64,000 nucleotides of DNA from Chitinivibrio alkaliphilus ACht1. GTDB lineage: Bacteria; Fibrobacterota; Chitinivibrionia; Chitinivibrionales; Chitinivibrionaceae. Below the pieces are notes generated by a model. It did not search any database. It was given only the letters and a program-made list of their open reading frames with translations, and was not told the DNA's origin. The DNA lies in contig NZ_ASJR01000007.1 in NCBI RefSeq assembly GCF_000474745.1, positions 1 through 64,000 on the forward strand. Reading direction: 5' to 3'. Positions 1 to 64,000 of the stretch are shown one piece after another; position 1 is the stretch's first letter; each line of letters begins with the position of its first letter. Made by a program: the position numbers and the translations under genes.

Positions 1-221
1 GACACTTACTGTTTACCTCAAGGCCAAGAAGATCGGCAGCCATAGATAGTATAACCCTTCTTTCCGTAACGGATCTTGATTCCACAAGCCGGGTTGCACT
101 TTATGATCTTTCACTGGAGATTGGGTTTGGTCTGCTAAGGCGTGAGATTATTAAAGATGGCTATACCTATACTCTACCAAAACAGTCAAAACCAGAAAAG
201 GGAAAAGAGGAAAATGAGTAG
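1..221 (+). CDS. 3' end of an unidentified protein (partial)
   Basis: The frame whose codons start at position 3 is open from the window edge to a TAG at 219-221. It encodes about 72 residues ending in a lysine- and glutamate-rich tail (SKPEKGKEENE). The middle, with segments such as SVTDLDSTSRVALYDLSLEIG, reads like a beta-rich domain, but I do not recognise the family. The second frame is also open at the very left edge (TLTVYLKAKKIGSHR, then stop) and looks protein-like, so a frameshift near position 45 is possible. The 5' part lies outside the window. Confidence 0.4.
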   Translation, partial: HLLFTSRPRRSAAIDSITLLSVTDLDSTSRVALYDLSLEIGFGLLRREIIKDGYTYTLPKQSKPEKGKEENE

Positions 222-248
222 TCGTGATACCTCTTTAAAGGAGCCTCT

Positions 249-311
249 ATGAAAATAAAATTGCGAACAATTCGTAACACTATCTCAAGCTATGATACAC
301 CTCTGCCGTAA
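249..311 (+). CDS. Possible 20-residue small ORF
   Basis: An AAAGGAG Shine-Dalgarno sequence lies about 6 bases before this ATG, and the frame reads MKIKLRTIRNTISSYDTPLP before TAA. Nothing downstream in another frame continues it convincingly. It could be a real micro-ORF, the start of a decayed gene or chance. Confidence 0.15.
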   Translation: MKIKLRTIRNTISSYDTPLP

Positions 312-380
312 CAGTCATCATGTTTGATGTCTGAATGTTGTGCCTTCCAGCTGAGCAGGGGGCATTGATGGAGTCTTTCT

Positions 381-731
381 TTATACGCGACCAAAGTCGT
401 CTTCATACCGAACAATATCGTCTTCTCCGAAGTATTCGCCGGTTTGAACCTCAATAAAAATAAGTTCGAGGGAGCCCGTATTGGTAATGCGGTGCTTCTG
501 TCCGCGGTGGATATCAATGGTTTTACCGTAAGTGAAGGTGATTTCCAGCCCATCGAGGGTTACCACCCCTTCTCCTTGTACCATGGTCCAGAGTTCATCA
601 CGTTTTGAATGGGATTGCAGACTCAAACGCTTTCCCGGTAGTACATTAATTCTTTTTACCTTATATGCCTGAGAATCTTCAAGAATTGTGTAGGTTCCCC
701 AGGGGCGTGTAAAACAGATATCACCCACCAT
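381..731 (-). CDS. Cupin, phosphomannose isomerase type II-like
   Basis: This 116-residue protein is a single cupin domain like the C-terminal isomerase domain of bifunctional GDP-mannose pyrophosphorylase/phosphomannose isomerases. Visible landmarks are the N-terminal RPWGTYTILEDS segment, PGKRLSLQSHSKRDELW with the metal-binding His and Glu, VVQGEGVVTLDG-like strands, and GQKHRITN near residue 80. The family binds a divalent metal and interconverts mannose-6-phosphate and fructose-6-phosphate, but stand-alone cupins of this type can have other sugar substrates. Its ATG overlaps the stop of the upstream radical SAM gene by one base (TAATG), with an AAGGAG site inside that gene, so it is translationally coupled as the last gene of a three-gene operon. 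Confidence 0.8.
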   Translation of the reverse strand: MVGDICFTRPWGTYTILEDSQAYKVKRINVLPGKRLSLQSHSKRDELWTMVQGEGVVTLDGLEITFTYGKTIDIHRGQKHRITNTGSLELIFIEVQTGEYFGEDDIVRYEDDFGRV

Positions 732-1699
732 TACTCCTTCGTACCATTGTTCTTACGGGTTTCGTAAAATATACCACGTTGCTCTGTGCGGGAGAAAATC
801 AGTTCTTCCTGAGAAAGTTTTTCTAAGACTGCATGAAGTTCTTTCTCGTCCTTCCCCGTAGTCTGCTGTAGATCTTGCAAGGTCATGGGACGCCGAGAGA
901 TATAGTTACAGATGAGTGTTTCAATGGGGGTGGTTTTGTCTGAAAACGTGTAAGTCGTGTCTACTTTACTCACATTTTCCACGGGATACGAAAGATAGCT
1001 TTGGAGTATCTCCTGGGCCATGCGCACGGTAACAGCATCAGCAGGAGTTACCCATGACTCAGGGGCAGGACGATCAAGGGTATTGAGTTGGAGTTTTTCA
1101 GCTGTGAGGGTTTGTAAATAGGTGCCCAGCTGGTGCAGGGATGCTTCATCTGTGTTTTTTCCTGGGATAAGAAAATGCTCCAGCCAAATTTTTCCGGTAC
1201 ACTCAGAACAAAACTGTTGAATTCCCTCCATCATAGCGCTCACGGTAAGTGAAGCGGCGGGGCGATTTATTTCTGTAAAGAGAGCGGGGGCAACGGCATC
1301 AACGGATATTTTTACAATATCCAGAGAGGCGATTTCACGACGAACCGTGGGAAGATGGAGCAAGGTGCCGTTGGTAAGCACCACAAGAGTATACGCGGGG
1401 TATTCCCGTTGTATCCACTGAATAAGTGCACCAATCTCAGAATTGAGGGTGGGTTCCCCTGCGCCGGAGAAGGTAATGCAGTCCAACTGTGGCTTTATTG
1501 CAAGAAATTCGGCCAGTTCTGCCTGTACCTTCGCACGGGGAACATACTCTTTTCGATCTGTTGTGAGGGTAGAGGTGGCACCGCATTCGCAGTATACGCA
1601 ATCGATGGTACATACCTTATGCGGCACTAGATCGACACCAAGAGATATACCAAGGCGTCGTGAAGGAATGGGGCCAAAAAGATATTGATAGTTACTCAT
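731..1699 (-). CDS. Radical SAM protein with C-terminal winged-helix-like domain
   Basis: The 322-residue protein carries the radical SAM cluster motif CTIDCVYCEC (C-x3-C-x2-C) near residue 31, followed by the FSGAGEPTLN segment typical of the COG0731 group. These enzymes bind a [4Fe-4S] cluster and S-adenosylmethionine; the group is distantly related to the wyosine-synthesis enzyme TYW1, but its bacterial substrate is not established. The last 60 residues (TLICNYISRRPMTLQDL onward) look like a winged helix. I chose the ATG at 1699 (MSNYQYLFG) because it overlaps the end of the regulator gene by 8 bases (ATGAGTAA); an upstream ATG at 1717 is less likely. Confidence 0.8.
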   Translation of the reverse strand: MSNYQYLFGPIPSRRLGISLGVDLVPHKVCTIDCVYCECGATSTLTTDRKEYVPRAKVQAELAEFLAIKPQLDCITFSGAGEPTLNSEIGALIQWIQREYPAYTLVVLTNGTLLHLPTVRREIASLDIVKISVDAVAPALFTEINRPAASLTVSAMMEGIQQFCSECTGKIWLEHFLIPGKNTDEASLHQLGTYLQTLTAEKLQLNTLDRPAPESWVTPADAVTVRMAQEILQSYLSYPVENVSKVDTTYTFSDKTTPIETLICNYISRRPMTLQDLQQTTGKDEKELHAVLEKLSQEELIFSRTEQRGIFYETRKNNGTKE

Positions 1700-3065
1700 G
1701 GGCAGCCTCATTTTCATACTCTTTGAGTTTGTTTCGTAAGGTGCGGATTGAAATGTCGAGAAGCTCAGCGGTTTTTGTTTTGTTGTTATTACAAAAGTCG
1801 AGGGTTTTAAAAATAAGCTCCCGCTCTGCTTGCGCCACGGTCATTCCGGGAGTAAGGCCGGATTTTTCCTGGGGAGATTTCCGTAATAAGAGCGTCTCTG
1901 GCTCTATAGTTCCCTGTCCTGTGAGAACAACCGCTCGTTCGATGGCATTTTCAAGCTCTCGGATATTTCCGGGCCAGCTATGCCCAAGGAGCTCAGCGGC
2001 GGCACCCGAAGAGAGCCCGGTTACGGAGAGCCCATTTTCTTCATTGTATTTGGTAATGAAATGCTCAGCAAGGGCTTCAATATCCTCTTTTCTTTCACGA
2101 AGGGGTGGCAGGGTGAAATGGAATACATTGATACGGTAGTAGAGATCTTCCCGAAAGGTACCTTCGGACACTTCCTTATGGAGATCGCGGTTGGTTGTTG
2201 CTATAATACGGACATTAACATCCACTGGTGCATCACTTCCCACCTTGTCTACTTCTTTTTCCTGAAGAACACGAAGGAGTTTTGCTTGCACACTGAGGGG
2301 CATTTCCCCAATTTCATCAAGGAGTAAGGTTCCTCCCGATGCCAGCTCAAATTTCCCATTGCGAGATTTAATAGCCCCCGTAAAGGCACCTTTTTCATGT
2401 CCAAAGAGTTCCGATTCAATCAACCCCTCCGGAAGGGCAGCACAGTTAACTTTTATGAAGGGACCGCCCGCCCGATCACTTAAGGCGTGGATGGATTTGG
2501 CGATTAACTCTTTCCCCGTTCCTGATTCCCCCGTGATAAGAACCGTGGATCGACTTTTCGACACGGTTTCCGTTAGGCTGCGTAATTTCTGGATTTTGGC
2601 GGTGGTGCCCACATAGTTCCAATCTGTTCGCAAGGCTTTTCGAAGGGTGCGATTTTCTCGGTGTAACAGCGTATTTTCCCGTTGGAGAGAAGAAGTGTCA
2701 AGGGCACGTTTTAGAAGGGTTTCAAGTTCATCAACAAAGGAGGGACGCCCCTTTTCGACAAAATAAAAGGCGCCGCAATGCATTGCTTCTACGGCAGTTT
2801 GAATATCACCGTATGCAGACATGAGCAGTACGGGGGTATGGGGATACCGATGCTGTATTTCTTTCAGAAGGGTAATACCGTCCATTTCCGGCATCTTTAT
2901 ATCAGAGATAATTGCTTGCACGCGTGTTTTTTTTAAGCAATTCAGAGCAGCTTTGCCATGTTCAGCTTCAAGAATTTCATAGGTATCTGAGAATCTTAGA
3001 AACTCCACCACTGATGATCTCATGTGAACATCGTCATCGACAACTAATATGCATGGTTTTTCCAT
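1692..3065 (-). CDS. NtrC-family sigma-54-dependent response regulator
   Basis: The 457-residue protein has the full NtrC layout. An N-terminal receiver domain has acidic residues at 10-12, phospho-acceptor Asp55 in SDIKMPEMDG and Lys105. A central AAA+ domain has Walker A GESGTGKE at about 179-186 and the sigma-54-contacting GAFTGA loop at about 226-231. A C-terminal Fis-type helix-turn-helix (TAELLDISIRTLRNKL) ends the protein. The start at 3065 has a GGAGGA site and lies just after the tRNA-His terminator; the longer frame to 3164 would run through the terminator and into the tRNA and is rejected. No cognate histidine kinase is next to it; a radical SAM and a cupin gene follow in the same operon. 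Confidence 0.93.
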   Translation of the reverse strand: MEKPCILVVDDDVHMRSSVVEFLRFSDTYEILEAEHGKAALNCLKKTRVQAIISDIKMPEMDGITLLKEIQHRYPHTPVLLMSAYGDIQTAVEAMHCGAFYFVEKGRPSFVDELETLLKRALDTSSLQRENTLLHRENRTLRKALRTDWNYVGTTAKIQKLRSLTETVSKSRSTVLITGESGTGKELIAKSIHALSDRAGGPFIKVNCAALPEGLIESELFGHEKGAFTGAIKSRNGKFELASGGTLLLDEIGEMPLSVQAKLLRVLQEKEVDKVGSDAPVDVNVRIIATTNRDLHKEVSEGTFREDLYYRINVFHFTLPPLRERKEDIEALAEHFITKYNEENGLSVTGLSSGAAAELLGHSWPGNIRELENAIERAVVLTGQGTIEPETLLLRKSPQEKSGLTPGMTVAQAERELIFKTLDFCNNNKTKTAELLDISIRTLRNKLKEYENEAAHE

Positions 3066-3083
3066 AGATCCTCCGGAAGAGAC

Positions 3084-3114
3084 AAAAAAAGGGTCCCGTA
3101 GGGAACCCTTTTTT
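3084..3114 (-). terminator. Rho-independent terminator of tRNA-His
   Basis: Read on the minus strand, the stem AAGGGTTCCC / GGGACCCTT with a TAC loop is followed by a run of T. It lies directly 3' of the tRNA and separates it from the regulator gene. Confidence 0.85.
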
Positions 3115-3121
3115 ATATGTA

Positions 3122-3199
3122 TGGGGTGGCTGATGGGACTTGAACCCACAACAACTAGAACCACAATCTAGTGCTCTAACCAGTTGAACTACAGCCACC
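3122..3199 (-). tRNA. tRNA-His (anticodon GTG)
   Basis: The minus strand folds as a complete cloverleaf. The acceptor pair is GGTGGCT / AGCCACC, the D arm contains AACTGGTTAGAGC, the anticodon loop is ATTGTGGT, and the T arm is GTGGGTTCAAGTCCCAT. The CCA tail is encoded. The extra 5' G pairing with C73, typical of tRNA-His, is present. Confidence 0.97.
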
Positions 3200-3219
3200 A
3201 TATCTTTCAAAGACGCTCT

Positions 3220-3248
3220 AATATATATGGCACGAACGTAAAATGCAA
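3220..3248 (-). promoter_or_regulatory. Sigma-70-type promoter of tRNA-His
   Basis: On the minus strand, TTGCAT and TATATT are separated by exactly 17 bases. The -10 element ends 20 bases before the mature tRNA 5' end. Confidence 0.65.
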
Positions 3249-3256
3249 GGGTGATA

Positions 3257-4159
3257 TTATTTTTTCTCTAATTTTATGTTGCTCCATGTTGCGGGGATAT
3301 ATGAATCGGCATTTTCAGGAATCGCTCCCTGCTCAGCAAGATAGGCAAAGCCCAAACGGCGGTTTTTCTGGAATTTTACGCCAAGATTATTCCAGGGAAT
3401 TCGTATAATACGAAGAGAATCTCTTTCTGTACTATTCATATCTCCAAACCACTCACGAGACCGATACGAAATCTCCACGGAAGTTGTATCAGCAGAGCTT
3501 CGCCGATCGATATAGTAAAAGGGCATTTCAGCTGCAGTATCTAAGGAAATATAGCGAACCGAAAAGAGGGGAAACCCGGTTTTTGCATTGGCAGGATCGA
3601 GAGCAATGGTTCCCGTTTTTTCAGTATGGGCAGCTAGAATTAGCTCTTCGGGAGTTGCTGCCATATAGACGTTGGTGGGAAGTTCCTCTTCTGCAACTTG
3701 CGCGTACTGTTCTGCCACGGCTTCATCAGAGAGTGATCCTTCTTCAAAGAGGGGTACGGGGATTTCCTCATTGAGTGCGTGAGAGCTAATACGGTATTTT
3801 GATATGGGACCAACAGTTCCCGATAGATTGTGATCCGGAACAGCCCATCGCAGATAATAGTAAGCTTCACCACCCATGTTTCGGAGACTTGTCTGCATAG
3901 ATACGGTATTTCCCGACGGGGAAATATCTGCGTTGCTTCGGCTGACAATGCGTTCTCGTCCATGAAGGTTGCGTTCTACTAACATCAAAGATACGGTACT
4001 TTCGTACACGCTCTCATCACTGATAAACTGAATCGAGAGGCTGTCATCTCGGAGGGTACTCCATCCTTCCGGAGAATGAAAGACAAGTTTTTCACGGGCC
4101 GTGCTGGAGATGGTGAGAATAAAAAGAGAGAGAATGGTCACCAGTGCTGTTTTACACAT
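3257..4159 (-). CDS. Secreted protein of unknown function
   Basis: This 300-residue protein begins with a clear signal peptide (MCKTALVTILSLFILTISS, probable cleavage near STA-RE). The mature part is rich in beta-strand-like segments and contains no motif I recognise. It has few cysteines, and long stretches such as the WAVPDHNLSGTVGPISKYRIS region suggest a beta-sandwich domain. The gene is monocistronic, sits upstream of tRNA-His on the same strand and diverges from the aldolase gene. A GGAGG-like site precedes the ATG (the plus strand reads catgatacctcc). Export is well supported; the function is unknown. Confidence 0.75.
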   Translation of the reverse strand: MCKTALVTILSLFILTISSTAREKLVFHSPEGWSTLRDDSLSIQFISDESVYESTVSLMLVERNLHGRERIVSRSNADISPSGNTVSMQTSLRNMGGEAYYYLRWAVPDHNLSGTVGPISKYRISSHALNEEIPVPLFEEGSLSDEAVAEQYAQVAEEELPTNVYMAATPEELILAAHTEKTGTIALDPANAKTGFPLFSVRYISLDTAAEMPFYYIDRRSSADTTSVEISYRSREWFGDMNSTERDSLRIIRIPWNNLGVKFQKNRRLGFAYLAEQGAIPENADSYIPATWSNIKLEKK

Positions 4160-4265
4160 GATACCTCCGTAAGGGTGTTAATAGCATACAGTGTTGAATA
4201 TATAAAAATGGCGAAGACACATTAAAAATTATTTCACAAATGTTTTTTCAATAGCCTCAAACGGT

Positions 4266-4295
4266 TTGCCGTAGTATGTAATTTTCCCATATATT
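4266..4295 (+). promoter_or_regulatory. Candidate promoter of the aldolase gene
   Basis: TTGCCG and TATATT lie 18 bases apart, about 45 bases before the aldolase ATG, in an AT-rich stretch. Confidence 0.4.
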
Positions 4296-4339
4296 ATATT
4301 TTGATTGGTAGATTCTTAACTTTATGAGGAGAATGAACT

Positions 4340-5410
4340 ATGAGCAATGCCTTTGACGCAATTACCCCCGGTGTATTGTACGGGAAAGAGCTTACGAAAG
4401 CCTATGAAATTGCAAAAGAAAAAATGATAGCCCTTCCTGCAGTAAACTGTGTGGGCTCTGATTCCATTAACGCTGTAATGGAAGCGGCTGCGAAGATTAA
4501 TCGTCCCGTGATCATTCAGTTTTCCAACGGTGGTGCTTCTTTCAACGCAGGGAAAGGGCTTTCCCTTGATGGTCAGGAAGCCGCAGTGCTTGGTGCTATT
4601 GCCGGTGCTGAACATGTTCATCGTCTTGCTGAGGCGTACGGGGTTTCTGTAATCCTTCATACAGATCACTGTGCAAAAAACATTATTTCTTGGGTGGATG
4701 GACTTATTGAGTATGGAGAAACCTATTATAAAAACCATGGTCGTCCGCTCTTTTCTTCACACATGCTGGATCTCTCTGAAGAACCCTTGGAAGAAAACAT
4801 TGCTACATCAAAAGAGTATCTTGCGCGTCTTTCAAAAATAGAGATGGGTCTTGAGATAGAGCTTGGTATTACCGGTGGTGAAGAAGATGGTGTTGACAAT
4901 ACCGATGTGGATAAGGAAGACCTCTACTCAAAACCTGAGGAGATCGCCTATGCCTATGAAGAGCTTAGCAAGGTTTCTCCTCATTTTACCATTGCAGCAT
5001 CCTTTGGAAATGTACACGGTGTTTACAAACCCGGCAATGTTATCTTGAGCCCTGAAATTCTTGATGCTGCACAAAAGCATATTCAGGAAAAATTCGGAAC
5101 TGAAGAAAAACCAGTGAATTTTGTCTTTCATGGTGGGTCTGGTTCAGAGCCGGAGAAAATTCAAGAATCTCTTACCTACGGTGTTATCAAAATGAACATT
5201 GATACCGATACACAGTGGGCAACCTGGAAAGCGCTCCTTGATTATTATACTGAGTATAAAGACTATCTTCAAGGGCAGATTGGAAACCCCGATGGGGATG
5301 ATAAGCCGAATAAGAAGTATTACGATCCTCGTAAATGGCTTCGTGCTTCTGAAGAAGGTATGGTTACTCGTGTACTTGAAGCATACGATGCGCTGGAGTA
5401 CAAGGGATAA
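4340..5410 (+). CDS. fbaA: Class II fructose-bisphosphate aldolase
   Basis: The 356-residue product is a full-length zinc-dependent aldolase of the E. coli FbaA type. It reversibly splits fructose-1,6-bisphosphate into dihydroxyacetone phosphate and glyceraldehyde-3-phosphate in glycolysis and gluconeogenesis. Visible landmarks are VIIQFSNGGASF, the zinc/substrate segment ILHTDHCAKN with adjacent His and catalytic Asp, EIELGITGGEEDGVDN, a second His region FGNVHGVYKPGN, and FHGGSGS followed by VIKMNIDTDTQ for phosphate binding. The ATG has a TGAGGAG site 6-7 bases upstream. It is a single-gene unit with its own promoter-like sequence and terminator. Confidence 0.97.
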   Translation: MSNAFDAITPGVLYGKELTKAYEIAKEKMIALPAVNCVGSDSINAVMEAAAKINRPVIIQFSNGGASFNAGKGLSLDGQEAAVLGAIAGAEHVHRLAEAYGVSVILHTDHCAKNIISWVDGLIEYGETYYKNHGRPLFSSHMLDLSEEPLEENIATSKEYLARLSKIEMGLEIELGITGGEEDGVDNTDVDKEDLYSKPEEIAYAYEELSKVSPHFTIAASFGNVHGVYKPGNVILSPEILDAAQKHIQEKFGTEEKPVNFVFHGGSGSEPEKIQESLTYGVIKMNIDTDTQWATWKALLDYYTEYKDYLQGQIGNPDGDDKPNKKYYDPRKWLRASEEGMVTRVLEAYDALEYKG

Positions 5411-5437
5411 TACCGGCGGTAATATATCTCATGAAGG

Positions 5438-5466
5438 GGAGTCACCGTGTGGTGGCTCCTTTTTTG
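5438..5466 (+). terminator. Rho-independent terminator of fbaA
   Basis: The stem GGAGTCACC / GGTGGCTCC with a GTGT loop is followed by six T, 28 bases after the fbaA stop. Confidence 0.9.
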
Positions 5467-5859
5467 TATGGAGGGGCTTGCCCTAGCGGTGAATCTCTGC
5501 GTTTCGTAGCCAAAGGGCAAGGTTGATCCCGTGGGCAGGAATCAGCAGCTGGAGGTAAATCTTGTGTCTGAGGATTTATAGGGATTATACACCAATTACC
5601 TGGGAAGATCACCCATTCTGGAACGGCAAAGAGCGTAATGTCTAGAGGTTCATTCAAGGGAGATTAAATTCGAATATCATTGGGTGGATACTCAATTTCT
5701 ATCTATAAGATATGTCGAAGGTCGTTGGGAAGATACACGAGAAGCAGTGGAAAGGGCTCTGTGCAGGTTTCAGAGGCAAATAACGGATAGATTGATACTG
5801 CTTGTTGTGAAACTAAAAGAGGGAGTAAGAACCACCATATACGGAGTGTGTAAGGGGCA
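5467..5859. other. Non-coding or decayed stretch
   Basis: About 400 bases between fbaA and trpB hold only short or poorly initiated frames on either strand. One plus-strand frame (5684-5974) runs into the 3' end of trpB, and one minus-strand frame (5442-5657) overlaps the fbaA terminator; neither has a good ribosome site or family signature. I see no RNA gene or repeat here. Confidence 0.4.
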
Positions 5860-5894
5860 TAAGAGGGGAGAGCGCGTAATTCCTCACTCTCCCC
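5860..5894 (-). terminator. Weak terminator-like hairpin after trpB
   Basis: Read on the minus strand, GGGGAGAG and CTCTCCCC form a stem 8-9 bases past the trpB stop. The following sequence (TCTTAT) is only weakly T-rich. Confidence 0.45.
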
Positions 5895-5902
5895 GTTACG
5901 TT

Positions 5903-7129
5903 TTAGAGAGTGATACCAAAGGAGCTACCGTACTGCTCCACCACGTAGTCAATATCTTTATCTCCGCGTCCTGAGAGGTTTACAAGCACCGTGGCATCCG
6001 ACGGAAGGGTGCGTGCGAGTTTTTGAGCAAAGGCAACAGCATGAGCACTTTCTATGGCGGGTATAATACCCTCAGCACGAGCCAGTTCAAAGAAGGCGGT
6101 CAGAGCTTCTTCATCGCCAATATGGCGATATTTTACCCGCTGGATATCATGGAGGTAGGAATGTTGGGGGCCCACTCCCGGATAGTCAAGCCCCGAGGCT
6201 ACAGAGTAGACAGGGTGCGGAGTACCTTCTTCGTCTTGAAGATTATAGCATTTAAATCCATGGAGAAGTCCCGGTGCACCTTTTGTAATGGTGGCGGCAT
6301 GTTTCCCAATCTCCTCTACATCTGTTCCCGACGGTTCAATTCCATAGAGTTCGACATCGTCATTGTCAAGAAAGGCGGTAAATAACCCCATGGCGTTACT
6401 TCCCCCACCAACACAAGCTACTAAGGCTGTAGGAAGAGAACCACCGGAAGTTTCCTGAAACTGTTTTTTTGCTTCTTCACCGATTACTTTTTGGAAATCG
6501 CGTACCATCATGGGGAAGGGGTGCGGCCCAACCACAGAGCCAATGGCATAGAGCTGTGTGACAGGATCTTTTAGGTATGCTTCAAAGGCGGCATCAACCG
6601 CTTCTTTTAACGTCTTAAGACCATGAGAAACAGGTACTACCCGTGCTCCTAATATCTTCATTCGCACAACATTGGGGTGTTCTTTCTGGATATCTACTTC
6701 TCCCATGTAGATATCACATTCAAGACCAACTAAGGCGGCAGCTGTTGCCAAGGCAACGCCGTGCTGTCCAGCACCGGTTTCCGCAATAATCTTTTTCTTC
6801 CCCATTTTTTTTGCAAGAAGTGCTTCACCGATACAGTGGTTGATCTTGTGTGCACCCGTATGGTTTAAGTCTTCTCGTTTTAGATAAATCTGGGCACCGC
6901 CAACGGTTCTGCTTAAATTCTTCGCGTGAAAGATTGGGCTTGGTCTTCCTATATAGTGTTTGCCATAGTACGCAAGTTCTTCCTGAAATTCTGCGGTATC
7001 TTTAATGGCATTGTAGGCATCGGTTATCTCTTCCAGAACGCCTTCAAGCTCCGGGGGAACAAAGCGGCCACCGTATTCACCGAAAAACCCATTTTCGTCA
7101 GGCATTTTGCCCGGATCAACTGCTGACAT
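5903..7129 (-). CDS. trpB: Tryptophan synthase beta chain
   Basis: The 408-residue protein is a TrpB1-type pyridoxal-phosphate enzyme that joins indole and serine to make tryptophan. Visible features are [15 protein letters not shown] at the N-terminus, the PLP lysine in [10 protein letters not shown], the indole-site [10 protein letters not shown], and the glycine-rich phosphate-binding loop [10 protein letters not shown]. The ATG at 7129 has a GGAGGT site. No trpA or other trp gene is adjacent, so the alpha subunit must be encoded elsewhere. It is flanked by a weak hairpin downstream and a small FlgM-like gene upstream on the same strand. Confidence 0.96.
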
Positions 7130-7228
7130 AGTACCTCCATCGTGTATCTTTGAACCATGACAATATAAGATATTGTACTCCCCTTAGATGTGAATTAGTG
7201 AAATTATCTCTCGGGGAAGGCAGGAGGA

Positions 7229-7480
7229 TTATAATTTTTGATCAAATAATTTTGAGAAAACTTCTGACAAGTCTTCGTTTACCACATCTGAGTTATAAAA
7301 ATCATTTTTAATTCGTTTCTGCACTTCATTTAGTGAGCCCGCTTTTCCCCCCTCATAGGTGTCTCTACGCACATTCCGGGAAGACTTGTTTTTACTCACG
7401 GACTTATTTTCAGCAGGAGAATTTGTACCTCTGCCTCGATGGTAGTTGTATTGAGCTGCTGCGGTATGTCCAATTCTCAT
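7229..7480 (-). CDS. Small FlgM-like protein (tentative)
   Basis: This 83-residue protein has a basic, disordered-looking N-terminal half (serine, asparagine, lysine and arginine rich) and a helical C-terminus. The C-terminus (VQKRIKNDFYNSDVVNEDL, then a short tail) has the pattern of FlgM-type anti-sigma-28 proteins, in which a helical C-terminal segment binds the flagellar sigma factor FliA. An AGGAG site lies 9 bases before the ATG, which supports translation. The assignment rests on the short C-terminal motif and length only; no flagellar gene is adjacent, although chemotaxis genes lie elsewhere in the window. Confidence 0.5.
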   Translation of the reverse strand: MRIGHTAAAQYNYHRGRGTNSPAENKSVSKNKSSRNVRRDTYEGGKAGSLNEVQKRIKNDFYNSDVVNEDLSEVFSKLFDQKL

Positions 7481-7801
7481 AATATGCTCCTAATAAACCC
7501 TACTATACTATCGGTGTTTGTAAGCTGGTGCTTTATCTTTTTATCTTTTTATTTGAATAAAACTGAAACAGGGGCGTTTAAAGGGTACCATATGAGCATG
7601 AATAAGGCAATAGTACGAGAATGTCCTGTAGTACTGGTATGATATGAGAAGAACTGTTTGAGCACTATGCGATGCGGTGGGCTTTCAGTGAATCAGTCGT
7701 ATCGGTAGGAGGGGAATTTGTGGTACGGACCTCTCCCGTGATGTACGGGAGAGGTCCGTAGTAATTGGTCCATATGAGGCTTGTTGTATTGGTAGATCGC
7801 C
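7481..7801. other. Intergenic stretch with a perfect hairpin
   Basis: About 320 bases separate the FlgM-like gene from the leuD stop. No credible gene is visible; the only structure is the 16-base-pair inverted repeat at 7724-7760. Confidence 0.5.
7724..7760 (-). terminator. Perfect 16-bp hairpin downstream of leuD
   Basis: TACGGACCTCTCCCGT and its exact reverse complement flank a 5-base loop. It lies 42 bases past the leuD stop, where a terminator would be expected, but no T tract follows in either direction. It may stabilise the 3' end of leuCD mRNA or be a protein-binding palindrome. Confidence 0.5.
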
Positions 7802-8332
7802 CTAATATCGACTATCGGCAAACTCTACCCACCCTCCTGCCTCAACAAGGGCTTTGTCAAATTCAGAGAGGGAAAAGGTACAATTGTACAACTCCTTTTC
7901 GTTATTTGAAAAGGTAAGCCGTTGTTCCTCCATCATAATTGCGCAGGTAAGGTGTGGAGTTTGTTGTAGGGCAAAGATATTGTTTATTTCCTCCTTAGGA
8001 AGCTCAAGGGCTAGCATGCCGCAATTAAACATGTTTTGACGAAAAATGCGTGCATAACTCTCTGCGATGACCACATGAATGCCGTTTACTTCCAAGGCCC
8101 AGGGAGCGTGTTCTCGCGATGAGCCACACCCAAAATTCTCACGGGTGATCAGTACTTCAGCATTACGCAATTGCTCTCCCTTCGGGTCAAATCGTTCAAG
8201 GGATAGGTCTTCCAGTAGATAGGGTTGTAATGCCTCTTTAGTTACCTCTGTGAGATATTTTGCCGGAATAATCTCATCAGTATTGATATCAGATCTGTCA
8301 AGAAAGAGTGGTGATCCACCAAATTGTTTCAT
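7802..8332 (-). CDS. leuD: 3-isopropylmalate dehydratase small subunit
   Basis: The 176-residue protein is the swivel-domain subunit of an aconitase-family dehydratase. It contains DRSDINTDEIIPAKYL near the N-terminus and the substrate-specificity segment ENFGCGSSREHAPWAL, followed by IAESYARIFRQNMFNCG. With LeuC it isomerises 2-isopropylmalate to 3-isopropylmalate in leucine synthesis. The start lies one base after the leuC stop, so the two are co-translated. The short size fits the type 2 (archaeal-like) LeuD group, whose members can also act as homoaconitase or methylmalate dehydratase subunits; leucine synthesis is the simplest reading. Confidence 0.92.
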   Translation of the reverse strand: MKQFGGSPLFLDRSDINTDEIIPAKYLTEVTKEALQPYLLEDLSLERFDPKGEQLRNAEVLITRENFGCGSSREHAPWALEVNGIHVVIAESYARIFRQNMFNCGMLALELPKEEINNIFALQQTPHLTCAIMMEEQRLTFSNNEKELYNCTFSLSEFDKALVEAGGWVEFADSRY

Positions 8333-8333
8333 A

Positions 8334-9626
8334 TTATATCTCCTTTATGTCACGTGGGTCAGATAGTTTTCCCGTGATGCCCGCAGCTGCTGCTGAGGCA
8401 GGGCTCATAAGGTGTACCATCCCACCTTTACCCATGCGACCGTTGAAGTTTCTATTTGTGGTAGCAGCGGCAACTTCTCCCTCTGCAAGCACTCCGTTGC
8501 TCATACCAAGGCAGGCACCACAAGTTGGGTTTGACACTAAATACCCAGCATCAAGAAAGATATCGATGAGTCCTTCTTTCAGGGCTTCGCGATATATCTT
8601 TGGAGTTGCAGGAGAAACAATGCCACGCGTGCCTCGGGCAAGGCGATGCCCCTTTGTAACTTCCGCGGCAATTCGTAAGTCAGAGAGACGTCCATTTGTG
8701 CAGCTACCAATATAGACTTGGTCAACCCGTGCGTCTGTAAAATTACGGAGATTGTCAACGTGATCGGGTTTATACCCATAGGTTGCACAGGGTTCAACCG
8801 CTGATGCATCTATTTTGACAACCTGTGCGTATGATGCATCGGAGTCTGACCACCATTTCTTAAAATCTTCTATTGCACGAGAGCGATCGTGCTCATACTC
8901 TTCGGCGATAAATTCCCAAAGATAGTCTACTGTTTTTTCATCGGGCATACAAATACCGGAGGTGCCACCAGCTTCAATTGCCATATTGGTAAGGGTCATC
9001 CGTTCTTCCATGGAGAAATTATCTACCACTTCACCACGAAATTCAATTACATGATCTGTTGCACCATTTACGGTGAGTTTTTTAATAATTTCGAGCATAA
9101 TATCTTTTGCGTAGACGCGGTTGCCTAGGGTTCCAGATATTTCAACAAGTATTGTTTCGGGTTTCCGGAAGGCGCAGACGCCTTTTAAAATCCCCACTTC
9201 AAGATCCGTTGTGCCCACACCACAGGAGAACGCTCCAAAGGCACCATGGGTGCAGGTATGGCTGTCTCCCATAATTACGGTATATCCAGGACGGATGAAT
9301 CCTTTTTCCGGGAAGAGGGCGTGGCAGACTCCGTTTTGTCCAATATCAAAGAAATCCCTTATGTTGTGACGATCTGCCCAGTCGCGGAGTATCTTACCTT
9401 GCATGGCACTTTTACTGTCTTTTGCAGGGGTAACGTGGTCAATGACCGCTTTTATTTTTGTGTTGTTAAAGACACGGTCTTTTTTTCGCCATTCAAGATC
9501 TGCAATGGCCACGGGAGTTGTTATTTCATGGCACATTACAACGTCAAGATTCAGTACATGTGTTCCGGGGAAGGGGACATCACGCAGTTTGGCTTCAAAC
9601 ACCTTTTCAACCAGGGTTTTACCCAT
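8334..9626 (-). CDS. leuC: 3-isopropylmalate dehydratase large subunit
   Basis: The 430-residue protein is the catalytic aconitase-fold subunit that holds a [4Fe-4S] cluster. The ligand cysteines are visible in IGSCTNGR and NPTCGACLGMSNG; other signatures are VMCHEITTPVA, MGDSHTCTHGAFGAFSCGVGTTD and ATTNRNFNGRMGKGG. The start at 9626 (MGKTLVEK) was chosen because a GGAGGAGA site precedes it; the frame extends upstream to 9830 without a better start. It is followed immediately by leuD. Length and motifs match the LeuC2 type. Confidence 0.94.
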   Translation of the reverse strand: MGKTLVEKVFEAKLRDVPFPGTHVLNLDVVMCHEITTPVAIADLEWRKKDRVFNNTKIKAVIDHVTPAKDSKSAMQGKILRDWADRHNIRDFFDIGQNGVCHALFPEKGFIRPGYTVIMGDSHTCTHGAFGAFSCGVGTTDLEVGILKGVCAFRKPETILVEISGTLGNRVYAKDIMLEIIKKLTVNGATDHVIEFRGEVVDNFSMEERMTLTNMAIEAGGTSGICMPDEKTVDYLWEFIAEEYEHDRSRAIEDFKKWWSDSDASYAQVVKIDASAVEPCATYGYKPDHVDNLRNFTDARVDQVYIGSCTNGRLSDLRIAAEVTKGHRLARGTRGIVSPATPKIYREALKEGLIDIFLDAGYLVSNPTCGACLGMSNGVLAEGEVAAATTNRNFNGRMGKGGMVHLMSPASAAAAGITGKLSDPRDIKEI

Positions 9627-9699
9627 CTCTCCTCCTGAAAATAAAATTTCGCCGTAATATATATTTTGCAGCTCTAAAAAATCGGGGGAGAATATTATT

Positions 9700-10011
9700 T
9701 TAGCTACATTCAACAATGACTTTTGTGTTTGAAAAACGAAAAAATTGTTCCTTCTTGTAGAGCCCTTTTTCGATGAAGGGAAGCGTGTTTTCAGAGCCAA
9801 AGTCAGCGGGGGTGTACCAGTTTGAGACACGATTTTTTTGTAATACCCCAGCCTCCATCAAGGTTTTTGCCATGAGTTGACTGCAGAATACTCCCTCCCG
9901 TGTTTCGCGACGCAAATACTTTCCCATATGGGCAAAAAGGGCAACGCGCTGCCCGCTGGGGATATGGGACTTGTATTCCTGTGAGATGCAGGTGGGAAGT
10001 GCCACGCTTAT
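9700..10011 (-). CDS. C-terminal part of a frameshifted papain-like hydrolase
   Basis: This frame continues the upstream half after a -1 shift at an A7 tract. It encodes about 103 residues beginning ISVALPTCISQEYK and containing GVFCSQLMAKTLMEAGVL. The CSQL segment corresponds to the conserved CSEL-type catalytic-cysteine motif of permuted papain-like (YiiX/YaeF, NlpC/P60-superfamily) enzymes, while the histidine motif sits in the other half. Joined, the two parts give about 239 residues. By itself this frame has only a GTG as a possible start, inside the junction. Confidence 0.6.
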   Translation of the reverse strand: MSVALPTCISQEYKSHIPSGQRVALFAHMGKYLRRETREGVFCSQLMAKTLMEAGVLQKNRVSNWYTPADFGSENTLPFIEKGLYKKEQFFRFSNTKVIVECS

Positions 10012-10418
10012 TTTTTTCTCGCAGCGGGTGAGGTGAGTCGCCGCAGGGCATATTGCTTATTAGGGGTGCATAGTCGGGTTTGTGCACTGGTGAGCATGGG
10101 GCCTTCCTTTGCAGTATCTCCCAGTACTTCCCGAATTGTATCTTTTTTTACATTTGATTCCCACAGAAAAATTTTTCCCGTGGGGGTACGAACTACCATG
10201 GCGATATGCCCCCACGGGGATCCGTTTGTGAGAAGGGTGACAGCCTTGTTAAAAAAACTATTGCCATGGCAGAGTATAAGGTCGCCTGTGTGTAGAGACG
10301 CAAAAAAAGTACTTTGTTCTTCTTCGGTGCTGTTATTGGGGGTAAGTTTTGTTAACTTTCCGTGGTATGCAGAGGCAAAGAGAAGAAAGGCTAGTATCCA
10401 TACTCCATTATCCCACAT
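10008..10418 (-). CDS. N-terminal part of a frameshifted papain-like hydrolase
   Basis: The 136-residue frame starts with a hydrophobic leader (MWDNGVWILAFLLFASAYHG) that suggests export or membrane anchoring. It then contains TGDLILCHGNSFF and SPWGHIAMVVR, typical of permuted papain-like amidases of the YiiX type; the His of WGHIAM is a probable catalytic residue. The frame ends at TAA directly after AGA AAA AAA, and the downstream frame supplies the missing cysteine motif. The product of this half alone would lack the nucleophile. The break may be a programmed -1 shift, slippage, a sequencing error or a mutation. Confidence 0.65.
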   Translation of the reverse strand: MWDNGVWILAFLLFASAYHGKLTKLTPNNSTEEEQSTFFASLHTGDLILCHGNSFFNKAVTLLTNGSPWGHIAMVVRTPTGKIFLWESNVKKDTIREVLGDTAKEGPMLTSAQTRLCTPNKQYALRRLTSPAARKK

Positions 10419-10475
10419 GAAAATACTCCTGATACGAACGTGTATGGTATCATTCTATCATGGAGGAGGTGTTTT

Positions 10476-10550
10476 ATGCAACTCTTAAGGAGTACCGAAA
10501 GAGGGGATAATACTATGCTCAAAAAAAAGTTTTTTGTAATAATTTCATAA
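10476..10550 (+). CDS. Possible 24-residue small ORF
   Basis: A near-perfect GGAGGAGGT site lies 5 bases before the ATG, and the frame ends in a basic-hydrophobic segment (MLKKKFFVIIS) that resembles a truncated signal peptide. There is no homology I recognise. It lies alone between the hydrolase and pnp. Confidence 0.2.
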   Translation: MQLLRSTERGDNTMLKKKFFVIIS

Positions 10551-10603
10551 TCAATGTGATATAGATGCTGCGTTTACAGTAAAAGGTTCTTTGTGTGTGT
10601 CGT

Positions 10604-10630
10604 AAAAAAAGAGGGCCGAAAGGGCCCTCT
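10604..10630 (-). terminator. Rho-independent terminator of pnp
   Basis: On the minus strand, AGAGGGCC / GGCCCTCT forms a stem closed by a short loop and followed by a run of T, 8 bases past the pnp stop. Confidence 0.9.
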
Positions 10631-10637
10631 ATTATGT

Positions 10638-12728
10638 CTATGCTTCACTTTTGGGTTTGAGTGCTTTTAAACTCAGCCGCACCTTACCGTTTCGTTCAAG
10701 ACCAATAATTTTCACATTTATTGTGTCTCCTTCTTTCAAGTAGGCATTTACATCCTCGACCCGTGTATGGTCAATTTCAGAGATGTGAAGCAGACCTTCC
10801 TGTTTGGGAAGATATTCGCAAAATGCACCGAAATCAACAATCTTCTTAACTGTTGCCTCGTATACTTTATTAACTTCAGGTTTTTCAGTTAACTTTTCAA
10901 TCAAGGCATTTACCGCCTCAGCATCTGACCTGTTTTGTGCTGCAATGGTAATAGTTCCGTCGTCAGCGATGTTGATATCAGCAGAGTGTTCTTCCTGCAT
11001 TTCCTTGATCGTTTTTCCTCCGGGACCAATAATTATACCAATATCTTTCTCGTTTACCTTTGTTGTAACAATGGCCGGAGCAAAATTGGAAAGCTGTGTT
11101 CGTGGTTCTGCGATGGATTCTTCCATGATGTCAAGAATTTTCATACGTGCAGTTCGTGCTTTCCCAAGGGCTGTTTTCATCAGTTCCGGTGTTATGCCGT
11201 CAATCTTGATGTCCATTTGAATTGCCGTGATGCCTTCGCGACTTCCAGCAACCTTAAAGTCCATATCACCTAAGTGGTCTTCCGTACCAAGAATATCAGT
11301 TAAAATGGCGAGGTCATCACCGTCACTAATAAGTCCCATTGCGATACCTGCAATTGGGCATTTGATAGGAACACCTGCGGCCATTAAAGAGAGAGATCCG
11401 CCACAAATAGACGCCATGGAGGATGAGCCGTTGGACTCGGTAATATCAGATACAATACGAACCGTATAGGGAAACACCTGCTCAGGGGGGAGAACAGGAG
11501 AAAGGGCGTTCTCAGCGAGATGACCATGGCCAATTTCTCGACGTTTTGGAATGCCGAGGCGACCGGTTTCCCCAACACAGTATGGAGGAAAATTATAGTG
11601 AAGATAGTATGTTTTACGGAAATCCTCTTGGAGGTTGTCAACGATCATCTCATCACGTTTATTTCCCAGGGTTGTTGTAACAAGAGCTTGGGTTTCACCA
11701 CGAGTGAAAATAGCAGATCCGTGCGCTCGAGGAAGAAAGTCAAGCTCGCAGGTGATCTTACGGATGTCATCAAGACCACGTCCACCGATGCGCTTGCCTT
11801 CTTTTAGAATTGTGGTGCGCATATCCTCTGCTTCAAGATCATGGAATGCTGCTTTGATATCACTTTCTTGCTCAGGAAATTTTTCTTCAAGCCCTTCAAG
11901 GACTTCTTTTTGAAGATCAGCGAGCTTCTCATAGCGCTCTTCCTTGTCGGAAAGAAAACTATATTCGTGAAGACGCGTACCAACAATTTCTTTTACTGCT
12001 GCGTCAATGTCACTACTTCTGCCTTCCGGCGCTTCAAAGTGAACTTCCGAAACATTGAGCTGTGCGAGAAATTCTTTCTGCATTTGACAAATGGACTTAA
12101 TGTGGTCATGGGCATACATGATCGAATCCACAATTTCGTCCTCAGTTACCTCATAGGAACCACCTTCAACCATCATGATTGAGTCGGCTGTTCCTGCGAT
12201 AATAATGTTGAAGTCGCCTTTTTCAGCTTCTTCACGAGTAGGCATGGCCTTGAGTTTTCCGTCGAGACGCGTTACACGTACTGCTGCCACAGGCTCGTTA
12301 AAGGGAAGGTCGGATATGCAAAGGGCAAAGGATGCTGCCGTAACAGCGTTTACGTCTGCAGGATGTACTTCATCTGCAGAGATAACCGTGTTTACAATCT
12401 GCACTTCTTCTTTATACCCTTTTGGGAAGAGAGGGCGAATGGGTCGATCAACAACCCGCGCGCTTAAAATTTCGTGCGTGCTGGGGCGCCCCTCACGCTT
12501 AAAAAAACTGCCGGGGATTTTCCCTGCAGCATAGGATTGCTCGATAAACTCAACGGTGAGAGGAAAAAAATCAATACCTTCCCGGGCCGTACCATTACAG
12601 GCAGTGCTGAGAAGGATTGTATCGCCGATGCGAATGGTAGCTGATCCATTCGCCTGTTTTGCTATTCGTCCGGTTTCAAGAGTGATTTCTGTACCATCAA
12701 CGGTAACAGACTTACTGTGAACTGTCAT
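10638..12728 (-). CDS. pnp: Polyribonucleotide nucleotidyltransferase
   Basis: The 696-residue PNPase degrades RNA 3' to 5' with phosphate and works in mRNA turnover. Its domains appear in the usual order: a first RNase PH domain (GSFFKREGRPS, RPIRPLFPKGY), a helical linker, a second RNase PH domain (RTQLSNFAPAI before the end, ILTDILGTEDHLGDMDFKVAG with the catalytic acidic residues), a KH domain (IIGPGGKTIKEMQEE, about residue 560), and an S1 domain (VKKIVDFGAFCEYLPKQEGL, about 625). The length is normal. Unlike many genomes, no rpsO lies next to it. A GGAGAA-like site precedes the ATG. Confidence 0.97.
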   Translation of the reverse strand: MTVHSKSVTVDGTEITLETGRIAKQANGSATIRIGDTILLSTACNGTAREGIDFFPLTVEFIEQSYAAGKIPGSFFKREGRPSTHEILSARVVDRPIRPLFPKGYKEEVQIVNTVISADEVHPADVNAVTAASFALCISDLPFNEPVAAVRVTRLDGKLKAMPTREEAEKGDFNIIIAGTADSIMMVEGGSYEVTEDEIVDSIMYAHDHIKSICQMQKEFLAQLNVSEVHFEAPEGRSSDIDAAVKEIVGTRLHEYSFLSDKEERYEKLADLQKEVLEGLEEKFPEQESDIKAAFHDLEAEDMRTTILKEGKRIGGRGLDDIRKITCELDFLPRAHGSAIFTRGETQALVTTTLGNKRDEMIVDNLQEDFRKTYYLHYNFPPYCVGETGRLGIPKRREIGHGHLAENALSPVLPPEQVFPYTVRIVSDITESNGSSSMASICGGSLSLMAAGVPIKCPIAGIAMGLISDGDDLAILTDILGTEDHLGDMDFKVAGSREGITAIQMDIKIDGITPELMKTALGKARTARMKILDIMEESIAEPRTQLSNFAPAIVTTKVNEKDIGIIIGPGGKTIKEMQEEHSADINIADDGTITIAAQNRSDAEAVNALIEKLTEKPEVNKVYEATVKKIVDFGAFCEYLPKQEGLLHISEIDHTRVEDVNAYLKEGDTINVKIIGLERNGKVRLSLKALKPKSEA

Positions 12729-13003
12729 TCATTCTCCATTACTAATTATAACACTTTTTCGTAAAATCAATATATATAGATTTGAATGTTGCATGTACAA
12801 AAAATACACTTTCTTTTTAAAAACACCACCTTGCTTTTTTTGATATATACAACTATTTCTTTTCCCATGGATGTAACGCGGAAAATAGGTCGTTTGGATA
12901 TGCATGGTGGTTCTTTTGCCAGGTGTTTCCATGGGGCAGGTTCGCCACGATGTATATTCTTTTGCAAATATCTGTACCATACTTAGTGCTACCGGAGGTT
13001 GTA

Positions 13004-13855
13004 GTGGATATACGCATGCTTTCGCGGGATCAGGTTGTCTCTGCAGTGCGCAATCTTTGTCTCGAGGCGGCTCGATATTTACCTGCGGACGTTCTTGCGC
13101 GCATGGAAAAGTATGCCCATGCTGAAAAGAATTTTCGTGGCCGTGCTATTCTTGAACAATGTATTGAGAATGCTCGGATTGCTGCTGAAAAAAAACTACC
13201 CATATGCCAGGATACGGGCTTTGCGGTGCTGTTTGTAGAGATGGGTACTGCCTGTTGTCTTGACGAGGGAAGTGTGGAAGAGGCGTGTCAAGAAGGAGTC
13301 CGGCGTGGATATACTGAGGGGTATTTGCGAAAATCAATTGTGCACGATCCACTCTTTGATCGCGTCAATACGAATGATAATACTCCCGCAGTGATACATC
13401 TTCGGAGTGTGCCGGGAAAATCCCTTCGTATTGTCTTAGCTCCGAAGGGGGGAGGCTCTGAAAATATGAGTCGTACGGCTATGTTAAAACCGGCTGACGG
13501 AGTGGAGGGGGTGCGGGATTTTGTCTTTCGTACGGTGGTGGAAGCAGGAGGAAATCCGTGTCCCCCCACTATTGTAGGGGTTGGCCTTGGAGGAACTCTT
13601 GAGCAGTGTTGTCTCATGGCAAAAAAGTCTTTGCTACGGCCCGTGGGGACTCCCCATGAAGATCCTCGTTATGCCCGTCTTGAGCAGGAGCTTTTAGAGC
13701 AGATTAATAGCTCCGGCGTAGGTCCTCAAGGGCTCGGAGGGCGAACCACTGCTCTTGCAGTCCATATTACTCCCTATCCCTGTCATATTGCTCAATTACC
13801 CGTGGCGGTAAACTTAAACTGTCATGCCGCTCGTCATGCGGAGGTAACCCTATGA
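13004..13855 (+). CDS. Class I fumarate hydratase, alpha subunit
   Basis: The 283-residue protein is the Fe-S catalytic subunit of a two-subunit class I fumarase/tartrate dehydratase. Recognisable segments are LPICQDTGFAVLF, VNTNDNTPAVIHLR, APKGGGSENMSR, and GGTLEQCCLMAKK. Cysteines in the first and last of these are the expected cluster ligands. The enzyme interconverts fumarate and malate and is oxygen sensitive. I chose GTG at 13004 because GGAGG lies 5 bases upstream; the frame is open from 12923 and ATG at 13016 is an alternative. It overlaps the beta subunit by ATGA. Confidence 0.93.
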   Translation: MDIRMLSRDQVVSAVRNLCLEAARYLPADVLARMEKYAHAEKNFRGRAILEQCIENARIAAEKKLPICQDTGFAVLFVEMGTACCLDEGSVEEACQEGVRRGYTEGYLRKSIVHDPLFDRVNTNDNTPAVIHLRSVPGKSLRIVLAPKGGGSENMSRTAMLKPADGVEGVRDFVFRTVVEAGGNPCPPTIVGVGLGGTLEQCCLMAKKSLLRPVGTPHEDPRYARLEQELLEQINSSGVGPQGLGGRTTALAVHITPYPCHIAQLPVAVNLNCHAARHAEVTL

Positions 13856-14382
13856 AACATATTTCTCTTTCGGCTCCCTTATATACAGGTACTATACGGA
13901 GTTTATCCGCCGGCGATCAGGTAGTATTGCAGGGAGATATCTATACGGCCCGCGATGCTGCGCATAAGCGGTTGTGTGAATTGCTTGCAACGGGTAAAGA
14001 GCTTCCCCTTGATTTACGAAATCAGGTTATATACTATGTCGGCCCTACGCCGGCAAAGCCTGGAGCGGTTATTGGATCTGCAGGCCCAACAACGAGCTAT
14101 CGTATGGATCCCTATGCGCCGGAACTGATATCTCGGTGTGGCCTTGCTGCCATGATTGGAAAGGGAGATCGCTCTGATGCTGTTGTGGACGCAATGAAGA
14201 CGCATGGGGCGGTCTATTTTGCGGCCGTGGGTGGTGCAGCAGCACTTATTTCTCAATCAATTGTGGCTGCTGAGATTGTCGCGTATCCCGATTTAGGGCC
14301 GGAGGCTATTCGAAAACTCACCCTTCGAGATATGCCCTTGATTGTTGCCATAGATTCTCAGGGAAAGTCTCTGTATACATGA
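13852..14382 (+). CDS. Class I fumarate hydratase, beta subunit
   Basis: The 176-residue protein matches the C-terminal domain of class I fumarases: GDQVVLQGDIYTARDAAHKR, IYYVGPTPAKPG, IGSAGPTTSYRMD and the conserved MIGKGDRSDAVVDAM. It completes the active site of the alpha subunit. Its start overlaps the alpha stop by four bases, and its own stop overlaps the glycosyltransferase start, so all three are translationally coupled. Confidence 0.93.
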   Translation: MKHISLSAPLYTGTIRSLSAGDQVVLQGDIYTARDAAHKRLCELLATGKELPLDLRNQVIYYVGPTPAKPGAVIGSAGPTTSYRMDPYAPELISRCGLAAMIGKGDRSDAVVDAMKTHGAVYFAAVGGAAALISQSIVAAEIVAYPDLGPEAIRKLTLRDMPLIVAIDSQGKSLYT

Positions 14383-15497
14383 AGATCGTTGTGGTACACT
14401 ACCACATGCGTCGTGGGGGGGTCCGTCGTATCATAGAACAACAGATATCTCTCTTCCTTCAGAAGGATATGGCTTTGGAGCTTGTGCTCTATACAGGAGA
14501 TGCGGCCGACTACTCTCCGCCAGAGGATCCTCGGTTTTCACTTGTTGAAGAACCTCTTCTTGATTACGCCAGTGCTATACGTCAAGGAGAGAGCCTTGAT
14601 GGGTATTTGAGACTTTTGCGTTTTTTTTGCGATCAAGAACCGGGCACATTGTTTCATGTACACAATAGTGTTATCGGAAAAAATCCTCGTTTAAATGCAG
14701 CCATTGTTGAAGCAGCTCGTGCCGGATGTCCCTTTTGTATTCATTGCCATGATTTTGTGGAAGATCGTCCGGCATTATTCAAACAGGTACAGCAGGCAGC
14801 GGCATCTCTTGGATATGCACGGTATGAAGACCTGATGTACCCGCAGCACGGGCGTGTATATTGGGTGTGTATTAATAAAAGCGATCTTTCCCGAAGCCCT
14901 CTTTCTTCTTTTGAATCAACCTCGTATATTCCAAATCCTGTGGAGCCTCCTCCCCGGGGAAATATGACGCGGATGGAGCTTGCCTGTTCCTTGAAGATTG
15001 ATGAAACGAAATCGTGGTATTTCTATCCTGTTCGTGCCATAGAGCGGAAGAATATCGGTGAGTTTATCCTTCTTTCTCAGCTTATTGATCCAGAAGGAGT
15101 GTGGCTGATTAGTAGGGAACCGGAAACCCCCGAGGAGCGTGAGGGGTATGAGCAGTGGCGCCATTTTTCCTCATTACATACTCTTCCTCTGCTGTTTAAT
15201 GCTGCAAAAAAAGGAGACTTTGGCAGTCTTTATGAACATTGTACCTATGTGGTTACCACAAGTGTAATGGAAGGGTTTGGTCTTGTTTTTCTTGAATCAT
15301 TTCTTGCGGGAAAACCTCTGCTGGGAAGAAATATTCCCGCTGTAACCGAAGATTTTTGTGCCCGTGGAGTGGTGTTTTCCGGGATATATGATGTTCTTTT
15401 GGTGCCCGCTTATGGTGTTTGGACCGACTTTGCTTGCCTCAGCCGAAACCAACAAATGCAGTGGCTTGAAAAAATAGGAACGATACCCTGCTGTTAG
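14379..15497 (+). CDS. GT4-like glycosyltransferase, 3' end frameshifted
   Basis: The 372-residue frame is a GT-B type glycosyltransferase. The N-terminal HYHMRRGGVRRIIEQ is the sugar-acceptor domain start, and the C-terminal TSVMEGFGLVFLESFLAGKPLLG is the nucleotide-sugar motif of GT4-like enzymes. The frame ends shortly after LEKIGTIPCC. A -1 shift at the A6 run near 15470-15475 opens a frame ending at 15643 that adds a natural-looking tail (NDTLLLEEIRRRNGIHDL ... RLYQEMS). The intact gene is therefore probably 14379-15643, about 420 residues. The sugar and acceptor cannot be read from the sequence. Confidence 0.8.
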   Translation: MKIVVVHYHMRRGGVRRIIEQQISLFLQKDMALELVLYTGDAADYSPPEDPRFSLVEEPLLDYASAIRQGESLDGYLRLLRFFCDQEPGTLFHVHNSVIGKNPRLNAAIVEAARAGCPFCIHCHDFVEDRPALFKQVQQAAASLGYARYEDLMYPQHGRVYWVCINKSDLSRSPLSSFESTSYIPNPVEPPPRGNMTRMELACSLKIDETKSWYFYPVRAIERKNIGEFILLSQLIDPEGVWLISREPETPEEREGYEQWRHFSSLHTLPLLFNAAKKGDFGSLYEHCTYVVTTSVMEGFGLVFLESFLAGKPLLGRNIPAVTEDFCARGVVFSGIYDVLLVPAYGVWTDFACLSRNQQMQWLEKIGTIPCC

Positions 15498-15693
15498 AAG
15501 AGATACGGCGCCGTAATGGGATACACGACCTTTGTGATCGTGCTCAGAGGCACATCACAGAAAATTATCACCGTATTACCACGGGGTATTCTCCGGCACA
15601 GTTTAAACAACGAGTATTTCGTCTTTATCAAGAGATGTCGTAATATCTTGCAATTGTATGTCCATAGGGTATACTTAATTTTTTGGAGGGTGT

Positions 15694-16926
15694 GTGCATA
15701 CAGTTCTTTTTGTTGATAATGATCCCCAGTGGATAGTGCGGTATCAGTCTGTCTTCAGTAACTCTTCTCAGTGGGACTGTTTTTATGCAGAAGATGTATT
15801 GGCTGCAGTGGATTATCTCAACTACCTTGATGTTGATATTATCGTAACGGAACTTCAGCTGCCTCTGTTTGACGGAACTCAGATATTGGAATATGTCCGG
15901 AAGCGGTATCCCCGTATTATCCGATTGATCTTAACAGATCACGAGAAGATTGAGGGCTATCTCGATATTGTTCGTTTGGCGCATCAGTTTTTGCGTAAAG
16001 CGCATTCGGTAGATCGCATAGAGGAGATTGTGCAAAATCTCTACCGATTGCATCGTCTGGTTATTAGTCGACATGCTCGGGATATGGTTAGTTCCATGGA
16101 TTCCATTCCTGCCTTACCCGATGCCTATTATCGGCTTAAGGCGGAGATTGATCGTTCGGAACCATCCTTACGGAGAGTGGGGGCTATTGTTGAATCAGAT
16201 GTGGGGCTTTCTACCACGATCTTAAAATTAATCAATTCTTCTTTTTTTGCTATTGCAGAGCCCGTTACAACTCCTTCTCAAGCGGTAACTCTCTTGGGAG
16301 CAGAGGTGATTAAGTCATTGGTTGTTTCATCCCATCTATTTTCCCATTTTGCCGAAAAAGAGACCTGTGATTCCGTTGCAGAGGTTATGATACATAGTAA
16401 ATTAGTTGCTGGATTTGTAGGGGAAATCTGTGCATATCATAAGGTTCGCAAGAGTGTTCGTGAGACTGCAGTGATGGCAGCGCTTCTCCACGATCTTGGA
16501 CGGCTTGTTTTTGAGTCCTCGTTTCACGACAAGTATGGCAAAGCCATTGGTATTAGCTCTGTCACCAGTGAATCTCTTTCAGAATCAGAGCGACAGGTGT
16601 TAGGCGCAGATCATGCTGAGGTTGGAGCATATCTTTTGGGCTTGTGGGGGTTTCAGTATAGAACGGTTGAAGCGGTGGCATTTCATCACGCTCCCAGCAA
16701 GTGTGTTAGTGCAGATAATATGCTTTTATCCATACTCCATGCAGCAGATATGTTTGCCCTTGAAAGACAGGAGCGACGGATTAATTTCGGCACAGAGTAT
16801 ATGGATCGGACCTATGTAGACGAAACCATTGGCCTAGACCGGTGGGATGAGTGGCGAAGTGTTTGTATCACCTATTATGAGCGAGTATGGGTTCCTTCCA
16901 TGGACTCCCAGGGGGCTTCAGAGTAG
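15694..16926 (+). CDS. Receiver-HDOD signalling protein lacking the phospho-Asp
   Basis: The 410-residue protein has an N-terminal receiver-like domain (VDNDPQWIV, then VTELQLPLFDG) joined to an HDOD domain (DSIPALPDAYYRLKAEID, LINSSFFAIAEP, MAALLHDLGRLVF, ADHAEVGAYLLGLWG). HDOD proteins usually act in signalling through protein-protein contact. The residue expected to be the phosphorylated Asp is Glu53, so normal phosphorylation is unlikely and the domain may be locked in one state. The start is GTG at 15694 with a GGAGGG site. Its 3' end overlaps the convergent thiI by 9 bases. Confidence 0.88.
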   Translation: MHTVLFVDNDPQWIVRYQSVFSNSSQWDCFYAEDVLAAVDYLNYLDVDIIVTELQLPLFDGTQILEYVRKRYPRIIRLILTDHEKIEGYLDIVRLAHQFLRKAHSVDRIEEIVQNLYRLHRLVISRHARDMVSSMDSIPALPDAYYRLKAEIDRSEPSLRRVGAIVESDVGLSTTILKLINSSFFAIAEPVTTPSQAVTLLGAEVIKSLVVSSHLFSHFAEKETCDSVAEVMIHSKLVAGFVGEICAYHKVRKSVRETAVMAALLHDLGRLVFESSFHDKYGKAIGISSVTSESLSESERQVLGADHAEVGAYLLGLWGFQYRTVEAVAFHHAPSKCVSADNMLLSILHAADMFALERQERRINFGTEYMDRTYVDETIGLDRWDEWRSVCITYYERVWVPSMDSQGASE

Positions 16927-18150
16927 GTCGTCAATTGTTTCCGTGAGTTCCTGATTTACGTGGTATGGTTTATCTGCTGATATAGTATGGGTCGTATACT
17001 TTTCAAGGCATTGGGAAATTAGCTCGGTAAAGGGAAAGTGCTCTTCGTATTTTTGGCACAGTTCTTCCCGGGGACGTGTGGCCGGATTCGGGGGCACAAA
17101 AAGGGTGCAGCAATCATCATATGGGCGTATGGATATATCGTACGTATCAATATGCCGGGCTATGGAGATGATTTCTTCCTTGTCCATACAGGCAAGGGGG
17201 CGCAGAACAGGAAGAGAGGTGACGGGAGTAATCGCTGCCATGCTTTCTACTGTTTGCGATGCAACTTGCCCGATGCTTTCTCCGTTGGCGAGAAGAGAAA
17301 TTCCCTTTTTTTGGGCAAGGGCATGGCTGATTCGGTACATCATGCGTCGCATAATCGTCATGCCATAGCTGGAAGGGGTCGATTGGAAAAGTGTTTCCTG
17401 TAGGTGGGTAAAGGGAATGGTGTGCACGCGTATTGTCTGTGAGGGCATATAGGAAGCTAGACGGTGAGCGAGATCAAATACTTTTTGTCGTGCTCTTTGT
17501 GTTGTGTGGGGAGGCGATTCAAAATGGATGGCTTCAACAGCAATGCCCCGTTTCATGAGAAGGTAGGCTGCCACGGGAGAATCGATGCCGCCGGAGAGCA
17601 TGAGGAGCCCCTTTCCCGCAGTGCCTACGGGCATTCCCCCAGGACCCTTCCCTTTTTCCAGAAGGAGTAGGGCATCTTTTTTACGAATCTGGACAGTCAA
17701 TGTGGTGTGTGGCGGTTGTACGGCTGCTGTATAGGGACTGTGATCTGTAAGATGTTGTGCCAGTCTCTGTCCGATCTCAATGGATTTGTAGGGAAAATCC
17801 TTTGATGAACGTCGTGCTTGAATACGAATCCTGCTGTTTTTAGGGATATTATGATGGTGTAGTAAGGGTATCGTATCTGTACAGATCGTTTCAATATTTT
17901 TTGCTGTTGGTACGCCCACGGCAAAGGATTGTATTCCGAATAGAGTGGAGAGTGCCCGTTCAACAGGGGCAAGCGGGGTCTTATTCAGCATAATCGTCGC
18001 ACTGTAATAATTATGATGCAGGGTTGTATGAGGAAAGGGGGTGAGTCGCTGTTTCAGATTGTGTATTAGGGTATCTATAAAGCGGTGGCGATTCTTTCCT
18101 TTTAAAAAGAGTTCGCCAAATCGAAGATACAGTATGTTTTGGGGTGTCAT
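16918..18150 (-). CDS. thiI: tRNA 4-thiouridine synthase, rhodanese-less
   Basis: The 410-residue protein has the ThiI layout: an N-terminal ferredoxin-like plus THUMP region that binds tRNA, then a PP-loop ATPase with MLSGGIDSPVAAYLLMKRG that adenylates U8 of tRNA, and RIRAQARRSSKDFPYKS-type segments. The C-terminal rhodanese domain found in E. coli ThiI (about 482 residues) is missing. Such short forms receive sulfur directly from a dedicated cysteine desulfurase, as described for B. subtilis NifZ-ThiI. Here the gene for a desulfurase overlaps it upstream by four bases, which fits that model. A role in thiamine thiazole synthesis is also possible. Confidence 0.93.
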   Translation of the reverse strand: MTPQNILYLRFGELFLKGKNRHRFIDTLIHNLKQRLTPFPHTTLHHNYYSATIMLNKTPLAPVERALSTLFGIQSFAVGVPTAKNIETICTDTIPLLHHHNIPKNSRIRIQARRSSKDFPYKSIEIGQRLAQHLTDHSPYTAAVQPPHTTLTVQIRKKDALLLLEKGKGPGGMPVGTAGKGLLMLSGGIDSPVAAYLLMKRGIAVEAIHFESPPHTTQRARQKVFDLAHRLASYMPSQTIRVHTIPFTHLQETLFQSTPSSYGMTIMRRMMYRISHALAQKKGISLLANGESIGQVASQTVESMAAITPVTSLPVLRPLACMDKEEIISIARHIDTYDISIRPYDDCCTLFVPPNPATRPREELCQKYEEHFPFTELISQCLEKYTTHTISADKPYHVNQELTETIDDLL

Positions 18151-19277
18151 AAATACATCCTTGTATAGGTGTTCGTAATTATTTCCAGGGCTTCTTGTAT
18201 TTCGTCAGTCCTTGTTTTGTAGGTAAAGCTTATACGCAGGCTTGATCGTGCTCGCCGAAGTGAGCCCGTCATTTCACGAATGGGTACGCTTTCGCCAGTT
18301 CCATTGGCCGCACAGGCAGATTTTGTAGAGATATAAACGCCCGCGTTTGACAAGGCGGAGACAAAGGGTTCAGGTTTTTTGTCGGGGATACTTATATTCA
18401 GAATATAGGGAGAACTGGTTTCAGGCGAGTTGATTACAATACCTTCCAGTGAAGTAAGGTGAGCGCGAAAAAGATCATTCATGCGACACAGCCGTTCGTG
18501 GTGCTTTCTGCTTTCTTGAAGACTCAGACGAAGAGCCCGAGCCATGGCTGCTGCACCCGCACAGTGTTCCGTGCCACTTCGTACGCCTTCTTCCTGCCCC
18601 CCTCCATGAATAAAGGAGGGCAGCTGTATTGTTTTTTTACAGAGCAGTCCTCCCATTCCGTTTAATCCATGGAATTTATGCGGCGAAAATGAAATGGTAT
18701 CAGCCTCTGCAGTTATGGGGGCGTTTCCGTGTTTGCCCAAGGACTGTACAGCATCGCAATGAAAGGCCGCATGTGAGTGGCGATGTACGGTGTGTATCAG
18801 TTCTTGTATCGGTGATATGGACCCCGTTTCATTGTTAACGTGCATTATGGTGACCATACTGGTATCATCCCGCAGGGCATTCTGAATGCGGCTTGGGGAA
18901 ATGATTCCTCGTGTATCTGGACGCAGTAGAGTAAGAGTAAATCCCCGTGTTTCTAAGTAGGAGAGGGTTTTTAAAATAGAAGGATGTTCCATGGTGGAAG
19001 AGATAATGTGACGTCCCCGATGGCGATATCTATGAGCAAGCCCGATAAGGGCAAGATTATTTGCTTCTGTGGCAGATGCGGTGAGAAAAAGAGTGTACTC
19101 CTGAGCAGAAAGAAGTCTACGGGTACGTTCTTTTGCTTGAGTAAGAACAGACTCTGCTGTAATACCCATACCATGAGGAGAACTCGGGTTGCCAAAATAG
19201 CGCTGCGCTGCTTTAGTATATGTTTCTAACACAGTAGGATCTGGCGATGTAGTCGCCGCAGAATCAAGATAAATCAT
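18147..19277 (-). CDS. Cysteine desulfurase, NifS/IscS family
   Basis: The 376-residue PLP enzyme removes sulfur from cysteine and forms a protein persulfide. Motifs are MIYLDSAATT at the start, TASATEANNLAL, HVNNETGSISPI, the PLP lysine K201 in FSPHKFHG, and the active-site Cys322 in STKSACAANGTGE. The start at 19277 was preferred over 19313 because family members begin with this YLDSAATT segment. It overlaps thiI (ATGA), so its sulfur probably goes to ThiI for tRNA s4U8 and perhaps thiamine. It resembles the shorter, ThiI-dedicated desulfurases rather than housekeeping IscS. Confidence 0.92.
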   Translation of the reverse strand: MIYLDSAATTSPDPTVLETYTKAAQRYFGNPSSPHGMGITAESVLTQAKERTRRLLSAQEYTLFLTASATEANNLALIGLAHRYRHRGRHIISSTMEHPSILKTLSYLETRGFTLTLLRPDTRGIISPSRIQNALRDDTSMVTIMHVNNETGSISPIQELIHTVHRHSHAAFHCDAVQSLGKHGNAPITAEADTISFSPHKFHGLNGMGGLLCKKTIQLPSFIHGGGQEEGVRSGTEHCAGAAAMARALRLSLQESRKHHERLCRMNDLFRAHLTSLEGIVINSPETSSPYILNISIPDKKPEPFVSALSNAGVYISTKSACAANGTGESVPIREMTGSLRRARSSLRISFTYKTRTDEIQEALEIITNTYTRMYL

Positions 19278-19558
19278 ACTACCTCCGTGTGTAAAATATA
19301 CTATTTGTATCAAAGGGGTAAAGAATCTTTGGTTCCTTTTTGCGTGTGCGGAAAAGCCTTGTTTTTTTATGGAACCGGGAACATCTGCTTCGTTGATTTC
19401 AAGGTGTAAAAAGAGTGTTGTCTGTTTTTTTTAGCTTCCATTGGACACCCTTCTTGACGGTCCAAAGTGCATGTTTGCGAAAAAGCTGTGAAATGCCTCT
19501 TTTCTTATCGTATACTGTAGGTGTATACTCTTTTATCGTAGATTGGTAACTTGATATA

Positions 19559-22111
19559 ATGCGACATGTTACGGAGTATTTCTCCACACTTCACTATCGG
19601 GTGCTTTTTTTCACCCTCCTTTTTTTAGTATTTTTTGCTGCCTCCGTTGGTGATACCGTATCAGAGGCTCTTGTACTTTCTGTATACAGTGCAGAGGTTG
19701 TTTCACATTTGTTTTTTGTAAATGCACTTATTTTGTTTGTTTTATCCTTCCTTGCCCTTTCAATTATTGATAATTATAATCGAGGGAAGATATTTATCCT
19801 GTTTCTCGTAACCTATGCAGTGTCTCTATTTCTGTTACGCCTGTTTCATTTTCTCGGTGAGTGGGTATATCTTGTGTTGTACGTACTTTCCTATACAGGA
19901 AAGATTATGATGTTTTTGCTTGCATGGACCCTTGCTAATGATGTTGCCGATAGCCGAAGCGGTGCAAAGCATTTTCCCTTTATTGCCGCCGGGGGAACCC
20001 TTGGGGCGATTGTGGGAACATTTTCTATACCAGTGTTAGTGAAAACCTATACACCTTTGCAACTCCTGTGGGTATGGATTCTTCTACTCTTTACAGCAGC
20101 TCTGCTGGTCAAAGCCATGGTATACTCCCTGGGGCATCATTTTTCCCGCCGCCGTTTTAATCGACAGGTTTCGTTGCATTTCTCTGTGTTGGGTCGAAAT
20201 ATTCGCGATTTGATGCGTCAGCCTCTTCTGAATACCATGGCAACAGCCTATTTTTTTATTTTCATAATTATTTTCTGCCAACAATATCTTTTCTATGATG
20301 TGGTTCGTTCAGAGTATGAAGATGCCCTGTCTATTTCCGGCTTTCTCGGGTACTTTAAAGGTGGGTTCCTTCTCATTACCTTTCTTTTGCAAGCCTTTGT
20401 TGCCGGTCGGCTTACTCGATATATCGGCTGGATACGCGTATTGACAGTACTTCCATTTGTTTTCTTTCTGTCCTTTGCTGCCATGTGGTATTTCGATATG
20501 CACGGTCTCGATCTCTACATACATACAGTTATTGCTGCCATGGGGCTGCGTATTGCCGTGTTTGATTCTTTTTTTTCACCCAATTATCAAAATATTTTTT
20601 CAATTTTTCCTGAGGATCTTCGTGGTCGGGGTAAACTCACCATCGACGGTGTCTTCAAGCCTCTTGCCATGGCTGTTTCTGCGGGGCTTATCGTGCTCAT
20701 CTCTTCTCAAACCCAGATGCTTGTCATTTTATTGTTTCTCTCCCTTATCGCTCTTGGTATAACCTTACGATTGCGACGGCACTATCTTTTTACCGCCTTG
20801 GGATACTTACACCGGACAAGTTCTGAGGAGGTCCCTCAACGTATTAGCCAAAGTCTTTCTTATGAAAAGGGGCTGGAGCTTCTTGATACGGTAATCGAAG
20901 AGCAGCCGCGAGAGTTGAAGTTTTGTGCCGTGGATATTTTGGTAGAGCTTGATAATGATCGTGCCATAGCTCGACTTATTCACTGGTATCCTCTGGTGGA
21001 TACGTATGTGCAAGCCTATATCGTCTCTGCCCTCGGAAAAGCAAAGAATCGGAACGTGCTCCCCTTTGTACGGTATTTACTTCGCGCCGAAACAGATCCA
21101 CGTGTGGTGGCCAATGTATTGATTGCCCTTTGGAGTATGCAGGAGGAGGAGGAAACAGTCTATGCTGCATTTCTTTCCCACGCTGTTCCTCGTGTGCGGG
21201 GAAATGCCATATACATTCTTTTTTATCTGGGGTTTTCACAAAAATATTCTTTGGAAGCCCGTTTAGAGGAGATGCTTTTTATAGATGCAGAGGGGGAGGA
21301 GAAGTCTGCCCTTTGGGTTCTTGCGCATATCCCAATTACGAATCGACTTACTCAGGCGTTAAAACAGTATTGGTATACCCGAACTGTTCGGGTGCTGCGC
21401 AGTTTTTCCTATTGGAAATCCTTTGTTGCGGCGGTGGTTCGTTCGCGGGATTATGCCCTGCTTTTTGAACTTGTCGATATGTATCAGGCGGTGAGTGAAC
21501 AAAAACAACGTGAGCTTGTTTCGCAGGTTGCGTGGCTTATTCATCGAGATGGGGAAGCGGATATCGTTGCCCATATGGGAGAGTTTCGTAGTAGTTATAC
21601 TACGGATTTTGTTTTGCGCGCTTTGGCCCATAGTAGAGTACATGTCGGGGAGTCCATGGTAAAGCGTCTGGAGCGTTTTGCTGAACAGGAGTATGAGAAG
21701 TTCTTGGTGTCTCGGCAGGCCTTGCATTATTTGCGGTCCTTTCTGCATAATTCAGGTCGTGTAGATCCATATTTGGAATACTATATTCAGGTTATTGAGC
21801 AGGAAGAACAGAGCTTGCATTTTAATAATCTTCTTGAGTGTGTTGCCATTGTAGATGCAAGTAATGCCGTCAACACGATACTTGATAAGATTCATATTTA
21901 TTCTCGTACGATTTATTCTCGTGTTGTTGATATTATTGATACAGCTTCTTCCAAGCGCATCAATAAACTTATTGTAACCCTTATGGAGGGAGGAGGACAC
22001 TGTCCCCGTGAATTTCATTCCCTCGACGAAGTGTTTGAGATATATCTTCTAAGCGGCCTGCCTGTTGTACGAGAAAGCACCTTGTATTTGATAAATCAAC
22101 AAAGCGAGTGA
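19559..22111 (+). CDS. Nucleotide-transporter-like membrane protein with HEAT-like C-terminus
   Basis: This 850-residue protein has about 11-12 hydrophobic segments in the first 430 residues, arranged like an MFS or ATP/ADP-translocase (NTT) transporter, followed by about 400 soluble residues. The soluble part consists of helix-pair repeats (for example LKFCAVDILVELDNDRAIARL, YIVSALGKAKNRNVLPFVRYLL, VVANVLIALWSM), typical of HEAT-like repeats. The AGGTLGAIVGTF segment in the membrane part is characteristic of this group. The gene overlaps the next one, a cyclic-nucleotide-binding protein, by four bases. Substrate and direction of transport are not visible; the HEAT tail and partner suggest a regulated or sensory membrane protein. 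Confidence 0.8.
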   Translation: MRHVTEYFSTLHYRVLFFTLLFLVFFAASVGDTVSEALVLSVYSAEVVSHLFFVNALILFVLSFLALSIIDNYNRGKIFILFLVTYAVSLFLLRLFHFLGEWVYLVLYVLSYTGKIMMFLLAWTLANDVADSRSGAKHFPFIAAGGTLGAIVGTFSIPVLVKTYTPLQLLWVWILLLFTAALLVKAMVYSLGHHFSRRRFNRQVSLHFSVLGRNIRDLMRQPLLNTMATAYFFIFIIIFCQQYLFYDVVRSEYEDALSISGFLGYFKGGFLLITFLLQAFVAGRLTRYIGWIRVLTVLPFVFFLSFAAMWYFDMHGLDLYIHTVIAAMGLRIAVFDSFFSPNYQNIFSIFPEDLRGRGKLTIDGVFKPLAMAVSAGLIVLISSQTQMLVILLFLSLIALGITLRLRRHYLFTALGYLHRTSSEEVPQRISQSLSYEKGLELLDTVIEEQPRELKFCAVDILVELDNDRAIARLIHWYPLVDTYVQAYIVSALGKAKNRNVLPFVRYLLRAETDPRVVANVLIALWSMQEEEETVYAAFLSHAVPRVRGNAIYILFYLGFSQKYSLEARLEEMLFIDAEGEEKSALWVLAHIPITNRLTQALKQYWYTRTVRVLRSFSYWKSFVAAVVRSRDYALLFELVDMYQAVSEQKQRELVSQVAWLIHRDGEADIVAHMGEFRSSYTTDFVLRALAHSRVHVGESMVKRLERFAEQEYEKFLVSRQALHYLRSFLHNSGRVDPYLEYYIQVIEQEEQSLHFNNLLECVAIVDASNAVNTILDKIHIYSRTIYSRVVDIIDTASSKRINKLIVTLMEGGGHCPREFHSLDEVFEIYLLSGLPVVRESTLYLINQQSE

Positions 22112-22578
22112 TCATGGGAAATCGTGGGTTCGAGTATATCGCAAATATGGTTGTCCTTCGAAATTGTCCACTCTTTTCCTCCCTTTCTCCCGGGGAATTA
22201 CGGCGACTTACCGGTGCTGTACGGCAATTTCGCTGTGAGGCCCACGATGTTCTTCTGAAAGAGGGGGATAGCAATACAACCCTGTATCTCCTCTCTTCGG
22301 GGGAAGTAGAACTTACCTCTGCCGAGGGGGTACAACGACGTATCTCTGCCCAAGAAAAGGGCACTACCTGTTTTTTCGGTGAGATAGATCTCTTTTTGCC
22401 GGGTAATCGGGTTGATTATACGGTTATTGCCCTTGCTCCAACAGAGATTCTTACTTTAGGTCGAACCGATCTCTATGCTCTTATGTCTGAGAATCCCTCC
22501 ATACCGATACGAATAGTGGAGATGTTTTCAACTCGTTTAGCAGAGTATGAACGCCGTCGAAGAGATACGGTCTTGTAG
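22108..22578 (+). CDS. Cyclic-nucleotide-binding-domain protein
   Basis: The 156-residue protein is essentially one cNMP-binding beta-roll: NCPLFSSLSPGELRRLTGAV, LLKEGDSNTTLYLLSSGEVEL, then FFGEIDLFLPGNRVDYTVIALAPTEILTLGR and a C-terminal helix. No DNA-binding helix-turn-helix follows, so it is not a CRP-type transcription factor. The start is GTG at 22108 (ATG at 22114 is an alternative), overlapping the transporter-like gene by four bases. It probably acts with that protein. The usual Arg that contacts the cyclic phosphate is not evident in the GEIDLF-GNRVDY region, so ligand binding is uncertain. Confidence 0.8.
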   Translation: MIMGNRGFEYIANMVVLRNCPLFSSLSPGELRRLTGAVRQFRCEAHDVLLKEGDSNTTLYLLSSGEVELTSAEGVQRRISAQEKGTTCFFGEIDLFLPGNRVDYTVIALAPTEILTLGRTDLYALMSENPSIPIRIVEMFSTRLAEYERRRRDTVL

Positions 22579-22618
22579 AATGCAGTTGTAAAAAGCTAAC
22601 TTTGTAAGCGTTTTGAAC

Positions 22619-22636
22619 ATGTTATAAAAATCACAA
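22619..22636. promoter_or_regulatory. Rex-like operator upstream of the hydrogenase operon
   Basis: ATGTTATAAAAATCACAA aligns over all 18 positions with the Rex consensus TTGTGAAATATTTCACAA. The right half-site TCACAA is perfect and the left half matches 4 of 6 bases. Rex is the NADH/NAD+-sensing repressor that controls fermentative and hydrogenase genes in many anaerobes. It lies about 100 bases before the first hydrogenase gene. AT-rich sequence can mimic such sites. Confidence 0.4.
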
Positions 22637-22737
22637 TATGTACAATTCCTTTTATATATTACTTTCGACACGGGGAGTCCCGTGAAGATATGACTATGGG
22701 TCATTTTGAAAAACAACTCTCTAATGGAGGAAGAAGT

Positions 22738-23217
22738 ATGGCAGAAAAGGCACTGCTTCCCATGCCGGAAAAACTGGTTGATTTTATTGAAGAATGGAAA
22801 GAGAAGCCAGGAAATTTAATTATGGTTCTGCACAAGGTTCAGGAGCACTATCGGTATATCCCCGATGTTGTTGCTGAAGAGGTTGCACATCTGCTTGATG
22901 TTCCTTTGGCCAAGATTTACGGTGTTGCAACGTTTTATCATCTCTTTTCTCTAAAAGAGCCAGGAAAGCATGAGGTTGCCGTATGCATGGGGACCGCTTG
23001 TTACCTGAAGGGAGCTCAGGATCTTCTTGATGAGATAGACCAAGTGATAGATTGTAAAGCTGGATGTGTCACTGAAGACAAGCAGTTTTCTGTCGAAGCG
23101 GTACGCTGTATCGGGTGTTGTGGTCTTGCACCGGTCATGACCGTTGATGGAAAAGTATATGGTAACGTTACTAAGGATATGATTGCCGGAATTCTTGCAC
23201 CGTATCAGCGGAATTAA
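22738..23217 (+). CDS. hydC: NAD-linked [FeFe] hydrogenase gamma subunit (NuoE-like)
   Basis: The 159-residue protein is a NuoE/HydC-type thioredoxin-fold subunit carrying one [2Fe-2S] cluster. The probable ligands are Cys83 and Cys88 (AVCMGTACYLKG) and Cys124 and Cys128 (VRCIGCCGLAP). The N-terminal helix bundle (VLHKVQEHYRYIPDVVAEEVAHLL, IYGVATFYHLFSL) is typical. It links the flavin subunit HydB with the hydrogenase HydA. The ATG at 22738 follows a GGAGGAAG site; the longer frame to 22690 is rejected. It is the first gene of the operon. Confidence 0.93.
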   Translation: MAEKALLPMPEKLVDFIEEWKEKPGNLIMVLHKVQEHYRYIPDVVAEEVAHLLDVPLAKIYGVATFYHLFSLKEPGKHEVAVCMGTACYLKGAQDLLDEIDQVIDCKAGCVTEDKQFSVEAVRCIGCCGLAPVMTVDGKVYGNVTKDMIAGILAPYQRN

Positions 23218-23776
23218 GGTGCATTACTCTCTCTGTGACTATCTTACAGATATTGTGCATAACTCCCTGGAGGCGGGAGCAGATACTGTATCTGTGGAGA
23301 TGTGTGAGAGCGATTTTGAGATACGGTGTACAATACAGGATAATGGGTGTGGTATGAGCGATGAAACCTTACAGTCAGTTATGGACCCATTTTATACCGA
23401 TGGGAAAAAGCACGTACATCGCTCTGTTGGCCTTGGACTTCCTTTCTTGCTCCAAGCTGCTCAGGCATGCGGTGGCGATGCGCACATTTCCTCTGTGAGT
23501 GGGCATGGTACGGAGGTCTCGTTTTGGATGAAGCAAGACTCGGTTGATCTTCCTCCCCGTGGCAACATTCCAGCAACGGTTACGTCCTTGTTTTCCTTCT
23601 CTCAGGAGGGAAACATCATCTTTTGTCATCGGTGGCATTCAGCAGAGTACACTGTTACGAGAAAAGAGTTGGAAGATACTTTAGGAGAGTTAACCAGTGT
23701 TGATTCTCTATCCTGTATGAAGTTGTATATCGAATCCTGTGAAGAAAATTTATACAAGGAGAATACCCATGGCTAA
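23183..23776 (+). CDS. GHKL-type ATPase-like protein of the hydrogenase operon
   Basis: The protein (up to 197 residues) has a histidine-kinase-type ATP-binding fold: the N-box DIVHNSLEAGADTV, the G1 box DNGCGMSDET, and VGLGLPFLLQAAQACGGD. It has no sensor or phospho-acceptor domain, so it is not a complete kinase. Similar stand-alone ATPases are found in [FeFe]-hydrogenase operons of Clostridia and Thermotogales, where their role is not settled. Two starts are possible: TTG at 23183, which has an AAGGA site and overlaps hydC, or GTG at 23219, which fits the family's usual N-terminus. The 3' end overlaps the leader of the next gene. Confidence 0.75.
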   Translation: MPEFLHRISGIKVHYSLCDYLTDIVHNSLEAGADTVSVEMCESDFEIRCTIQDNGCGMSDETLQSVMDPFYTDGKKHVHRSVGLGLPFLLQAAQACGGDAHISSVSGHGTEVSFWMKQDSVDLPPRGNIPATVTSLFSFSQEGNIIFCHRWHSAEYTVTRKELEDTLGELTSVDSLSCMKLYIESCEENLYKENTHG

Positions 23777-24161
23777 GTTAAACCTGGATGACCTGAAAAA
23801 AATGCGCGATGAAAAGCGTAGAGAAATGAACCGTCGGGACACAGATAAGAGTATCGAAATTATCATCGGTATGGGAACGTGCGGTATAGCTGCTGGAGCA
23901 AAGGAAGCCTTCGACGCTTTTGTTACCGCAATTGATGCAAGTAATCTTGACGATGTAATGATAAAACAGACCGGTTGTATGGGCTTTTGTGCCAATGAAC
24001 CAACCGTTGAGGTACGTATGCCCGAAATGCCTGATACAATCTATAATAATGTGGATGCCACTATTGCAGAACGAATTGTAAAGGAGCATATCCTCGAACA
24101 GAAAATGGTAAGTGAGTATGTATTTGATAAACCGTCCGTTGACATTGTTGATGGTCAGTAA
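23769..24161 (+). CDS. HndB-like [2Fe-2S] ferredoxin-domain protein
   Basis: The 130-residue protein starts with a charged helical segment (LDDLKKMRDEKRREMNRRD) and then a thioredoxin-like ferredoxin domain with GMGTCGIAAGAKEAF and KQTGCMGFCANEPTVEV (Cys38, Cys70, Cys74 among the expected ligands). It matches HndB of NADP-reducing and bifurcating hydrogenases. The ATG at 23769 follows an AAGGAG site. It lies between the ATPase-like gene and hydB and probably serves as an electron-transfer or assembly subunit of the complex. Confidence 0.88.
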   Translation: MAKLNLDDLKKMRDEKRREMNRRDTDKSIEIIIGMGTCGIAAGAKEAFDAFVTAIDASNLDDVMIKQTGCMGFCANEPTVEVRMPEMPDTIYNNVDATIAERIVKEHILEQKMVSEYVFDKPSVDIVDGQ

Positions 24162-24179
24162 ACCAGGAGCAGATAAGTA

Positions 24180-25973
24180 ATGGCTTATAAAAGTTTTATT
24201 CTTGTATGTGCCGGTACCGGTTGTCACTCAAATATGGGTGAAGAGATCTACAACGAACTGGTGAAGGCCGTTGAAGCACACAATATCTCCCAGGATGTCC
24301 AAGTTGTAAAGACCGGTTGTTTCGGCTTTTGTGAACAGGGTCCTATTGTAAAGATTCTCCCGGAAGAAGCTTTCTATGTGAAGGTAACTCCCGATGATGC
24401 ACCTGAACTGGTGGCAGAGCATGTGGTAAAGGGACGTCAGGTTGACCGTCTTTTGTATAAAGAACCAGGTATGGAAAAAGCCTCAAACAAAATTGATGAT
24501 ATGGGGTTTTATCAAAAGCAGTTTCGAATTGTTCTGCGCAACTGTGGTTTTATCAACCCTGAAGATATTGATGAGTATATCGGAAGAAATGGGTATCAAT
24601 CTTTAGGAAAAGTGCTGACCGAGCTTTCCCCTGATGATGTCATTGAAGAACTGAAGAAATCAGGGCTTCGTGGTCGTGGTGGAGCTGGGTTTCCTTCATG
24701 GATGAAGCTGAGTTTTTCCAAAGGCGTTACGGGGGTTGATCAGAAATATGTGGTGTGTAATGCCGATGAGGGCGATCCCGGGGCATACATGGATCGTTCC
24801 ACCCTTGAAGGAGATCCACATTCTATTATTGAAGCCATGGCGATTAATGCCTATACCATTGGTGCAGATAAGGGCTTTATCTATATTCGGGCGGAATATC
24901 CCCTTGCCATTGAGCGACTCGAAGTTGCCATGAAGCAAGCACGTGATTATGGGCTTCTCGGTGATAATATCCTTGGAACGGATTTCTCCTTCGATATTGA
25001 GATTCGTCTTGGTGCCGGTGCCTTTGTGTGTGGTGAAGAAACAGCTCTAATCTCTTCTATCGAAGGGAAACGAGGGGTGCCCACGCCACGACCGCCATTT
25101 CCTCCTGTAAAAGGTTTATGGGGGAAACCAACCTGTGTAAACAACGTCGAAACCCTTGCAAATATTCCCGTAATTATTGAAAAAGGTGGCGACTGGTTTA
25201 AAAAAATCGGTACGGAAAAAACAAGTGGGACAAAGGTCTTTGCCTTAACCGGTAAGGTAAACAATTCTGGTTTGATTGAAGTACCCATGGGCACGACCTT
25301 ACGTGAGATTATTTTTGATATCGGTGGTGGTATCAAGGATGGTAAGAAGTTTAAGGCTGCACAAACCGGTGGTCCCTCCGGTGGGGTTATCACAGAAGAG
25401 CACCTGGATACACCCATTGATTTTGACAATCTGGTAGCTCTTGGTTCCATGATGGGGTCGGGTGGTCTTATTGTTATGGATGAGGATGACTGTATCGTTG
25501 ATGTGACAAAGTTTTATCTAGACTTTTCCGTGGATGAATCGTGCGGTAAATGCTCGCCTTGTCGTATTGGTGGGCGTAAACTCTATGATATCCTTGATAA
25601 AATATCCAAGGGAAGTGCTACCGCTGAAGATGTAGATAAAATAGACGCTATTGCAGAGGCAATGAAAAAAGCCTCTCTCTGTGGACTTGGGCAAACCACA
25701 CCAAACCCGGTTCTTTCCATATTGCACTATTTCCGTGATGAGCTTTTTTCTCATATTAATGAAAAAGTGTGTCCCGCTGGAAAGTGTAAGGATCTTGTTT
25801 CATTTTCCATTGACGCAGAAAAATGTATCGGATGTACTCTCTGCGCTCGAAAATGCCCCGTAAACTGTATCAGTGGTGCGAAACGACAGGCCCATGAAAT
25901 AGATCAGTCGCAGTGTGTAAAATGTGGAGAGTGTTTTACGGTTTGTAAATTTGATGCCGTGGTAAAGGCGTAA
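24180..25973 (+). CDS. hydB: NAD-linked [FeFe] hydrogenase beta subunit (NuoF-like)
   Basis: The 597-residue flavoprotein has an N-terminal [2Fe-2S] thioredoxin-fold domain (Cys10, Cys15, Cys47, Cys51), the NuoF core with the FMN loop GLRGRGGAGFPSWMK and NADH segment CNADEGDPGAYMDR, a [4Fe-4S] site (SCGKCSPCRIGGRK ... CGLGQ), and a C-terminal two-cluster ferredoxin (CIGCTLCARKCPVNC and CVKCGECFTVCKF). This layout is that of HydB/HndC in bifurcating hydrogenases, where the flavin splits electrons between NAD(H), ferredoxin and HydA. Spacing to hndB is 18 bases and to hydA 16. Confidence 0.95.
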   Translation: MAYKSFILVCAGTGCHSNMGEEIYNELVKAVEAHNISQDVQVVKTGCFGFCEQGPIVKILPEEAFYVKVTPDDAPELVAEHVVKGRQVDRLLYKEPGMEKASNKIDDMGFYQKQFRIVLRNCGFINPEDIDEYIGRNGYQSLGKVLTELSPDDVIEELKKSGLRGRGGAGFPSWMKLSFSKGVTGVDQKYVVCNADEGDPGAYMDRSTLEGDPHSIIEAMAINAYTIGADKGFIYIRAEYPLAIERLEVAMKQARDYGLLGDNILGTDFSFDIEIRLGAGAFVCGEETALISSIEGKRGVPTPRPPFPPVKGLWGKPTCVNNVETLANIPVIIEKGGDWFKKIGTEKTSGTKVFALTGKVNNSGLIEVPMGTTLREIIFDIGGGIKDGKKFKAAQTGGPSGGVITEEHLDTPIDFDNLVALGSMMGSGGLIVMDEDDCIVDVTKFYLDFSVDESCGKCSPCRIGGRKLYDILDKISKGSATAEDVDKIDAIAEAMKKASLCGLGQTTPNPVLSILHYFRDELFSHINEKVCPAGKCKDLVSFSIDAEKCIGCTLCARKCPVNCISGAKRQAHEIDQSQCVKCGECFTVCKFDAVVKA

Positions 25974-25989
25974 GTGAGGAGAATAAACA

Positions 25990-27744
25990 ATGTCTGAAAT
26001 GATAACGTGTACAATTGATGGCGTAGAGGTTACCGTTCCTGCAGGAACCAGTATCCTAAAGGCTTCCAAGGAAGCAGGGGTGAAGATCCCCACCCTCTGT
26101 TACCACCCAGATCTGCATCCCTGGGCGTCCTGTGGGATGTGTATTGTGAAAAATGATCGCTCTCCAAAGCTTATGCGTGCGTGTGCCACTGAAGCTGTGG
26201 AGGGAGAGGCATACATTACGGGTGATAATGAAATAATTTCAGTTCGGAAAGCAGTGTTGGAGCTGATTCTTTCAGAGCACCCCGATGACTGTCTTACCTG
26301 TGGAAGAAACAATAATTGTGAGTTGCAAACCCTTGCGGCTGATTTTGGAATTCGTGAAGAACCCTTTGATAAGAATTTGCACCCTCTTCCCAAAGACACG
26401 TCTACCCCGTCTATTGTATTAAACCCTGAAAAGTGTATTAAGTGTGGACGGTGTGTGCATGTGTGTCAGGATCTTCAAGGGGTATATGCCCTTGAGTTTC
26501 TTGATCGGGGAGAAAATACGCGTCTTGCTCCCGCTGCGGATGTACAGCTCAACGATTCCCCCTGTATCAAATGTGGTCAGTGTTCTGCACACTGTCCTGT
26601 TGGGGCAATTTATGAAAAGTCAGAATGGGAAAAGGCTGTTGCCGCAATTAATAATCCCGATGTTCATACGGTTGTACAGATTGCACCGGCAGTTCGTGTG
26701 GCTATTGGCGAGGCCTTCGGCCTTGAGTCAGGAAGTCTCATGACTGGGCAGTTGTATACAGCACTGCGTCGTCTTGGCTTTGATAAAATTTTTGATACTA
26801 ACTTTGCTGCCGACCTCACCATTATGGAGGAAGGGACAGAGTTCATCAAGCGATTTACAGAAGAGCAGGAAAGTCTTCCTCTTATTACGTCCTGCTGTCC
26901 TGCGTGGGTTGATTATATGGAGAAGTATTCCAATGATATGATTCCCCACTTTTCTACCTGTAAGTCACCGCAGCAGATGGAAGGGGCAATGATTAAATCA
27001 TATTATGCAGAAAAGCATAATATTGATCCGAAAGACATTTATGTTGTCTCTATTATGCCGTGTACTGCCAAAAAGGCAGAGGCACAAAACTGTGACGACA
27101 TGTTTTCCACAGGATGTAAGGATGTTGATGTGGTTCTGACAACTCGTGAGATTGCACGATTGATCAAAATGAGCGGTATTGATCTTCCAAACCTTCCCGA
27201 AAGCGATGTTGACTCTCTGTTAGGGACCTACTCCGGTGCTGGGACAATATTCGGCGTTACCGGTGGGGTAATGGAGGCAGCTCTTCGTACTGCCGTATCG
27301 AAAATTACAGGTGAAACATTGCCGAAGGTTGAGTTTGAAGGCCCTCGAGGCATGGAGGGGGTAAAAGAAGCAGAGCTTGATGTTGCCGGGCAAAAGGTCC
27401 GTATTGCCGTGGCTCACGGTATGGCAAATATTGAAACGGTCCTTAATACCGTTCGTGCGGCAAAAGCTGAAGGAAAAGAGCTCCCATACCACTTTATTGA
27501 GGTTATGGCGTGTCGTGGTGGATGTATTGGCGGTGGTGGTCAACCCCATGGCGCCGATGATGAAACCCGTGCAAAGAGAACTGCTGGAATTTATCAAGAT
27601 GATGAGAAGAGTGTTGTGCGCTGTTCCCATGAAAATCCTGATATCCTTACGGCATATAAGGAGTATCTTGGCGAGCCCAGTTCTCATAAGGCCCACGAGC
27701 TTCTTCATCGAAGCTATCGGAATCGTCCTGTATATAACAAATAG
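25990..27744 (+). CDS. hydA: [FeFe] hydrogenase catalytic subunit
   Basis: The 584-residue protein produces or oxidises H2. It has an N-terminal [2Fe-2S] domain (Cys37, 48, 51, 65), a His-Cys3 [4Fe-4S] site (His97, Cys101, 104, 110), a two-[4Fe-4S] ferredoxin domain (CIKCGRCVHVC and CIKCGQCSAHC), and the H-cluster domain. The three H-cluster motifs are present: TSCCPAW, MPCTAKKAEA and EVMACRGGCIGGGGQPH. A small-subunit-like tail (YKEYLGEPSSHKAHELLH) ends it. No maturases (HydE, F or G) are in the window. An AGGAG site precedes the ATG. Confidence 0.97.
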   Translation: MSEMITCTIDGVEVTVPAGTSILKASKEAGVKIPTLCYHPDLHPWASCGMCIVKNDRSPKLMRACATEAVEGEAYITGDNEIISVRKAVLELILSEHPDDCLTCGRNNNCELQTLAADFGIREEPFDKNLHPLPKDTSTPSIVLNPEKCIKCGRCVHVCQDLQGVYALEFLDRGENTRLAPAADVQLNDSPCIKCGQCSAHCPVGAIYEKSEWEKAVAAINNPDVHTVVQIAPAVRVAIGEAFGLESGSLMTGQLYTALRRLGFDKIFDTNFAADLTIMEEGTEFIKRFTEEQESLPLITSCCPAWVDYMEKYSNDMIPHFSTCKSPQQMEGAMIKSYYAEKHNIDPKDIYVVSIMPCTAKKAEAQNCDDMFSTGCKDVDVVLTTREIARLIKMSGIDLPNLPESDVDSLLGTYSGAGTIFGVTGGVMEAALRTAVSKITGETLPKVEFEGPRGMEGVKEAELDVAGQKVRIAVAHGMANIETVLNTVRAAKAEGKELPYHFIEVMACRGGCIGGGGQPHGADDETRAKRTAGIYQDDEKSVVRCSHENPDILTAYKEYLGEPSSHKAHELLHRSYRNRPVYNK

Positions 27745-27772
27745 ACGGTATTCCCTGTGGATACTCTTTTGT

Positions 27773-27800
27773 GGGGGGTGCTTCGGCACCCTCTTTTTTT
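27773..27800 (+). terminator. Rho-independent terminator of the hydrogenase operon
   Basis: GGGGTGC-TTCG-GCACCCT with a UUCG-type loop is followed by seven T, about 30 bases after hydA. It overlaps the stop codon of the convergent hydrolase gene by two bases. Confidence 0.92.
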
Positions 27801-28425
27801 ATACAAAAGAGTCAGACTGCAGAAACTTCCTGATATGGTGAGCGGTTTCTTCTCTATGATGAATTTCAAAATGTGTGTAGGGTAGGTGAATACTGGATTG
27901 TGCATAGGGAGAATTGGCAGATTTTTCTTCAACCCGTCCATCATGTGGAGAACAGAGAAGGAGTTTTGCCAAGGGCGAAGGAGTAGGTTTTGTACCAATA
28001 ATACATCCAATAGGAACTTCTTCTGAGAAATCAACAGGCTGTTTTGTGGTGGTACGAAGTTCCATAAGAGTGGGGCGTAGTAAGGCAACTCCTGGTATCT
28101 TCAGAAAGAAATCTGCCATGGGGGATCCCCTGTGTGGGGTGGCGATGCAGATACAGGAAGATAGAGAGCATGCTCCATACGTATGGAGGTATTGCCGGGC
28201 GATACAACCACCCATGCTATGACCAATCAGAACCATGGATGTATTTTCCTCTAGGAGTGGGTGTATCATGGTATGCAGGGTTGTTACACATTGAGCAAGT
28301 GACCCTGTGCGTGTTGGCAGATTTGGGCGAAAAATGGTTCTGCCGGGTGCTTGTAGGTACTGTTCCAAATCAGCCATGTCAGCTCTAGTGCGGCAAAAAC
28401 CGTGTATCAGAACAAGAAGCTCCAT
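27799..28425 (-). CDS. Alpha/beta hydrolase, lipase-like
   Basis: The 208-residue protein has an alpha/beta-hydrolase fold. LVLIHGFCRTRADM gives the oxyanion-hole region, LIGHSMGGCIARQYL holds the nucleophilic Ser, and the late DGRVEEKSA and LPYTHFEIHHR supply candidate catalytic Asp and His. ATPHRGSPMADF resembles triacylglycerol lipases and the PGAP1/EstA-like group. No signal peptide is visible, so it is probably cytoplasmic. It is transcribed with the upstream nuclease gene (5-base gap). Confidence 0.82.
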   Translation of the reverse strand: MELLVLIHGFCRTRADMADLEQYLQAPGRTIFRPNLPTRTGSLAQCVTTLHTMIHPLLEENTSMVLIGHSMGGCIARQYLHTYGACSLSSCICIATPHRGSPMADFFLKIPGVALLRPTLMELRTTTKQPVDFSEEVPIGCIIGTKPTPSPLAKLLLCSPHDGRVEEKSANSPYAQSSIHLPYTHFEIHHREETAHHIRKFLQSDSFV

Positions 28426-28430
28426 GGGTA

Positions 28431-29345
28431 TTAAAACAGAAGGGGCGTGGAAGCAGTGTCAAGGCAGATTTCTCTAAATTGACAGTATTTACATATATTC
28501 GGTAGGTTACAGAGTGGAAAAGCATCCTTTTCTCGAGGAACATTTTCTTGTGGATCTCTGCAGTACCGAATCATTTCACCATGCTCCTGTTCTACGGTAG
28601 TATAAAAATCCATGAGGTCTGTTTTGGTAACCTGGGTGGAAAGGGTTTCAACTCCATCCGTGTGGACGTAAATTATTTTCGGAACAATTTGTTCCACGGA
28701 AAGATGTGGGTTTTCTGCCAAAATAGCTGCGGTATAGGCAAGAAGCTGTTTTGAGTGTTTCTCAACTTGTTTTTTTCCACTTTTCCAGTCCAGAATAAAT
28801 ACACTGTTATCCACAGGCAGGAGAAAATCCATTTTGCAGTATGCCTTATAGCCTTGTATCCGTGTTTCTCCATACCCCCCCGGCTCAATAATCCATTGTG
28901 ATGAATCGTTTTTAGCCACCGAGAGTATCCATTCATAGAGGTCGCTTTCTAAAAATTGAGTGAGCATGTCTGCTATGGTTCCAAGGCCGTGGGAAAGATC
29001 CAGGGTGATACCATCATAATACTCTTCCATAAATGTCTTGGTGCGAAACGCTTCTGTATACAGGCTCTGTCCATGCTGAATAAATCGAGCTGTGTCTACG
29101 GGAGCGCATGAACGCTGAAGTCGGCGTAGAAGTGTTTCAAAGGTGTGGTGGATTGTGTGTCCAATTTCCAGGTGAAGAGAGGTGATTTGCTTGAGAAAAC
29201 GGATTTTATCCATGGGTATATCTGGATCATATTTTCCGTAATATGAGAAATAATAAGCTCTTTTACAGCGTGAAAAGAGTTCATAGCGAGAAATAGACCA
29301 GCCCAAGGGTTTGCTAAAGGGGTAGGTTTGTATTGTGATATTCAT
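28431..29345 (-). CDS. PD-(D/E)XK nuclease with cysteine cluster (Cas4/AddB-like)
   Basis: The 304-residue protein begins with SISRYELFSRCKRAYYF, the typical N-terminus of RecB-family nucleases. The catalytic core reads MDFLLPV ... VFILDWKSGKK (Asp, then Asp-x-Lys). The C-terminus holds CNLPNICKYCQFREIC. One cysteine in the N-terminal part plus three in the C-terminal part is the [4Fe-4S] pattern of Cas4, AddB and Dna2-like nucleases. The start at 29345 (MNITIQTYPFSKPLG) follows a GAGG site. No CRISPR array or helicase gene is near, so it is a stand-alone DNA-processing nuclease of unknown pathway. Confidence 0.82.
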   Translation of the reverse strand: MNITIQTYPFSKPLGWSISRYELFSRCKRAYYFSYYGKYDPDIPMDKIRFLKQITSLHLEIGHTIHHTFETLLRRLQRSCAPVDTARFIQHGQSLYTEAFRTKTFMEEYYDGITLDLSHGLGTIADMLTQFLESDLYEWILSVAKNDSSQWIIEPGGYGETRIQGYKAYCKMDFLLPVDNSVFILDWKSGKKQVEKHSKQLLAYTAAILAENPHLSVEQIVPKIIYVHTDGVETLSTQVTKTDLMDFYTTVEQEHGEMIRYCRDPQENVPREKDAFPLCNLPNICKYCQFREICLDTASTPLLF

Positions 29346-29474
29346 GGATACCTCGTTTGTATGTGTATGAAGATACATAATGCGGTGAAAAAAAAGTCTC
29401 AAAGAGAAAATTTTGGTAAAAATGCATCTTTTGAAATACCTTTATATTGAATGCTATAGATGAAAGGATTTTAT

Positions 29475-31553
29475 ATGACACATCAGATACGTACTTTATT
29501 GGGCTTTTTGGTACTCCTCATGACCAGCTTCGCCCTGAGTGCATCGCCACAAAGGCCATTTCCTCAAGGGATCGATTTTGAAGGAACTATTAAGCCGTCG
29601 CGAAGTCAGTCGCAGTTGAATCAGGATGTCATCAATATTTATGAAAATGAGTATCGCCAGCATTTGCGGGAATCGGAACGTACTCCTAACGGGTATTATA
29701 TTCAAGCAGGAGGTTCTGGCACGGATGATAATGTGACAAATACTGTTTCTGAAGCACATGGTTACGGTATGCTTATTTTTGCACTTATGGCAGGACATGA
29801 GCCAAAGGCACAAGAATACTTTGATGGCATGTTTTATTTCTTTCAAGATCATCCAAGCAGGGTAAATCCTTATAATATGTCTTGGACAGTTGTAAATAAT
29901 GAATCTGATTCAGCTTCTACGTCGGCAAGTGATGGAGATATGGATATTGCTTACGCCCTGATTCTTGCACATCATCAGTGGGGCTCAGATGGCGATGTTG
30001 ACTACCTTCATGAAGCTCAAGAAATGATTGAGAAGGGTATTCGAGATGGAAATATGAGCCCTGAAACAATGCGTATTATGAAAGGTGATTTTCAGCTTGA
30101 ATGGAATCCGAATCATTATGATTCTCGTCCTTCTGATTGGATGCCCGGACATTTACGGGCGTATCATGATGTAACGGGAGATGACTTCTGGCTGTCTGCT
30201 CTTGATACAGTGTATAGCTTAGTCGATTTTATGACACAAGAGTACGCTCCAAACACGGGGTTGATGCCGGATTTTATAACAGGGCAAACCCCTCGTCCTG
30301 ATCCTGAAGGTTCAAGTAATACACCACACTCAGATGAGTATTATTATAATGCATGTCGCTACCCATGGCGTATTGCCACTGACTATATTCATAGCGGTTC
30401 TGAGGAATCGCGGCAAGCAGCCTATACTCTTATGAGCTGGCTTACTGAAAAAACAAATAATGATGCTTCAAATGTTGTGGCAGGGTATAGTCTCAGCGGG
30501 GATGAGCTTAATACGTGGTCAGATATTGTTTTTACTGCGCCCTTTGCTGTTTCTGCCATGGTTGATAGCGAGTTCCAAGGCTTTCTTGATAGTGCGTGGG
30601 ATATAATGCGTACAAACTCTGGTTCCGGCGTATATGCAACGGCGGTAAATCTTCTTTCTATGATGATGGTCTCTGGTAATTGGTGGGTTCCCTATGATAC
30701 AGATGATGATCATGGAGACGATGACGATCATGGAGACGATGATGATCATGGAGACGATGATGATGGAGATACAGAGTATGAAGTAGAAAATCTTTCAGGA
30801 TATCTCGGCTGGTATATTTACCATGATAGCTATGGATCAGAAGCAGATACGTCTGGTGGACTTCTCTCAGAAGACAGCGTTGTTCATGTGTCTTTTTCCA
30901 TGGCTGCAGAAGATGGTGACGAAGATATCTGGCCATATGGGGCGCTTGCAACCTCTCTTGCAACGCCGCTCACAACACCGGAGTTTATCCGCTTGGAATA
31001 TCAGTCAACCAATGATTTCAATCTCGTGCTTCCCATGGAGTCTATTGATCAGGGGGGAGGAGATTATCGCACTGAAATTCCTGCAACAGGAGGAGAGTGG
31101 CGGACCATTGTATTATACTTAGATACTCCTACGTTTGCTCAACCGAGCTGGGCTGAGGAAGTACCCTTTGATAAGTCGGAGATCACCAGCCTCGAGTTTG
31201 GCCCTGCTTTTCGTGGAACTGAAGGAGAAATAACTATTCGTTCCCTTGGTATTGACGGTTTTACAGCAGGAAGCGTACCGCAAATCTCGACGGATAGGCT
31301 TGCCCCTCATGATCCAATTCGTGTATATGCTCTTTCACCAGAGGCTCTGACTGTATCGGTGCCATCTTCGGGGACCTACACTGTGCAGGCCTATACACTT
31401 CATGGGCGTCGTTTGAACACAACAACAGCGCAATTGCAGGTGGGTGAAAACAGGCTTTCCCTTGGAGACAACGGACAGTTTGCTGAAAATATTATGCTCC
31501 TTCGTATCTCAGGAGAAGGACGGTCTCAGGTGTTTCGAGTATCAGTTCAGTAA
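29475..31553 (+). CDS. Secreted GH8 endoglucanase with acidic linker and C-terminal sorting-like domain
   Basis: The 692-residue protein has a signal peptide (MTHQIRTLLGFLVLLMTSFALSA), then a GH8 catalytic domain with the proton-donor Glu93 in SEAHGYGM and the conserved SDGDMDIAYAL at about 152-162. A linker of three DDDHGD units follows at about residues 410-434. After it comes a beta-sandwich domain (about 440-600) that may bind carbohydrate, and a last domain (TVSVPSSGTYTVQAYTLHG ... LLRISGEGRSQVFRVSVQ) resembling type IX secretion sorting domains of Fibrobacter and Bacteroidota enzymes. GH8 enzymes hydrolyse beta-1,4-glucan, chitosan, xylan or lichenan. The ATG at 29475 has an AAAGGA site; ATG at 29460 is less likely. 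Confidence 0.92.
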   Translation: MTHQIRTLLGFLVLLMTSFALSASPQRPFPQGIDFEGTIKPSRSQSQLNQDVINIYENEYRQHLRESERTPNGYYIQAGGSGTDDNVTNTVSEAHGYGMLIFALMAGHEPKAQEYFDGMFYFFQDHPSRVNPYNMSWTVVNNESDSASTSASDGDMDIAYALILAHHQWGSDGDVDYLHEAQEMIEKGIRDGNMSPETMRIMKGDFQLEWNPNHYDSRPSDWMPGHLRAYHDVTGDDFWLSALDTVYSLVDFMTQEYAPNTGLMPDFITGQTPRPDPEGSSNTPHSDEYYYNACRYPWRIATDYIHSGSEESRQAAYTLMSWLTEKTNNDASNVVAGYSLSGDELNTWSDIVFTAPFAVSAMVDSEFQGFLDSAWDIMRTNSGSGVYATAVNLLSMMMVSGNWWVPYDTDDDHGDDDDHGDDDDHGDDDDGDTEYEVENLSGYLGWYIYHDSYGSEADTSGGLLSEDSVVHVSFSMAAEDGDEDIWPYGALATSLATPLTTPEFIRLEYQSTNDFNLVLPMESIDQGGGDYRTEIPATGGEWRTIVLYLDTPTFAQPSWAEEVPFDKSEITSLEFGPAFRGTEGEITIRSLGIDGFTAGSVPQISTDRLAPHDPIRVYALSPEALTVSVPSSGTYTVQAYTLHGRRLNTTTAQLQVGENRLSLGDNGQFAENIMLLRISGEGRSQVFRVSVQ
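30702..30773 (+). repeat. 18-bp tandem repeat coding the DDDHGD linker
   Basis: Three near-identical 18-base units (gatgatgatcatggagac type) plus a partial unit lie in frame inside the GH8 gene. Units differ by synonymous gat/gac changes. Confidence 0.85.
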
Positions 31554-31580
31554 CACGACTATTTTATGCACAGCGTGTAG

Positions 31581-31607
31581 AAGGGGAGGCTTAGGCCTCC
31601 CCTTTTT
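31581..31607 (+). terminator. Rho-independent terminator of the GH8 gene
   Basis: GGGGAGGC / GCCTCCCC is followed by TTTTT, 28 bases past the stop. Confidence 0.9.
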
Positions 31608-31676
31608 ATTTATGGTAAAGGTGGATCTCTGGAGATACCCGTATGTATTTTTATCATAAATAAAAGGAGAGACACC

Positions 31677-32444
31677 ATGGCACCGAAAAAATTACTTTCA
31701 TGGAATGTAAATGGAATTCGCGCAGCAGAAAAAAAAGGCTTGATTCCCTATATTGAAGAGTCGGGTGCGGAGGTAATTGCCTTGCAGGAGACGAAGGCTC
31801 AGCCACACCAACTATCTCATGAGTTGCACCATATTGCGGGGTATGAGAGTTTCTTTTTCAGTGCTGAAAAAAAAGGATACTCCGGGGTCGCTCTGTACTG
31901 CAGAGTTTCCCCACGTTCAATTATTTCCGGGATGGGGGTTGACGCTTTTGATAGAGAAGGACGTGTAATTACGGCAGAGTATGATGATTACTACCTCATT
32001 AATGCGTACTATCCCAATGCGCAACATGGGTTGCTTCGTTTAAAATATAAGCAAGATTTTAATGCGTGCATCTCAGATTTTGCCCATGAGCTGTCACAAG
32101 ACAAAACTGTTGTTCTTTGCGGTGATTTAAATGTTGCTCATAGGGAAATTGATCTCAAAAATCCTGATAAAAACATTAATAATCCTGGATTTAGTGCAGA
32201 AGAACGTCAAGATATGACTTCTTTTCTCAATGGTGGTTTTGTGGATACCTTTCGAGAGCTCTATCCAGATAAGGAGCAGTATACGTGGTGGAGTTATCGT
32301 TTCAATGCTCGGGTGAGGAATATTGGCTGGCGGATTGACTATTTCTGCATTGATGCACAGAGTAAAGATCGTTTAGTTGATGCACAAATTTATAGTTCTG
32401 TCATGGGGTCAGATCACTGTCCCATAGGCATGGATTTTATCTGA
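31677..32444 (+). CDS. Exodeoxyribonuclease III
   Basis: The 255-residue protein is an Xth/ExoA-type AP endonuclease for base-excision repair. It shows the metal and catalytic motifs KLLSWNVNGIRA (Asn), IALQETKAQ (Glu), CGDLNVAHREIDLKNP (Asp and Asn), GWRIDYFC and SDHCPIGM (Asp-His). Length is normal. An AAAGGAG site lies 8 bases before the ATG, and it is a single-gene unit after the GH8 terminator. Confidence 0.95.
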   Translation: MAPKKLLSWNVNGIRAAEKKGLIPYIEESGAEVIALQETKAQPHQLSHELHHIAGYESFFFSAEKKGYSGVALYCRVSPRSIISGMGVDAFDREGRVITAEYDDYYLINAYYPNAQHGLLRLKYKQDFNACISDFAHELSQDKTVVLCGDLNVAHREIDLKNPDKNINNPGFSAEERQDMTSFLNGGFVDTFRELYPDKEQYTWWSYRFNARVRNIGWRIDYFCIDAQSKDRLVDAQIYSSVMGSDHCPIGMDFI

Positions 32445-32537
32445 ATTAATTCTTTGCTGATTTTTCCGTGTTTTTCACAGTTCTGTTATATATAAAATAT
32501 ATTGTATATATAGTGTTTTTTTGACGAGGAGTTGTAT

Positions 32538-32905
32538 ATGAAGTATGCTATATTTTTAGCCGTTGTTCTGGTTAGTTTTTTCTTTTTACTGGGGTCGGGG
32601 CTGATGACTCACAAGATAAAACAGCACCAAAACCAGAGGTTTCTTCAGAGGAGTTAGAGGGTGCAGATGTTCATCGTCCGTGCTGCCCCAAAGATGAAGA
32701 GGGCGAAAAGAAGTCGAAGGAAAAGACGCAGCAAACCACCTGTCCGGTTATGGAGGGACAACCTGTTGATCGCTCTATTTATGTCGATTACGAAGGGGTT
32801 CGCGTTTTCTTATGCTGTAACTCCTGCGTAACTGCTTTTGAAGATGACCCCGAGCGGTATCTTGAAAAAATGGAAGCAGAAGGGGTTGCACCTCTTTCTA
32901 TCTAA
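32538..32905 (+). pseudogene. Exported YHS-domain protein with frameshift in the leader
   Basis: The ATG at 32538 (GAGGAG site) starts a signal peptide, MKYAIFLAVVLVSFFFLL, in one frame. A -1 shift near 32580-32602, in runs of T6, T5 and G4, joins it to a frame ending at TAA 32903-32905. That frame reads GVGADDSQDKTAPKPE, a HRPCCPKDEE segment, a charged linker, and then a YHS/TRASH-type domain: CPVMEGQPVDRSIYVDYEG, VRVFLCCNSCVTAFEDDPERYL. YHS domains are associated with metal handling; the cysteines CPV, LCC and NSC probably bind metal. The domain part is clearly under coding constraint, so a real gene of about 122 residues is likely and the break may be a sequencing artefact. Confidence 0.65.
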
Positions 32906-32913
32906 TGTGTTGA

Positions 32914-32937
32914 CAAGGCGGCGGATCGTCCGCCTTG
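32914..32937 (+). terminator. Terminator-like hairpin after the YHS gene
   Basis: CAAGGCGG / CCGCCTTG forms a stem with an 8-base loop, followed by CTTTCC, which is a weak T tract. Confidence 0.45.
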
Positions 32938-32972
32938 CTTTCCAAAATTTTCTAATAATTATGAATTTCTTC

Positions 32973-33001
32973 TTGCAATGGTCTCATAGATAGTATATTG
33001 T
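32973..33001 (+). promoter_or_regulatory. Candidate promoter of the PfkB-kinase gene
   Basis: TTGCAA and TATTGT are separated by 17 bases, 50 bases before the ATG. Confidence 0.45.
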
Positions 33002-33050
33002 TGTATTATCTGTAGTTACTCTATTCAAAATTTATTAATTAGAGGTATGT

Positions 33051-34160
33051 ATGAGTCAGGCAAATATTGTATCGTCGGCGGCAGAACGGTTGAAGACCTC
33101 CATCGCCCCGAAAAAGATTGTCGCCGGGTTTGATGGCTTTGTTGATGAAATAATTCATGTTGTGAAAGAGCGGATCGGTGATGATGACTACCTTCGGATG
33201 AAAACAATTACTGAATTTTCAGAACGTACCGCTGCGGCATCCGGTCTGAGTGCAAATATTGAGTTTGTTCCTCAACAAGTTAAGTTGGGAGGAAATGGTC
33301 CGATTCTTGCCAATGCACTTCTGCAACAGGGATACGATGTTTCCTATATTGGTGCCTTGGGAAAAGATGCGATTGACCCTGTCTACCGCGAGTTTGCCCA
33401 AGGATGCCGCGAGGTAATATCCCTCACCGACCCAGGACACACGGATGCTCTTGAGTTCAATGATGGTAAGCTTATGTTGGTAAAGCAGGATAATCTTAAA
33501 GAGGTGAACTGGGAGACCCTTCTTGCCCAAGCTGGGGAAGAAAAAATACGTGCATTGTGCGAAGAATCGGACTTCTTTGCCTTAACAAATTGGACCGAAA
33601 TACCTCAAATGAATAGTCTTCTCGAAGGTTTTACCAATATCTTTAGTGCCATGGAAAAACGGCCGGGAGTATTCATTGATCTGTCTGATCCAGAAAAACG
33701 AACCGATGCTGATATTCGAGATGTCTTAGATATTTTTGTTAAATTGCAGGTGCATGCAGAAGTGATTCTTGGCCTGAATGAGAATGAGTCTGCCATCATT
33801 GCCCGTCTTTTGGATATTGATGAGGTAGACCTTGAGAAGCGTGGTGTTGCGATTCGTGAACGTCTCGGTTTACATCTTATTGTTATTCACCCCATTGCCG
33901 GAGCTGCCTTTGCTTCAGAACAGGGGTCTGCGTGGATTGACGGTCCGTATACGGCAAGCCCTAAACTTACTACCGGGGCGGGTGATAACTTTAATTCTGG
34001 TTTTTGCAATGCGTGGATGGCAGGCTTGCCGCATGAGGAATGCCTCGCTGTTGGTGTGTGTACTTCGGGGTATTATGTGCGCGCTTGTGATTCTCCTAAT
34101 ACGGAACAACTCTTGGATTTTATGAACCGGTGGGCTGCTGTCGATTGTCAGGAAATTTAG
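33051..34160 (+). CDS. PfkB-family carbohydrate kinase
   Basis: The 369-residue protein has the ribokinase fold. The N-terminal part carries a substrate-side GFDGFVDEI and the glycine motif KLGGNGPILANALLQQGYDVSYIGALGKD. Later come LGLNENESAIIARL and the C-terminal signature TTGAGDNFNSGFCNAW with the catalytic Asp and anion hole. The protein phosphorylates a sugar or nucleoside; its specificity cannot be read. The yqeY-like gene follows after 8 bases, so they are co-transcribed. Confidence 0.88.
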   Translation: MSQANIVSSAAERLKTSIAPKKIVAGFDGFVDEIIHVVKERIGDDDYLRMKTITEFSERTAAASGLSANIEFVPQQVKLGGNGPILANALLQQGYDVSYIGALGKDAIDPVYREFAQGCREVISLTDPGHTDALEFNDGKLMLVKQDNLKEVNWETLLAQAGEEKIRALCEESDFFALTNWTEIPQMNSLLEGFTNIFSAMEKRPGVFIDLSDPEKRTDADIRDVLDIFVKLQVHAEVILGLNENESAIIARLLDIDEVDLEKRGVAIRERLGLHLIVIHPIAGAAFASEQGSAWIDGPYTASPKLTTGAGDNFNSGFCNAWMAGLPHEECLAVGVCTSGYYVRACDSPNTEQLLDFMNRWAAVDCQEI

Positions 34161-34168
34161 GAGGAGTA

Positions 34169-34609
34169 ATGATTGATTTATTACAAAATGAGATACGCGC
34201 GGCCATGCGTGCTAAAGACAAGAGGCGTTTGACCGTTTTGCGTTCCCTTATGTCATCCGTAAAAAATAATGCCATTGATGCGGGTGTTTCTGATCCAACT
34301 GATGCAGATCTTCTTGAGTGCGTGACCAAGGGAATAAAACAACGAAAAGAGAGTGCAGCAGAGTACCGGAGTGCAGGAAGAGATGATCTTGCTGACAAGG
34401 AAGAGTATGAAATTTCCATACTCGAAGAGTTTCAGCCACAGCAACTCAGTAGCCATGAGTTACAAGAGCTTATCGATGCAGCTGTATCACAAACAGGCGC
34501 TACTGAAATGTCGGACATGGGAAAAGTGCTGGGAGTTCTTATGCCGCAAGTGAAAGGAAAGGCGGATGGCGCAGAGGTTTCTCAGATGGTTCGCCAACGC
34601 CTTTCGTAA
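34169..34609 (+). CDS. yqeY: GatB/YqeY-domain protein
   Basis: The 146-residue protein matches stand-alone YqeY: LLQNEIRAAMRAKDKRRLTVLRSLMSSVKN, KQRKESAAEYRSAGRDDLADKEEYEISILEEFQPQ in sequence, and MGKVLGVLMPQVKGKADGAEV at the end. The domain is shared with the tRNA-binding tail of GatB amidotransferase and of Deinococcus GlnRS; the free protein's role is not established. The ATG at 34169 follows GGAGGAG. Confidence 0.92.
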   Translation: MIDLLQNEIRAAMRAKDKRRLTVLRSLMSSVKNNAIDAGVSDPTDADLLECVTKGIKQRKESAAEYRSAGRDDLADKEEYEISILEEFQPQQLSSHELQELIDAAVSQTGATEMSDMGKVLGVLMPQVKGKADGAEVSQMVRQRLS

Positions 34610-34632
34610 AAAAATTGTATCTATTCTCGTGT

Positions 34633-34660
34633 AAGGAGGTCCTGAAATGGACCTCCTTTT
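34633..34660 (+). terminator. Rho-independent terminator of pfkB-yqeY
   Basis: AGGAGGTCC / GGACCTCCT with a 6-base loop is followed by TTT; it ends just before the convergent trxB stop. Confidence 0.85.
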
Positions 34661-34661
34661 C

Positions 34662-35618
34662 TCATCTTCCAAAGGTTTCTGTAATATATTTCTCAGCATC
34701 AAGGGCTGCCATACATCCGCTTCCGGCAGAGGTAATAGCTTGCTTGTACTTTTTATCTTGCACATCACCAGCTGCAAATAGTCCGGAAACCTCTGTTTTT
34801 GTGGAATCGGGGTATGTTTGTATATATCCTTGGTCATCCGTTGCAAGCAGATCTTCAACAAGTTTTGTATTTGGAATGTGCCCGATTGCTTCAAAACAGC
34901 CTTTTACATGTAAGGTTGAACGCTCGCCATTTTGCGTGTTTTTTAAAACGATTTTCTCAAGGGTATCTCCTCCAAGAAACTCATCTACAACAGAGTTCCA
35001 AAGCACCTCGATTTTTTCGTTTGAAAGGGCTCTTTCTGTCATAACCGCTGTTGCTCGAAAGGCATCCCGTCGGTGGATGATATATACTTTTTGAGCAAAT
35101 TGTGTTAAATACGTGGCTTCTTCTATGGCCGCTTCCCCTCCGCCCACAACAGCAATGGGCTGATCTCTAAACATGGGAAGGGCACCGTCGCAGATTGCAC
35201 AGGCAGATATGCCCTTTCCCCAAAATGTTTTTTCTGATGCAAGGGGAAGGCGTCGAGCTTTTGCTCCCGTTGCAATGATAACAGCTTTGGCACGGTATAC
35301 ATCTTCATTCATTGAGGTTAGAATAAAATGATCATTCTCTTTTTCAATTTTTTCAATGTCTTCCATGATAAAGCGTGTACCGGCCCGTTCAGCCTGTTTT
35401 TTAAGGTCTCCCATGAGAGCTGGACCTTGTACTGGTTCAGGATATCCGGGGAAATTTTCCACATCATTTGTTTCCATCAGTTGACCTCCCGGCATGCCGC
35501 CTGACATAAATCCTTCAAAAAGAAGGGGAGAGAGGTTTGCCCGGGCTGCATAAATTGCAGCGGTAAGACCTGCTGGGCCGGAACCAATAATAATAAGCTC
35601 TTCTTCTTTAGTAGTCAT
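34662..35618 (-). CDS. trxB: Thioredoxin reductase
   Basis: The 318-residue flavoprotein transfers electrons from NADPH to thioredoxin. It shows the FAD-binding IIGSGPAGLTAAIYAARA, the redox-active pair Cys140 and Cys143 in CAICDGALP, the NADPH-binding VVGGGEAAIEEATYL, and the second FAD segment GLFAAGDVQDKKYKQAITSAGSG. It is a low-molecular-weight TrxB of standard length. It is transcribed alone or after the HDOD gene on the same strand, and converges with yqeY. Confidence 0.96.
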   Translation of the reverse strand: MTTKEEELIIIGSGPAGLTAAIYAARANLSPLLFEGFMSGGMPGGQLMETNDVENFPGYPEPVQGPALMGDLKKQAERAGTRFIMEDIEKIEKENDHFILTSMNEDVYRAKAVIIATGAKARRLPLASEKTFWGKGISACAICDGALPMFRDQPIAVVGGGEAAIEEATYLTQFAQKVYIIHRRDAFRATAVMTERALSNEKIEVLWNSVVDEFLGGDTLEKIVLKNTQNGERSTLHVKGCFEAIGHIPNTKLVEDLLATDDQGYIQTYPDSTKTEVSGLFAAGDVQDKKYKQAITSAGSGCMAALDAEKYITETFGR

Positions 35619-35639
35619 ACATCCTCACTTGTCATTGTA

Positions 35640-36461
35640 TTACCTTTGTAACTCTGTTCGTGTCTTTTCAATACACTCTTCCGTAAAATGCATTTTTTCA
35701 AGCACTTCATGGGGAAATATCTGTATTAATTTTTGCGTCGTAAACTCTTTCATAAGCAAGAAGTGTGCCATAAAAACATAGGACGAGTCATAGTCGATGC
35801 CGTTTTGTAATGGTGTATGATGATTCAGAATAATATGCTGGGTATCCTCTGAGAAGTGCCACTTTTCTGCTATGTGCTGTCCCGCGATGCAATGGTTTAT
35901 TCCAAGTATCTCCTTTTCTTCAATGGCGGCTGTGTGGTCAATGTTGTACCAGTCGTTAAGAGAGAGGTCCTGGATGATCTGTGGTTCTACCGCCATAATT
36001 AAGACTAATCTTCCAATGTCGTGTAAAAGCCCTGCCGTATAGAGTTTTTCCTGTTCAACCCGTGATTTACCCGTGTTTTGTGCAAGAAGTTGTGTTGTTT
36101 CTGCAACATCTGTTGCATGTTGAAAGTATTCTTGCAATCCCTCAATTGAAGAAAAACGTTCCTTAAGTACCCGTGTGGAAAATTGCAGTGTGACAAAATT
36201 GGTGATTGTTGAGAGGCCGATATTGCGTATGGCTGTCTTCGGACTTTCTACGGGGGTTCCCCTTGCAAAAAGTGCAGAGTTTGCGATGTTTAGTATGTCT
36301 GCTGTGAGGGCAGAGTCTTTTTTGATAATCTCAGTAATGCGTGCAAAGTTTATATCTTTCTCTTGTACCGCCATTTGTAAAGAGAGAATGCTATCAGGAA
36401 GGGGCGGAAGCATTTCTATTACGTTAATAACCTGATCAATATATTGTTCTTTTTGTGGCAT
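35640..36461 (-). CDS. HDOD-domain signalling protein
   Basis: The 273-residue protein consists of an HDOD domain (EMLPPLPDSILSLQMAVQEKD, LNIANSALFARG, YTAGLLHDIGRLVLIMA, NHCIAGQHIAEKWH) without a receiver or output domain. HDOD proteins commonly take part in chemotaxis, motility or nucleotide-second-messenger circuits through protein contacts. It diverges from cheD, with a shared intergenic region of about 120 bases, which suggests a link to the chemotaxis genes. Confidence 0.88.
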   Translation of the reverse strand: MPQKEQYIDQVINVIEMLPPLPDSILSLQMAVQEKDINFARITEIIKKDSALTADILNIANSALFARGTPVESPKTAIRNIGLSTITNFVTLQFSTRVLKERFSSIEGLQEYFQHATDVAETTQLLAQNTGKSRVEQEKLYTAGLLHDIGRLVLIMAVEPQIIQDLSLNDWYNIDHTAAIEEKEILGINHCIAGQHIAEKWHFSEDTQHIILNHHTPLQNGIDYDSSYVFMAHFLLMKEFTTQKLIQIFPHEVLEKMHFTEECIEKTRTELQR

Positions 36462-36534
36462 CGGTTTCTCCTTGTAGAATCTATAAGGAAGTATACCATA
36501 GGGATAGATCCTGGCAAGATCTTATAAAAATATC

Positions 36535-36563
36535 TTGCACTTCCTTCCGGAAGAGGGTACAAT
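36535..36563 (+). promoter_or_regulatory. Sigma-70-type promoter of cheD
   Basis: TTGCAC and TACAAT are separated by 17 bases; the -10 element ends 21 bases before the cheD ATG. Confidence 0.65.
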
Positions 36564-36584
36564 AGAACGGAGAAAGGATGAGTC

Positions 36585-37076
36585 ATGAACACTGAAATAG
36601 TACCATATACTCTATTACCTGGGCATATGATCTCGAAACATGGAGAAGGGGTCATTCGGTGTGTTTTAGGAAGTAGTGTTGCGGTGTGCATTACGGCCCG
36701 CCTTGGCAATTTTGCCTGCATGAACCATTTTGTTTCTCCTGCTACAAAAAATAAAAAAGAGGCAACGGCTATGTTTGGAAATGTTGCAACTCTCTGGCTT
36801 ATCAAAATGGCTATGGAAGAGGGGTTTACTCCTTCAGAATTGCAGGCGCAAATATTTGGAGGGGCCTATCCTGAAACGGGTACTGGTAGTGATATCGGAA
36901 GGGAAAATTGTGCGGTAGCAGAGGACGTACTCCGAAAGAAAAAAATACCCCTTGTCTCTTCCGATGTGGCGGGGCACTTGGGACGTAAGATTGTTCTTGA
37001 TGTTGGCACAGGCCATGCTGTGGTTATGAAAGTAAAAAATATTCGTCATTCTGACTGGCATGGTGCGGTGTGGTAG
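36585..37076 (+). CDS. cheD: CheD-like protein lacking the catalytic cysteine
   Basis: The 163-residue protein has the CheD fold: VLGSSVAVCITARLGNFACMNHF, LQAQIFGGAYPETG, IGRENCAVAEDVL and VVMKVKNIRH. CheD deamidates glutamines of chemoreceptors with a Cys-His-Thr triad (Cys27, His44, Thr21 in Thermotoga). Here the histidine is conserved at the right spacing (His48), but the cysteine position is Ser31 and the threonine position is Arg25. The protein is therefore probably not an active deamidase, although it might still bind receptors or CheC. It is followed by a chemoreceptor gene after 59 bases. Confidence 0.9.
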   Translation: MNTEIVPYTLLPGHMISKHGEGVIRCVLGSSVAVCITARLGNFACMNHFVSPATKNKKEATAMFGNVATLWLIKMAMEEGFTPSELQAQIFGGAYPETGTGSDIGRENCAVAEDVLRKKKIPLVSSDVAGHLGRKIVLDVGTGHAVVMKVKNIRHSDWHGAVW

Positions 37077-37135
37077 TGTTTCAGTGAAAAAGTGTACGCA
37101 GTAACGGTGGCATAACTATTTACAAAGGATATGTG

Positions 37136-39286
37136 ATGAAACAAAAGTTGATTCTTCAGGTTATTTCAGGGATTACCCTCATTATTGTATGTTTATCCCT
37201 TCTCAGCGGTATCTCCTTAAGTCTGTTTATTTCTCGCAATTCTCAAGACCGTGTTTCGGCAATGGCGGAAAAGGAAATGTCCCTTGTTCAGGATAATATC
37301 GCTACGTTTATGGCCTTAGTAGAACAGAGTGTTGAGACCCTTGCACGGAATGATCTCTTCCTTACTCTTTCTCCAGAACTTAAATCCTACATTGATAGTA
37401 CGGATGATCTTGTTACCTATCACCATACTCTTGACAGCATAGATTATCCCTATATGCGTCTTTTGGCAGATTTTGAAGAAGGTTTTGCCAGTTATGTTGA
37501 TGTGTTTATGGGAACTGAATATGGTGGGTTTATTATCGGAGATGAAATTCCCCTGCCAGCAGGTTTTGACCCGAGGAGTAGGCCATGGTACACCATGGCC
37601 ATGGAATCTCCGGGCGCAGTGGCACTCTCAGATGTGTATGAGTCGGCCACGGGTGAGCCTGTTGTATCACTTTGTCGAACTATCCCCGTGGGAGCTTCCT
37701 CACCGAAGGGGGTTGTTGGTGTTGATGTAACCCTCAATGAGATCTCCCAGATTATCGGAGATTTACGTATTGGTGAACATGGGTATGCTGCCCTTATTCA
37801 AGGAGATGGTACGATTATCGCAAACCCCTTGGATGATTCTCAGAATTTCACCAGTGTTTCCCAAGGCTATGAAGCAGTGTTTGGGCAATCGCCGGGAGAG
37901 TATACCACGGTAACTCTTGCAGGTGAAGAGTATTTAGGGTATCTCTCTAAGGAGACGATACCCGGTACTGATTGGCATTTGGTTGGGTTTATTCTTCGGG
38001 ATGAAATTATGGCGCCTGTCTACGCGTCAATGCGTATTCTTATTGTTGCCCTGCTTTTTGCTTCTGTCGTTATCATTTCTTTGGTGGTCTTGTTTACGCA
38101 GAAAAAGGTAATTGCTCCTTTGCAAACTGTTGTCGCAATTATTCAAGATGTTTCTCAGGGAGATTTTACTACGGAGGTTCGAAAAAATCGGGATGATGAA
38201 ATCGGGCTTATTCAAGGTGCGTTGCAATCCATGATGGAGAGTTTGCGAAAAAAAGCAGCAATTGCTGAGAAAATTGCTCAGGGAGATCTGCGTGATGGGT
38301 CTGTCATGGAGTCAGATCGTGATGAACTTGGTTTGGCTTTGTCAAATATGGTGGAAAATTTGAGTCGCTTTGTGGGGAGCGTACAGGATTCTTCTGAGCA
38401 GGTTAGTGAAGGATCTCTTCAGTTGGCTGAAGCCAGTGATAATCTCTCAGATGGTGCTTCTAATCAGGCATCGTCAATTGAAGAAATCAGTAGTTCCCTG
38501 GAGGAGGTGAAATCGCGGGTTGATGCTAGTGCAAAAATGGCTGGAGAGGCAAATACTCTTTCGCGTAGCACGGGAGAGCAAGCCCGTAAGGGTGTTGAAC
38601 AGATGGGCTCTATGGTTGACGCCATGGATGAGATTACACATGCGAGTACAGAAATTTCAAAAATTATGAAAGTTATTGATGATATAGCTTTTCAGACAAA
38701 CCTTCTTGCACTAAATGCTGCGGTTGAGGCTGCTCGTGCGGGTAAATATGGTAAGGGGTTTGCTGTTGTGGCAGAGGAAGTTCGTCGCCTTGCACAAAAC
38801 AGTGCGGAGGCGTCTACGGAGACAACGGAGTTAATTGAAAAGACAATAGAAAAGATACAGTTTGGTAACAGTGTTGTGGGTGATACTTCAGAGTCCTTTA
38901 ATCAGATATCGAAAGATATTGAGAATTCTGTGGGATTGGTTCAAGAGATAGCAAGCTCTTCCAAGGAAGAAGCCCATGCTATTTCTGAAATAAGTACTGC
39001 TGTGGCTCAAATATCTGATATTACTCAGAATAATGCTGCGGGAGCAGAGGAGACCGCGGCAACATCACGTGAACTATCTCAGCAGGCTGAAGAGTTGAAA
39101 AAGGTCTTGTCCCGTTTTACCGTAAGAAGAACCATTTCTCTTCCAGAAAGAGAGCTTCAAGCAGACGCTGAAACAGAGAGAAGCAGTAAAACAGATCGGG
39201 AGAGTAGTCCCTCTACCGCAACCGCACACGAGCATTCTTCTGCCAAAAAGGAGGATGCTTCTTTGCGGGAGTATGGAAAATACTAA
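37136..39286 (+). CDS. Methyl-accepting chemotaxis protein with dCache domain
   Basis: The 716-residue receptor has a transmembrane helix at about 9-32, a periplasmic dCache domain ([38 protein letters not shown]), a second helix at about 300-323, a HAMP region ([19 protein letters not shown]) with a second HAMP-like segment, and the cytoplasmic signalling hairpin with [20 protein letters not shown]. The dCache sequence shows the R-x-WY ... Y ... D part of the amino-acid-binding motif but has Met where an Asp after WY is usual. The tail is polar, without a CheR-binding pentapeptide. ATG at 37136 has an AAAGGA site. Confidence 0.93.
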
Positions 39287-39314
39287 TAGGATGTACGTGT
39301 TTTGCCTATGGATA

Positions 39315-39346
39315 CCGGGAAGGACCTTGTTTCCTTCCCGTTTTTT
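39315..39346 (+). terminator. Rho-independent terminator of cheD-mcp
   Basis: CGGGAAGGA / TCCTTCCCG is followed by six T, about 30 bases after the chemoreceptor stop. Confidence 0.9.
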
Positions 39347-39489
39347 ATGCGGTCGTTGCACGTTTTTGCACGGGTGGGAAATTAAAGAAAACTGTAATAC
39401 TGGCATGTCTACTATGTATATTATAGAAAAATAAGGCAGAAGAGAGCGCGCTCTTCTGTTTTTTGGGTAGAGAGTATCGAGGAGTATCT

Positions 39490-41283
39490 ATGAAAATAAA
39501 ACAAGGTTCAATATCTTTATTTTGTACAGCCTGCATTGCTGTTACTGTCTTTTTGGGAGTGTTTTTGGATACGACCGTGGCGGGGGAATCACGGCGTGGC
39601 CGAGAAGATACCCTGCAATCCAATGACCGATTTTACTACGGGCTCCATCTGCTTGAGCGAACCTTACAGCGTGTGTATACGGGGTATGTGGAAGATATTG
39701 ACGAAGATAGTTTAATACGTGGAGCCATTGACGGGGCTTTAGATATACTCGATCCTTATACAACTTTTTATGAACCGAAAGAGTATGAAGAGCTTCGTGT
39801 GCGTACCGAAGGAGAGTTTGGTGGACTTGGTATTCAAATATCAATTCGTGATGATGTCCTTACAGTAATGACTCCCATCGCGGGTACTCCTGCCGAACGG
39901 GCGGGGATACGATCGGGAGATCAAATTGTAAAAATTGATGGCGAATCCACAGAGGGGATCAGCCTTGAAAATGCCGTGGATAAAATGCGTGGCGAACCGG
40001 GCACCGATGTAACCATAACCATTTCTCGAAGTGGTGAGACAGAGCCGGTTGACTATACGATAACGCGAGATATTATCGAAATTCGGGCCATTCCTTATGC
40101 TGGTATATTAAAAGATGCTGTGGGATATGTCCGGCTTAGTACCTTTTCCTCTGTCTCTGCGGATTCTGTGCGAAATCGCGTAGACCAGTTAGTAGAAGAA
40201 GGTGCACAGGGCTTAATTGTTGATCTTCGTTCAAACCCTGGTGGGTTATTGGAGCAGGCTGTCAGTGTGGCAGATGTCTTTCTTCCGGCAAATAAAAAAG
40301 TAGTATATACACAGGGGCGCATTCGTGAAGGAAATCGAGAATTCTTCACACAGCTTCCTGCCTCCATACCCGATGATATGCCCTTGGTTGTTCTTGTGAA
40401 TCGGGCTTCAGCCTCAGCTTCGGAGATTGTTGCCGGAGCTATTCAGGATTGGGATCGGGGGATTGTTTTGGGAGAGACCACCTTTGGGAAAGGGTCCGTG
40501 CAGACGGTCTTGCCCATTGACAGAACAGAAAACAGGTTTTTGAAATTGACCACATCCTACTATCATACGCCCAGTGGAAGGAGTATCAACCGTCCTCATG
40601 ATATGGATGTATCAGAGCTTCACCCCGATTCCCTTGAAATAGAGATTGACTCCTCGAAGGTGTATCGCACAAAACGTCTTGAGCGGAAAGTATTTGGCGG
40701 TGGTGGTATTGTACCTGATACAATTGTTGAAACCCGTGAGTTTGACGCCATAATTCGTTCCCTTTTAGTAAAGGATCTCTTTTTTAAATTTGCGAATTAC
40801 CATCATCCTCTTTTGGAAGAACAGGGGGTTGATATTGGAGAGACGTTTACCGTGAGCGATGAACTTTTTCAGGAATTCCTCGCTTATGCAGACTCTGTAG
40901 GTGTGGTATATGAATCCTCAGCGGGACGTACCTTGGATAGCCTGAAGGCGCATACGGGGCTTGACCATGGTGATACCTCAAAGGTAGATGAGGAGTCCCG
41001 GGAGGCCTTTCTTCGTAAGAATATTTCCGAAGAGGATGCTGAGGAAATTCGTGCCGCCATAGATATGCTGGAATCAGTATTTCAGCGATCTCACAGGGAA
41101 GCTATTCGGGCCAGTGAAGAGGAAATTCGCGAGAAAATTAGAATGGCCCTTTTGGTACGGGAAAAAGGACAGGATAATCCCTTGATACATGAATTGAATA
41201 TTGCTGATGATCAGCAGGTAAATGCAGCCCTTGATATACTTCGTATTACCGAAACGTATCGGGCGATACTAGAGCAAAATTAA
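39490..41283 (+). CDS. Carboxyl-terminal processing protease (S41)
   Basis: The 597-residue protein has a signal peptide (ISLFCTACIAVTVFLGVFL), a PDZ domain (GLGIQISIRDDVLTVM, GIRSGDQIVKIDGE), and an S41 protease core. The core includes DLRSNPGGLLEQAVSVADVF, the nucleophile segment NRASASASEIVAGAIQDW and the catalytic Lys in GETTFGKGSVQTV. Ctp proteases trim C-termini of periplasmic proteins or activate peptidoglycan hydrolases. A C-terminal extension of about 150 charged residues follows the core. The ATG at 39490 follows GAGGAG. The gene precedes a periplasmic chaperone-like gene. Confidence 0.93.
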   Translation: MKIKQGSISLFCTACIAVTVFLGVFLDTTVAGESRRGREDTLQSNDRFYYGLHLLERTLQRVYTGYVEDIDEDSLIRGAIDGALDILDPYTTFYEPKEYEELRVRTEGEFGGLGIQISIRDDVLTVMTPIAGTPAERAGIRSGDQIVKIDGESTEGISLENAVDKMRGEPGTDVTITISRSGETEPVDYTITRDIIEIRAIPYAGILKDAVGYVRLSTFSSVSADSVRNRVDQLVEEGAQGLIVDLRSNPGGLLEQAVSVADVFLPANKKVVYTQGRIREGNREFFTQLPASIPDDMPLVVLVNRASASASEIVAGAIQDWDRGIVLGETTFGKGSVQTVLPIDRTENRFLKLTTSYYHTPSGRSINRPHDMDVSELHPDSLEIEIDSSKVYRTKRLERKVFGGGGIVPDTIVETREFDAIIRSLLVKDLFFKFANYHHPLLEEQGVDIGETFTVSDELFQEFLAYADSVGVVYESSAGRTLDSLKAHTGLDHGDTSKVDEESREAFLRKNISEEDAEEIRAAIDMLESVFQRSHREAIRASEEEIREKIRMALLVREKGQDNPLIHELNIADDQQVNAALDILRITETYRAILEQN

Positions 41284-41318
41284 CATAACAGCGTACGTAA
41301 TGGACAGGAGTGTATTCT

Positions 41319-43136
41319 ATGCTTATTAACTGGATGCGTGAGAAGGCCCCGCTTATCATGGGTTTCGTTCTTGTGGCTTTTATTCTAACCATATTTGTTT
41401 CCTGGGGTGCCGGTGGAATGGATGTTTTCGGTGGTCAGAATGTGGGCAGAATTGATGGTGAAGCAGTTTCTGTACAGGAGTTTTCGCGACTCCATGATCG
41501 CCAACGACAGTATGCGCAAGATCTTACGCCTGAAGAGCGGCGTCGTTTCCCGGAACAGGTATGGAAGAGTCTTATTGCTGAACGTATTCGGGAAGAACTT
41601 GTCGATGATCTTGGTCTTGAAGCAAGTGATAGCGATGCAAAAACGCTGCTTTTAGAAGATCCAGATCCGCGAATGCTGGGGGTTGATCCACAGCGCTTCT
41701 TTGAGCTTTTTGGAGATCCCAACACGGGAGAACTGAATTTGCAGGAATACCATGCGTATGTGCAGCAAAACAAACCGTTTTTTGAATCTCTGGCACAGGA
41801 CTTAAAGTATCGGCAAATTCCACTTCAACGTCTCACGGCATTCTTTAAAACCCTTTCTCCCTCTCCAGCAGAACAGGAGTTTGAATATCGCCGTAGAACA
41901 GATCAGGTTCTTTTTGAATATCTTCGTGCTGATCTTGCTGATTTTAGTGTAACTCCACAGGATCTCTCTTCGAAACAGATTCGTGCTGACTACGAGCGAT
42001 TTCAAGAGCAATATGCGGGAACGCAAATGGCATCCTTGGCGGTATTGCGTTTTGACAAGGAGGCGGATGAATATGATCGGCGATATGTGCGTGAAGATTT
42101 AGCAGATATTGCGGAGCGCGTACGTCGTGAGGATGTTGATTTTGCTGAAGAAGCTCGTTTTGAATCTGATAATCGTGAAAGTGCTGAAAACGGTGGATAT
42201 CTCGGGGCACTCGATCTCGAAGATCATTTTCTTCCCGAGGACGTTGCTACTGTAATTGCAGATCTTTCTGTGAATGAAGTGAGTGATCCCATGTATGTAG
42301 AAGGGTCACCGGTCCTTGATGAGGGATACCATATTTTTACGGTGCTTCAAAAACATGAAAACATGGTGCAACTGGGACATATCTACAAGCAAATACAAAT
42401 TTCTCCCGATCGAGAAATGGATATCGATGATACTACGGCAGAGGTGTTTGAGTTTGCCCGGCGCCACGGCTTTGATAGTGCCGCAGTAGAATATTCTATT
42501 ACCCCTGATACAACAGGGTATTTTGGGCGGGGACATGCGGTTCCTATAATTGACTATATCCCTGAGCTTGGGCGGTTTTCCTTTGATGAAGATATCAATG
42601 CGGTGGGTGATTTTTATGACCCCGGTGTAGCCAATTATGTTGTTGTTCTTCTTGATAGAAAAGAGGCACAGCGAATTTCCGTAGATGAATATTTACAAAC
42701 TGCTTTTTACCGTATGGAAGACAGCCTTCGGTATACCGCTGCTCGTACGTTTGTGGAAGAGGCGGTGGCAGAAACAGCAACAGGTGAATCCTTCCTCAGC
42801 CAGGAAGATTTTTCAGATGAACGTCTCACCACTGGGATAAGTGATACCACTACTATAGCCGATTATTTCGGTCGCTTTGGTGATGCTCGCCCTGCTTTTG
42901 CAGCTATGGGAGCACCCACGGGTGATGGCATTGCCATTACGCAGGGGGCTGAAGGAAGTGTGTATGCCGTACTTCCCCTGTGGAAATCGCAAGTTGAAGA
43001 GATTGACGATGCAGACGTCGCAGAAATTCGTACGGAATTGCAAGAAAGAACTGCACAGCAGTTGCATGGTCAATGGGGTACCCAGCGGAAAAAGACCATG
43101 TCCGTTGAAGATAATCTTCGACGATATTTCTATTAA
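41319..43136 (+). CDS. Membrane-anchored PpiD/SurA-like folding factor
   Basis: The 605-residue protein has an N-terminal membrane anchor (MGFVLVAFILTIFVSWG), then the SurA_N-like segment typical of PpiD (NVGRIDGEAVSVQEFSRLHDRQRQ, RFPEQVWKSLIAERIREELVDDLG). The central region around DVDFAEEARFESDNRESAENGGYLG resembles a parvulin PPIase domain, and a second such segment may follow near QLGHIYKQIQISPD. It probably assists folding of periplasmic and outer-membrane proteins. The ATG at 41319 has an AGGAG site; GTG at 41310 is less likely. It lies 35 bases after the protease gene. Confidence 0.85.
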   Translation: MLINWMREKAPLIMGFVLVAFILTIFVSWGAGGMDVFGGQNVGRIDGEAVSVQEFSRLHDRQRQYAQDLTPEERRRFPEQVWKSLIAERIREELVDDLGLEASDSDAKTLLLEDPDPRMLGVDPQRFFELFGDPNTGELNLQEYHAYVQQNKPFFESLAQDLKYRQIPLQRLTAFFKTLSPSPAEQEFEYRRRTDQVLFEYLRADLADFSVTPQDLSSKQIRADYERFQEQYAGTQMASLAVLRFDKEADEYDRRYVREDLADIAERVRREDVDFAEEARFESDNRESAENGGYLGALDLEDHFLPEDVATVIADLSVNEVSDPMYVEGSPVLDEGYHIFTVLQKHENMVQLGHIYKQIQISPDREMDIDDTTAEVFEFARRHGFDSAAVEYSITPDTTGYFGRGHAVPIIDYIPELGRFSFDEDINAVGDFYDPGVANYVVVLLDRKEAQRISVDEYLQTAFYRMEDSLRYTAARTFVEEAVAETATGESFLSQEDFSDERLTTGISDTTTIADYFGRFGDARPAFAAMGAPTGDGIAITQGAEGSVYAVLPLWKSQVEEIDDADVAEIRTELQERTAQQLHGQWGTQRKKTMSVEDNLRRYFY

Positions 43137-43156
43137 ACAAGAACTTGTGTACTCGT

Positions 43157-43185
43157 TAAAAAAAGAGGAGATATCCTCTTTTTTT
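43157..43185 (+). terminator. Rho-independent terminator after the PpiD-like gene
   Basis: AAAAGAGGA / TCCTCTTTT with a GATA loop lies about 25 bases past the stop and has T on one side and A on the other, so it may work in both directions. Confidence 0.85.
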
Positions 43186-43260
43186 ATATATGCAGTACAT
43201 ACGGGAGATTGTTCCATAAACTATTTTTACAGCCGTTCAATTACTTAAAAGGATGGGTTT

Positions 43261-44721
43261 ATGACGGTACGTGTTCGCTTTGCTCCTTCCCCGACAGGAT
43301 ATCTGCACGTTGGCGGTGCACGGACGGCTCTTTTTAATTATCTCTTTGCAAAAAAGATGCAGGGCTCCTTTATTGTTCGTATTGAAGATACGGATCAGTC
43401 GCGCTACCAGGAAGATGCTCTTACAGAGATTTTTACTTCTCTGACCTGGCTTGGGTTAGAGTGGGATGAAGGACCTGAAAAAGGGGGATCGTATGGTCCA
43501 TATTATCAGTCGCAACGTCTTGAGCTCTATGAAACCTATACCCAAGAGCTCCTTGAATCTGGAGTTGCCTATCACTGTTTTTGCTCTGCAGAGCGACTTG
43601 CCTCTCTGAGGGCTAAGCAGGAAGCAGATCATCGTCCCTCTGGCTATGATCGTCACTGCCGACATATCTCTCTTGAAGAGGCAAACAAACGCCGTGCTGC
43701 CGGTGAAACTTCCGTGGTACGGTTACGTATCCCCGATGATGAAACGATTCATTTTGTTGATGAGATCCGAGGGGAGATTTCTTTTACAACCAATGAACTT
43801 GATGACTTTGTTCTCATGAAAACAGACGGATATCCTACATATCATTTGGCAAATGTCGTTGATGATCACGCCATGGAGATTAGTCATGTTCTGCGTGGTG
43901 ACGAGTGGATTAACTCAACGCCCAAACATGAGCTTCTGTACCGATCTTTTGGCTGGGCTCCTCCCAAATGGGTTCATCTGCCGATCATTCTTGCTGAGTC
44001 AGGGGGCAAATTATCAAAGCGCAAAGGGGCAGCCTCTGTTATGGATTACTGCCGTCGGGGTATTCTTCCTGAGGCCTTATTTAATTTTCTTGCGCTGCTT
44101 GGTTGGTCTCCCGGAGATGATCGTGAGCTCTTGGATACGGCGGAAATGGCATCTCTCTTTTCATTTTCAGGTATCTCTCCGAAGGGATCTGTTTTTGATA
44201 CAACCAAATTGGAGTGGATGAACGGGCAGTATCTTGCCCATGCCAGTGCTGAACGTCTTGTTGAGGAGGTAACTCCCTTCATTGATGAAACAGTTGCGCA
44301 ATTTCCTCCTCTTATGGAGGCTGTTGGTTTGTTGAAGAGCCGTTGTAAGACCCTTCAGGAACTCGGTGAGGCCTTGCAACTTTTATGCCACGATCCACAG
44401 GAGTACCCCGATACTAAAAAAGTAGTAAAAGCACTGAAAAAAAATGGGGTTGAAGCCTTATTTTCTGATATGATTGATCTCGTATCGGAGTGTCGCGAAT
44501 TTGCTGCTCCTGTTTTGGAGGAGGCTTTCTCTCGCTATCTGTCAGAAAAAGAACTTGGCTTTGGTCGGGTGGGGCTTCCTGTGCGGATTGCTCTTACAGG
44601 ACAGGCAGGGGGGCCTTCTTTGTTTGAACTTATGGAAATTCTCGGAAAAGAGACAGTGATTCGCCGACTTACCAGATGTAGAAAGTATGTTTTACAGAAT
44701 TATTCAGAGGCGGAAAAATGA
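43261..44721 (+). CDS. gltX: Glutamyl-tRNA synthetase
   Basis: The 486-residue class I enzyme charges tRNA-Glu. It contains the HIGH-type motif PSPTGYLHVGGART, the glutamate-binding RIEDTDQSR, a zinc-finger-like region with HCFCSAERL and HCRHISLEEA, and the KMSKS-type motif KLSKRKGAAS. The anticodon-binding C-terminal domain is complete. Its stop overlaps the glnS start by four bases, an arrangement that couples the two synthetases. Confidence 0.97.
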   Translation: MTVRVRFAPSPTGYLHVGGARTALFNYLFAKKMQGSFIVRIEDTDQSRYQEDALTEIFTSLTWLGLEWDEGPEKGGSYGPYYQSQRLELYETYTQELLESGVAYHCFCSAERLASLRAKQEADHRPSGYDRHCRHISLEEANKRRAAGETSVVRLRIPDDETIHFVDEIRGEISFTTNELDDFVLMKTDGYPTYHLANVVDDHAMEISHVLRGDEWINSTPKHELLYRSFGWAPPKWVHLPIILAESGGKLSKRKGAASVMDYCRRGILPEALFNFLALLGWSPGDDRELLDTAEMASLFSFSGISPKGSVFDTTKLEWMNGQYLAHASAERLVEEVTPFIDETVAQFPPLMEAVGLLKSRCKTLQELGEALQLLCHDPQEYPDTKKVVKALKKNGVEALFSDMIDLVSECREFAAPVLEEAFSRYLSEKELGFGRVGLPVRIALTGQAGGPSLFELMEILGKETVIRRLTRCRKYVLQNYSEAEK

Positions 44722-46418
44722 GTGAAGCGCAACCAATACTAAAAAATTTCATTCGTGATATAGTTGCAGAGGATCTTGCAACGGGAAAACACTCAAAGAT
44801 TATTACCCGTTTTCCCCCCGAACCAAATGGGTACCTTCATATTGGTCATGCAAAATCAATTGTTCTTAATTTTACCATTGCTCGCGATTATAACGGGCAG
44901 TGTAACCTTCGTTTTGACGATACCAATCCTGAAAAGGAGAGCCTTGAATATATAGAATCTATTCAGCGTGATGTACAGTGGCTCGGCTTTGATTGGGGAG
45001 ATAATCTCTATTATGCCTCAGATTATTTTGATGTGCTGCATGATTATGCTGTGGAGCTTATTATGGCGGGTAAGGCCTATGTGTGTGATCTTTCTCCTGA
45101 GGAGATACGATCCTACCGTGGTACCCTTACAGAAGCGGGTAAGAATAGCCCATGGCGTGAAAGAAGTGTTGAAGAAAATCGTGCGCTTTTTGCACGTATG
45201 GTTGCTGGCGAATTTTCTCCGGGAGAAAAGGTGTTACGTGCCAAAATTGATATGGCTTCTCCCAATATAACCATGCGTGATCCTGTGATCTACCGTATTG
45301 CTGCAGTGCCTCATCATCGGGCGGGAGATACATGGAAAGTATACCCCATGTATGACTTTACCCACCCCCTTTCCGATGCACAGGAGGGAGTGACCCACTC
45401 CTTGTGTACCCTTGAGTTTGAGGATCACCGTCCACTCTATAATTGGTTAATCGAAAATCTCAATACGCCCGCTACACCGCGGCAGATTGAGTTTGCTCGG
45501 CTTAATTTAACATATACTGTCATGAGCAAGCGGAAGCTGTTACGCTTAGTTACGGAGGGCCATGTCGATTCGTGGGATGATCCGCGTATGATCACGATCT
45601 CCGGTATGCGTCGTCGTGGCTATCCTGCTGAAGCAATCATTGACTTTTGTCAGCGGATTGGCGTGGCAAAGCGCGATTCAATGGTTGATTTTGCACTGTT
45701 AGAGCATTGTGTTCGTACAGCCCTAAACAAAACTGCTCTGCGGTTTATGGGGGTGCTTGATCCGATAAAAGTAGTGATTGAAAATTATGATTCCTCTTCG
45801 GAAGAGTATCTATGCGGGGTGAATAATCCTGAGAATGAAGCTGATGGAACGCGGGACATACCCTTTTGCCGCGAATTGTACATTGAGCGGTCAGACTTCA
45901 TGGAAGATCCTCCAAAAAAGTTTTTCCGCCTTGCTCCGGGACGTGAAGTTCGACTTCGCTACGCGTATTTTATCACTTGTACTGATGTGCGAAAAGATGA
46001 ATCAGGAAAGGTTGTGGAGATTCGTGCCACCTATGACCCTGCAACAAAGGGAGGCAATGCCCCTGATGGACGCAAGGTGAAGGGAACGATTCATTGGGTA
46101 AGTGCTCGTCATAGTGTGGACGCAACAGTACGACTCTATGAAACGCTTTTTTCCGCTGAAAATCCTGATAAGGCGGCTGAGGATGGGAAAGATTTTACTG
46201 CCCATATTAACCCCAATTCGCGTACCACCGTTTCTGCAAAGGTAGAGCCGGCTCTTCTCAAGTTGGGGGGGGGGAAGACGTTTCAGTTTGAACGATTGGG
46301 GTATTTTATTGCTGATGAGCATGATTCATCACCGGAAAATCTTGTTCTAAACAGAACCGCAACACTACGAGACACTTGGGCCAAAATTCAGAAACAGCGT
46401 GGTCAAAAGAAAAAGTAG
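44718..46418 (+). CDS. glnS: Glutaminyl-tRNA synthetase
   Basis: The 566-residue class I enzyme charges tRNA-Gln directly. It shows the HIGH motif PPEPNGYLHIGHAKS, RFDDTNPEKE, the KMSKS-type VMSKRKLLRLV, and the beta-barrel anticodon domain (KGTIHWVSARHSVDATVRLYE). Its presence implies that glutaminylation does not depend only on GatCAB. GlnRS is patchily distributed in bacteria and usually regarded as acquired from eukaryotes. It is translationally coupled to gltX. Confidence 0.96.
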   Translation: MSEAQPILKNFIRDIVAEDLATGKHSKIITRFPPEPNGYLHIGHAKSIVLNFTIARDYNGQCNLRFDDTNPEKESLEYIESIQRDVQWLGFDWGDNLYYASDYFDVLHDYAVELIMAGKAYVCDLSPEEIRSYRGTLTEAGKNSPWRERSVEENRALFARMVAGEFSPGEKVLRAKIDMASPNITMRDPVIYRIAAVPHHRAGDTWKVYPMYDFTHPLSDAQEGVTHSLCTLEFEDHRPLYNWLIENLNTPATPRQIEFARLNLTYTVMSKRKLLRLVTEGHVDSWDDPRMITISGMRRRGYPAEAIIDFCQRIGVAKRDSMVDFALLEHCVRTALNKTALRFMGVLDPIKVVIENYDSSSEEYLCGVNNPENEADGTRDIPFCRELYIERSDFMEDPPKKFFRLAPGREVRLRYAYFITCTDVRKDESGKVVEIRATYDPATKGGNAPDGRKVKGTIHWVSARHSVDATVRLYETLFSAENPDKAAEDGKDFTAHINPNSRTTVSAKVEPALLKLGGGKTFQFERLGYFIADEHDSSPENLVLNRTATLRDTWAKIQKQRGQKKK

Positions 46419-46444
46419 CGCTTCAACCTACGGATTGTCTATGA

Positions 46445-46475
46445 CGGGAGGGCCCTTGGCCTTCCCGGTTTTTTT
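46445..46475 (+). terminator. Rho-independent terminator of gltX-glnS
   Basis: CGGGAGGGCC / GGCCTTCCCG is followed by seven T, 27 bases after the glnS stop. Confidence 0.92.
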
Positions 46476-46754
46476 AAAAAAATCTCCTTTGTTGTGCTGC
46501 CATGAGTGTATATTATTTGTGGGTATAACAAGGGTTTTCGTTACAGCGATATCCCTGAAGAAAATTGATATAACCGCATTTGTGGTTGTATATATGTGTT
46601 ATGTTTTGTTCATAACACCTCCTTTTTGTTAGCGTGAGGACATCGTTGTAAAAGACGATGTCCTTATTTTTCTCTGCCCTGTCTCCATGGGAAGTCGGTG
46701 ATATATTTTTACGCATTGAGAAATAGATAACCAGGAGGGGCCATAGAAGGGTCT
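46476..46754. other. Intergenic stretch before tamB
   Basis: About 280 bases hold no gene with family support. A perfect 10-bp hairpin lies at 46637-46671, and on the minus strand an AAGGAGGTG sequence precedes an ATG that opens only a four-codon frame. Confidence 0.5.
46637..46671 (+). terminator. Orphan terminator-like hairpin
   Basis: AGGACATCGT / ACGATGTCCT is followed by TATTTTTC on the plus strand. No protein gene ends just upstream, so it may end a small RNA or attenuate tamB transcription. Confidence 0.6.
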
Positions 46755-49700
46755 GTGCAGAGAGTATGGTTTCGCTTTTTATATCTACTCCGTTGGTTCG
46801 CCCTTGCCCTAATCTTTTTGGTTTTGCTTTCTCAGTATATTCTGAACCTCTCTGTGGTGCGAACGACGGTCTTAGAGCATCTTAACGAGACCCTTCCGGG
46901 AACTATTTCTTTTCGTGATCACTCCTTCTCTTTGCTGCGACGTTCCCTTACCCTGTACGATCCTGTTCTGCTACATCCAGAGGGAGATACCCTATTGAGT
47001 GCTGATACAGTGGGGGCATCCCTGCGTGTGCGGGGGCTCTTGCATAATACGGTACAAATTAATACGCTTCATTTGGGTGCCCCCCGTGTTACTCTTTCCT
47101 TTTGGGAAGATGGTTCTTCAACACTGTATGAGGCGCTTGGTATAGAACCGAAACAGGATGATCCAGAGCAAGAGGGGTTGCATGTTCTTCTTCGGCAGGG
47201 GACTGTTACCCGGGGAAGACTCTCTCTTGCTTACGGGGAGAGTTCCCTGTCTCTGCAAAATCTATCAGCACAGGTCTACGCAAATTCACGGGATATGGAC
47301 TTCTCTGGAACCATCTCCCTGAAAGATATGGACTTGCATCACGGAGAATACACGATTCTCCTTGACAGTCTGTACATGGCAGGAGATATGGTCGAGAAGG
47401 AGATTTCTCATTTTCACTTTTATGGTCGTGAACAGGATAATTTTATTTCTCTGATGGGGGATCTCTCCGGTGTTTTTACGTCGCAAACGCCCCGGGGTGA
47501 GCTTTTTGCAGAAACATCTCTACAGCACTCATTTATAGATCCTTTTTTGTCTCAAAATATTTTTGAATCCATTGATATAAGCCTCTCCGCAGAGGGGAGT
47601 ATCCCACGCTTAACCGGGGCTCTGGATGTGGCGATGCGGGGCACCGCAGAAAGTGATATAGATACCGCTCATATACAGGGACATCTTGCGGAGTCTGTAT
47701 TTACGGTGGAGCATCTCTGGGGGCAGTTTTTCTCAGATCTTTTCCTAACATCAGAGGGCACGGTTTCTCTTTCTGGATCGCGTTCTTGGCCCGGTGATTT
47801 TTCTGATATGGGATCCATTGCAGAACTGCTCACATGGGAATTTCAGGGAAGAGCCACCGATTCGGCACAACGGCCCGTAACGCCCGACCTCACCCTCTCT
47901 GAGTCAGCCTTGGACTTTACCCTTGCAGGGCAGGGCACATCCTTTCCACAGATGAGCGCACAGACAGCTCTGAGGGGCCGAACCACTCTTTCCTCTCATG
48001 ATGGCACTCAGCAGGATATTCAGATTACTACTGCTCTTGATAAGCAGGGGAGTCGGGTGGAGATTGACTCTGCGGATATCAGGTTCTCTTCCGCAGCGAT
48101 TGGTCTGGGGGGATCGGTGGACCTTGCTCGGCATGAGCTTGATATCAAAACAACCCTTTCCACCCTTATTATTGAAGAACACCTTCCCTTTCTGACCGAT
48201 TTTGGACCCCTTTTCGGCAGTGTCATGGGTGATCTAACCGTGCGTGGTCCTTGGAATTATCCCGAAGTGGTGGGAGTATTTACTGCCCATGGGCTTCAGT
48301 ATGATCGATACGGGGTTGATTTCGGTGATCTTGATTTTATTGCAGACTTCTCAACGGGAGAGGTGGGAGCAGATTTCCGCGTGCAACGGGACAGTACCTT
48401 TGCTGAGACCTCCGTGGGGGGGCAGTTTTTTACTTCCAAGGGGTTCTCCCTTCGCCCAGACTTTTCCTGGGATGCTTCCGTGGGAGGTGAAGTGTGGCTT
48501 GCTGATGTGAGTGACGATTTTTTGGACGGACGGGTTTCTTTTTCGGGGGAATATGGCGGTGTTGCCCTACGCGGTGATGGAGATGTACAGGTGGAAAGTG
48601 ACATGATTTCTACCCCCTGGATTACCCTCTATGATCTCTTTCTTCCCGTGCATATTTCTGATAACACCGTGGAGATTGCGGAGGGAACGGTGGTTCCGGA
48701 TTCTGCCGGTACGGTGGCTTTTTCCGGCACGGCGAACCTTTCTGGAGATGTGGCGGGGCGGGTGTGGTCTGAGTCATTCTCCCTTGGTGCGCTCTCGGTG
48801 GTTTCAGAGCTTCCTCTCTGGGCAGATCTTTCCTTTGATCTGCTGGTGGATTCCACCTTGGATGACCCTTATTTTTCCCTCAATGCTGATGCTGCTGATA
48901 TTCGTGTGCATGATGTGTCAATTCCGCAGAAAATGTCTCTGGCCCTTGGGGGAACGCGGGATACCCTGACGTACAATCTCACGGGCCCTCTCTCTCTGTC
49001 TGGGGGGTATACTCCGGAAGGCTCCTTTTCTCTTGCAGCAAATATTGATACCTTTTCTCTCAATGAACTCCTTGCGGTGTATGGTGCCTCTGCTTTTCAC
49101 GGCAATATCTCTGCGTCGGTTGAAGCACGTGGAAGAGAGCATTCCCTCACGGATGCCTCCGTGGAAATCGGGGCTCTTCGCTTGTTTCATAAAGAGCAGG
49201 AAGAGCGAAATATCCCAGATCTCATACGGGTAGAAAACCAACATCTTTCCTATGCCGCAGACACAATTTTCTGGGATGATTTTCATCTCCGTCTTGATAC
49301 GACTTCAGACCTCTACCTTTCAGGCATGGCTGCCATGCCTGGAGATATTCGTGTCCGTAGCCACGGGGAGATTCCCCTCTCATTGGTGCGCCAGTTTGAT
49401 ATGGCAGAAGTAGACTCGTTGCGGGGCAGCCTTGCCGTTGATGTGACAAGTCGGTTTGATGGGACAACCTTTGGTTTTGACGGTGATATCCTCGGTGAGG
49501 ACATCTCCTTTTTTATCCCCTACACAAATCAGCGGGTTCACTCACTTCATACGGAGCTGCAGTTTCGTCATACCGGAGAGGTACTCTCTGATATTCATGG
49601 AAGAATTGGTCGTAATGGCGTATTTTCCCTGGGTGGTACTGCTCAGTATGAGGGGATGCGTATGATGAGCGGTGGCTATGATATCCGAGCTCGATCAATT

Positions 49701-50618
49701 CCCTTGGTTGTGCCCGGGGCAGCAGAGGTGGTAGTAAATACCCAGAGTAGACTCTCCTTTGATCGCGGACGCATGAGTCTTGCAGGAACAATTGATTTGC
49801 TGGAGGGGTATTACTTTGAAGATATCGATTTTACGGCGCCTCGCTATGAGGATGAACTTGCCCACGGCCCTCGTGATATGGCCGATGAAGGACGAGGACT
49901 CATGGATATCGATTTACGTATTATTCCCCGGCGAAATTTCTATGTTGACAACAATATTGCCTTTTTAGAAATACGGCCGGATATTACCATTCGTGGGACA
50001 GAGCGCTCCCTTGCCGCAGAAGGAACCGCAGAAATTATTCAGGGAGATATTTCATACTATAACCGAACCTTTAATATTAAGGAGGGAACCCTTACCTTTC
50101 TTGATCCCCATCGGTTACACATGGATGTTGATATTACGGCTGTATCCTACGTGCGGGATTATATGATAACCCTGGAAGTCAGTGGAGACCCGGAGGAAGA
50201 GCTTGATTTTTCTCTTCGCGGTGAAAGCCGGGATGGACGAACGATACAGGATATGGATGTCTTTTCTCTTTTGCTTACGGGATTCACCACAGCGGAGCTA
50301 CAGAGTGATGATGTGGGGGTTCGTGAAGCCTTAATACGTCAAATTCAGGATATGGTGAGTTCCATGGATAATCCCTATATGGGGCTCGAAAATATTACCA
50401 TTGTTTTTGATAGTGAACGCGGGGGTACGGCCTTTACCCTGAGTGACGATCTTACCCGTCGTCTTTCTACGAAGGTTGATTTTGATATTGCCCGGGGAGA
50501 AACATATACGCGCGCAAGCTTTATTCTGCGGGTTTTGGAGAATATCTCCGTTTCAAGTTTTACCGATACTGAAGGTCATTCAGGAGGGAGTGTCCGTTTT
50601 GAATTTGAACGTCGTTAA
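46755..50618 (+). CDS. tamB: TamB-like translocation and assembly protein
   Basis: The 1287-residue protein has an N-terminal membrane anchor (LLRWFALALIFLVLLSQYIL) and a very long, repetitive beta-strand body typical of TamB/AsmA-like lipid-transfer and assembly proteins. The last 250 residues show the conserved TamB C-terminal domain, including LSFDRGRMSLAGTIDLLEGYY, AEGTAEIIQGDISYYNRTF, MDVDITAVSYVRDYMITLEV and the QDMDVFSLLLTGFT segment. It spans the periplasm and works with an Omp85 partner. The GTG at 46755 has an AAGGG site. Its 3' end overlaps the Omp85 gene by about 29 bases, a direct sign of partnership. Confidence 0.9.
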   Translation: MQRVWFRFLYLLRWFALALIFLVLLSQYILNLSVVRTTVLEHLNETLPGTISFRDHSFSLLRRSLTLYDPVLLHPEGDTLLSADTVGASLRVRGLLHNTVQINTLHLGAPRVTLSFWEDGSSTLYEALGIEPKQDDPEQEGLHVLLRQGTVTRGRLSLAYGESSLSLQNLSAQVYANSRDMDFSGTISLKDMDLHHGEYTILLDSLYMAGDMVEKEISHFHFYGREQDNFISLMGDLSGVFTSQTPRGELFAETSLQHSFIDPFLSQNIFESIDISLSAEGSIPRLTGALDVAMRGTAESDIDTAHIQGHLAESVFTVEHLWGQFFSDLFLTSEGTVSLSGSRSWPGDFSDMGSIAELLTWEFQGRATDSAQRPVTPDLTLSESALDFTLAGQGTSFPQMSAQTALRGRTTLSSHDGTQQDIQITTALDKQGSRVEIDSADIRFSSAAIGLGGSVDLARHELDIKTTLSTLIIEEHLPFLTDFGPLFGSVMGDLTVRGPWNYPEVVGVFTAHGLQYDRYGVDFGDLDFIADFSTGEVGADFRVQRDSTFAETSVGGQFFTSKGFSLRPDFSWDASVGGEVWLADVSDDFLDGRVSFSGEYGGVALRGDGDVQVESDMISTPWITLYDLFLPVHISDNTVEIAEGTVVPDSAGTVAFSGTANLSGDVAGRVWSESFSLGALSVVSELPLWADLSFDLLVDSTLDDPYFSLNADAADIRVHDVSIPQKMSLALGGTRDTLTYNLTGPLSLSGGYTPEGSFSLAANIDTFSLNELLAVYGASAFHGNISASVEARGREHSLTDASVEIGALRLFHKEQEERNIPDLIRVENQHLSYAADTIFWDDFHLRLDTTSDLYLSGMAAMPGDIRVRSHGEIPLSLVRQFDMAEVDSLRGSLAVDVTSRFDGTTFGFDGDILGEDISFFIPYTNQRVHSLHTELQFRHTGEVLSDIHGRIGRNGVFSLGGTAQYEGMRMMSGGYDIRARSIPLVVPGAAEVVVNTQSRLSFDRGRMSLAGTIDLLEGYYFEDIDFTAPRYEDELAHGPRDMADEGRGLMDIDLRIIPRRNFYVDNNIAFLEIRPDITIRGTERSLAAEGTAEIIQGDISYYNRTFNIKEGTLTFLDPHRLHMDVDITAVSYVRDYMITLEVSGDPEEELDFSLRGESRDGRTIQDMDVFSLLLTGFTTAELQSDDVGVREALIRQIQDMVSSMDNPYMGLENITIVFDSERGGTAFTLSDDLTRRLSTKVDFDIARGETYTRASFILRVLENISVSSFTDTEGHSGGSVRFEFERR

Positions 50619-51669
50619 GGTTCTTCTCTGCCTTCCCGTGTTTGTCCTTGGGCAGCTGCGCATTGATTTTGATGAAGCCGTGGGAGATACAACCTTCTAT
50701 AGAACCGTGGCAGAGGACTTTTTTCGGCGTGCTGCAGCAGCAGAAGCAGATGTGGCAGATTCCTATGCCAAGGGAGTCTCTTTTTTGGAACGAAGTGGCT
50801 TTTATGAAATTATAGATACGGTGCGAAGTACTGAGGAATTTTCCGTGCTTCTCACTCCCACCTTTGTGCTGTCGGAGATACAGATACGTGGGGCTGCACC
50901 GCTCTTTGAAAGCGATATTCATTCTGCCTTCTCTCTCAGTGTGGGAGATCGTGTCACTGCGGAAAGTATCCAGGAGGAAGTGGAGTCCCTTGAGGAAGAT
51001 CTGGAAGATCGATTTGGTCTGATTTCCCCACGAGTTGAAAGCCGCATTGTATACGATATGAACGAGGGTACTGCAGATCTTGAGCTGCGTATTTCCCGCG
51101 AAGGAATTTACCGCATAGAAGATATTCGCATTGCGGGAAATGGGCGATTTACGGATCGTCGCCTCCGTACGGTGAGCGGGCTCTGGCGCGATCGCGGGGG
51201 GCATCTCTTTGTTGAGGAGATAGAACAGAAAATTCGTTCTATACAGGAGTATTACTATTCACGGCAGTACCCCGAAGCGCAGGTTGAGTGGGAATATGAT
51301 TTTGATGAGGAGGCGCAACAGATTATCCTCAATATCACCGTTGATGAAGGACCGCGCTATGATATTGACTACTCCGATGTTGCTCCCTTACGTCGAAGAC
51401 GGGTGCGTACCGCCCTTGATTTTTCCAATCAGGGAAATCGGAATGATTTTACCCTCAATCGGGTTCTGTTCAATCTTCGCCGGGAACTTCGCTCCATGGG
51501 ATATCAGTATGGAACGGTTGATTTTGAAGACTCTTTATATACCTCGTCTCGGGGAGATTCCATTCGGGAGATATCCCTTCGTGTTGACACGGTTGAAGCG
51601 CGAACCCGCCTTGAACTCATTCATTTTGAGGGAAATGAATACTTTTCAGAACGCGCTCTGAAAAAATGA
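50590..51669 (+). CDS. Omp85-family protein, N-terminal part (POTRA domains), frameshifted
   Basis: This 359-residue frame starts with GTG at 50590 inside the tamB end (AGGAGGG site; TTG at 50599 is an alternative), has a short signal-like segment (VVKVLLCLPVFVLG), and then POTRA-type repeats (for example VLSEIQIRGAAPLFESDI, YRIEDIRIAGNGRFTDRRL, LELIHFEGNEYFSERAL). It ends at TGA after an A6 run (51661-51666). Removing one A joins it in frame to the next ORF, which continues the POTRA series and the barrel. Together they form a TamA/BamA-like protein of about 915 residues. Confidence 0.8.
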   Translation: MSVLNLNVVKVLLCLPVFVLGQLRIDFDEAVGDTTFYRTVAEDFFRRAAAAEADVADSYAKGVSFLERSGFYEIIDTVRSTEEFSVLLTPTFVLSEIQIRGAAPLFESDIHSAFSLSVGDRVTAESIQEEVESLEEDLEDRFGLISPRVESRIVYDMNEGTADLELRISREGIYRIEDIRIAGNGRFTDRRLRTVSGLWRDRGGHLFVEEIEQKIRSIQEYYYSRQYPEAQVEWEYDFDEEAQQIILNITVDEGPRYDIDYSDVAPLRRRRVRTALDFSNQGNRNDFTLNRVLFNLRRELRSMGYQYGTVDFEDSLYTSSRGDSIREISLRVDTVEARTRLELIHFEGNEYFSERALKK

Positions 51670-51670
51670 G

Positions 51671-53335
51671 ATGGTCCTGACGCCGCATACCCGTAGAATT
51701 GGACGTGATGGCCATGCTGCGTACACTCCCCTTCGTGCAGCCAACGATATGCAGCGTGTACGAGATTTATATCTTCGTGCGGGGTTTTTAGGAGCCGAGG
51801 TAACCTATGAAACAGATTATTTATCGGATACGGTGGTTGCCCTCAGTATTTCCATTCGAGAGGGCGAACAAACGTTCTGTGAGGATGTTCGTATATCGGG
51901 AATAGAGAATGACCAGGAAGAGGCTCTTCTTCCAAGCCCCCCGTGGGATATTTTCCATATCGATACAGTACGTGCATTTCGTGAAACCCTGCTGGAGGAG
52001 TACCGGGAAAAGGGGTATCCCTTTGTTGATGTGGGATATCGGCTCCATTTCAATGAAGATAGCTCTTCCGTATCGGTGGAATATCTTTTAGACCCTGGCG
52101 ATAGCGTTCGCGTACAGGGCATCCATTTTTCTGGAAATTTGAAGACGAACGAGGCATTTCTACGCCGTATCCTCTCTATTGAGGAGGGGGATGTTTTCTC
52201 ACGTCGGGAATTAAGTCGTGGGGTTCGTCGTTTACGGACAATACGCTCCTTTTCTTCTCTCACATATAGTATTGTTGCCTTGGAAGAGGGGTATGAAGAG
52301 GTTGATATTATCTTTTCTCTTACGGAGTCACGCCCCTATAGTGCAGAGGTGGGCCTTGCTTACGATACATATAACTCCTTTAACGTGTCCCTGCGTGCGC
52401 AAAACCGAAACTTTCTACAACGAGATCGACATCTCGGGGTTCGTGGCATGGTCACGGCACAACGGGAGGGAGAGGTGGAACTTACCTTTGCAAACCCCCA
52501 TTTCCTGTATCGCGAGATTCGGGCAACCTCGTCACTCTATGGGACCTATGGACTCCAGGGAAGTGTGGAAAACTATGCAGAAATTGGGAATATTTACAGT
52601 TTGCACTGGCGTATGAGTGAGGCGATTCAGGCAACGGCGTCGCTTTCCTTTGAGGCACGGGATATTCGTAATACAGAGGCGGTACGAAACGCTGCGCAAA
52701 TATCAACTATTCTCTCCTATGATAGTCGAGATAGCTTTCTTCGTCCCCGGCGGGGCTCCTTTTTTCGGGGAGAGGGAGAGCTTTCCTATGGCTTTTCCTA
52801 CGAGGTGGATAATTTTGTACGTGCCCGTGGAGAGTTTCGTACCTACGTAACCCCCGTAAGCGCCTTTACCTTTGCCGGTCGTTTCGGAGGAGGAGTGGTT
52901 CATAATTATACTCCCGCCCTCGATACAATTCAGCGTGACCAGCTCTTAACCTTGGGGGGGGTGAGCAGTGTTCGTGGGTATGAAGAGGGGATGCTCTTTT
53001 TTGAAAGCAGCCACGAGGATGAGTCGGTAGAGCATGCTCCCCTGGGAGGATATGCTGCTCTTTTCGGAAATATTGAAGCTCGTATTCCCCTTATTCTCTC
53101 CTTTGAAGCAAATACCTTTTTTGATGTGGGGCTCCTGACGGATCAAAGCGATTATACCTTTTCCGAGACTCCACGGGGTGCTTATGGTGGAGGGGTACGC
53201 TATGTAAGTCCCCTTGGTGCTATTGGAGTTGTGTATGCCCAGAAGGCCTCCTTTGGCTTTGATGATGAGGTGGCAAAACAATATTACGAAGAAAACCCCG
53301 ATATGTGGATCTTTTCAATTAACTATACGTTCTAA
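51671..53335 (+). CDS. Omp85-family protein, C-terminal part (POTRA plus beta-barrel), frameshifted
   Basis: This 554-residue frame continues the POTRA repeats (ALSISIREGEQTF, VRVQGIHFSGNLKTNEAFL) and then the 16-strand barrel of Omp85 proteins: YDSRDSFLRPRRGSFFRGEG, the loop-6 motif SVRGYEEG, and a C-terminal strand ending in Phe (MWIFSINYTF) as needed for outer-membrane insertion. The internal ATG at 51671 is probably not a true start, since the sequence is in the middle of a POTRA domain. It lies directly downstream of tamB, so a TamA role is likely; BamA cannot be excluded. Confidence 0.85.
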   Translation: MVLTPHTRRIGRDGHAAYTPLRAANDMQRVRDLYLRAGFLGAEVTYETDYLSDTVVALSISIREGEQTFCEDVRISGIENDQEEALLPSPPWDIFHIDTVRAFRETLLEEYREKGYPFVDVGYRLHFNEDSSSVSVEYLLDPGDSVRVQGIHFSGNLKTNEAFLRRILSIEEGDVFSRRELSRGVRRLRTIRSFSSLTYSIVALEEGYEEVDIIFSLTESRPYSAEVGLAYDTYNSFNVSLRAQNRNFLQRDRHLGVRGMVTAQREGEVELTFANPHFLYREIRATSSLYGTYGLQGSVENYAEIGNIYSLHWRMSEAIQATASLSFEARDIRNTEAVRNAAQISTILSYDSRDSFLRPRRGSFFRGEGELSYGFSYEVDNFVRARGEFRTYVTPVSAFTFAGRFGGGVVHNYTPALDTIQRDQLLTLGGVSSVRGYEEGMLFFESSHEDESVEHAPLGGYAALFGNIEARIPLILSFEANTFFDVGLLTDQSDYTFSETPRGAYGGGVRYVSPLGAIGVVYAQKASFGFDDEVAKQYYEENPDMWIFSINYTF

Positions 53336-53378
53336 GCATGGGTAATCCGGTGTATTTGATATTAGTTACATTTAGAGC

Positions 53379-53807
53379 TCATACAAAGAAGTATTTAGTT
53401 ATTAGGAGATTGATAGACTTTGTAGAGAATGTCTCTATATGCCGCACAAACAAGTATGCAACTATTGCTCCGCAAGTTAATGGAGGTAAGATAATAAAGA
53501 AAAACTTACCTGTAAGTGTACTCAAGGCCACATCAGATAATAGTGAACTCAAAATAGCACCTACGCCCAGAGATGAAAAAGCCAGTAATATTTCAGCCCA
53601 AGGAAATGAGCTAGCTCTTAAGGTAGTAAGTTTCTCACGCCATCCTTTAAGCGCGGATGCCCTAATGGTAATCATAAAGTCTTTTTTTTCTTTATCCGGC
53701 GTAACAACCGAATAAGAATGGTTGACCTTCATATCAGCACCATCAGTCTCTGCCTTTATATCGGCAGCAGGAAATGATGTAGTATTGTCAAAATCTTCCG
53801 GATTCAA
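53379..53807 (-). CDS. Small two-helix membrane protein in an integron-like cassette
   Basis: The 142-residue protein has a polar N-terminal half and two predicted transmembrane helices at about 70-91 (AEILLAFSSLGVGAILSSLL) and 101-121 (KFFFIILPPLTCGAIVAYLF). I do not recognise a family. It starts 26 bases after the attC-like site, with an AAGGAG site before the ATG, as expected for the second cassette of an array. No attC-like structure follows its stop; the end lies close to the Omp85 stop on the opposite strand. It may be a truncated cassette. Confidence 0.65.
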   Translation of the reverse strand: MNPEDFDNTTSFPAADIKAETDGADMKVNHSYSVVTPDKEKKDFMITIRASALKGWREKLTTLRASSFPWAEILLAFSSLGVGAILSSLLSDVALSTLTGKFFFIILPPLTCGAIVAYLFVRHIETFSTKSINLLITKYFFV

Positions 53808-53832
53808 TCATTACTCCTTATTTTGCTTGCAA

Positions 53833-53919
53833 CCTTAACGCCTCGCATCACCGGCAACAGAATGCAGAGCCATGATCGAGCGCCGCTTTTTGCTGCGCGA
53901 GTGCATGCAAGTGTTAGCC
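53833..53919 (-). other. attC-like recombination site
   Basis: On the minus strand this 87-base segment starts with GGCTAAC, which contains the stop codon of the upstream gene, and ends in GCGTTAAGG. The ends form an imperfect palindrome: TAACACTTGCATGCAC against the reverse complement TAACGCCTCGCATCAC, with single extra bases as in attC sites. The next gene begins just after it. Confidence 0.6.
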
Positions 53920-54777
53920 ATTTCTTGGTGAAACCCCCTCAACCACTTCAACACCTAGCATATTTCTCAGAGAAATAAGTGACGGAGGCAGTTTTGATTC
54001 CAAGACGAGCAATGCTCGTGCGTTTTGTGGGCGTGACTCCGAGAGCAATACCGCCTCCATGACTGCCCGGTATTTAACACACTGGTAGAGACCCCGTACA
54101 ATGTCGGCTTCAGCTGAAATTAATGATTTAACCTCTGCAGCTACCCAAACTTTGTTATCTCTAAACGAGACGTCCAGACAATCCCCGGACGGTAATGGAT
54201 GTTCTGTGGTGCCTTGTGGGGTATTCGCGCCAAGACTGACGACTTTTGGGTTTTGAGCAACATACGCTTTAAGAGCTTTGTGTTCTTCGCTCTCACCGCC
54301 ACCGAATCCGCCGGCTGATTTTTTCACGAAAGCAGTGAAATCAGACGTTGTTGGTTCAAGATCAAGAGCTTCAAGGACTTCCTGCCATCGGGGGTACAAA
54401 AATACATGCTGTAGTTCTGCTTCAACAATTGCCCTCTTCTGTCGAAGCGGAAGTGATGCAAAGTCCTCTTTCTTCACTAGAAACCAGCCGATACCTTCTC
54501 CGGGCAGCCCCGTGTTCTTGTTGACTACAAGACATTGTATTGGTGGGACCTTGGATTTCCATGCCTTTGAAAGTCGCTCCAGAGACTGCCCAATACTCCC
54601 AAGGACGTAGTTGAGGTTACGTGGGTTGGGCATTCCCAACTCTTCAGCAAGATCGGAGTAAAAGATCGGTGCGCCTGCCTCCGCTTGGCGGACAAGTAAT
54701 GGGAGCGCAGCGCGAGCCCTCGTCTGACATGCTTTATCTCCAGAAATTGGTTCAGAAATTTTGGCAGTGTTCATCAT
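53914..54777 (-). CDS. Probable PD-(D/E)XK nuclease in an integron-like cassette
   Basis: The 287-residue protein has an N-terminal winged-helix-like region (RAALPLLVRQAEAG, YSDLAEELGMPNPRNLNYVL) and NKNTGLPGEGIGWF. A C-terminal restriction-endonuclease-like core follows, with GDCLDVSFRDNKVWVAAEVK (Asp, then Glu-x-Lys) and VRGLYQCVKYRAVM. It probably cuts DNA; target and role are unknown. Related stand-alone proteins are common in accessory DNA. The stop TAA is part of the attC inverse core, and the first ATG (54777, followed by a second ATG) lies 13 bases from the GTTAGCG core, the expected position in a cassette. Its codon use looks less A/T-biased than the neighbours, fitting transfer. Confidence 0.78.
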   Translation of the reverse strand: MMNTAKISEPISGDKACQTRARAALPLLVRQAEAGAPIFYSDLAEELGMPNPRNLNYVLGSIGQSLERLSKAWKSKVPPIQCLVVNKNTGLPGEGIGWFLVKKEDFASLPLRQKRAIVEAELQHVFLYPRWQEVLEALDLEPTTSDFTAFVKKSAGGFGGGESEEHKALKAYVAQNPKVVSLGANTPQGTTEHPLPSGDCLDVSFRDNKVWVAAEVKSLISAEADIVRGLYQCVKYRAVMEAVLLSESRPQNARALLVLESKLPPSLISLRNMLGVEVVEGVSPRNG

Positions 54778-54789
54778 GTACCTCTAATT

Positions 54790-54796
54790 CGCTAAC
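54790..54796 (-). other. Integron-type recombination core (attI/cassette junction)
   Basis: The minus strand reads GTTAGCG, matching the GTTRRRY-type crossover core. Its complement CGCTAAC matches 6 of 7 bases of the inverse core GGCTAAC at the far end of the cassette, as expected if both came from one circular cassette. Confidence 0.5.
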
Positions 54797-54845
54797 ATCC
54801 TGATCATCTAAAGCAAAATATCATCCAACATTTCACCGTGTCAAT

Positions 54846-55132
54846 CTTTTATTATTTTGTACTTCCAATGAATACTTTGAGAAGGCCAATACCATTAAAG
54901 CAATCCCGTTTGATATGCAAAACTGGCATTCATTACTTCTCAAAGATATGGTTCCTCAAGTCAAGCACGCCAATTACCTCAAATGGTGTCGATTCTTCTA
55001 TGACTTTTGTTCAAAATATACCTTCACCCCCTACTAAAAAGAGAGTATCAGCCTTATGGCTCTACTAAATGAGAGAGTCAGAAGACTGGGAGCGAGTTTG
55101 AGAAAGGTGGTTCTCCTGAATCTATACTCCTA
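54846..55132 (+). pseudogene. Remnant of an integron-type tyrosine recombinase N-terminus
   Basis: One plus-strand frame reads KAIPFDMQNWHSLLLKD, then HANYLKWCRFFYDFCSKY and TFTPY, a stop at 55033, and then in the same frame KESISLMALLNERVRRLG and LNLYSYH. This order (Y-L-K-W-x-R-x-F-x-D-F-C-x-K-Y, then a K-E-S-L-type segment and an L-x-L-Y helix end) is that of the N-terminal SAM-like DNA-binding domain of integron-type tyrosine recombinases. The catalytic domain is absent because the sequence meets the end of the PLP-enzyme gene. It has an in-frame stop and no clear start, so it is non-functional. Confidence 0.5.
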
Positions 55133-56608
55133 TCACAGAAGAAGATCAAGGGATCTCTTCAATGCTGCAATAGTCCTGTCTGGGTCGTAGGTTCCCACGG
55201 AAAGGCGGAGCAGCCACGGTGAAATTCCTGCCTGAGAAAGCTCTTTTTGCCCCTCCTTTTGCACAAGATCCCAGTGGGCGAGGAGGGTATAGCTCATGAG
55301 CAAGGGAAAATCGGTCCCTAGGCTTGGCCCCTTGGGAAGGCAGAGGGAGTCGTAAAATATTGCAAAATCACCCCGCACTGCAAAGGTAAGTACCCCGCCA
55401 TAGGCTTCATCATGTCTTGCAATGGCTCCATAATTCTCTGCTGTTTCTGAATAGACCGAATAAACCGACTCCACCGCAGGGTGGTGACGAAGAAAGGCTG
55501 CTATCTGCTTGCAAACCTCGTTAACCCGCTGCATCCGTGCGCCATAGGAGCGTATTCCCTGAGCACACCGCAAGAGATCTTCATGCTGTAAGGGGATGCT
55601 GCGTTTCGCCACATCGGAAAGAATTGTCTCTGAGAAAGAGCTCTCTGCGGGCACAAAAACAGCTCCCGCCATGGTGTCCCCCGTGCCCACGGCATACTTT
55701 GTCATGCTTTCAATAATGCAGTCTGCGGCGGAGGAAATATCCACATTCCAAGGCGTTGCAAAGGTGTTGTCCACGATGAGCCAACAGCCGTATTCGCGAC
55801 AAAGCTCTTTTAGGGCAGTAAAATTGGGGGTGTGAAGCAAGGGGTTTGAAACGGTTTCTGTGACAATGGCCATGACACGATCTCCCTCGTAGGCAAGAGC
55901 GGTTCTTAGTGTGTGTAAATCCGTAACCCGGGGTATTTGGTGATGTCGTGGGGCAAAGGAGCGAAGAATTGATATGGAGTCTGTATAGAGCCAGCCAAAC
56001 TGTATTACCGTATCTCGATGGGTGTGGGCTGCGGCATCTTTCACGGCGGCAAAGACACTGTAGAAGGCGTTCATGCCGCTATTGGTAAGGATAGTTTTTC
56101 CCGGACCGTATCCTTCACGCAGAACATCCGTTATTATCTGTTTTTCTTGCTGTTGTTCCGCGGGGGAGGGCTGAGAATGCCCCTTGAGGATCCGTTCTGC
56201 CTCCCGTGAAAATATCATGTATCCACACCATTTCATAATGGTAAAGAAGGAGTAGCGCTCCTGCGATGACGAAAAAAGCGCAAGGAGAAGAGAGCCCCGG
56301 TGTTCATAGAAGGTTGGGGTTTTCTTCCACAGGCGGCACACCTCATCAAAGGCTGCCCGTGAGGGAAGCAAGAGGGCGTAGTGGTTGTCCCTGTCATAGA
56401 TACGGCGAATCTCCTCGGTGAGTTGGGATACCAGGGGATGCTGGATAATTCGAGGGTAGGCTTGGCGTACTTTGGTAAAAATGTCACCAGCACTCTCTTC
56501 ATAATCTGCAACATCCTGATAGGTGGGAAGAGACACGGAAAAAGCGTGGGGAGTATCAAAGGGGATGGGGGTTCCGCAGGGTATGGGGCTGTAATAGCGT
56601 TCATCCAT
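55133..56608 (-). CDS. Trans-sulfuration PLP enzyme with long N-terminal extension
   Basis: The 491-residue protein belongs to the Cys/Met-metabolism PLP family. Its core shows LTNSGMNAFYSVFAAVKDA, LIVDNTFATPWNVDI with the PLP-binding Asp, and the lysine in ESMTKYAVGTGDTMAGAVFV. Before the core is an extension of about 110-150 residues not found in standard MetB or MetC enzymes (about 390 residues). The start at 56608 overlaps the upstream paralogue's stop by 8 bases. The pair probably works in methionine or cysteine metabolism, for example cystathionine gamma-synthase or homocysteine formation; the exact reaction is not assigned. Confidence 0.85.
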   Translation of the reverse strand: MDERYYSPIPCGTPIPFDTPHAFSVSLPTYQDVADYEESAGDIFTKVRQAYPRIIQHPLVSQLTEEIRRIYDRDNHYALLLPSRAAFDEVCRLWKKTPTFYEHRGSLLLALFSSSQERYSFFTIMKWCGYMIFSREAERILKGHSQPSPAEQQQEKQIITDVLREGYGPGKTILTNSGMNAFYSVFAAVKDAAAHTHRDTVIQFGWLYTDSISILRSFAPRHHQIPRVTDLHTLRTALAYEGDRVMAIVTETVSNPLLHTPNFTALKELCREYGCWLIVDNTFATPWNVDISSAADCIIESMTKYAVGTGDTMAGAVFVPAESSFSETILSDVAKRSIPLQHEDLLRCAQGIRSYGARMQRVNEVCKQIAAFLRHHPAVESVYSVYSETAENYGAIARHDEAYGGVLTFAVRGDFAIFYDSLCLPKGPSLGTDFPLLMSYTLLAHWDLVQKEGQKELSQAGISPWLLRLSVGTYDPDRTIAALKRSLDLLL

Positions 56609-57761
56609 AAAGAGCCTCCTGAATATCCTTTTTGAGATCATCAACCGATTCCAACCCAAGGGAAAGGCGCACCGTTGCAGGGGTGATACCGATGGCAGCC
56701 AACTCTGCTTCAGAAAAAGAGGCATGGCTAATTTTGCCCGGTATCTCTATTCTGCTGTCGGCTGTGCCAAAGGATGCTTTTTCCCCAAAAAGGACCGTTT
56801 TTTCCACCACCCGTTGTGCAGTTTGCGGGGTATCAAAATCAACGGTGAATACCCCAGAGAAATAGCGCATTTGTGTGCGTGCCAGTTCGTGTTGGGGGTG
56901 GGAGGGAAGCCCCGGATAAGTAACCGAGACCACCTCTGGCAGAGTTTCAAGCCATGTGGCAAGGGCGTGAGCGTTTTCTTCATGCAACTTCATGCGCATT
57001 GGCAGGGTGGGCAGCCCCAGGGAAGTAACATAGACATCCATGGGGTTTTGGCTGCGTCCATAGGCGTTTGCCGCATAGGCAAAGGGATCCACCAGATCAT
57101 CCCGCCCCGTAACAAGAACACCCCCCACCACGGAACCGTGACCAGAGACATATTTAGTGGTTGAGAAGAAGGAGATATCCGCCCCCAGAGCAAGGGGCTT
57201 TTGGGAGATAAAGGTTGCCAGGGAATTATCCACCACACAGAGGGTGTTGTGCGCATGGGCCCGTTTTGCAATTGCCGCAATATCAATAATTTTCAAGCCC
57301 GGATTGGTGGGGGTTTCAAAGAGTATAAAGCGCACATCGTTTTGGGACAAGACCTGCTCGACTGCTGTAGTATCGGTACAGTCTACAAAATGAATGGTAA
57401 TGTCAAGGCGCTCACGATAGGATTGCAGCAGGCGATAGGTGCCTCCGTAACAGTCTTGCTCCACCACGATGTGGTCCCCCGTTTTTACAAGGGTCTCCAG
57501 CAATAGAGCCACCGCACCAAGCCCTGTGTGAGTACAATGGGCAGAACGTCCTTCACAGACCTTGGTAAAGAGATTTTCCAGAGAGTGTCTGGTGGGGTTT
57601 CCGCTGCGCGTATAATCATAGGGGGTCTCCCCCTGCTTTTTTAAGTCGAAGGTGGCTGTCTGATAAATGGGCATATGGGTTGCCCCGTGGGGGTCATTTA
57701 TGGCTCCCACTTCTGCGGCATGGGATAATAAAGTTGCTACTGAACAGTGTTGATAGTCCAT
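56601..57761 (-). CDS. Trans-sulfuration PLP enzyme (cystathionine synthase/lyase type)
   Basis: The 386-residue protein is a standard-length member of the MetB/MetC/MetY family. It shows HMPIYQTATF, YTRSGNPTRHSLENL, VEQDCYGGTYRL, the PLP-binding Asp in VVDNSLATF (Asp178) and the PLP lysine Lys203 in FSTTKYVSGHGSVVGG. Family members form or cleave cystathionine or make homocysteine from O-acyl-homoserine; sequence alone does not decide. It is followed by an overlapping longer paralogue, forming a two-gene operon. No SAM or cobalamin riboswitch is evident in the 150 bases upstream. Confidence 0.9.
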   Translation of the reverse strand: MDYQHCSVATLLSHAAEVGAINDPHGATHMPIYQTATFDLKKQGETPYDYTRSGNPTRHSLENLFTKVCEGRSAHCTHTGLGAVALLLETLVKTGDHIVVEQDCYGGTYRLLQSYRERLDITIHFVDCTDTTAVEQVLSQNDVRFILFETPTNPGLKIIDIAAIAKRAHAHNTLCVVDNSLATFISQKPLALGADISFFSTTKYVSGHGSVVGGVLVTGRDDLVDPFAYAANAYGRSQNPMDVYVTSLGLPTLPMRMKLHEENAHALATWLETLPEVVSVTYPGLPSHPQHELARTQMRYFSGVFTVDFDTPQTAQRVVEKTVLFGEKASFGTADSRIEIPGKISHASFSEAELAAIGITPATVRLSLGLESVDDLKKDIQEALYG

Positions 57762-57910
57762 GGGAGTTCCTCTATGAGATAATTGTTTACTATTCCTCTT
57801 GTGAAAATATACTTAACGCCTCGAAGAAGGACAATACGCTTTCTGTGTAAAAGGTTGCTCCTTCATGCGGGCAGATGAATATCTGCCCCGAAGAGCGGAG
57901 GAAGGTCTGC

Positions 57911-59551
57911 TTATTCAGCGGACGGATGGGGTGGGTAAAATGGGAAAGTTTCGGGCGAGAAATGGTATTCCTGTTCCCAGCGCGGGGGAATGGAGATGGT
58001 ATCTGTTACGGGAAGATAGTATGATTCCGGTGCGAAGGGGAGAAGGGTTCCCGTACGAAAGGTCGTGTCTTCATGTGGTGTGCCAAAAAAGCGCATGGTG
58101 TAGGTGTCGGCACGCAAGGGGGCAATGGTGGTTTTGGTATCGGTAATCTTTTTGCGATAAACTAGACCAGTTTTGTGGCCTCGAAGTTCCAGTACTGTTT
58201 CAGAGAGTTGTTCTGTGGCATCGATCAGGGTAAAGGACTCTGCAAAATCACTGGTTCCACGGGTTGTGGTGGTGATGGTTGTGTCTCTGTCTTCGGTACG
58301 ACAGTCCTTCCACGCAAGGGTGAACGCGAGTTCACTGTTCATGGGGGCAGGGGTCTCTGCGGTGTAGTGATGGGTTGAAGAAAGACGAGATTCCTTGGCA
58401 ATAAACCACAGGGTATCACCGTCGGGTTGCAGGGCGACGATACTGTCGGGGGATTGCTTCTGCACGGCTGTATTCCAGGAAATACGGAGGGAGGGAGTCT
58501 TGTCTCTTTGAACCATCTCTACCTTTGTCATGTGAATGGGGGGAAACTCCGACGGTGGGGGGCCTGAAAATGGAAGGGAGTGGACCGTTGTTTCTCTGCG
58601 GTTGGTATCGATGCAGGGAAAACGGTGGCTGTGTAGATGTATTTCATAGGTGGTATCTGTGAGGGGGCTTGGCAGAGAAATGTGCAGAGCACGGCCATCG
58701 TCTCGGCGGCTCCACTTATCAAGGGGCATGGTATCCTTCTCACGGGAGAGGCTCACCATGAGGGCGGAGTCGCGGGGAAGCAGTGGTCTGGTGAGGGTGA
58801 GTTCGAGATGGGTTGAATCACGGTAGGTTATGGCCTCAGGTTCCACGGGGCGTGGTTCATAGACAAGGGGCATGGACAGAGATGTGGGTGCAGCACTGGT
58901 TTCCATGGCGGGGGAGGAGGAGCTATAAAGGGTGTCTCCTGCCTGCAGGGGCCACTGTGCAACGGCAAGGCAGAGATAGGTTCCCTCGCTTAGGTGATGT
59001 GCGGAAAAGGTCCCCGTTGAATCGGGGGTAGCACGGTAGTCAAAGGTGGAGATATTTACCAGAGAATCTTCTTTCAGACGCTGGGTCGATATGAGCCCGA
59101 TTTGGGTAAATTCCTCTTGGGTGTGGGGAGGGATGGTGCCGGAAAGAGTGCCCGAACTAAGGCTGTCTCCCGTAGAGAAAATGAGGGTGTAGGGTGGAGA
59201 AAGAGCCGCCTGTTGATACCCGGCCAGATTGGGGGTGAGATGGATGTGGTAGGTTGTTTCCTCTTCCCAGGAAGTACGGGGGTGAATGGTCATGGTGGAG
59301 CGGCGAATATCCACGGTAACCCCCTCTGGGACGGGAGGGCTTATTTCTATTCCTGCGGCGGCCCGGTCTCGATGGGGCCAGGTTGAAAAGCGAATGGTGA
59401 TGGGTGAATCGGGGCTCACCTGTACTGCCTGCTGAGATGGATGGGTGTGAATAACCGAGAGAACCGGGGGCGTGCCGTCTCCCCCCTCGGGGAACTGGCG
59501 CTGGGCGCAGCCGGTCCAGAGAAGGGCTCCAAGGAGAATGAGGCGTATCAT
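57911..59551 (-). CDS. Lipoprotein with N-terminal Ig-like (Big_5-type) domain
   Basis: The 546-residue protein has a lipoprotein signal (MIRLILLGALLWTGC, lipid-modified Cys15). A bacterial Ig-like domain follows: PPVLSVIHTHPSQQAVQVSPDSPITIRFS and ETTYHIHLTPNLAG are typical of the SbsA/Big_5 group. The rest is beta-rich with several repeats of similar character and no catalytic motif. It is probably an outer-membrane-attached periplasmic or surface protein. Its start overlaps the TraB-family gene by four bases on the same strand. Local GC is higher than in neighbouring operons. Confidence 0.82.
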   Translation of the reverse strand: MIRLILLGALLWTGCAQRQFPEGGDGTPPVLSVIHTHPSQQAVQVSPDSPITIRFSTWPHRDRAAAGIEISPPVPEGVTVDIRRSTMTIHPRTSWEEETTYHIHLTPNLAGYQQAALSPPYTLIFSTGDSLSSGTLSGTIPPHTQEEFTQIGLISTQRLKEDSLVNISTFDYRATPDSTGTFSAHHLSEGTYLCLAVAQWPLQAGDTLYSSSSPAMETSAAPTSLSMPLVYEPRPVEPEAITYRDSTHLELTLTRPLLPRDSALMVSLSREKDTMPLDKWSRRDDGRALHISLPSPLTDTTYEIHLHSHRFPCIDTNRRETTVHSLPFSGPPPSEFPPIHMTKVEMVQRDKTPSLRISWNTAVQKQSPDSIVALQPDGDTLWFIAKESRLSSTHHYTAETPAPMNSELAFTLAWKDCRTEDRDTTITTTTRGTSDFAESFTLIDATEQLSETVLELRGHKTGLVYRKKITDTKTTIAPLRADTYTMRFFGTPHEDTTFRTGTLLPFAPESYYLPVTDTISIPPRWEQEYHFSPETFPFYPPHPSAE

Positions 59552-60720
59552 TGGGCAAGCCGGAATGCAAGAACAAAGGGGTAGGCCAGGGAGGCAAGAG
59601 AGCTTCCGAGGCTTGAAAAGATAAACACGAGGAGAATACGGGTTAAGGGGTTTTTCCAGAGCCCGCGCATGCTTTCTGTGGCTTCGGGAACCGCTTCCAT
59701 ATCAGCCACGGTGGGACGTTTTAAAATAGTTTGCACCAGTCCCGTGATGTATCCGGCACCAATGGTTGGGTTCAGACTGGTCAGGGGGGCCGCAACAAAG
59801 GCGGTCAGTATCGTGAGGATATGGGCTCCGGCAAGAAGGGTTCCCACAGCGGAAAGAGTTCCGTTTAAGAGTACCCAAAGAAGAAGCATCTCGCCGCCCC
59901 GTTCGCTTCCTCCCGTGACAAACCCATAGGCAATCAGGGCAATAATAAGAAGGGGAAATCCCCAGGTGATCAGGCGTGGTAGCAGGGACGGGGGGGGCAC
60001 ATGGGTAATTGCGTCAAGATCATTTTCTTCAAACAGTTGTCTGGCAATCCCCGGAACATGGCCGGCACCAACCACGGCAAGAATTGTGGTTCCCGTGGCG
60101 GATTTTATCTTTTCTGCAAGGTGCATATCGCGTTCATGGATTAAGCTTTCCTGAATGCGAGGAAACTCATGGGTAAACTCTTCCATGGCGTGTTCCAGAT
60201 GGTCCTTGTTTTTTAGCTCTTCCACCGTTTCATGATCAATCTTCTCATCAGAATGAAACAGGAGTGAAGGAAGGAGGTGGGCAAGGAGACGAATTTTTTC
60301 AAAAAAGGAGAGATTGCCCCAGACCCGTTTCAGGGTAATTTGAATATCCCGATCAGCCAAAATAAGCTCACGGTTGTCCTGTTCTGCCTGATGCACTCCT
60401 TCAATCATTTCTGCACCGGGAGTTACTTCAAGCTCCTTGCCTAATTTACGATAAAAAGAGCTGAGTATGAGCTGCGCAAAAAGCATCACCGCCTTTTTCT
60501 CTTTTATGATACGGAAAATATCCATATTTTTCCATCGGTCGGCGTTGCGGATCGATTCAAGGCGATTTTTGCAGAGTTCTACACAAACCGTATCGGGGGA
60601 GAGGTTTCGACAGGCCTCCCGTACTTCCACCACACTCTGTTTTGACACGTGGGCCGTGCCGAGGAGGTATACGGTTTTTTCCTGCCAGTCCACCTTTGTG
60701 ATATTTTTGTCATACTCCAT
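59548..60720 (-). CDS. TraB/PrgY-family membrane protein
   Basis: The 390-residue protein has an N-terminal TraB domain with the conserved YLLGTAHVSKQSV, DTVCVELCKNRL, the LADRDIQITLKR and ERDMHLAEKI segments, and VVGAGHVPGI. A C-terminal part with four or five membrane helices follows (from LITWGFPLLIIALIAYGF to the end). The domain is related to metal-dependent Tiki-type proteases, with paired His and Glu residues in the first motifs. PrgY/TraB of Enterococcus limits pheromone activity; the bacterial role here is unknown. It is coupled to the downstream lipoprotein gene. Confidence 0.88.
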   Translation of the reverse strand: MEYDKNITKVDWQEKTVYLLGTAHVSKQSVVEVREACRNLSPDTVCVELCKNRLESIRNADRWKNMDIFRIIKEKKAVMLFAQLILSSFYRKLGKELEVTPGAEMIEGVHQAEQDNRELILADRDIQITLKRVWGNLSFFEKIRLLAHLLPSLLFHSDEKIDHETVEELKNKDHLEHAMEEFTHEFPRIQESLIHERDMHLAEKIKSATGTTILAVVGAGHVPGIARQLFEENDLDAITHVPPPSLLPRLITWGFPLLIIALIAYGFVTGGSERGGEMLLLWVLLNGTLSAVGTLLAGAHILTILTAFVAAPLTSLNPTIGAGYITGLVQTILKRPTVADMEAVPEATESMRGLWKNPLTRILLVFIFSSLGSSLASLAYPFVLAFRLAQ

Positions 60721-60824
60721 GGGGGCTCCAATTATTTTTATTGGAAAATACTATATTACGATGGCTAAACTAAAACATATATGAAATTATTCATGCAGCC
60801 GGTATATTCTCCGGGGTGGTGGCT

Positions 60825-62633
60825 ATGAAATCTCGTGCCCTTTTACTCAGCTTCCTGTTTCTTATCTCCTGTGCCTACTTTAACACTCTCTATAACGGGT
60901 GGGAAGCCTATGATACTGCCTATGAACAGGAGCAAAAGCTTCTCAGTGAAGGCCATGACAGCGCTCGTGTTACCTCGCGTACGGCTGAACAATATGAACG
61001 GGCCGTGGAGAAAGCCGATAAGGTGTTTGCGCAGTTTCCTCGCAGTGAACGTTTTCACCCCAATGCCTATTTTCTCCGTGGTATTGCTGCATATCGTTTA
61101 GGGCAGTATCGAATGTCCCTTAACTCCTTTCAATCACTGCAGGCAGAGTTTCCCCAATCATCCTACATACCTGAGTCATGGCTCTATCTGGGACGGGCCT
61201 ACCATGCCATGGGAGAATATTCCCTCGCGCGAAACACCTATGAATACGTCTTAAACTCCTTTCCTGATCTGAATGAAAATAACCGTGTCACCCTGCTCCT
61301 TGCGGAGGTTTCTGCCGAGACGGACGGACGCGGTGGAGCAGTTGAGTTTCTTATTACCGCCTATGAATCAGCAGAAGAGGTTGGGCAAAAGGTGTATCTC
61401 ATAGAACGGATCTCTGAATACTACTACGATCTTGATTTGTATGACGATGCCCTTACATGGATAGCACGTCTGCCGGAGTTTGATGACTCATACCGTTCTG
61501 TTTTTTATCTCTGTGACCTGCGTAGAATACAAATTCTTCTGGCACAACAGGAGTATGACCATGCGGCGGAGAAAATTTCCCAGGGGCTTGACCGACGGGA
61601 GTATCTGGAGTATCGCAATGAACTAACCTATTACCGGGCCCGTGTGCTCTTAGCCCAAGGCGAAAAAAATCGTGCCTATCGCTTGTTTGAAGAGATTACC
61701 TACCGTTCAGCCGCAGATCATATCATGGCCTCCTCCTGGTATACCATGGCGACAATCTCCTTGGAAGTACGCGGGGATCTTGAACAGGGACGTACAGAGC
61801 TTGAAGAGGCTCGCTCCTATGCGGAGGGTGAGATGCTCCAGCGCATTCGTCGCCGCTTACGTGGTCTTACCTCCGTGAAAGAGTTTCGCACGGCCATGGA
61901 AGAGGAGCGTTCTGAGAATGTTTCCCTGGATCGGTATCGTGTGGGTGAACATTTCTGGCTTGATGTTGAACTCCCTCATAAGGCACTTGCGGAGTTTAAA
62001 TACCTCTTATCAGATGAGGATCTCAGTGATTCTTTGCGGGTAAAGACCCTATATTCAAAGGCGATGCTTTATCGTCAGGTTGAAGCGGATACGCTTCGTT
62101 CCGATTCCCTGTTTCAGTCACTCATAGAAGAATATCCCTCTTCTCAAGCAGCTCAGGAGGCACAAAACATTATGCATCAGGAGGTTACCGTTGTGACCCG
62201 AAGAGATTCGGCAGCACAGCGGTTTCGACGTTCTGAACGCTTGGCAGAACGCCATGATGAGTATTCTGAAGAGGTGTATTATCACTATATAATTACGGCA
62301 ATGCAGTATGAGGATATTCCGGATATTGCTGCCAAGGCTCTCTATGCAGCAGGTCGTGAGGCTTCACGCCGTCCCACCCGCCGTGATGACCGTCTTGATA
62401 CGGTGGTGGTGCAAGTGTATAGCCGGCTGTGTGACTCCTACCCAGACTCTCCACAATGTGCGGCGGTTCGGCCGGCCTTGGAGACTGGGGCTGCCCGCGG
62501 GTATTTACGCGAATATGAGGAGCGGGTTGCAAAGGAAGAGGAGTATGCCACGGATCCCCTTGCGGAGGAAGAGCTTCCTGCGGATGAAGAACCGGGAGAA
62601 CCCACGATACCTGATTTTTCAGATTGGTTCTAG
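60825..62633 (+). CDS. TPR-type lipoprotein
   Basis: The 602-residue protein has a lipoprotein signal (MKSRALLLSFLFLISC, lipid Cys16) and then many helix-turn-helix repeats of TPR type (for example FHPNAYFLRGIAAYRLGQYR, YIPESWLYLGRAYHAMGEY, RVLLAQGEKNRAYRLFEEI). The beginning resembles BamD/YfiO-like periplasmic TPR lipoproteins, but it is far longer. The tail is acidic (EEELPADEEPGEP). It probably acts as a scaffold at the outer membrane. The ATG at 60825 is chosen; GTG at 60816 would add three residues. It diverges from the TraB gene. Confidence 0.85.
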   Translation: MKSRALLLSFLFLISCAYFNTLYNGWEAYDTAYEQEQKLLSEGHDSARVTSRTAEQYERAVEKADKVFAQFPRSERFHPNAYFLRGIAAYRLGQYRMSLNSFQSLQAEFPQSSYIPESWLYLGRAYHAMGEYSLARNTYEYVLNSFPDLNENNRVTLLLAEVSAETDGRGGAVEFLITAYESAEEVGQKVYLIERISEYYYDLDLYDDALTWIARLPEFDDSYRSVFYLCDLRRIQILLAQQEYDHAAEKISQGLDRREYLEYRNELTYYRARVLLAQGEKNRAYRLFEEITYRSAADHIMASSWYTMATISLEVRGDLEQGRTELEEARSYAEGEMLQRIRRRLRGLTSVKEFRTAMEEERSENVSLDRYRVGEHFWLDVELPHKALAEFKYLLSDEDLSDSLRVKTLYSKAMLYRQVEADTLRSDSLFQSLIEEYPSSQAAQEAQNIMHQEVTVVTRRDSAAQRFRRSERLAERHDEYSEEVYYHYIITAMQYEDIPDIAAKALYAAGREASRRPTRRDDRLDTVVVQVYSRLCDSYPDSPQCAAVRPALETGAARGYLREYEERVAKEEEYATDPLAEEELPADEEPGEPTIPDFSDWF

Positions 62634-62661
62634 ACGGAGGAGTACCTCTGGAAAGTTGGTT

Positions 62662-64000
62662 CTACGTTTCTTTTCTTTGGGAGAAGACCTGTGCTTGGGC
62701 AGGATCTTTCTCAGGATAGTCACGGTTAAAGTGCAGGCCGCGACTCTCCCTTCGCTGTCTGGCCGCACGAATCACCAACTCTGCCACAATACCCATATTA
62801 CGTAATTCAAGCAGTGACGTGGTAATCTTTGTACGTTTGTAGAAATGTTCTATCTCTTCACGGAGGAGGATAATGCGTTTCAGGGCTCGCGTGAGTCGTT
62901 CGTTGGTACGTACAATCCCCACATAGTCGGACATGATCTTCTGAATTTCTGTTTTATTATGGGAGATAAGCACCCACTCTTCAGTATTTGCCGTATTTGA
63001 ATCATCCCATGGTGGAATCTCCTGCACTGGACAGCGTGGCTTCTGTTCTAAGGTTTCGCCAATAATTGTGGCAAAAACCCCTGCTTCAAGCAGAGAGTTT
63101 GAAGCTAGGCGATTGGCTCCGTGTACTCCGGTATACGCAGCTTCACCACAGGCAAAGAGGTTTTCTATTTCTGTCATGCCCGTATGGTTTGTGTGGATCC
63201 CTCCACAGGAGTAATGGGACGCAGGCACAACGGGAATAACATCGTGGGGGATGGAAATTCCCAGTTCTGTACATTTTGCAGAAATTTTTGGAAACCGCCG
63301 GGCCACACGAGCCGGGTCTTTGTCCAGTATTTCAAGGTAGACACAGGGAGAACCGGAGAGTTTCATTTCTCGGTCGATGGCGCGGGCCACGATATCTCGT
63401 GGAGCCAGCTCGCCCATGGGATGATAGGAGTGCATAAACTCCTCGCCATTACTGTTTAAAAGCCGTGCACCAAAACCGCGCACCGCTTCAGATATAAGAA
63501 AAGAGTGGGAGCGGGGGTGATAGAGAGTGGTTGGATGAAATTGGACAAACTCCATATTGGTAATAGCGCACCCAGCTCGCCATGCCGCGGCAATACCGTC
63601 TCCCGTGGCTACACTGGGATTGGTGGTATGTTCATAGATTTTTCCAATGCCCCCGGTGGCAATAATTGTCTGCCCTGCCACAGCGCGATGAAACTGTTTC
63701 TCCGAACGATCGTAGAGATAGGCGCCATAACAGCATTGCGGTTGCGTAAGACTGGTATGACGGTGGTGATCTGTAATAAGGTCAACGAGGGTGTGCCACG
63801 TAAGAATGGTAATTCCCGGTGTCTTTTGTACCTGCTCCGTCAGGGTTTCCTGAATGGTTTGGCCGGTATGGTCACGGGCATGGACAATTCGATGTACCCC
63901 ATGTCCGCCTTCCCGTCCCAGGGAAAGCCCGTGAGGTGCTGTAGATGAAGAATTCCTGGAGAAGGGTACGCCGTAGTCAAGCAACTCCTCTATCAAGGCT
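62662..64000 (-). CDS. nadB: L-aspartate oxidase, 5' end outside the window
   Basis: The frame is open to the window edge and lacks its N-terminal FAD-binding motif. The visible 446 residues show the succinate-dehydrogenase/fumarate-reductase flavoprotein fold: APHGLSLGREGGHGVHRIVHA, TGGIGKIYEHTTNPSVATGDG, EFVQFHPTTLY, the catalytic region SEAVRGFGARLLN, the active-site His/Arg segment VVPASHYSCGGIHT, and GANRLASNSLLEAGVFA. This matches NadB, which oxidises aspartate to iminoaspartate for NAD synthesis; under anaerobic conditions fumarate can serve as acceptor. The C-terminal helical domain (RTNERLTRALKRI, LLELRNMGIVAELVIRAA) is complete. Confidence 0.92.
   Translation of the reverse strand, partial: ALIEELLDYGVPFSRNSSSTAPHGLSLGREGGHGVHRIVHARDHTGQTIQETLTEQVQKTPGITILTWHTLVDLITDHHRHTSLTQPQCCYGAYLYDRSEKQFHRAVAGQTIIATGGIGKIYEHTTNPSVATGDGIAAAWRAGCAITNMEFVQFHPTTLYHPRSHSFLISEAVRGFGARLLNSNGEEFMHSYHPMGELAPRDIVARAIDREMKLSGSPCVYLEILDKDPARVARRFPKISAKCTELGISIPHDVIPVVPASHYSCGGIHTNHTGMTEIENLFACGEAAYTGVHGANRLASNSLLEAGVFATIIGETLEQKPRCPVQEIPPWDDSNTANTEEWVLISHNKTEIQKIMSDYVGIVRTNERLTRALKRIILLREEIEHFYKRTKITTSLLELRNMGIVAELVIRAARQRRESRGLHFNRDYPEKDPAQAQVFSQRKET

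Follow-up and report, generated by a model that had tools for sequence, protein, structure and literature searches.

A decayed integron very probably lies between bamA and a cystathionine-lyase-type gene of Chitinivibrio alkaliphilus ACht1, at positions 53835–55118 of the window (the whole stretch of 64,000 nucleotides that was analysed). The preliminary description had proposed a decayed chromosomal integron at this place, and the proposal is now supported by a remnant of an integron integrase (IntI) and by the cores that flank the relatives of the first gene in other genomes. It is solidly supported as a new example of a type of decay already described, not as a new mechanism. The covariance models that were tried miss the locus, and the comparison of cassette boundaries across genomes finds it. 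The loss of chromosomal integrons has rarely been documented, and this genome contains both a dead integron and a living one.

Organization of the locus

The host genome has 2.59 Mb in 99 contigs, and the GC content of the window is 46.2%. The integron remains are enclosed by bamA, which is on the plus strand and ends at 53335, and by the cystathionine-lyase-type gene at 56725–55133 on the minus strand. Between these two genes, the minus strand contains a 287-codon gene followed by a 142-codon open reading frame (ORF), and a piece of intI is found on the plus strand, so that the integrase and the cassette gene diverge around the position of attI (Table 1). The bamA gene itself, which is a single frame of 850–940 codons in relatives, is divided here into two ORFs, the break falling at six consecutive A (window 51655–51675; GAAAAAATGA), the result of either a homopolymer sequencing error or a true frameshift. 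The genus Chitinivibrio stands alone, the gene order after bamA differs in genome G002 and the neighbourhood is not conserved. A search by synteny for an empty site or an intact integrase at bamA found none, with no close relative to compare.

Table 1. Features of the integron remains, in window coordinates
Feature	Position	Strand	Basis
intI remnant	54915..55118	+	26/59 identical to C44 IntI; score 122 vs shuffle maximum 60
Intergenic region, position of attI	54797..54914	.	Placed between divergent intI and the core of the first cassette
Candidate Pc, TTGACA-18-TATTTT with TG	54815..54844	-	Consensus match alone, 10/12
GTTAGCG core, left end of cassette 1, crossover G^TT	54790..54796	-	DNA identity to foreign cassettes starts here
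Cassette 1 gene, 287 aa, intact, predicted PD-(D/E)XK nuclease	53914..54777	-	Relatives, invariant residues, fold model
attC of cassette 1, GGCTAAC ... GTTAAGG, 87 bases	53833..53919	-	Trained attC score; plasmid homology
Second ORF, 142 aa, possible cassette without closing attC	53379..53807	-	Position alone

Boundaries of the first cassette

Relatives of the 287-aa protein were sought in 84,980 genomes. The closest ones, with up to 86% identity, are mainly found in Proteobacteria and Desulfuromonadia-type MAGs, and others at 42–56% identity come from Planctomycetota, Bacteroidota, Lentisphaerae, Chloroflexi-type and cyanobacterial records. The boundaries of the cassette were compared using the DNA of six of the closest loci (L065, L066, L067, L068, L091 and L100), the window being 76–82% identical to cassettes in the arrays of Halomonas, Pseudomonas, Pseudidiomarina and Acidithiobacillus. 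This identity sets in at 54796 for five of the foreign loci and at 54797 for the sixth, which correspond to the G of GTTAGC or to the base before it. At the opposite end, it stops at 53912–53914 in five of the six loci, two bases at most from the end of the GGCTAAC box; in the remaining one, L068, the alignment is lost at 53939, 25 bases sooner. Except for this earlier stop, the homology to other cassettes ends at a GTTRRRY core on one side and at a RYYYAAC core on the other. On this DNA comparison, the GTTAGC core and the GGCTAAC box are taken to be the true boundaries of the cassette, which is the decisive evidence for an integron.

The two ends of the window cassette, GTTAGCG and the inverse core GGCTAAC (53919–53913, minus strand), are complementary at six of seven bases, as the preliminary description had noticed, and the ends of the relatives, GTTAGCCAT...ATGGCTAAC (GTTAGCC), are complementary at all seven, in agreement with the R′/R″ pairing of integron cassettes. 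In the arrays around the relatives, which come from Pseudomonas, Pseudidiomarina, Acidithiobacillus and other bacteria, the number of scored attC sites varies from 2 to 9. Pseudomonas sp. WN033 gives six hits, Pseudidiomarina eight, Acidithiobacillus nine and a Methylomagnum MAG seven. The same cassette gene, with 72–86% amino acid identity to that of the window and with the same GTTAGC and GGCTAAC ends, is present in the arrays of Pseudomonas sp. WN033 (L066), Halomonas olivaria (L091), Pseudidiomarina (L067) and Acidithiobacillus (L100). Unlike the window, these four arrays contain multiple cassettes, have a different attC interior and belong to another phylum. In these relatives the first gene is a cassette with flanking cores and not an ordinary chromosomal gene. 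No attC hits were found near the relatives at L069, L070, L072 and L117, so the gene also exists outside recognisable integrons. The attC interior that accompanies the gene differs between L066/L091, L068/L100 and L065; because these are close relatives, gene and attC seem to have recombined between cassettes.

The integrase remnant and the attI region

The plus-strand frame is open from 54804 to 55034 and is broken by a TAA at 55035. From ATG 54915, the likely start codon of the remnant, to this stop it encodes MQNWHSLLLKDMVPQVKHANYLKWCRFFYDFCSKYTFTPY, and recognisable intI sequence extends past the stop to about 55118. The remnant comprises the N-terminal 60–70 codons, approximately, of an integron integrase with an N-terminal extension, to which it is confined; about 330 codons are gone, including the catalytic domain, and both the α-I2 patch and the catalytic residues fall in the deleted part. 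It aligns with residues 15–77 of the open frame of the intact IntI found on contig C44 of the same genome (see below), 26 of 59 residues being identical, with a score of 122, the highest among 300 shuffles being 60. The score against the G018 integrase is 82 (46 for shuffles), and with just 22–30 the two Xer-type recombinases encoded in this genome are no match. The recombinase remnant that had been suspected on the plus strand is thus closest to IntI.

Pfam and NCBIfam scans assigned no family to the remnant, and a TIGR02249 search gave no match at the window locus, because the matching part is the N-terminal extension, which lies outside the coverage of TIGR02249. An initial scan of genome contigs with the intact IntI as query also gave no match, and it was only by direct comparison with the C44 integrase that the remnant could be recognised. 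The stop at 55035 and the loss of everything past codon 68 or so leave the window intI dead. By itself the stop could be a sequencing error, but the deletion cannot be, and the locus lacks the intact tyrosine recombinase of a complete, functional integron.

The GTTAGCG core is located 119 bp from ATG 54915. The preliminary description had recognized this core correctly, but its distance of about 50 bases was counted from the start of the open frame at 54804 instead of the ATG. The attI site would be located within 54797–54914, a region unrelated to the attI-side region of the C44 integron (alignment score 17, shuffle mean 18). It contains a match to TTGACA-18-TATTTT (54844–54815), a candidate Pc with a good −35 box and an extended −10, which reads into cassette 1 and lies 18 bases ahead of the core; such promoter-like matches are no more numerous in the region than in shuffled sequence. 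The LexA-type box TGCNCN4GTGCA is not in excess in the window or in contig C44.

The attC site of the first cassette

As previously described, an attC-like palindrome contains the stop codon of the first gene, TAA 53916–53914, which sits within GGCTAAC. The palindrome, TAAC-A-CTTGCAT[G]CACT...GGTG-ATGCGAG-GC-GTTA at 53836–53916, has one extrahelical base, in the same column as other attCs, and its R″, L″, L′ and R′ elements agree with an attC in both sequence and pairing. When folded as a single strand, its stability is not above that of shuffles (z +0.2 and +0.8), with values of −6.9 and −2.4 obtained by the same folding for the two full attCs of C44.

A shared structure was derived from 17 integron attCs of the phylum, to which C44 contributed two. 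This structure has strong covariation (score 0.425, against at most 0.19 for slid controls), and the attCs of class 1 integrons align to it without gaps. A score composed of column preferences and pairing was trained on these 17 sites together with seven class 1 sites (24 in total) and applied to the 396 YAAC...GTTR pairs within the 64-kb window. The site at 53833–53919 on the minus strand ranks first of the 396 with a score of 17.1, obtained with a pairing and training scheme that was written after the site had been seen and is therefore not blind, the scored registers being those of other attCs. Its own reverse complement scores 13.5 and the next independent candidate 6.6, and real attCs, with their own locus left out of the training, range from 16.3 to 50.3. 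Scores as high as that of the window site occur in shuffled sequence at 0.25 sites per 64 kb on both strands, and a chance match at the end of the cassette 1 gene would have a probability of about 2 in 10,000.

The check with attC covariance models, suggested in the preliminary description, went against the site: neither of two home-made models, R1 and R2, reports it. R2 finds real attCs well, also outside its training set, but misses the attC of L065, which is found by the trained score; when the covariance runs were made with the filters off, known long-loop attCs were lost too. On the other hand, 80 bp of the window attC are 79% identical to an intergenic stretch of the Nitrosococcus halophilus plasmid pNHAL01 (L147:3001–3079), which separates two same-strand genes and has a further attC-like site 1.6 kb upstream. 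The likeness covers the interior of the window attC and its right part; unlike the window attC, the plasmid stretch comes after another gene and its left end has no GGCTAAC. The window attC is atypical, yet the sequence-plus-pairing score and the plasmid homology support it. Only this attC was found in the window, so the locus does not belong to the CALIN class (at least two attC without intI). Plasmid pNHAL01 contains restriction and HNH endonuclease genes in addition to attC-like intergenic stretches, and possibly carries an unannotated cassette array.

A second integron in the same genome

Contig C44 contains an intact integron integrase (TIGR02249, 287.8 bits for a cut-off of 265), an N-terminally extended protein in an unbroken 410-codon frame. 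It is accompanied by three cassettes with ends matching at seven of seven bases (GTTATGT/ACATAAC, GTTATGT/ACATAAC and GTTAGCT/AGCTAAC), two full attCs and a third one cut by the contig end. The first cassette encodes an AAA_13 protein that matches the PADLOC candidate PDC-S06, and the others encode a PD-(D/E)XK-like protein with a metallo-hydrolase, and a small ORF. The strain is a pure culture (PMC4704652); if this was the source, C44 is not a binning contaminant.

Both integrons share the N-terminally extended IntI, the divergent cassettes, the RYYYAAC...GTTRRRY attCs and the complementary cassette ends. However, the C44 integron is complete and has two strong full attCs, while in the window intI is broken and the single attC is weak, and their attI-side regions are unrelated. 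At this level of sequence identity, the two integrases are too different for a recent duplication; together with the unaligned attI-side regions, this suggests that the window integron is a platform of its own.

Integron integrases extended in this way, by about 95 N-terminal residues with a Y.KW...F..F motif, are widespread in the phylum, being present in 15 of 168 genomes, this one included (L037–L052). Two of these loci, L048 and L049, have arrays of near-identical 138-base attCs, like the repeats of Vibrio superintegrons. No IntI match was found in the four other genomes of the family, and no paper on Fibrobacterota integrons was found in the literature searched. The remnant resembles that of Treponema phagedenis, where the integrase was lost and attC-bounded cassettes were kept; there, several attCs remain and no intI was found, instead of the single attC and N-terminal intI piece of the window (PMC3607928). 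The Treponema case was called the first documented loss of a chromosomal integron in 2013 (PMC3607928).

History of the locus and alternative explanations

An ancestral integron would have stood at the bamA site, with intI on the plus strand, attI, and cassettes reading away on the minus strand. Its integrase would have acted on attC sites in the form of their folded bottom strand and placed circular cassettes into attI. The integrase gene was then destroyed by a premature stop and a deletion, both observed in the broken intI; from what is known of IntI biology, the locus on its own has lost the ability to acquire or rearrange cassettes. The first cassette is left, bounded by the GTTAGC core and the attC and with an intact gene for the predicted nuclease, and a promoter in the former attI region probably continues to drive its expression. 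In principle, the intact C44 integrase might act in trans on the remaining attC.

Two other origins were weighed against a decayed integron. Integrases are known to insert cassettes at secondary sites, and the one encoded on C44 could have placed a lone cassette here at a locus that never held an integron. An intact integrase in the same genome and a recognisable attC on one cassette alone would fit such an event, which is nevertheless very improbable: an IntI remnant is present at a distance of 119 bp from the core, in the divergent arrangement of integrons, its identity to the C44 integrase (26/59) is too low for a recent copy, and the attI-side regions are unrelated. Even less credible, to the point of being practically dismissed, is the idea that both genes are ordinary chromosomal ones, next to a recombinase fragment unrelated to them, the cores and the palindrome being coincidental. 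The silence of the covariance models and the unremarkable stability of the fold are in line with it, but for the first gene it is contradicted by the homology to foreign cassettes, bounded by both cores in five of six loci, and by the location of its relatives in attC arrays; the match of the remnant to IntI, at about twice the shuffle maximum, also argues against it.

Within the decayed integron, the extent of the array depends on the second ORF. Of the two gene cassettes originally proposed, the first stands, owing to the flanking cores in its relatives, and the second lacks support, as it has no closing attC or known relatives. This ORF shares the strand of cassette 1 and starts 26–30 bases after the attC, as expected of a following cassette, and integrons often contain orphan genes. 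No closing attC was found for it before bamA, there being no room for one since 43 bases alone separate its stop from that of bamA. No relatives were detected in plasmids or in the 168 genomes of the phylum, Pfam and NCBIfam scans gave no family, and its GC content (0.38) is lower than that of the window (0.46). An array of one cassette, with the ORF being a native gene or a late insertion, is a serious possibility falling somewhat short of an even chance, and is compatible with a decayed integron. From its position the ORF is possibly a second cassette, perhaps a truncated one. A candidate attC for it at 53320–53401 (crude stem score 28) was rejected, as it overlaps the end of bamA, and it is also absent among the best candidates by the trained score.

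The protein of the first cassette

The closest relatives of the intact 287-aa protein, 85–86% identical, are in other phyla. Most differences between the gene and its close relatives are in the third position of codons, those from L065, for instance, numbering 23, 22 and 122 at positions 1, 2 and 3, respectively; this third-position excess indicates that selection kept the protein over that divergence, the pattern covering the divergence from relatives and not the time after the death of the integron. Residues E192, D199, D202, E215 and K217 do not vary among 25 relatives. The predicted structure (pLDDT 88, pTM 0.84) places a D ... ExK motif (D202, E215 and K217) in an α-β core fold, as in PD-(D/E)XK proteins, and the nearest solved folds include the PD-(D/E)XK proteins NucS/EndoMS, Card1, XisH and SfsA, with weak E values of 0.001–0.03. 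The protein is likely of the PD-(D/E)XK fold class and, from this model, a predicted nuclease. Pfam and NCBIfam scans assigned it no family, and no PADLOC model matches either of the two window genes.

The same nuclease cassette is spread over several phyla, so that its role, and whether useful genes outlast dead integrons, become testable questions. A tentative and rather doubtful picture would have cassette 1 as a member of an undescribed, cassette-borne PD-(D/E)XK family, possibly anti-phage, that crosses phyla and was fixed on the chromosome here by the death of the integron and maintained by selection as a domesticated defence gene. A relative of the gene in Chryseobacterium adjoins Abi genes, and these neighbours give no more than a hint of a role in defence.
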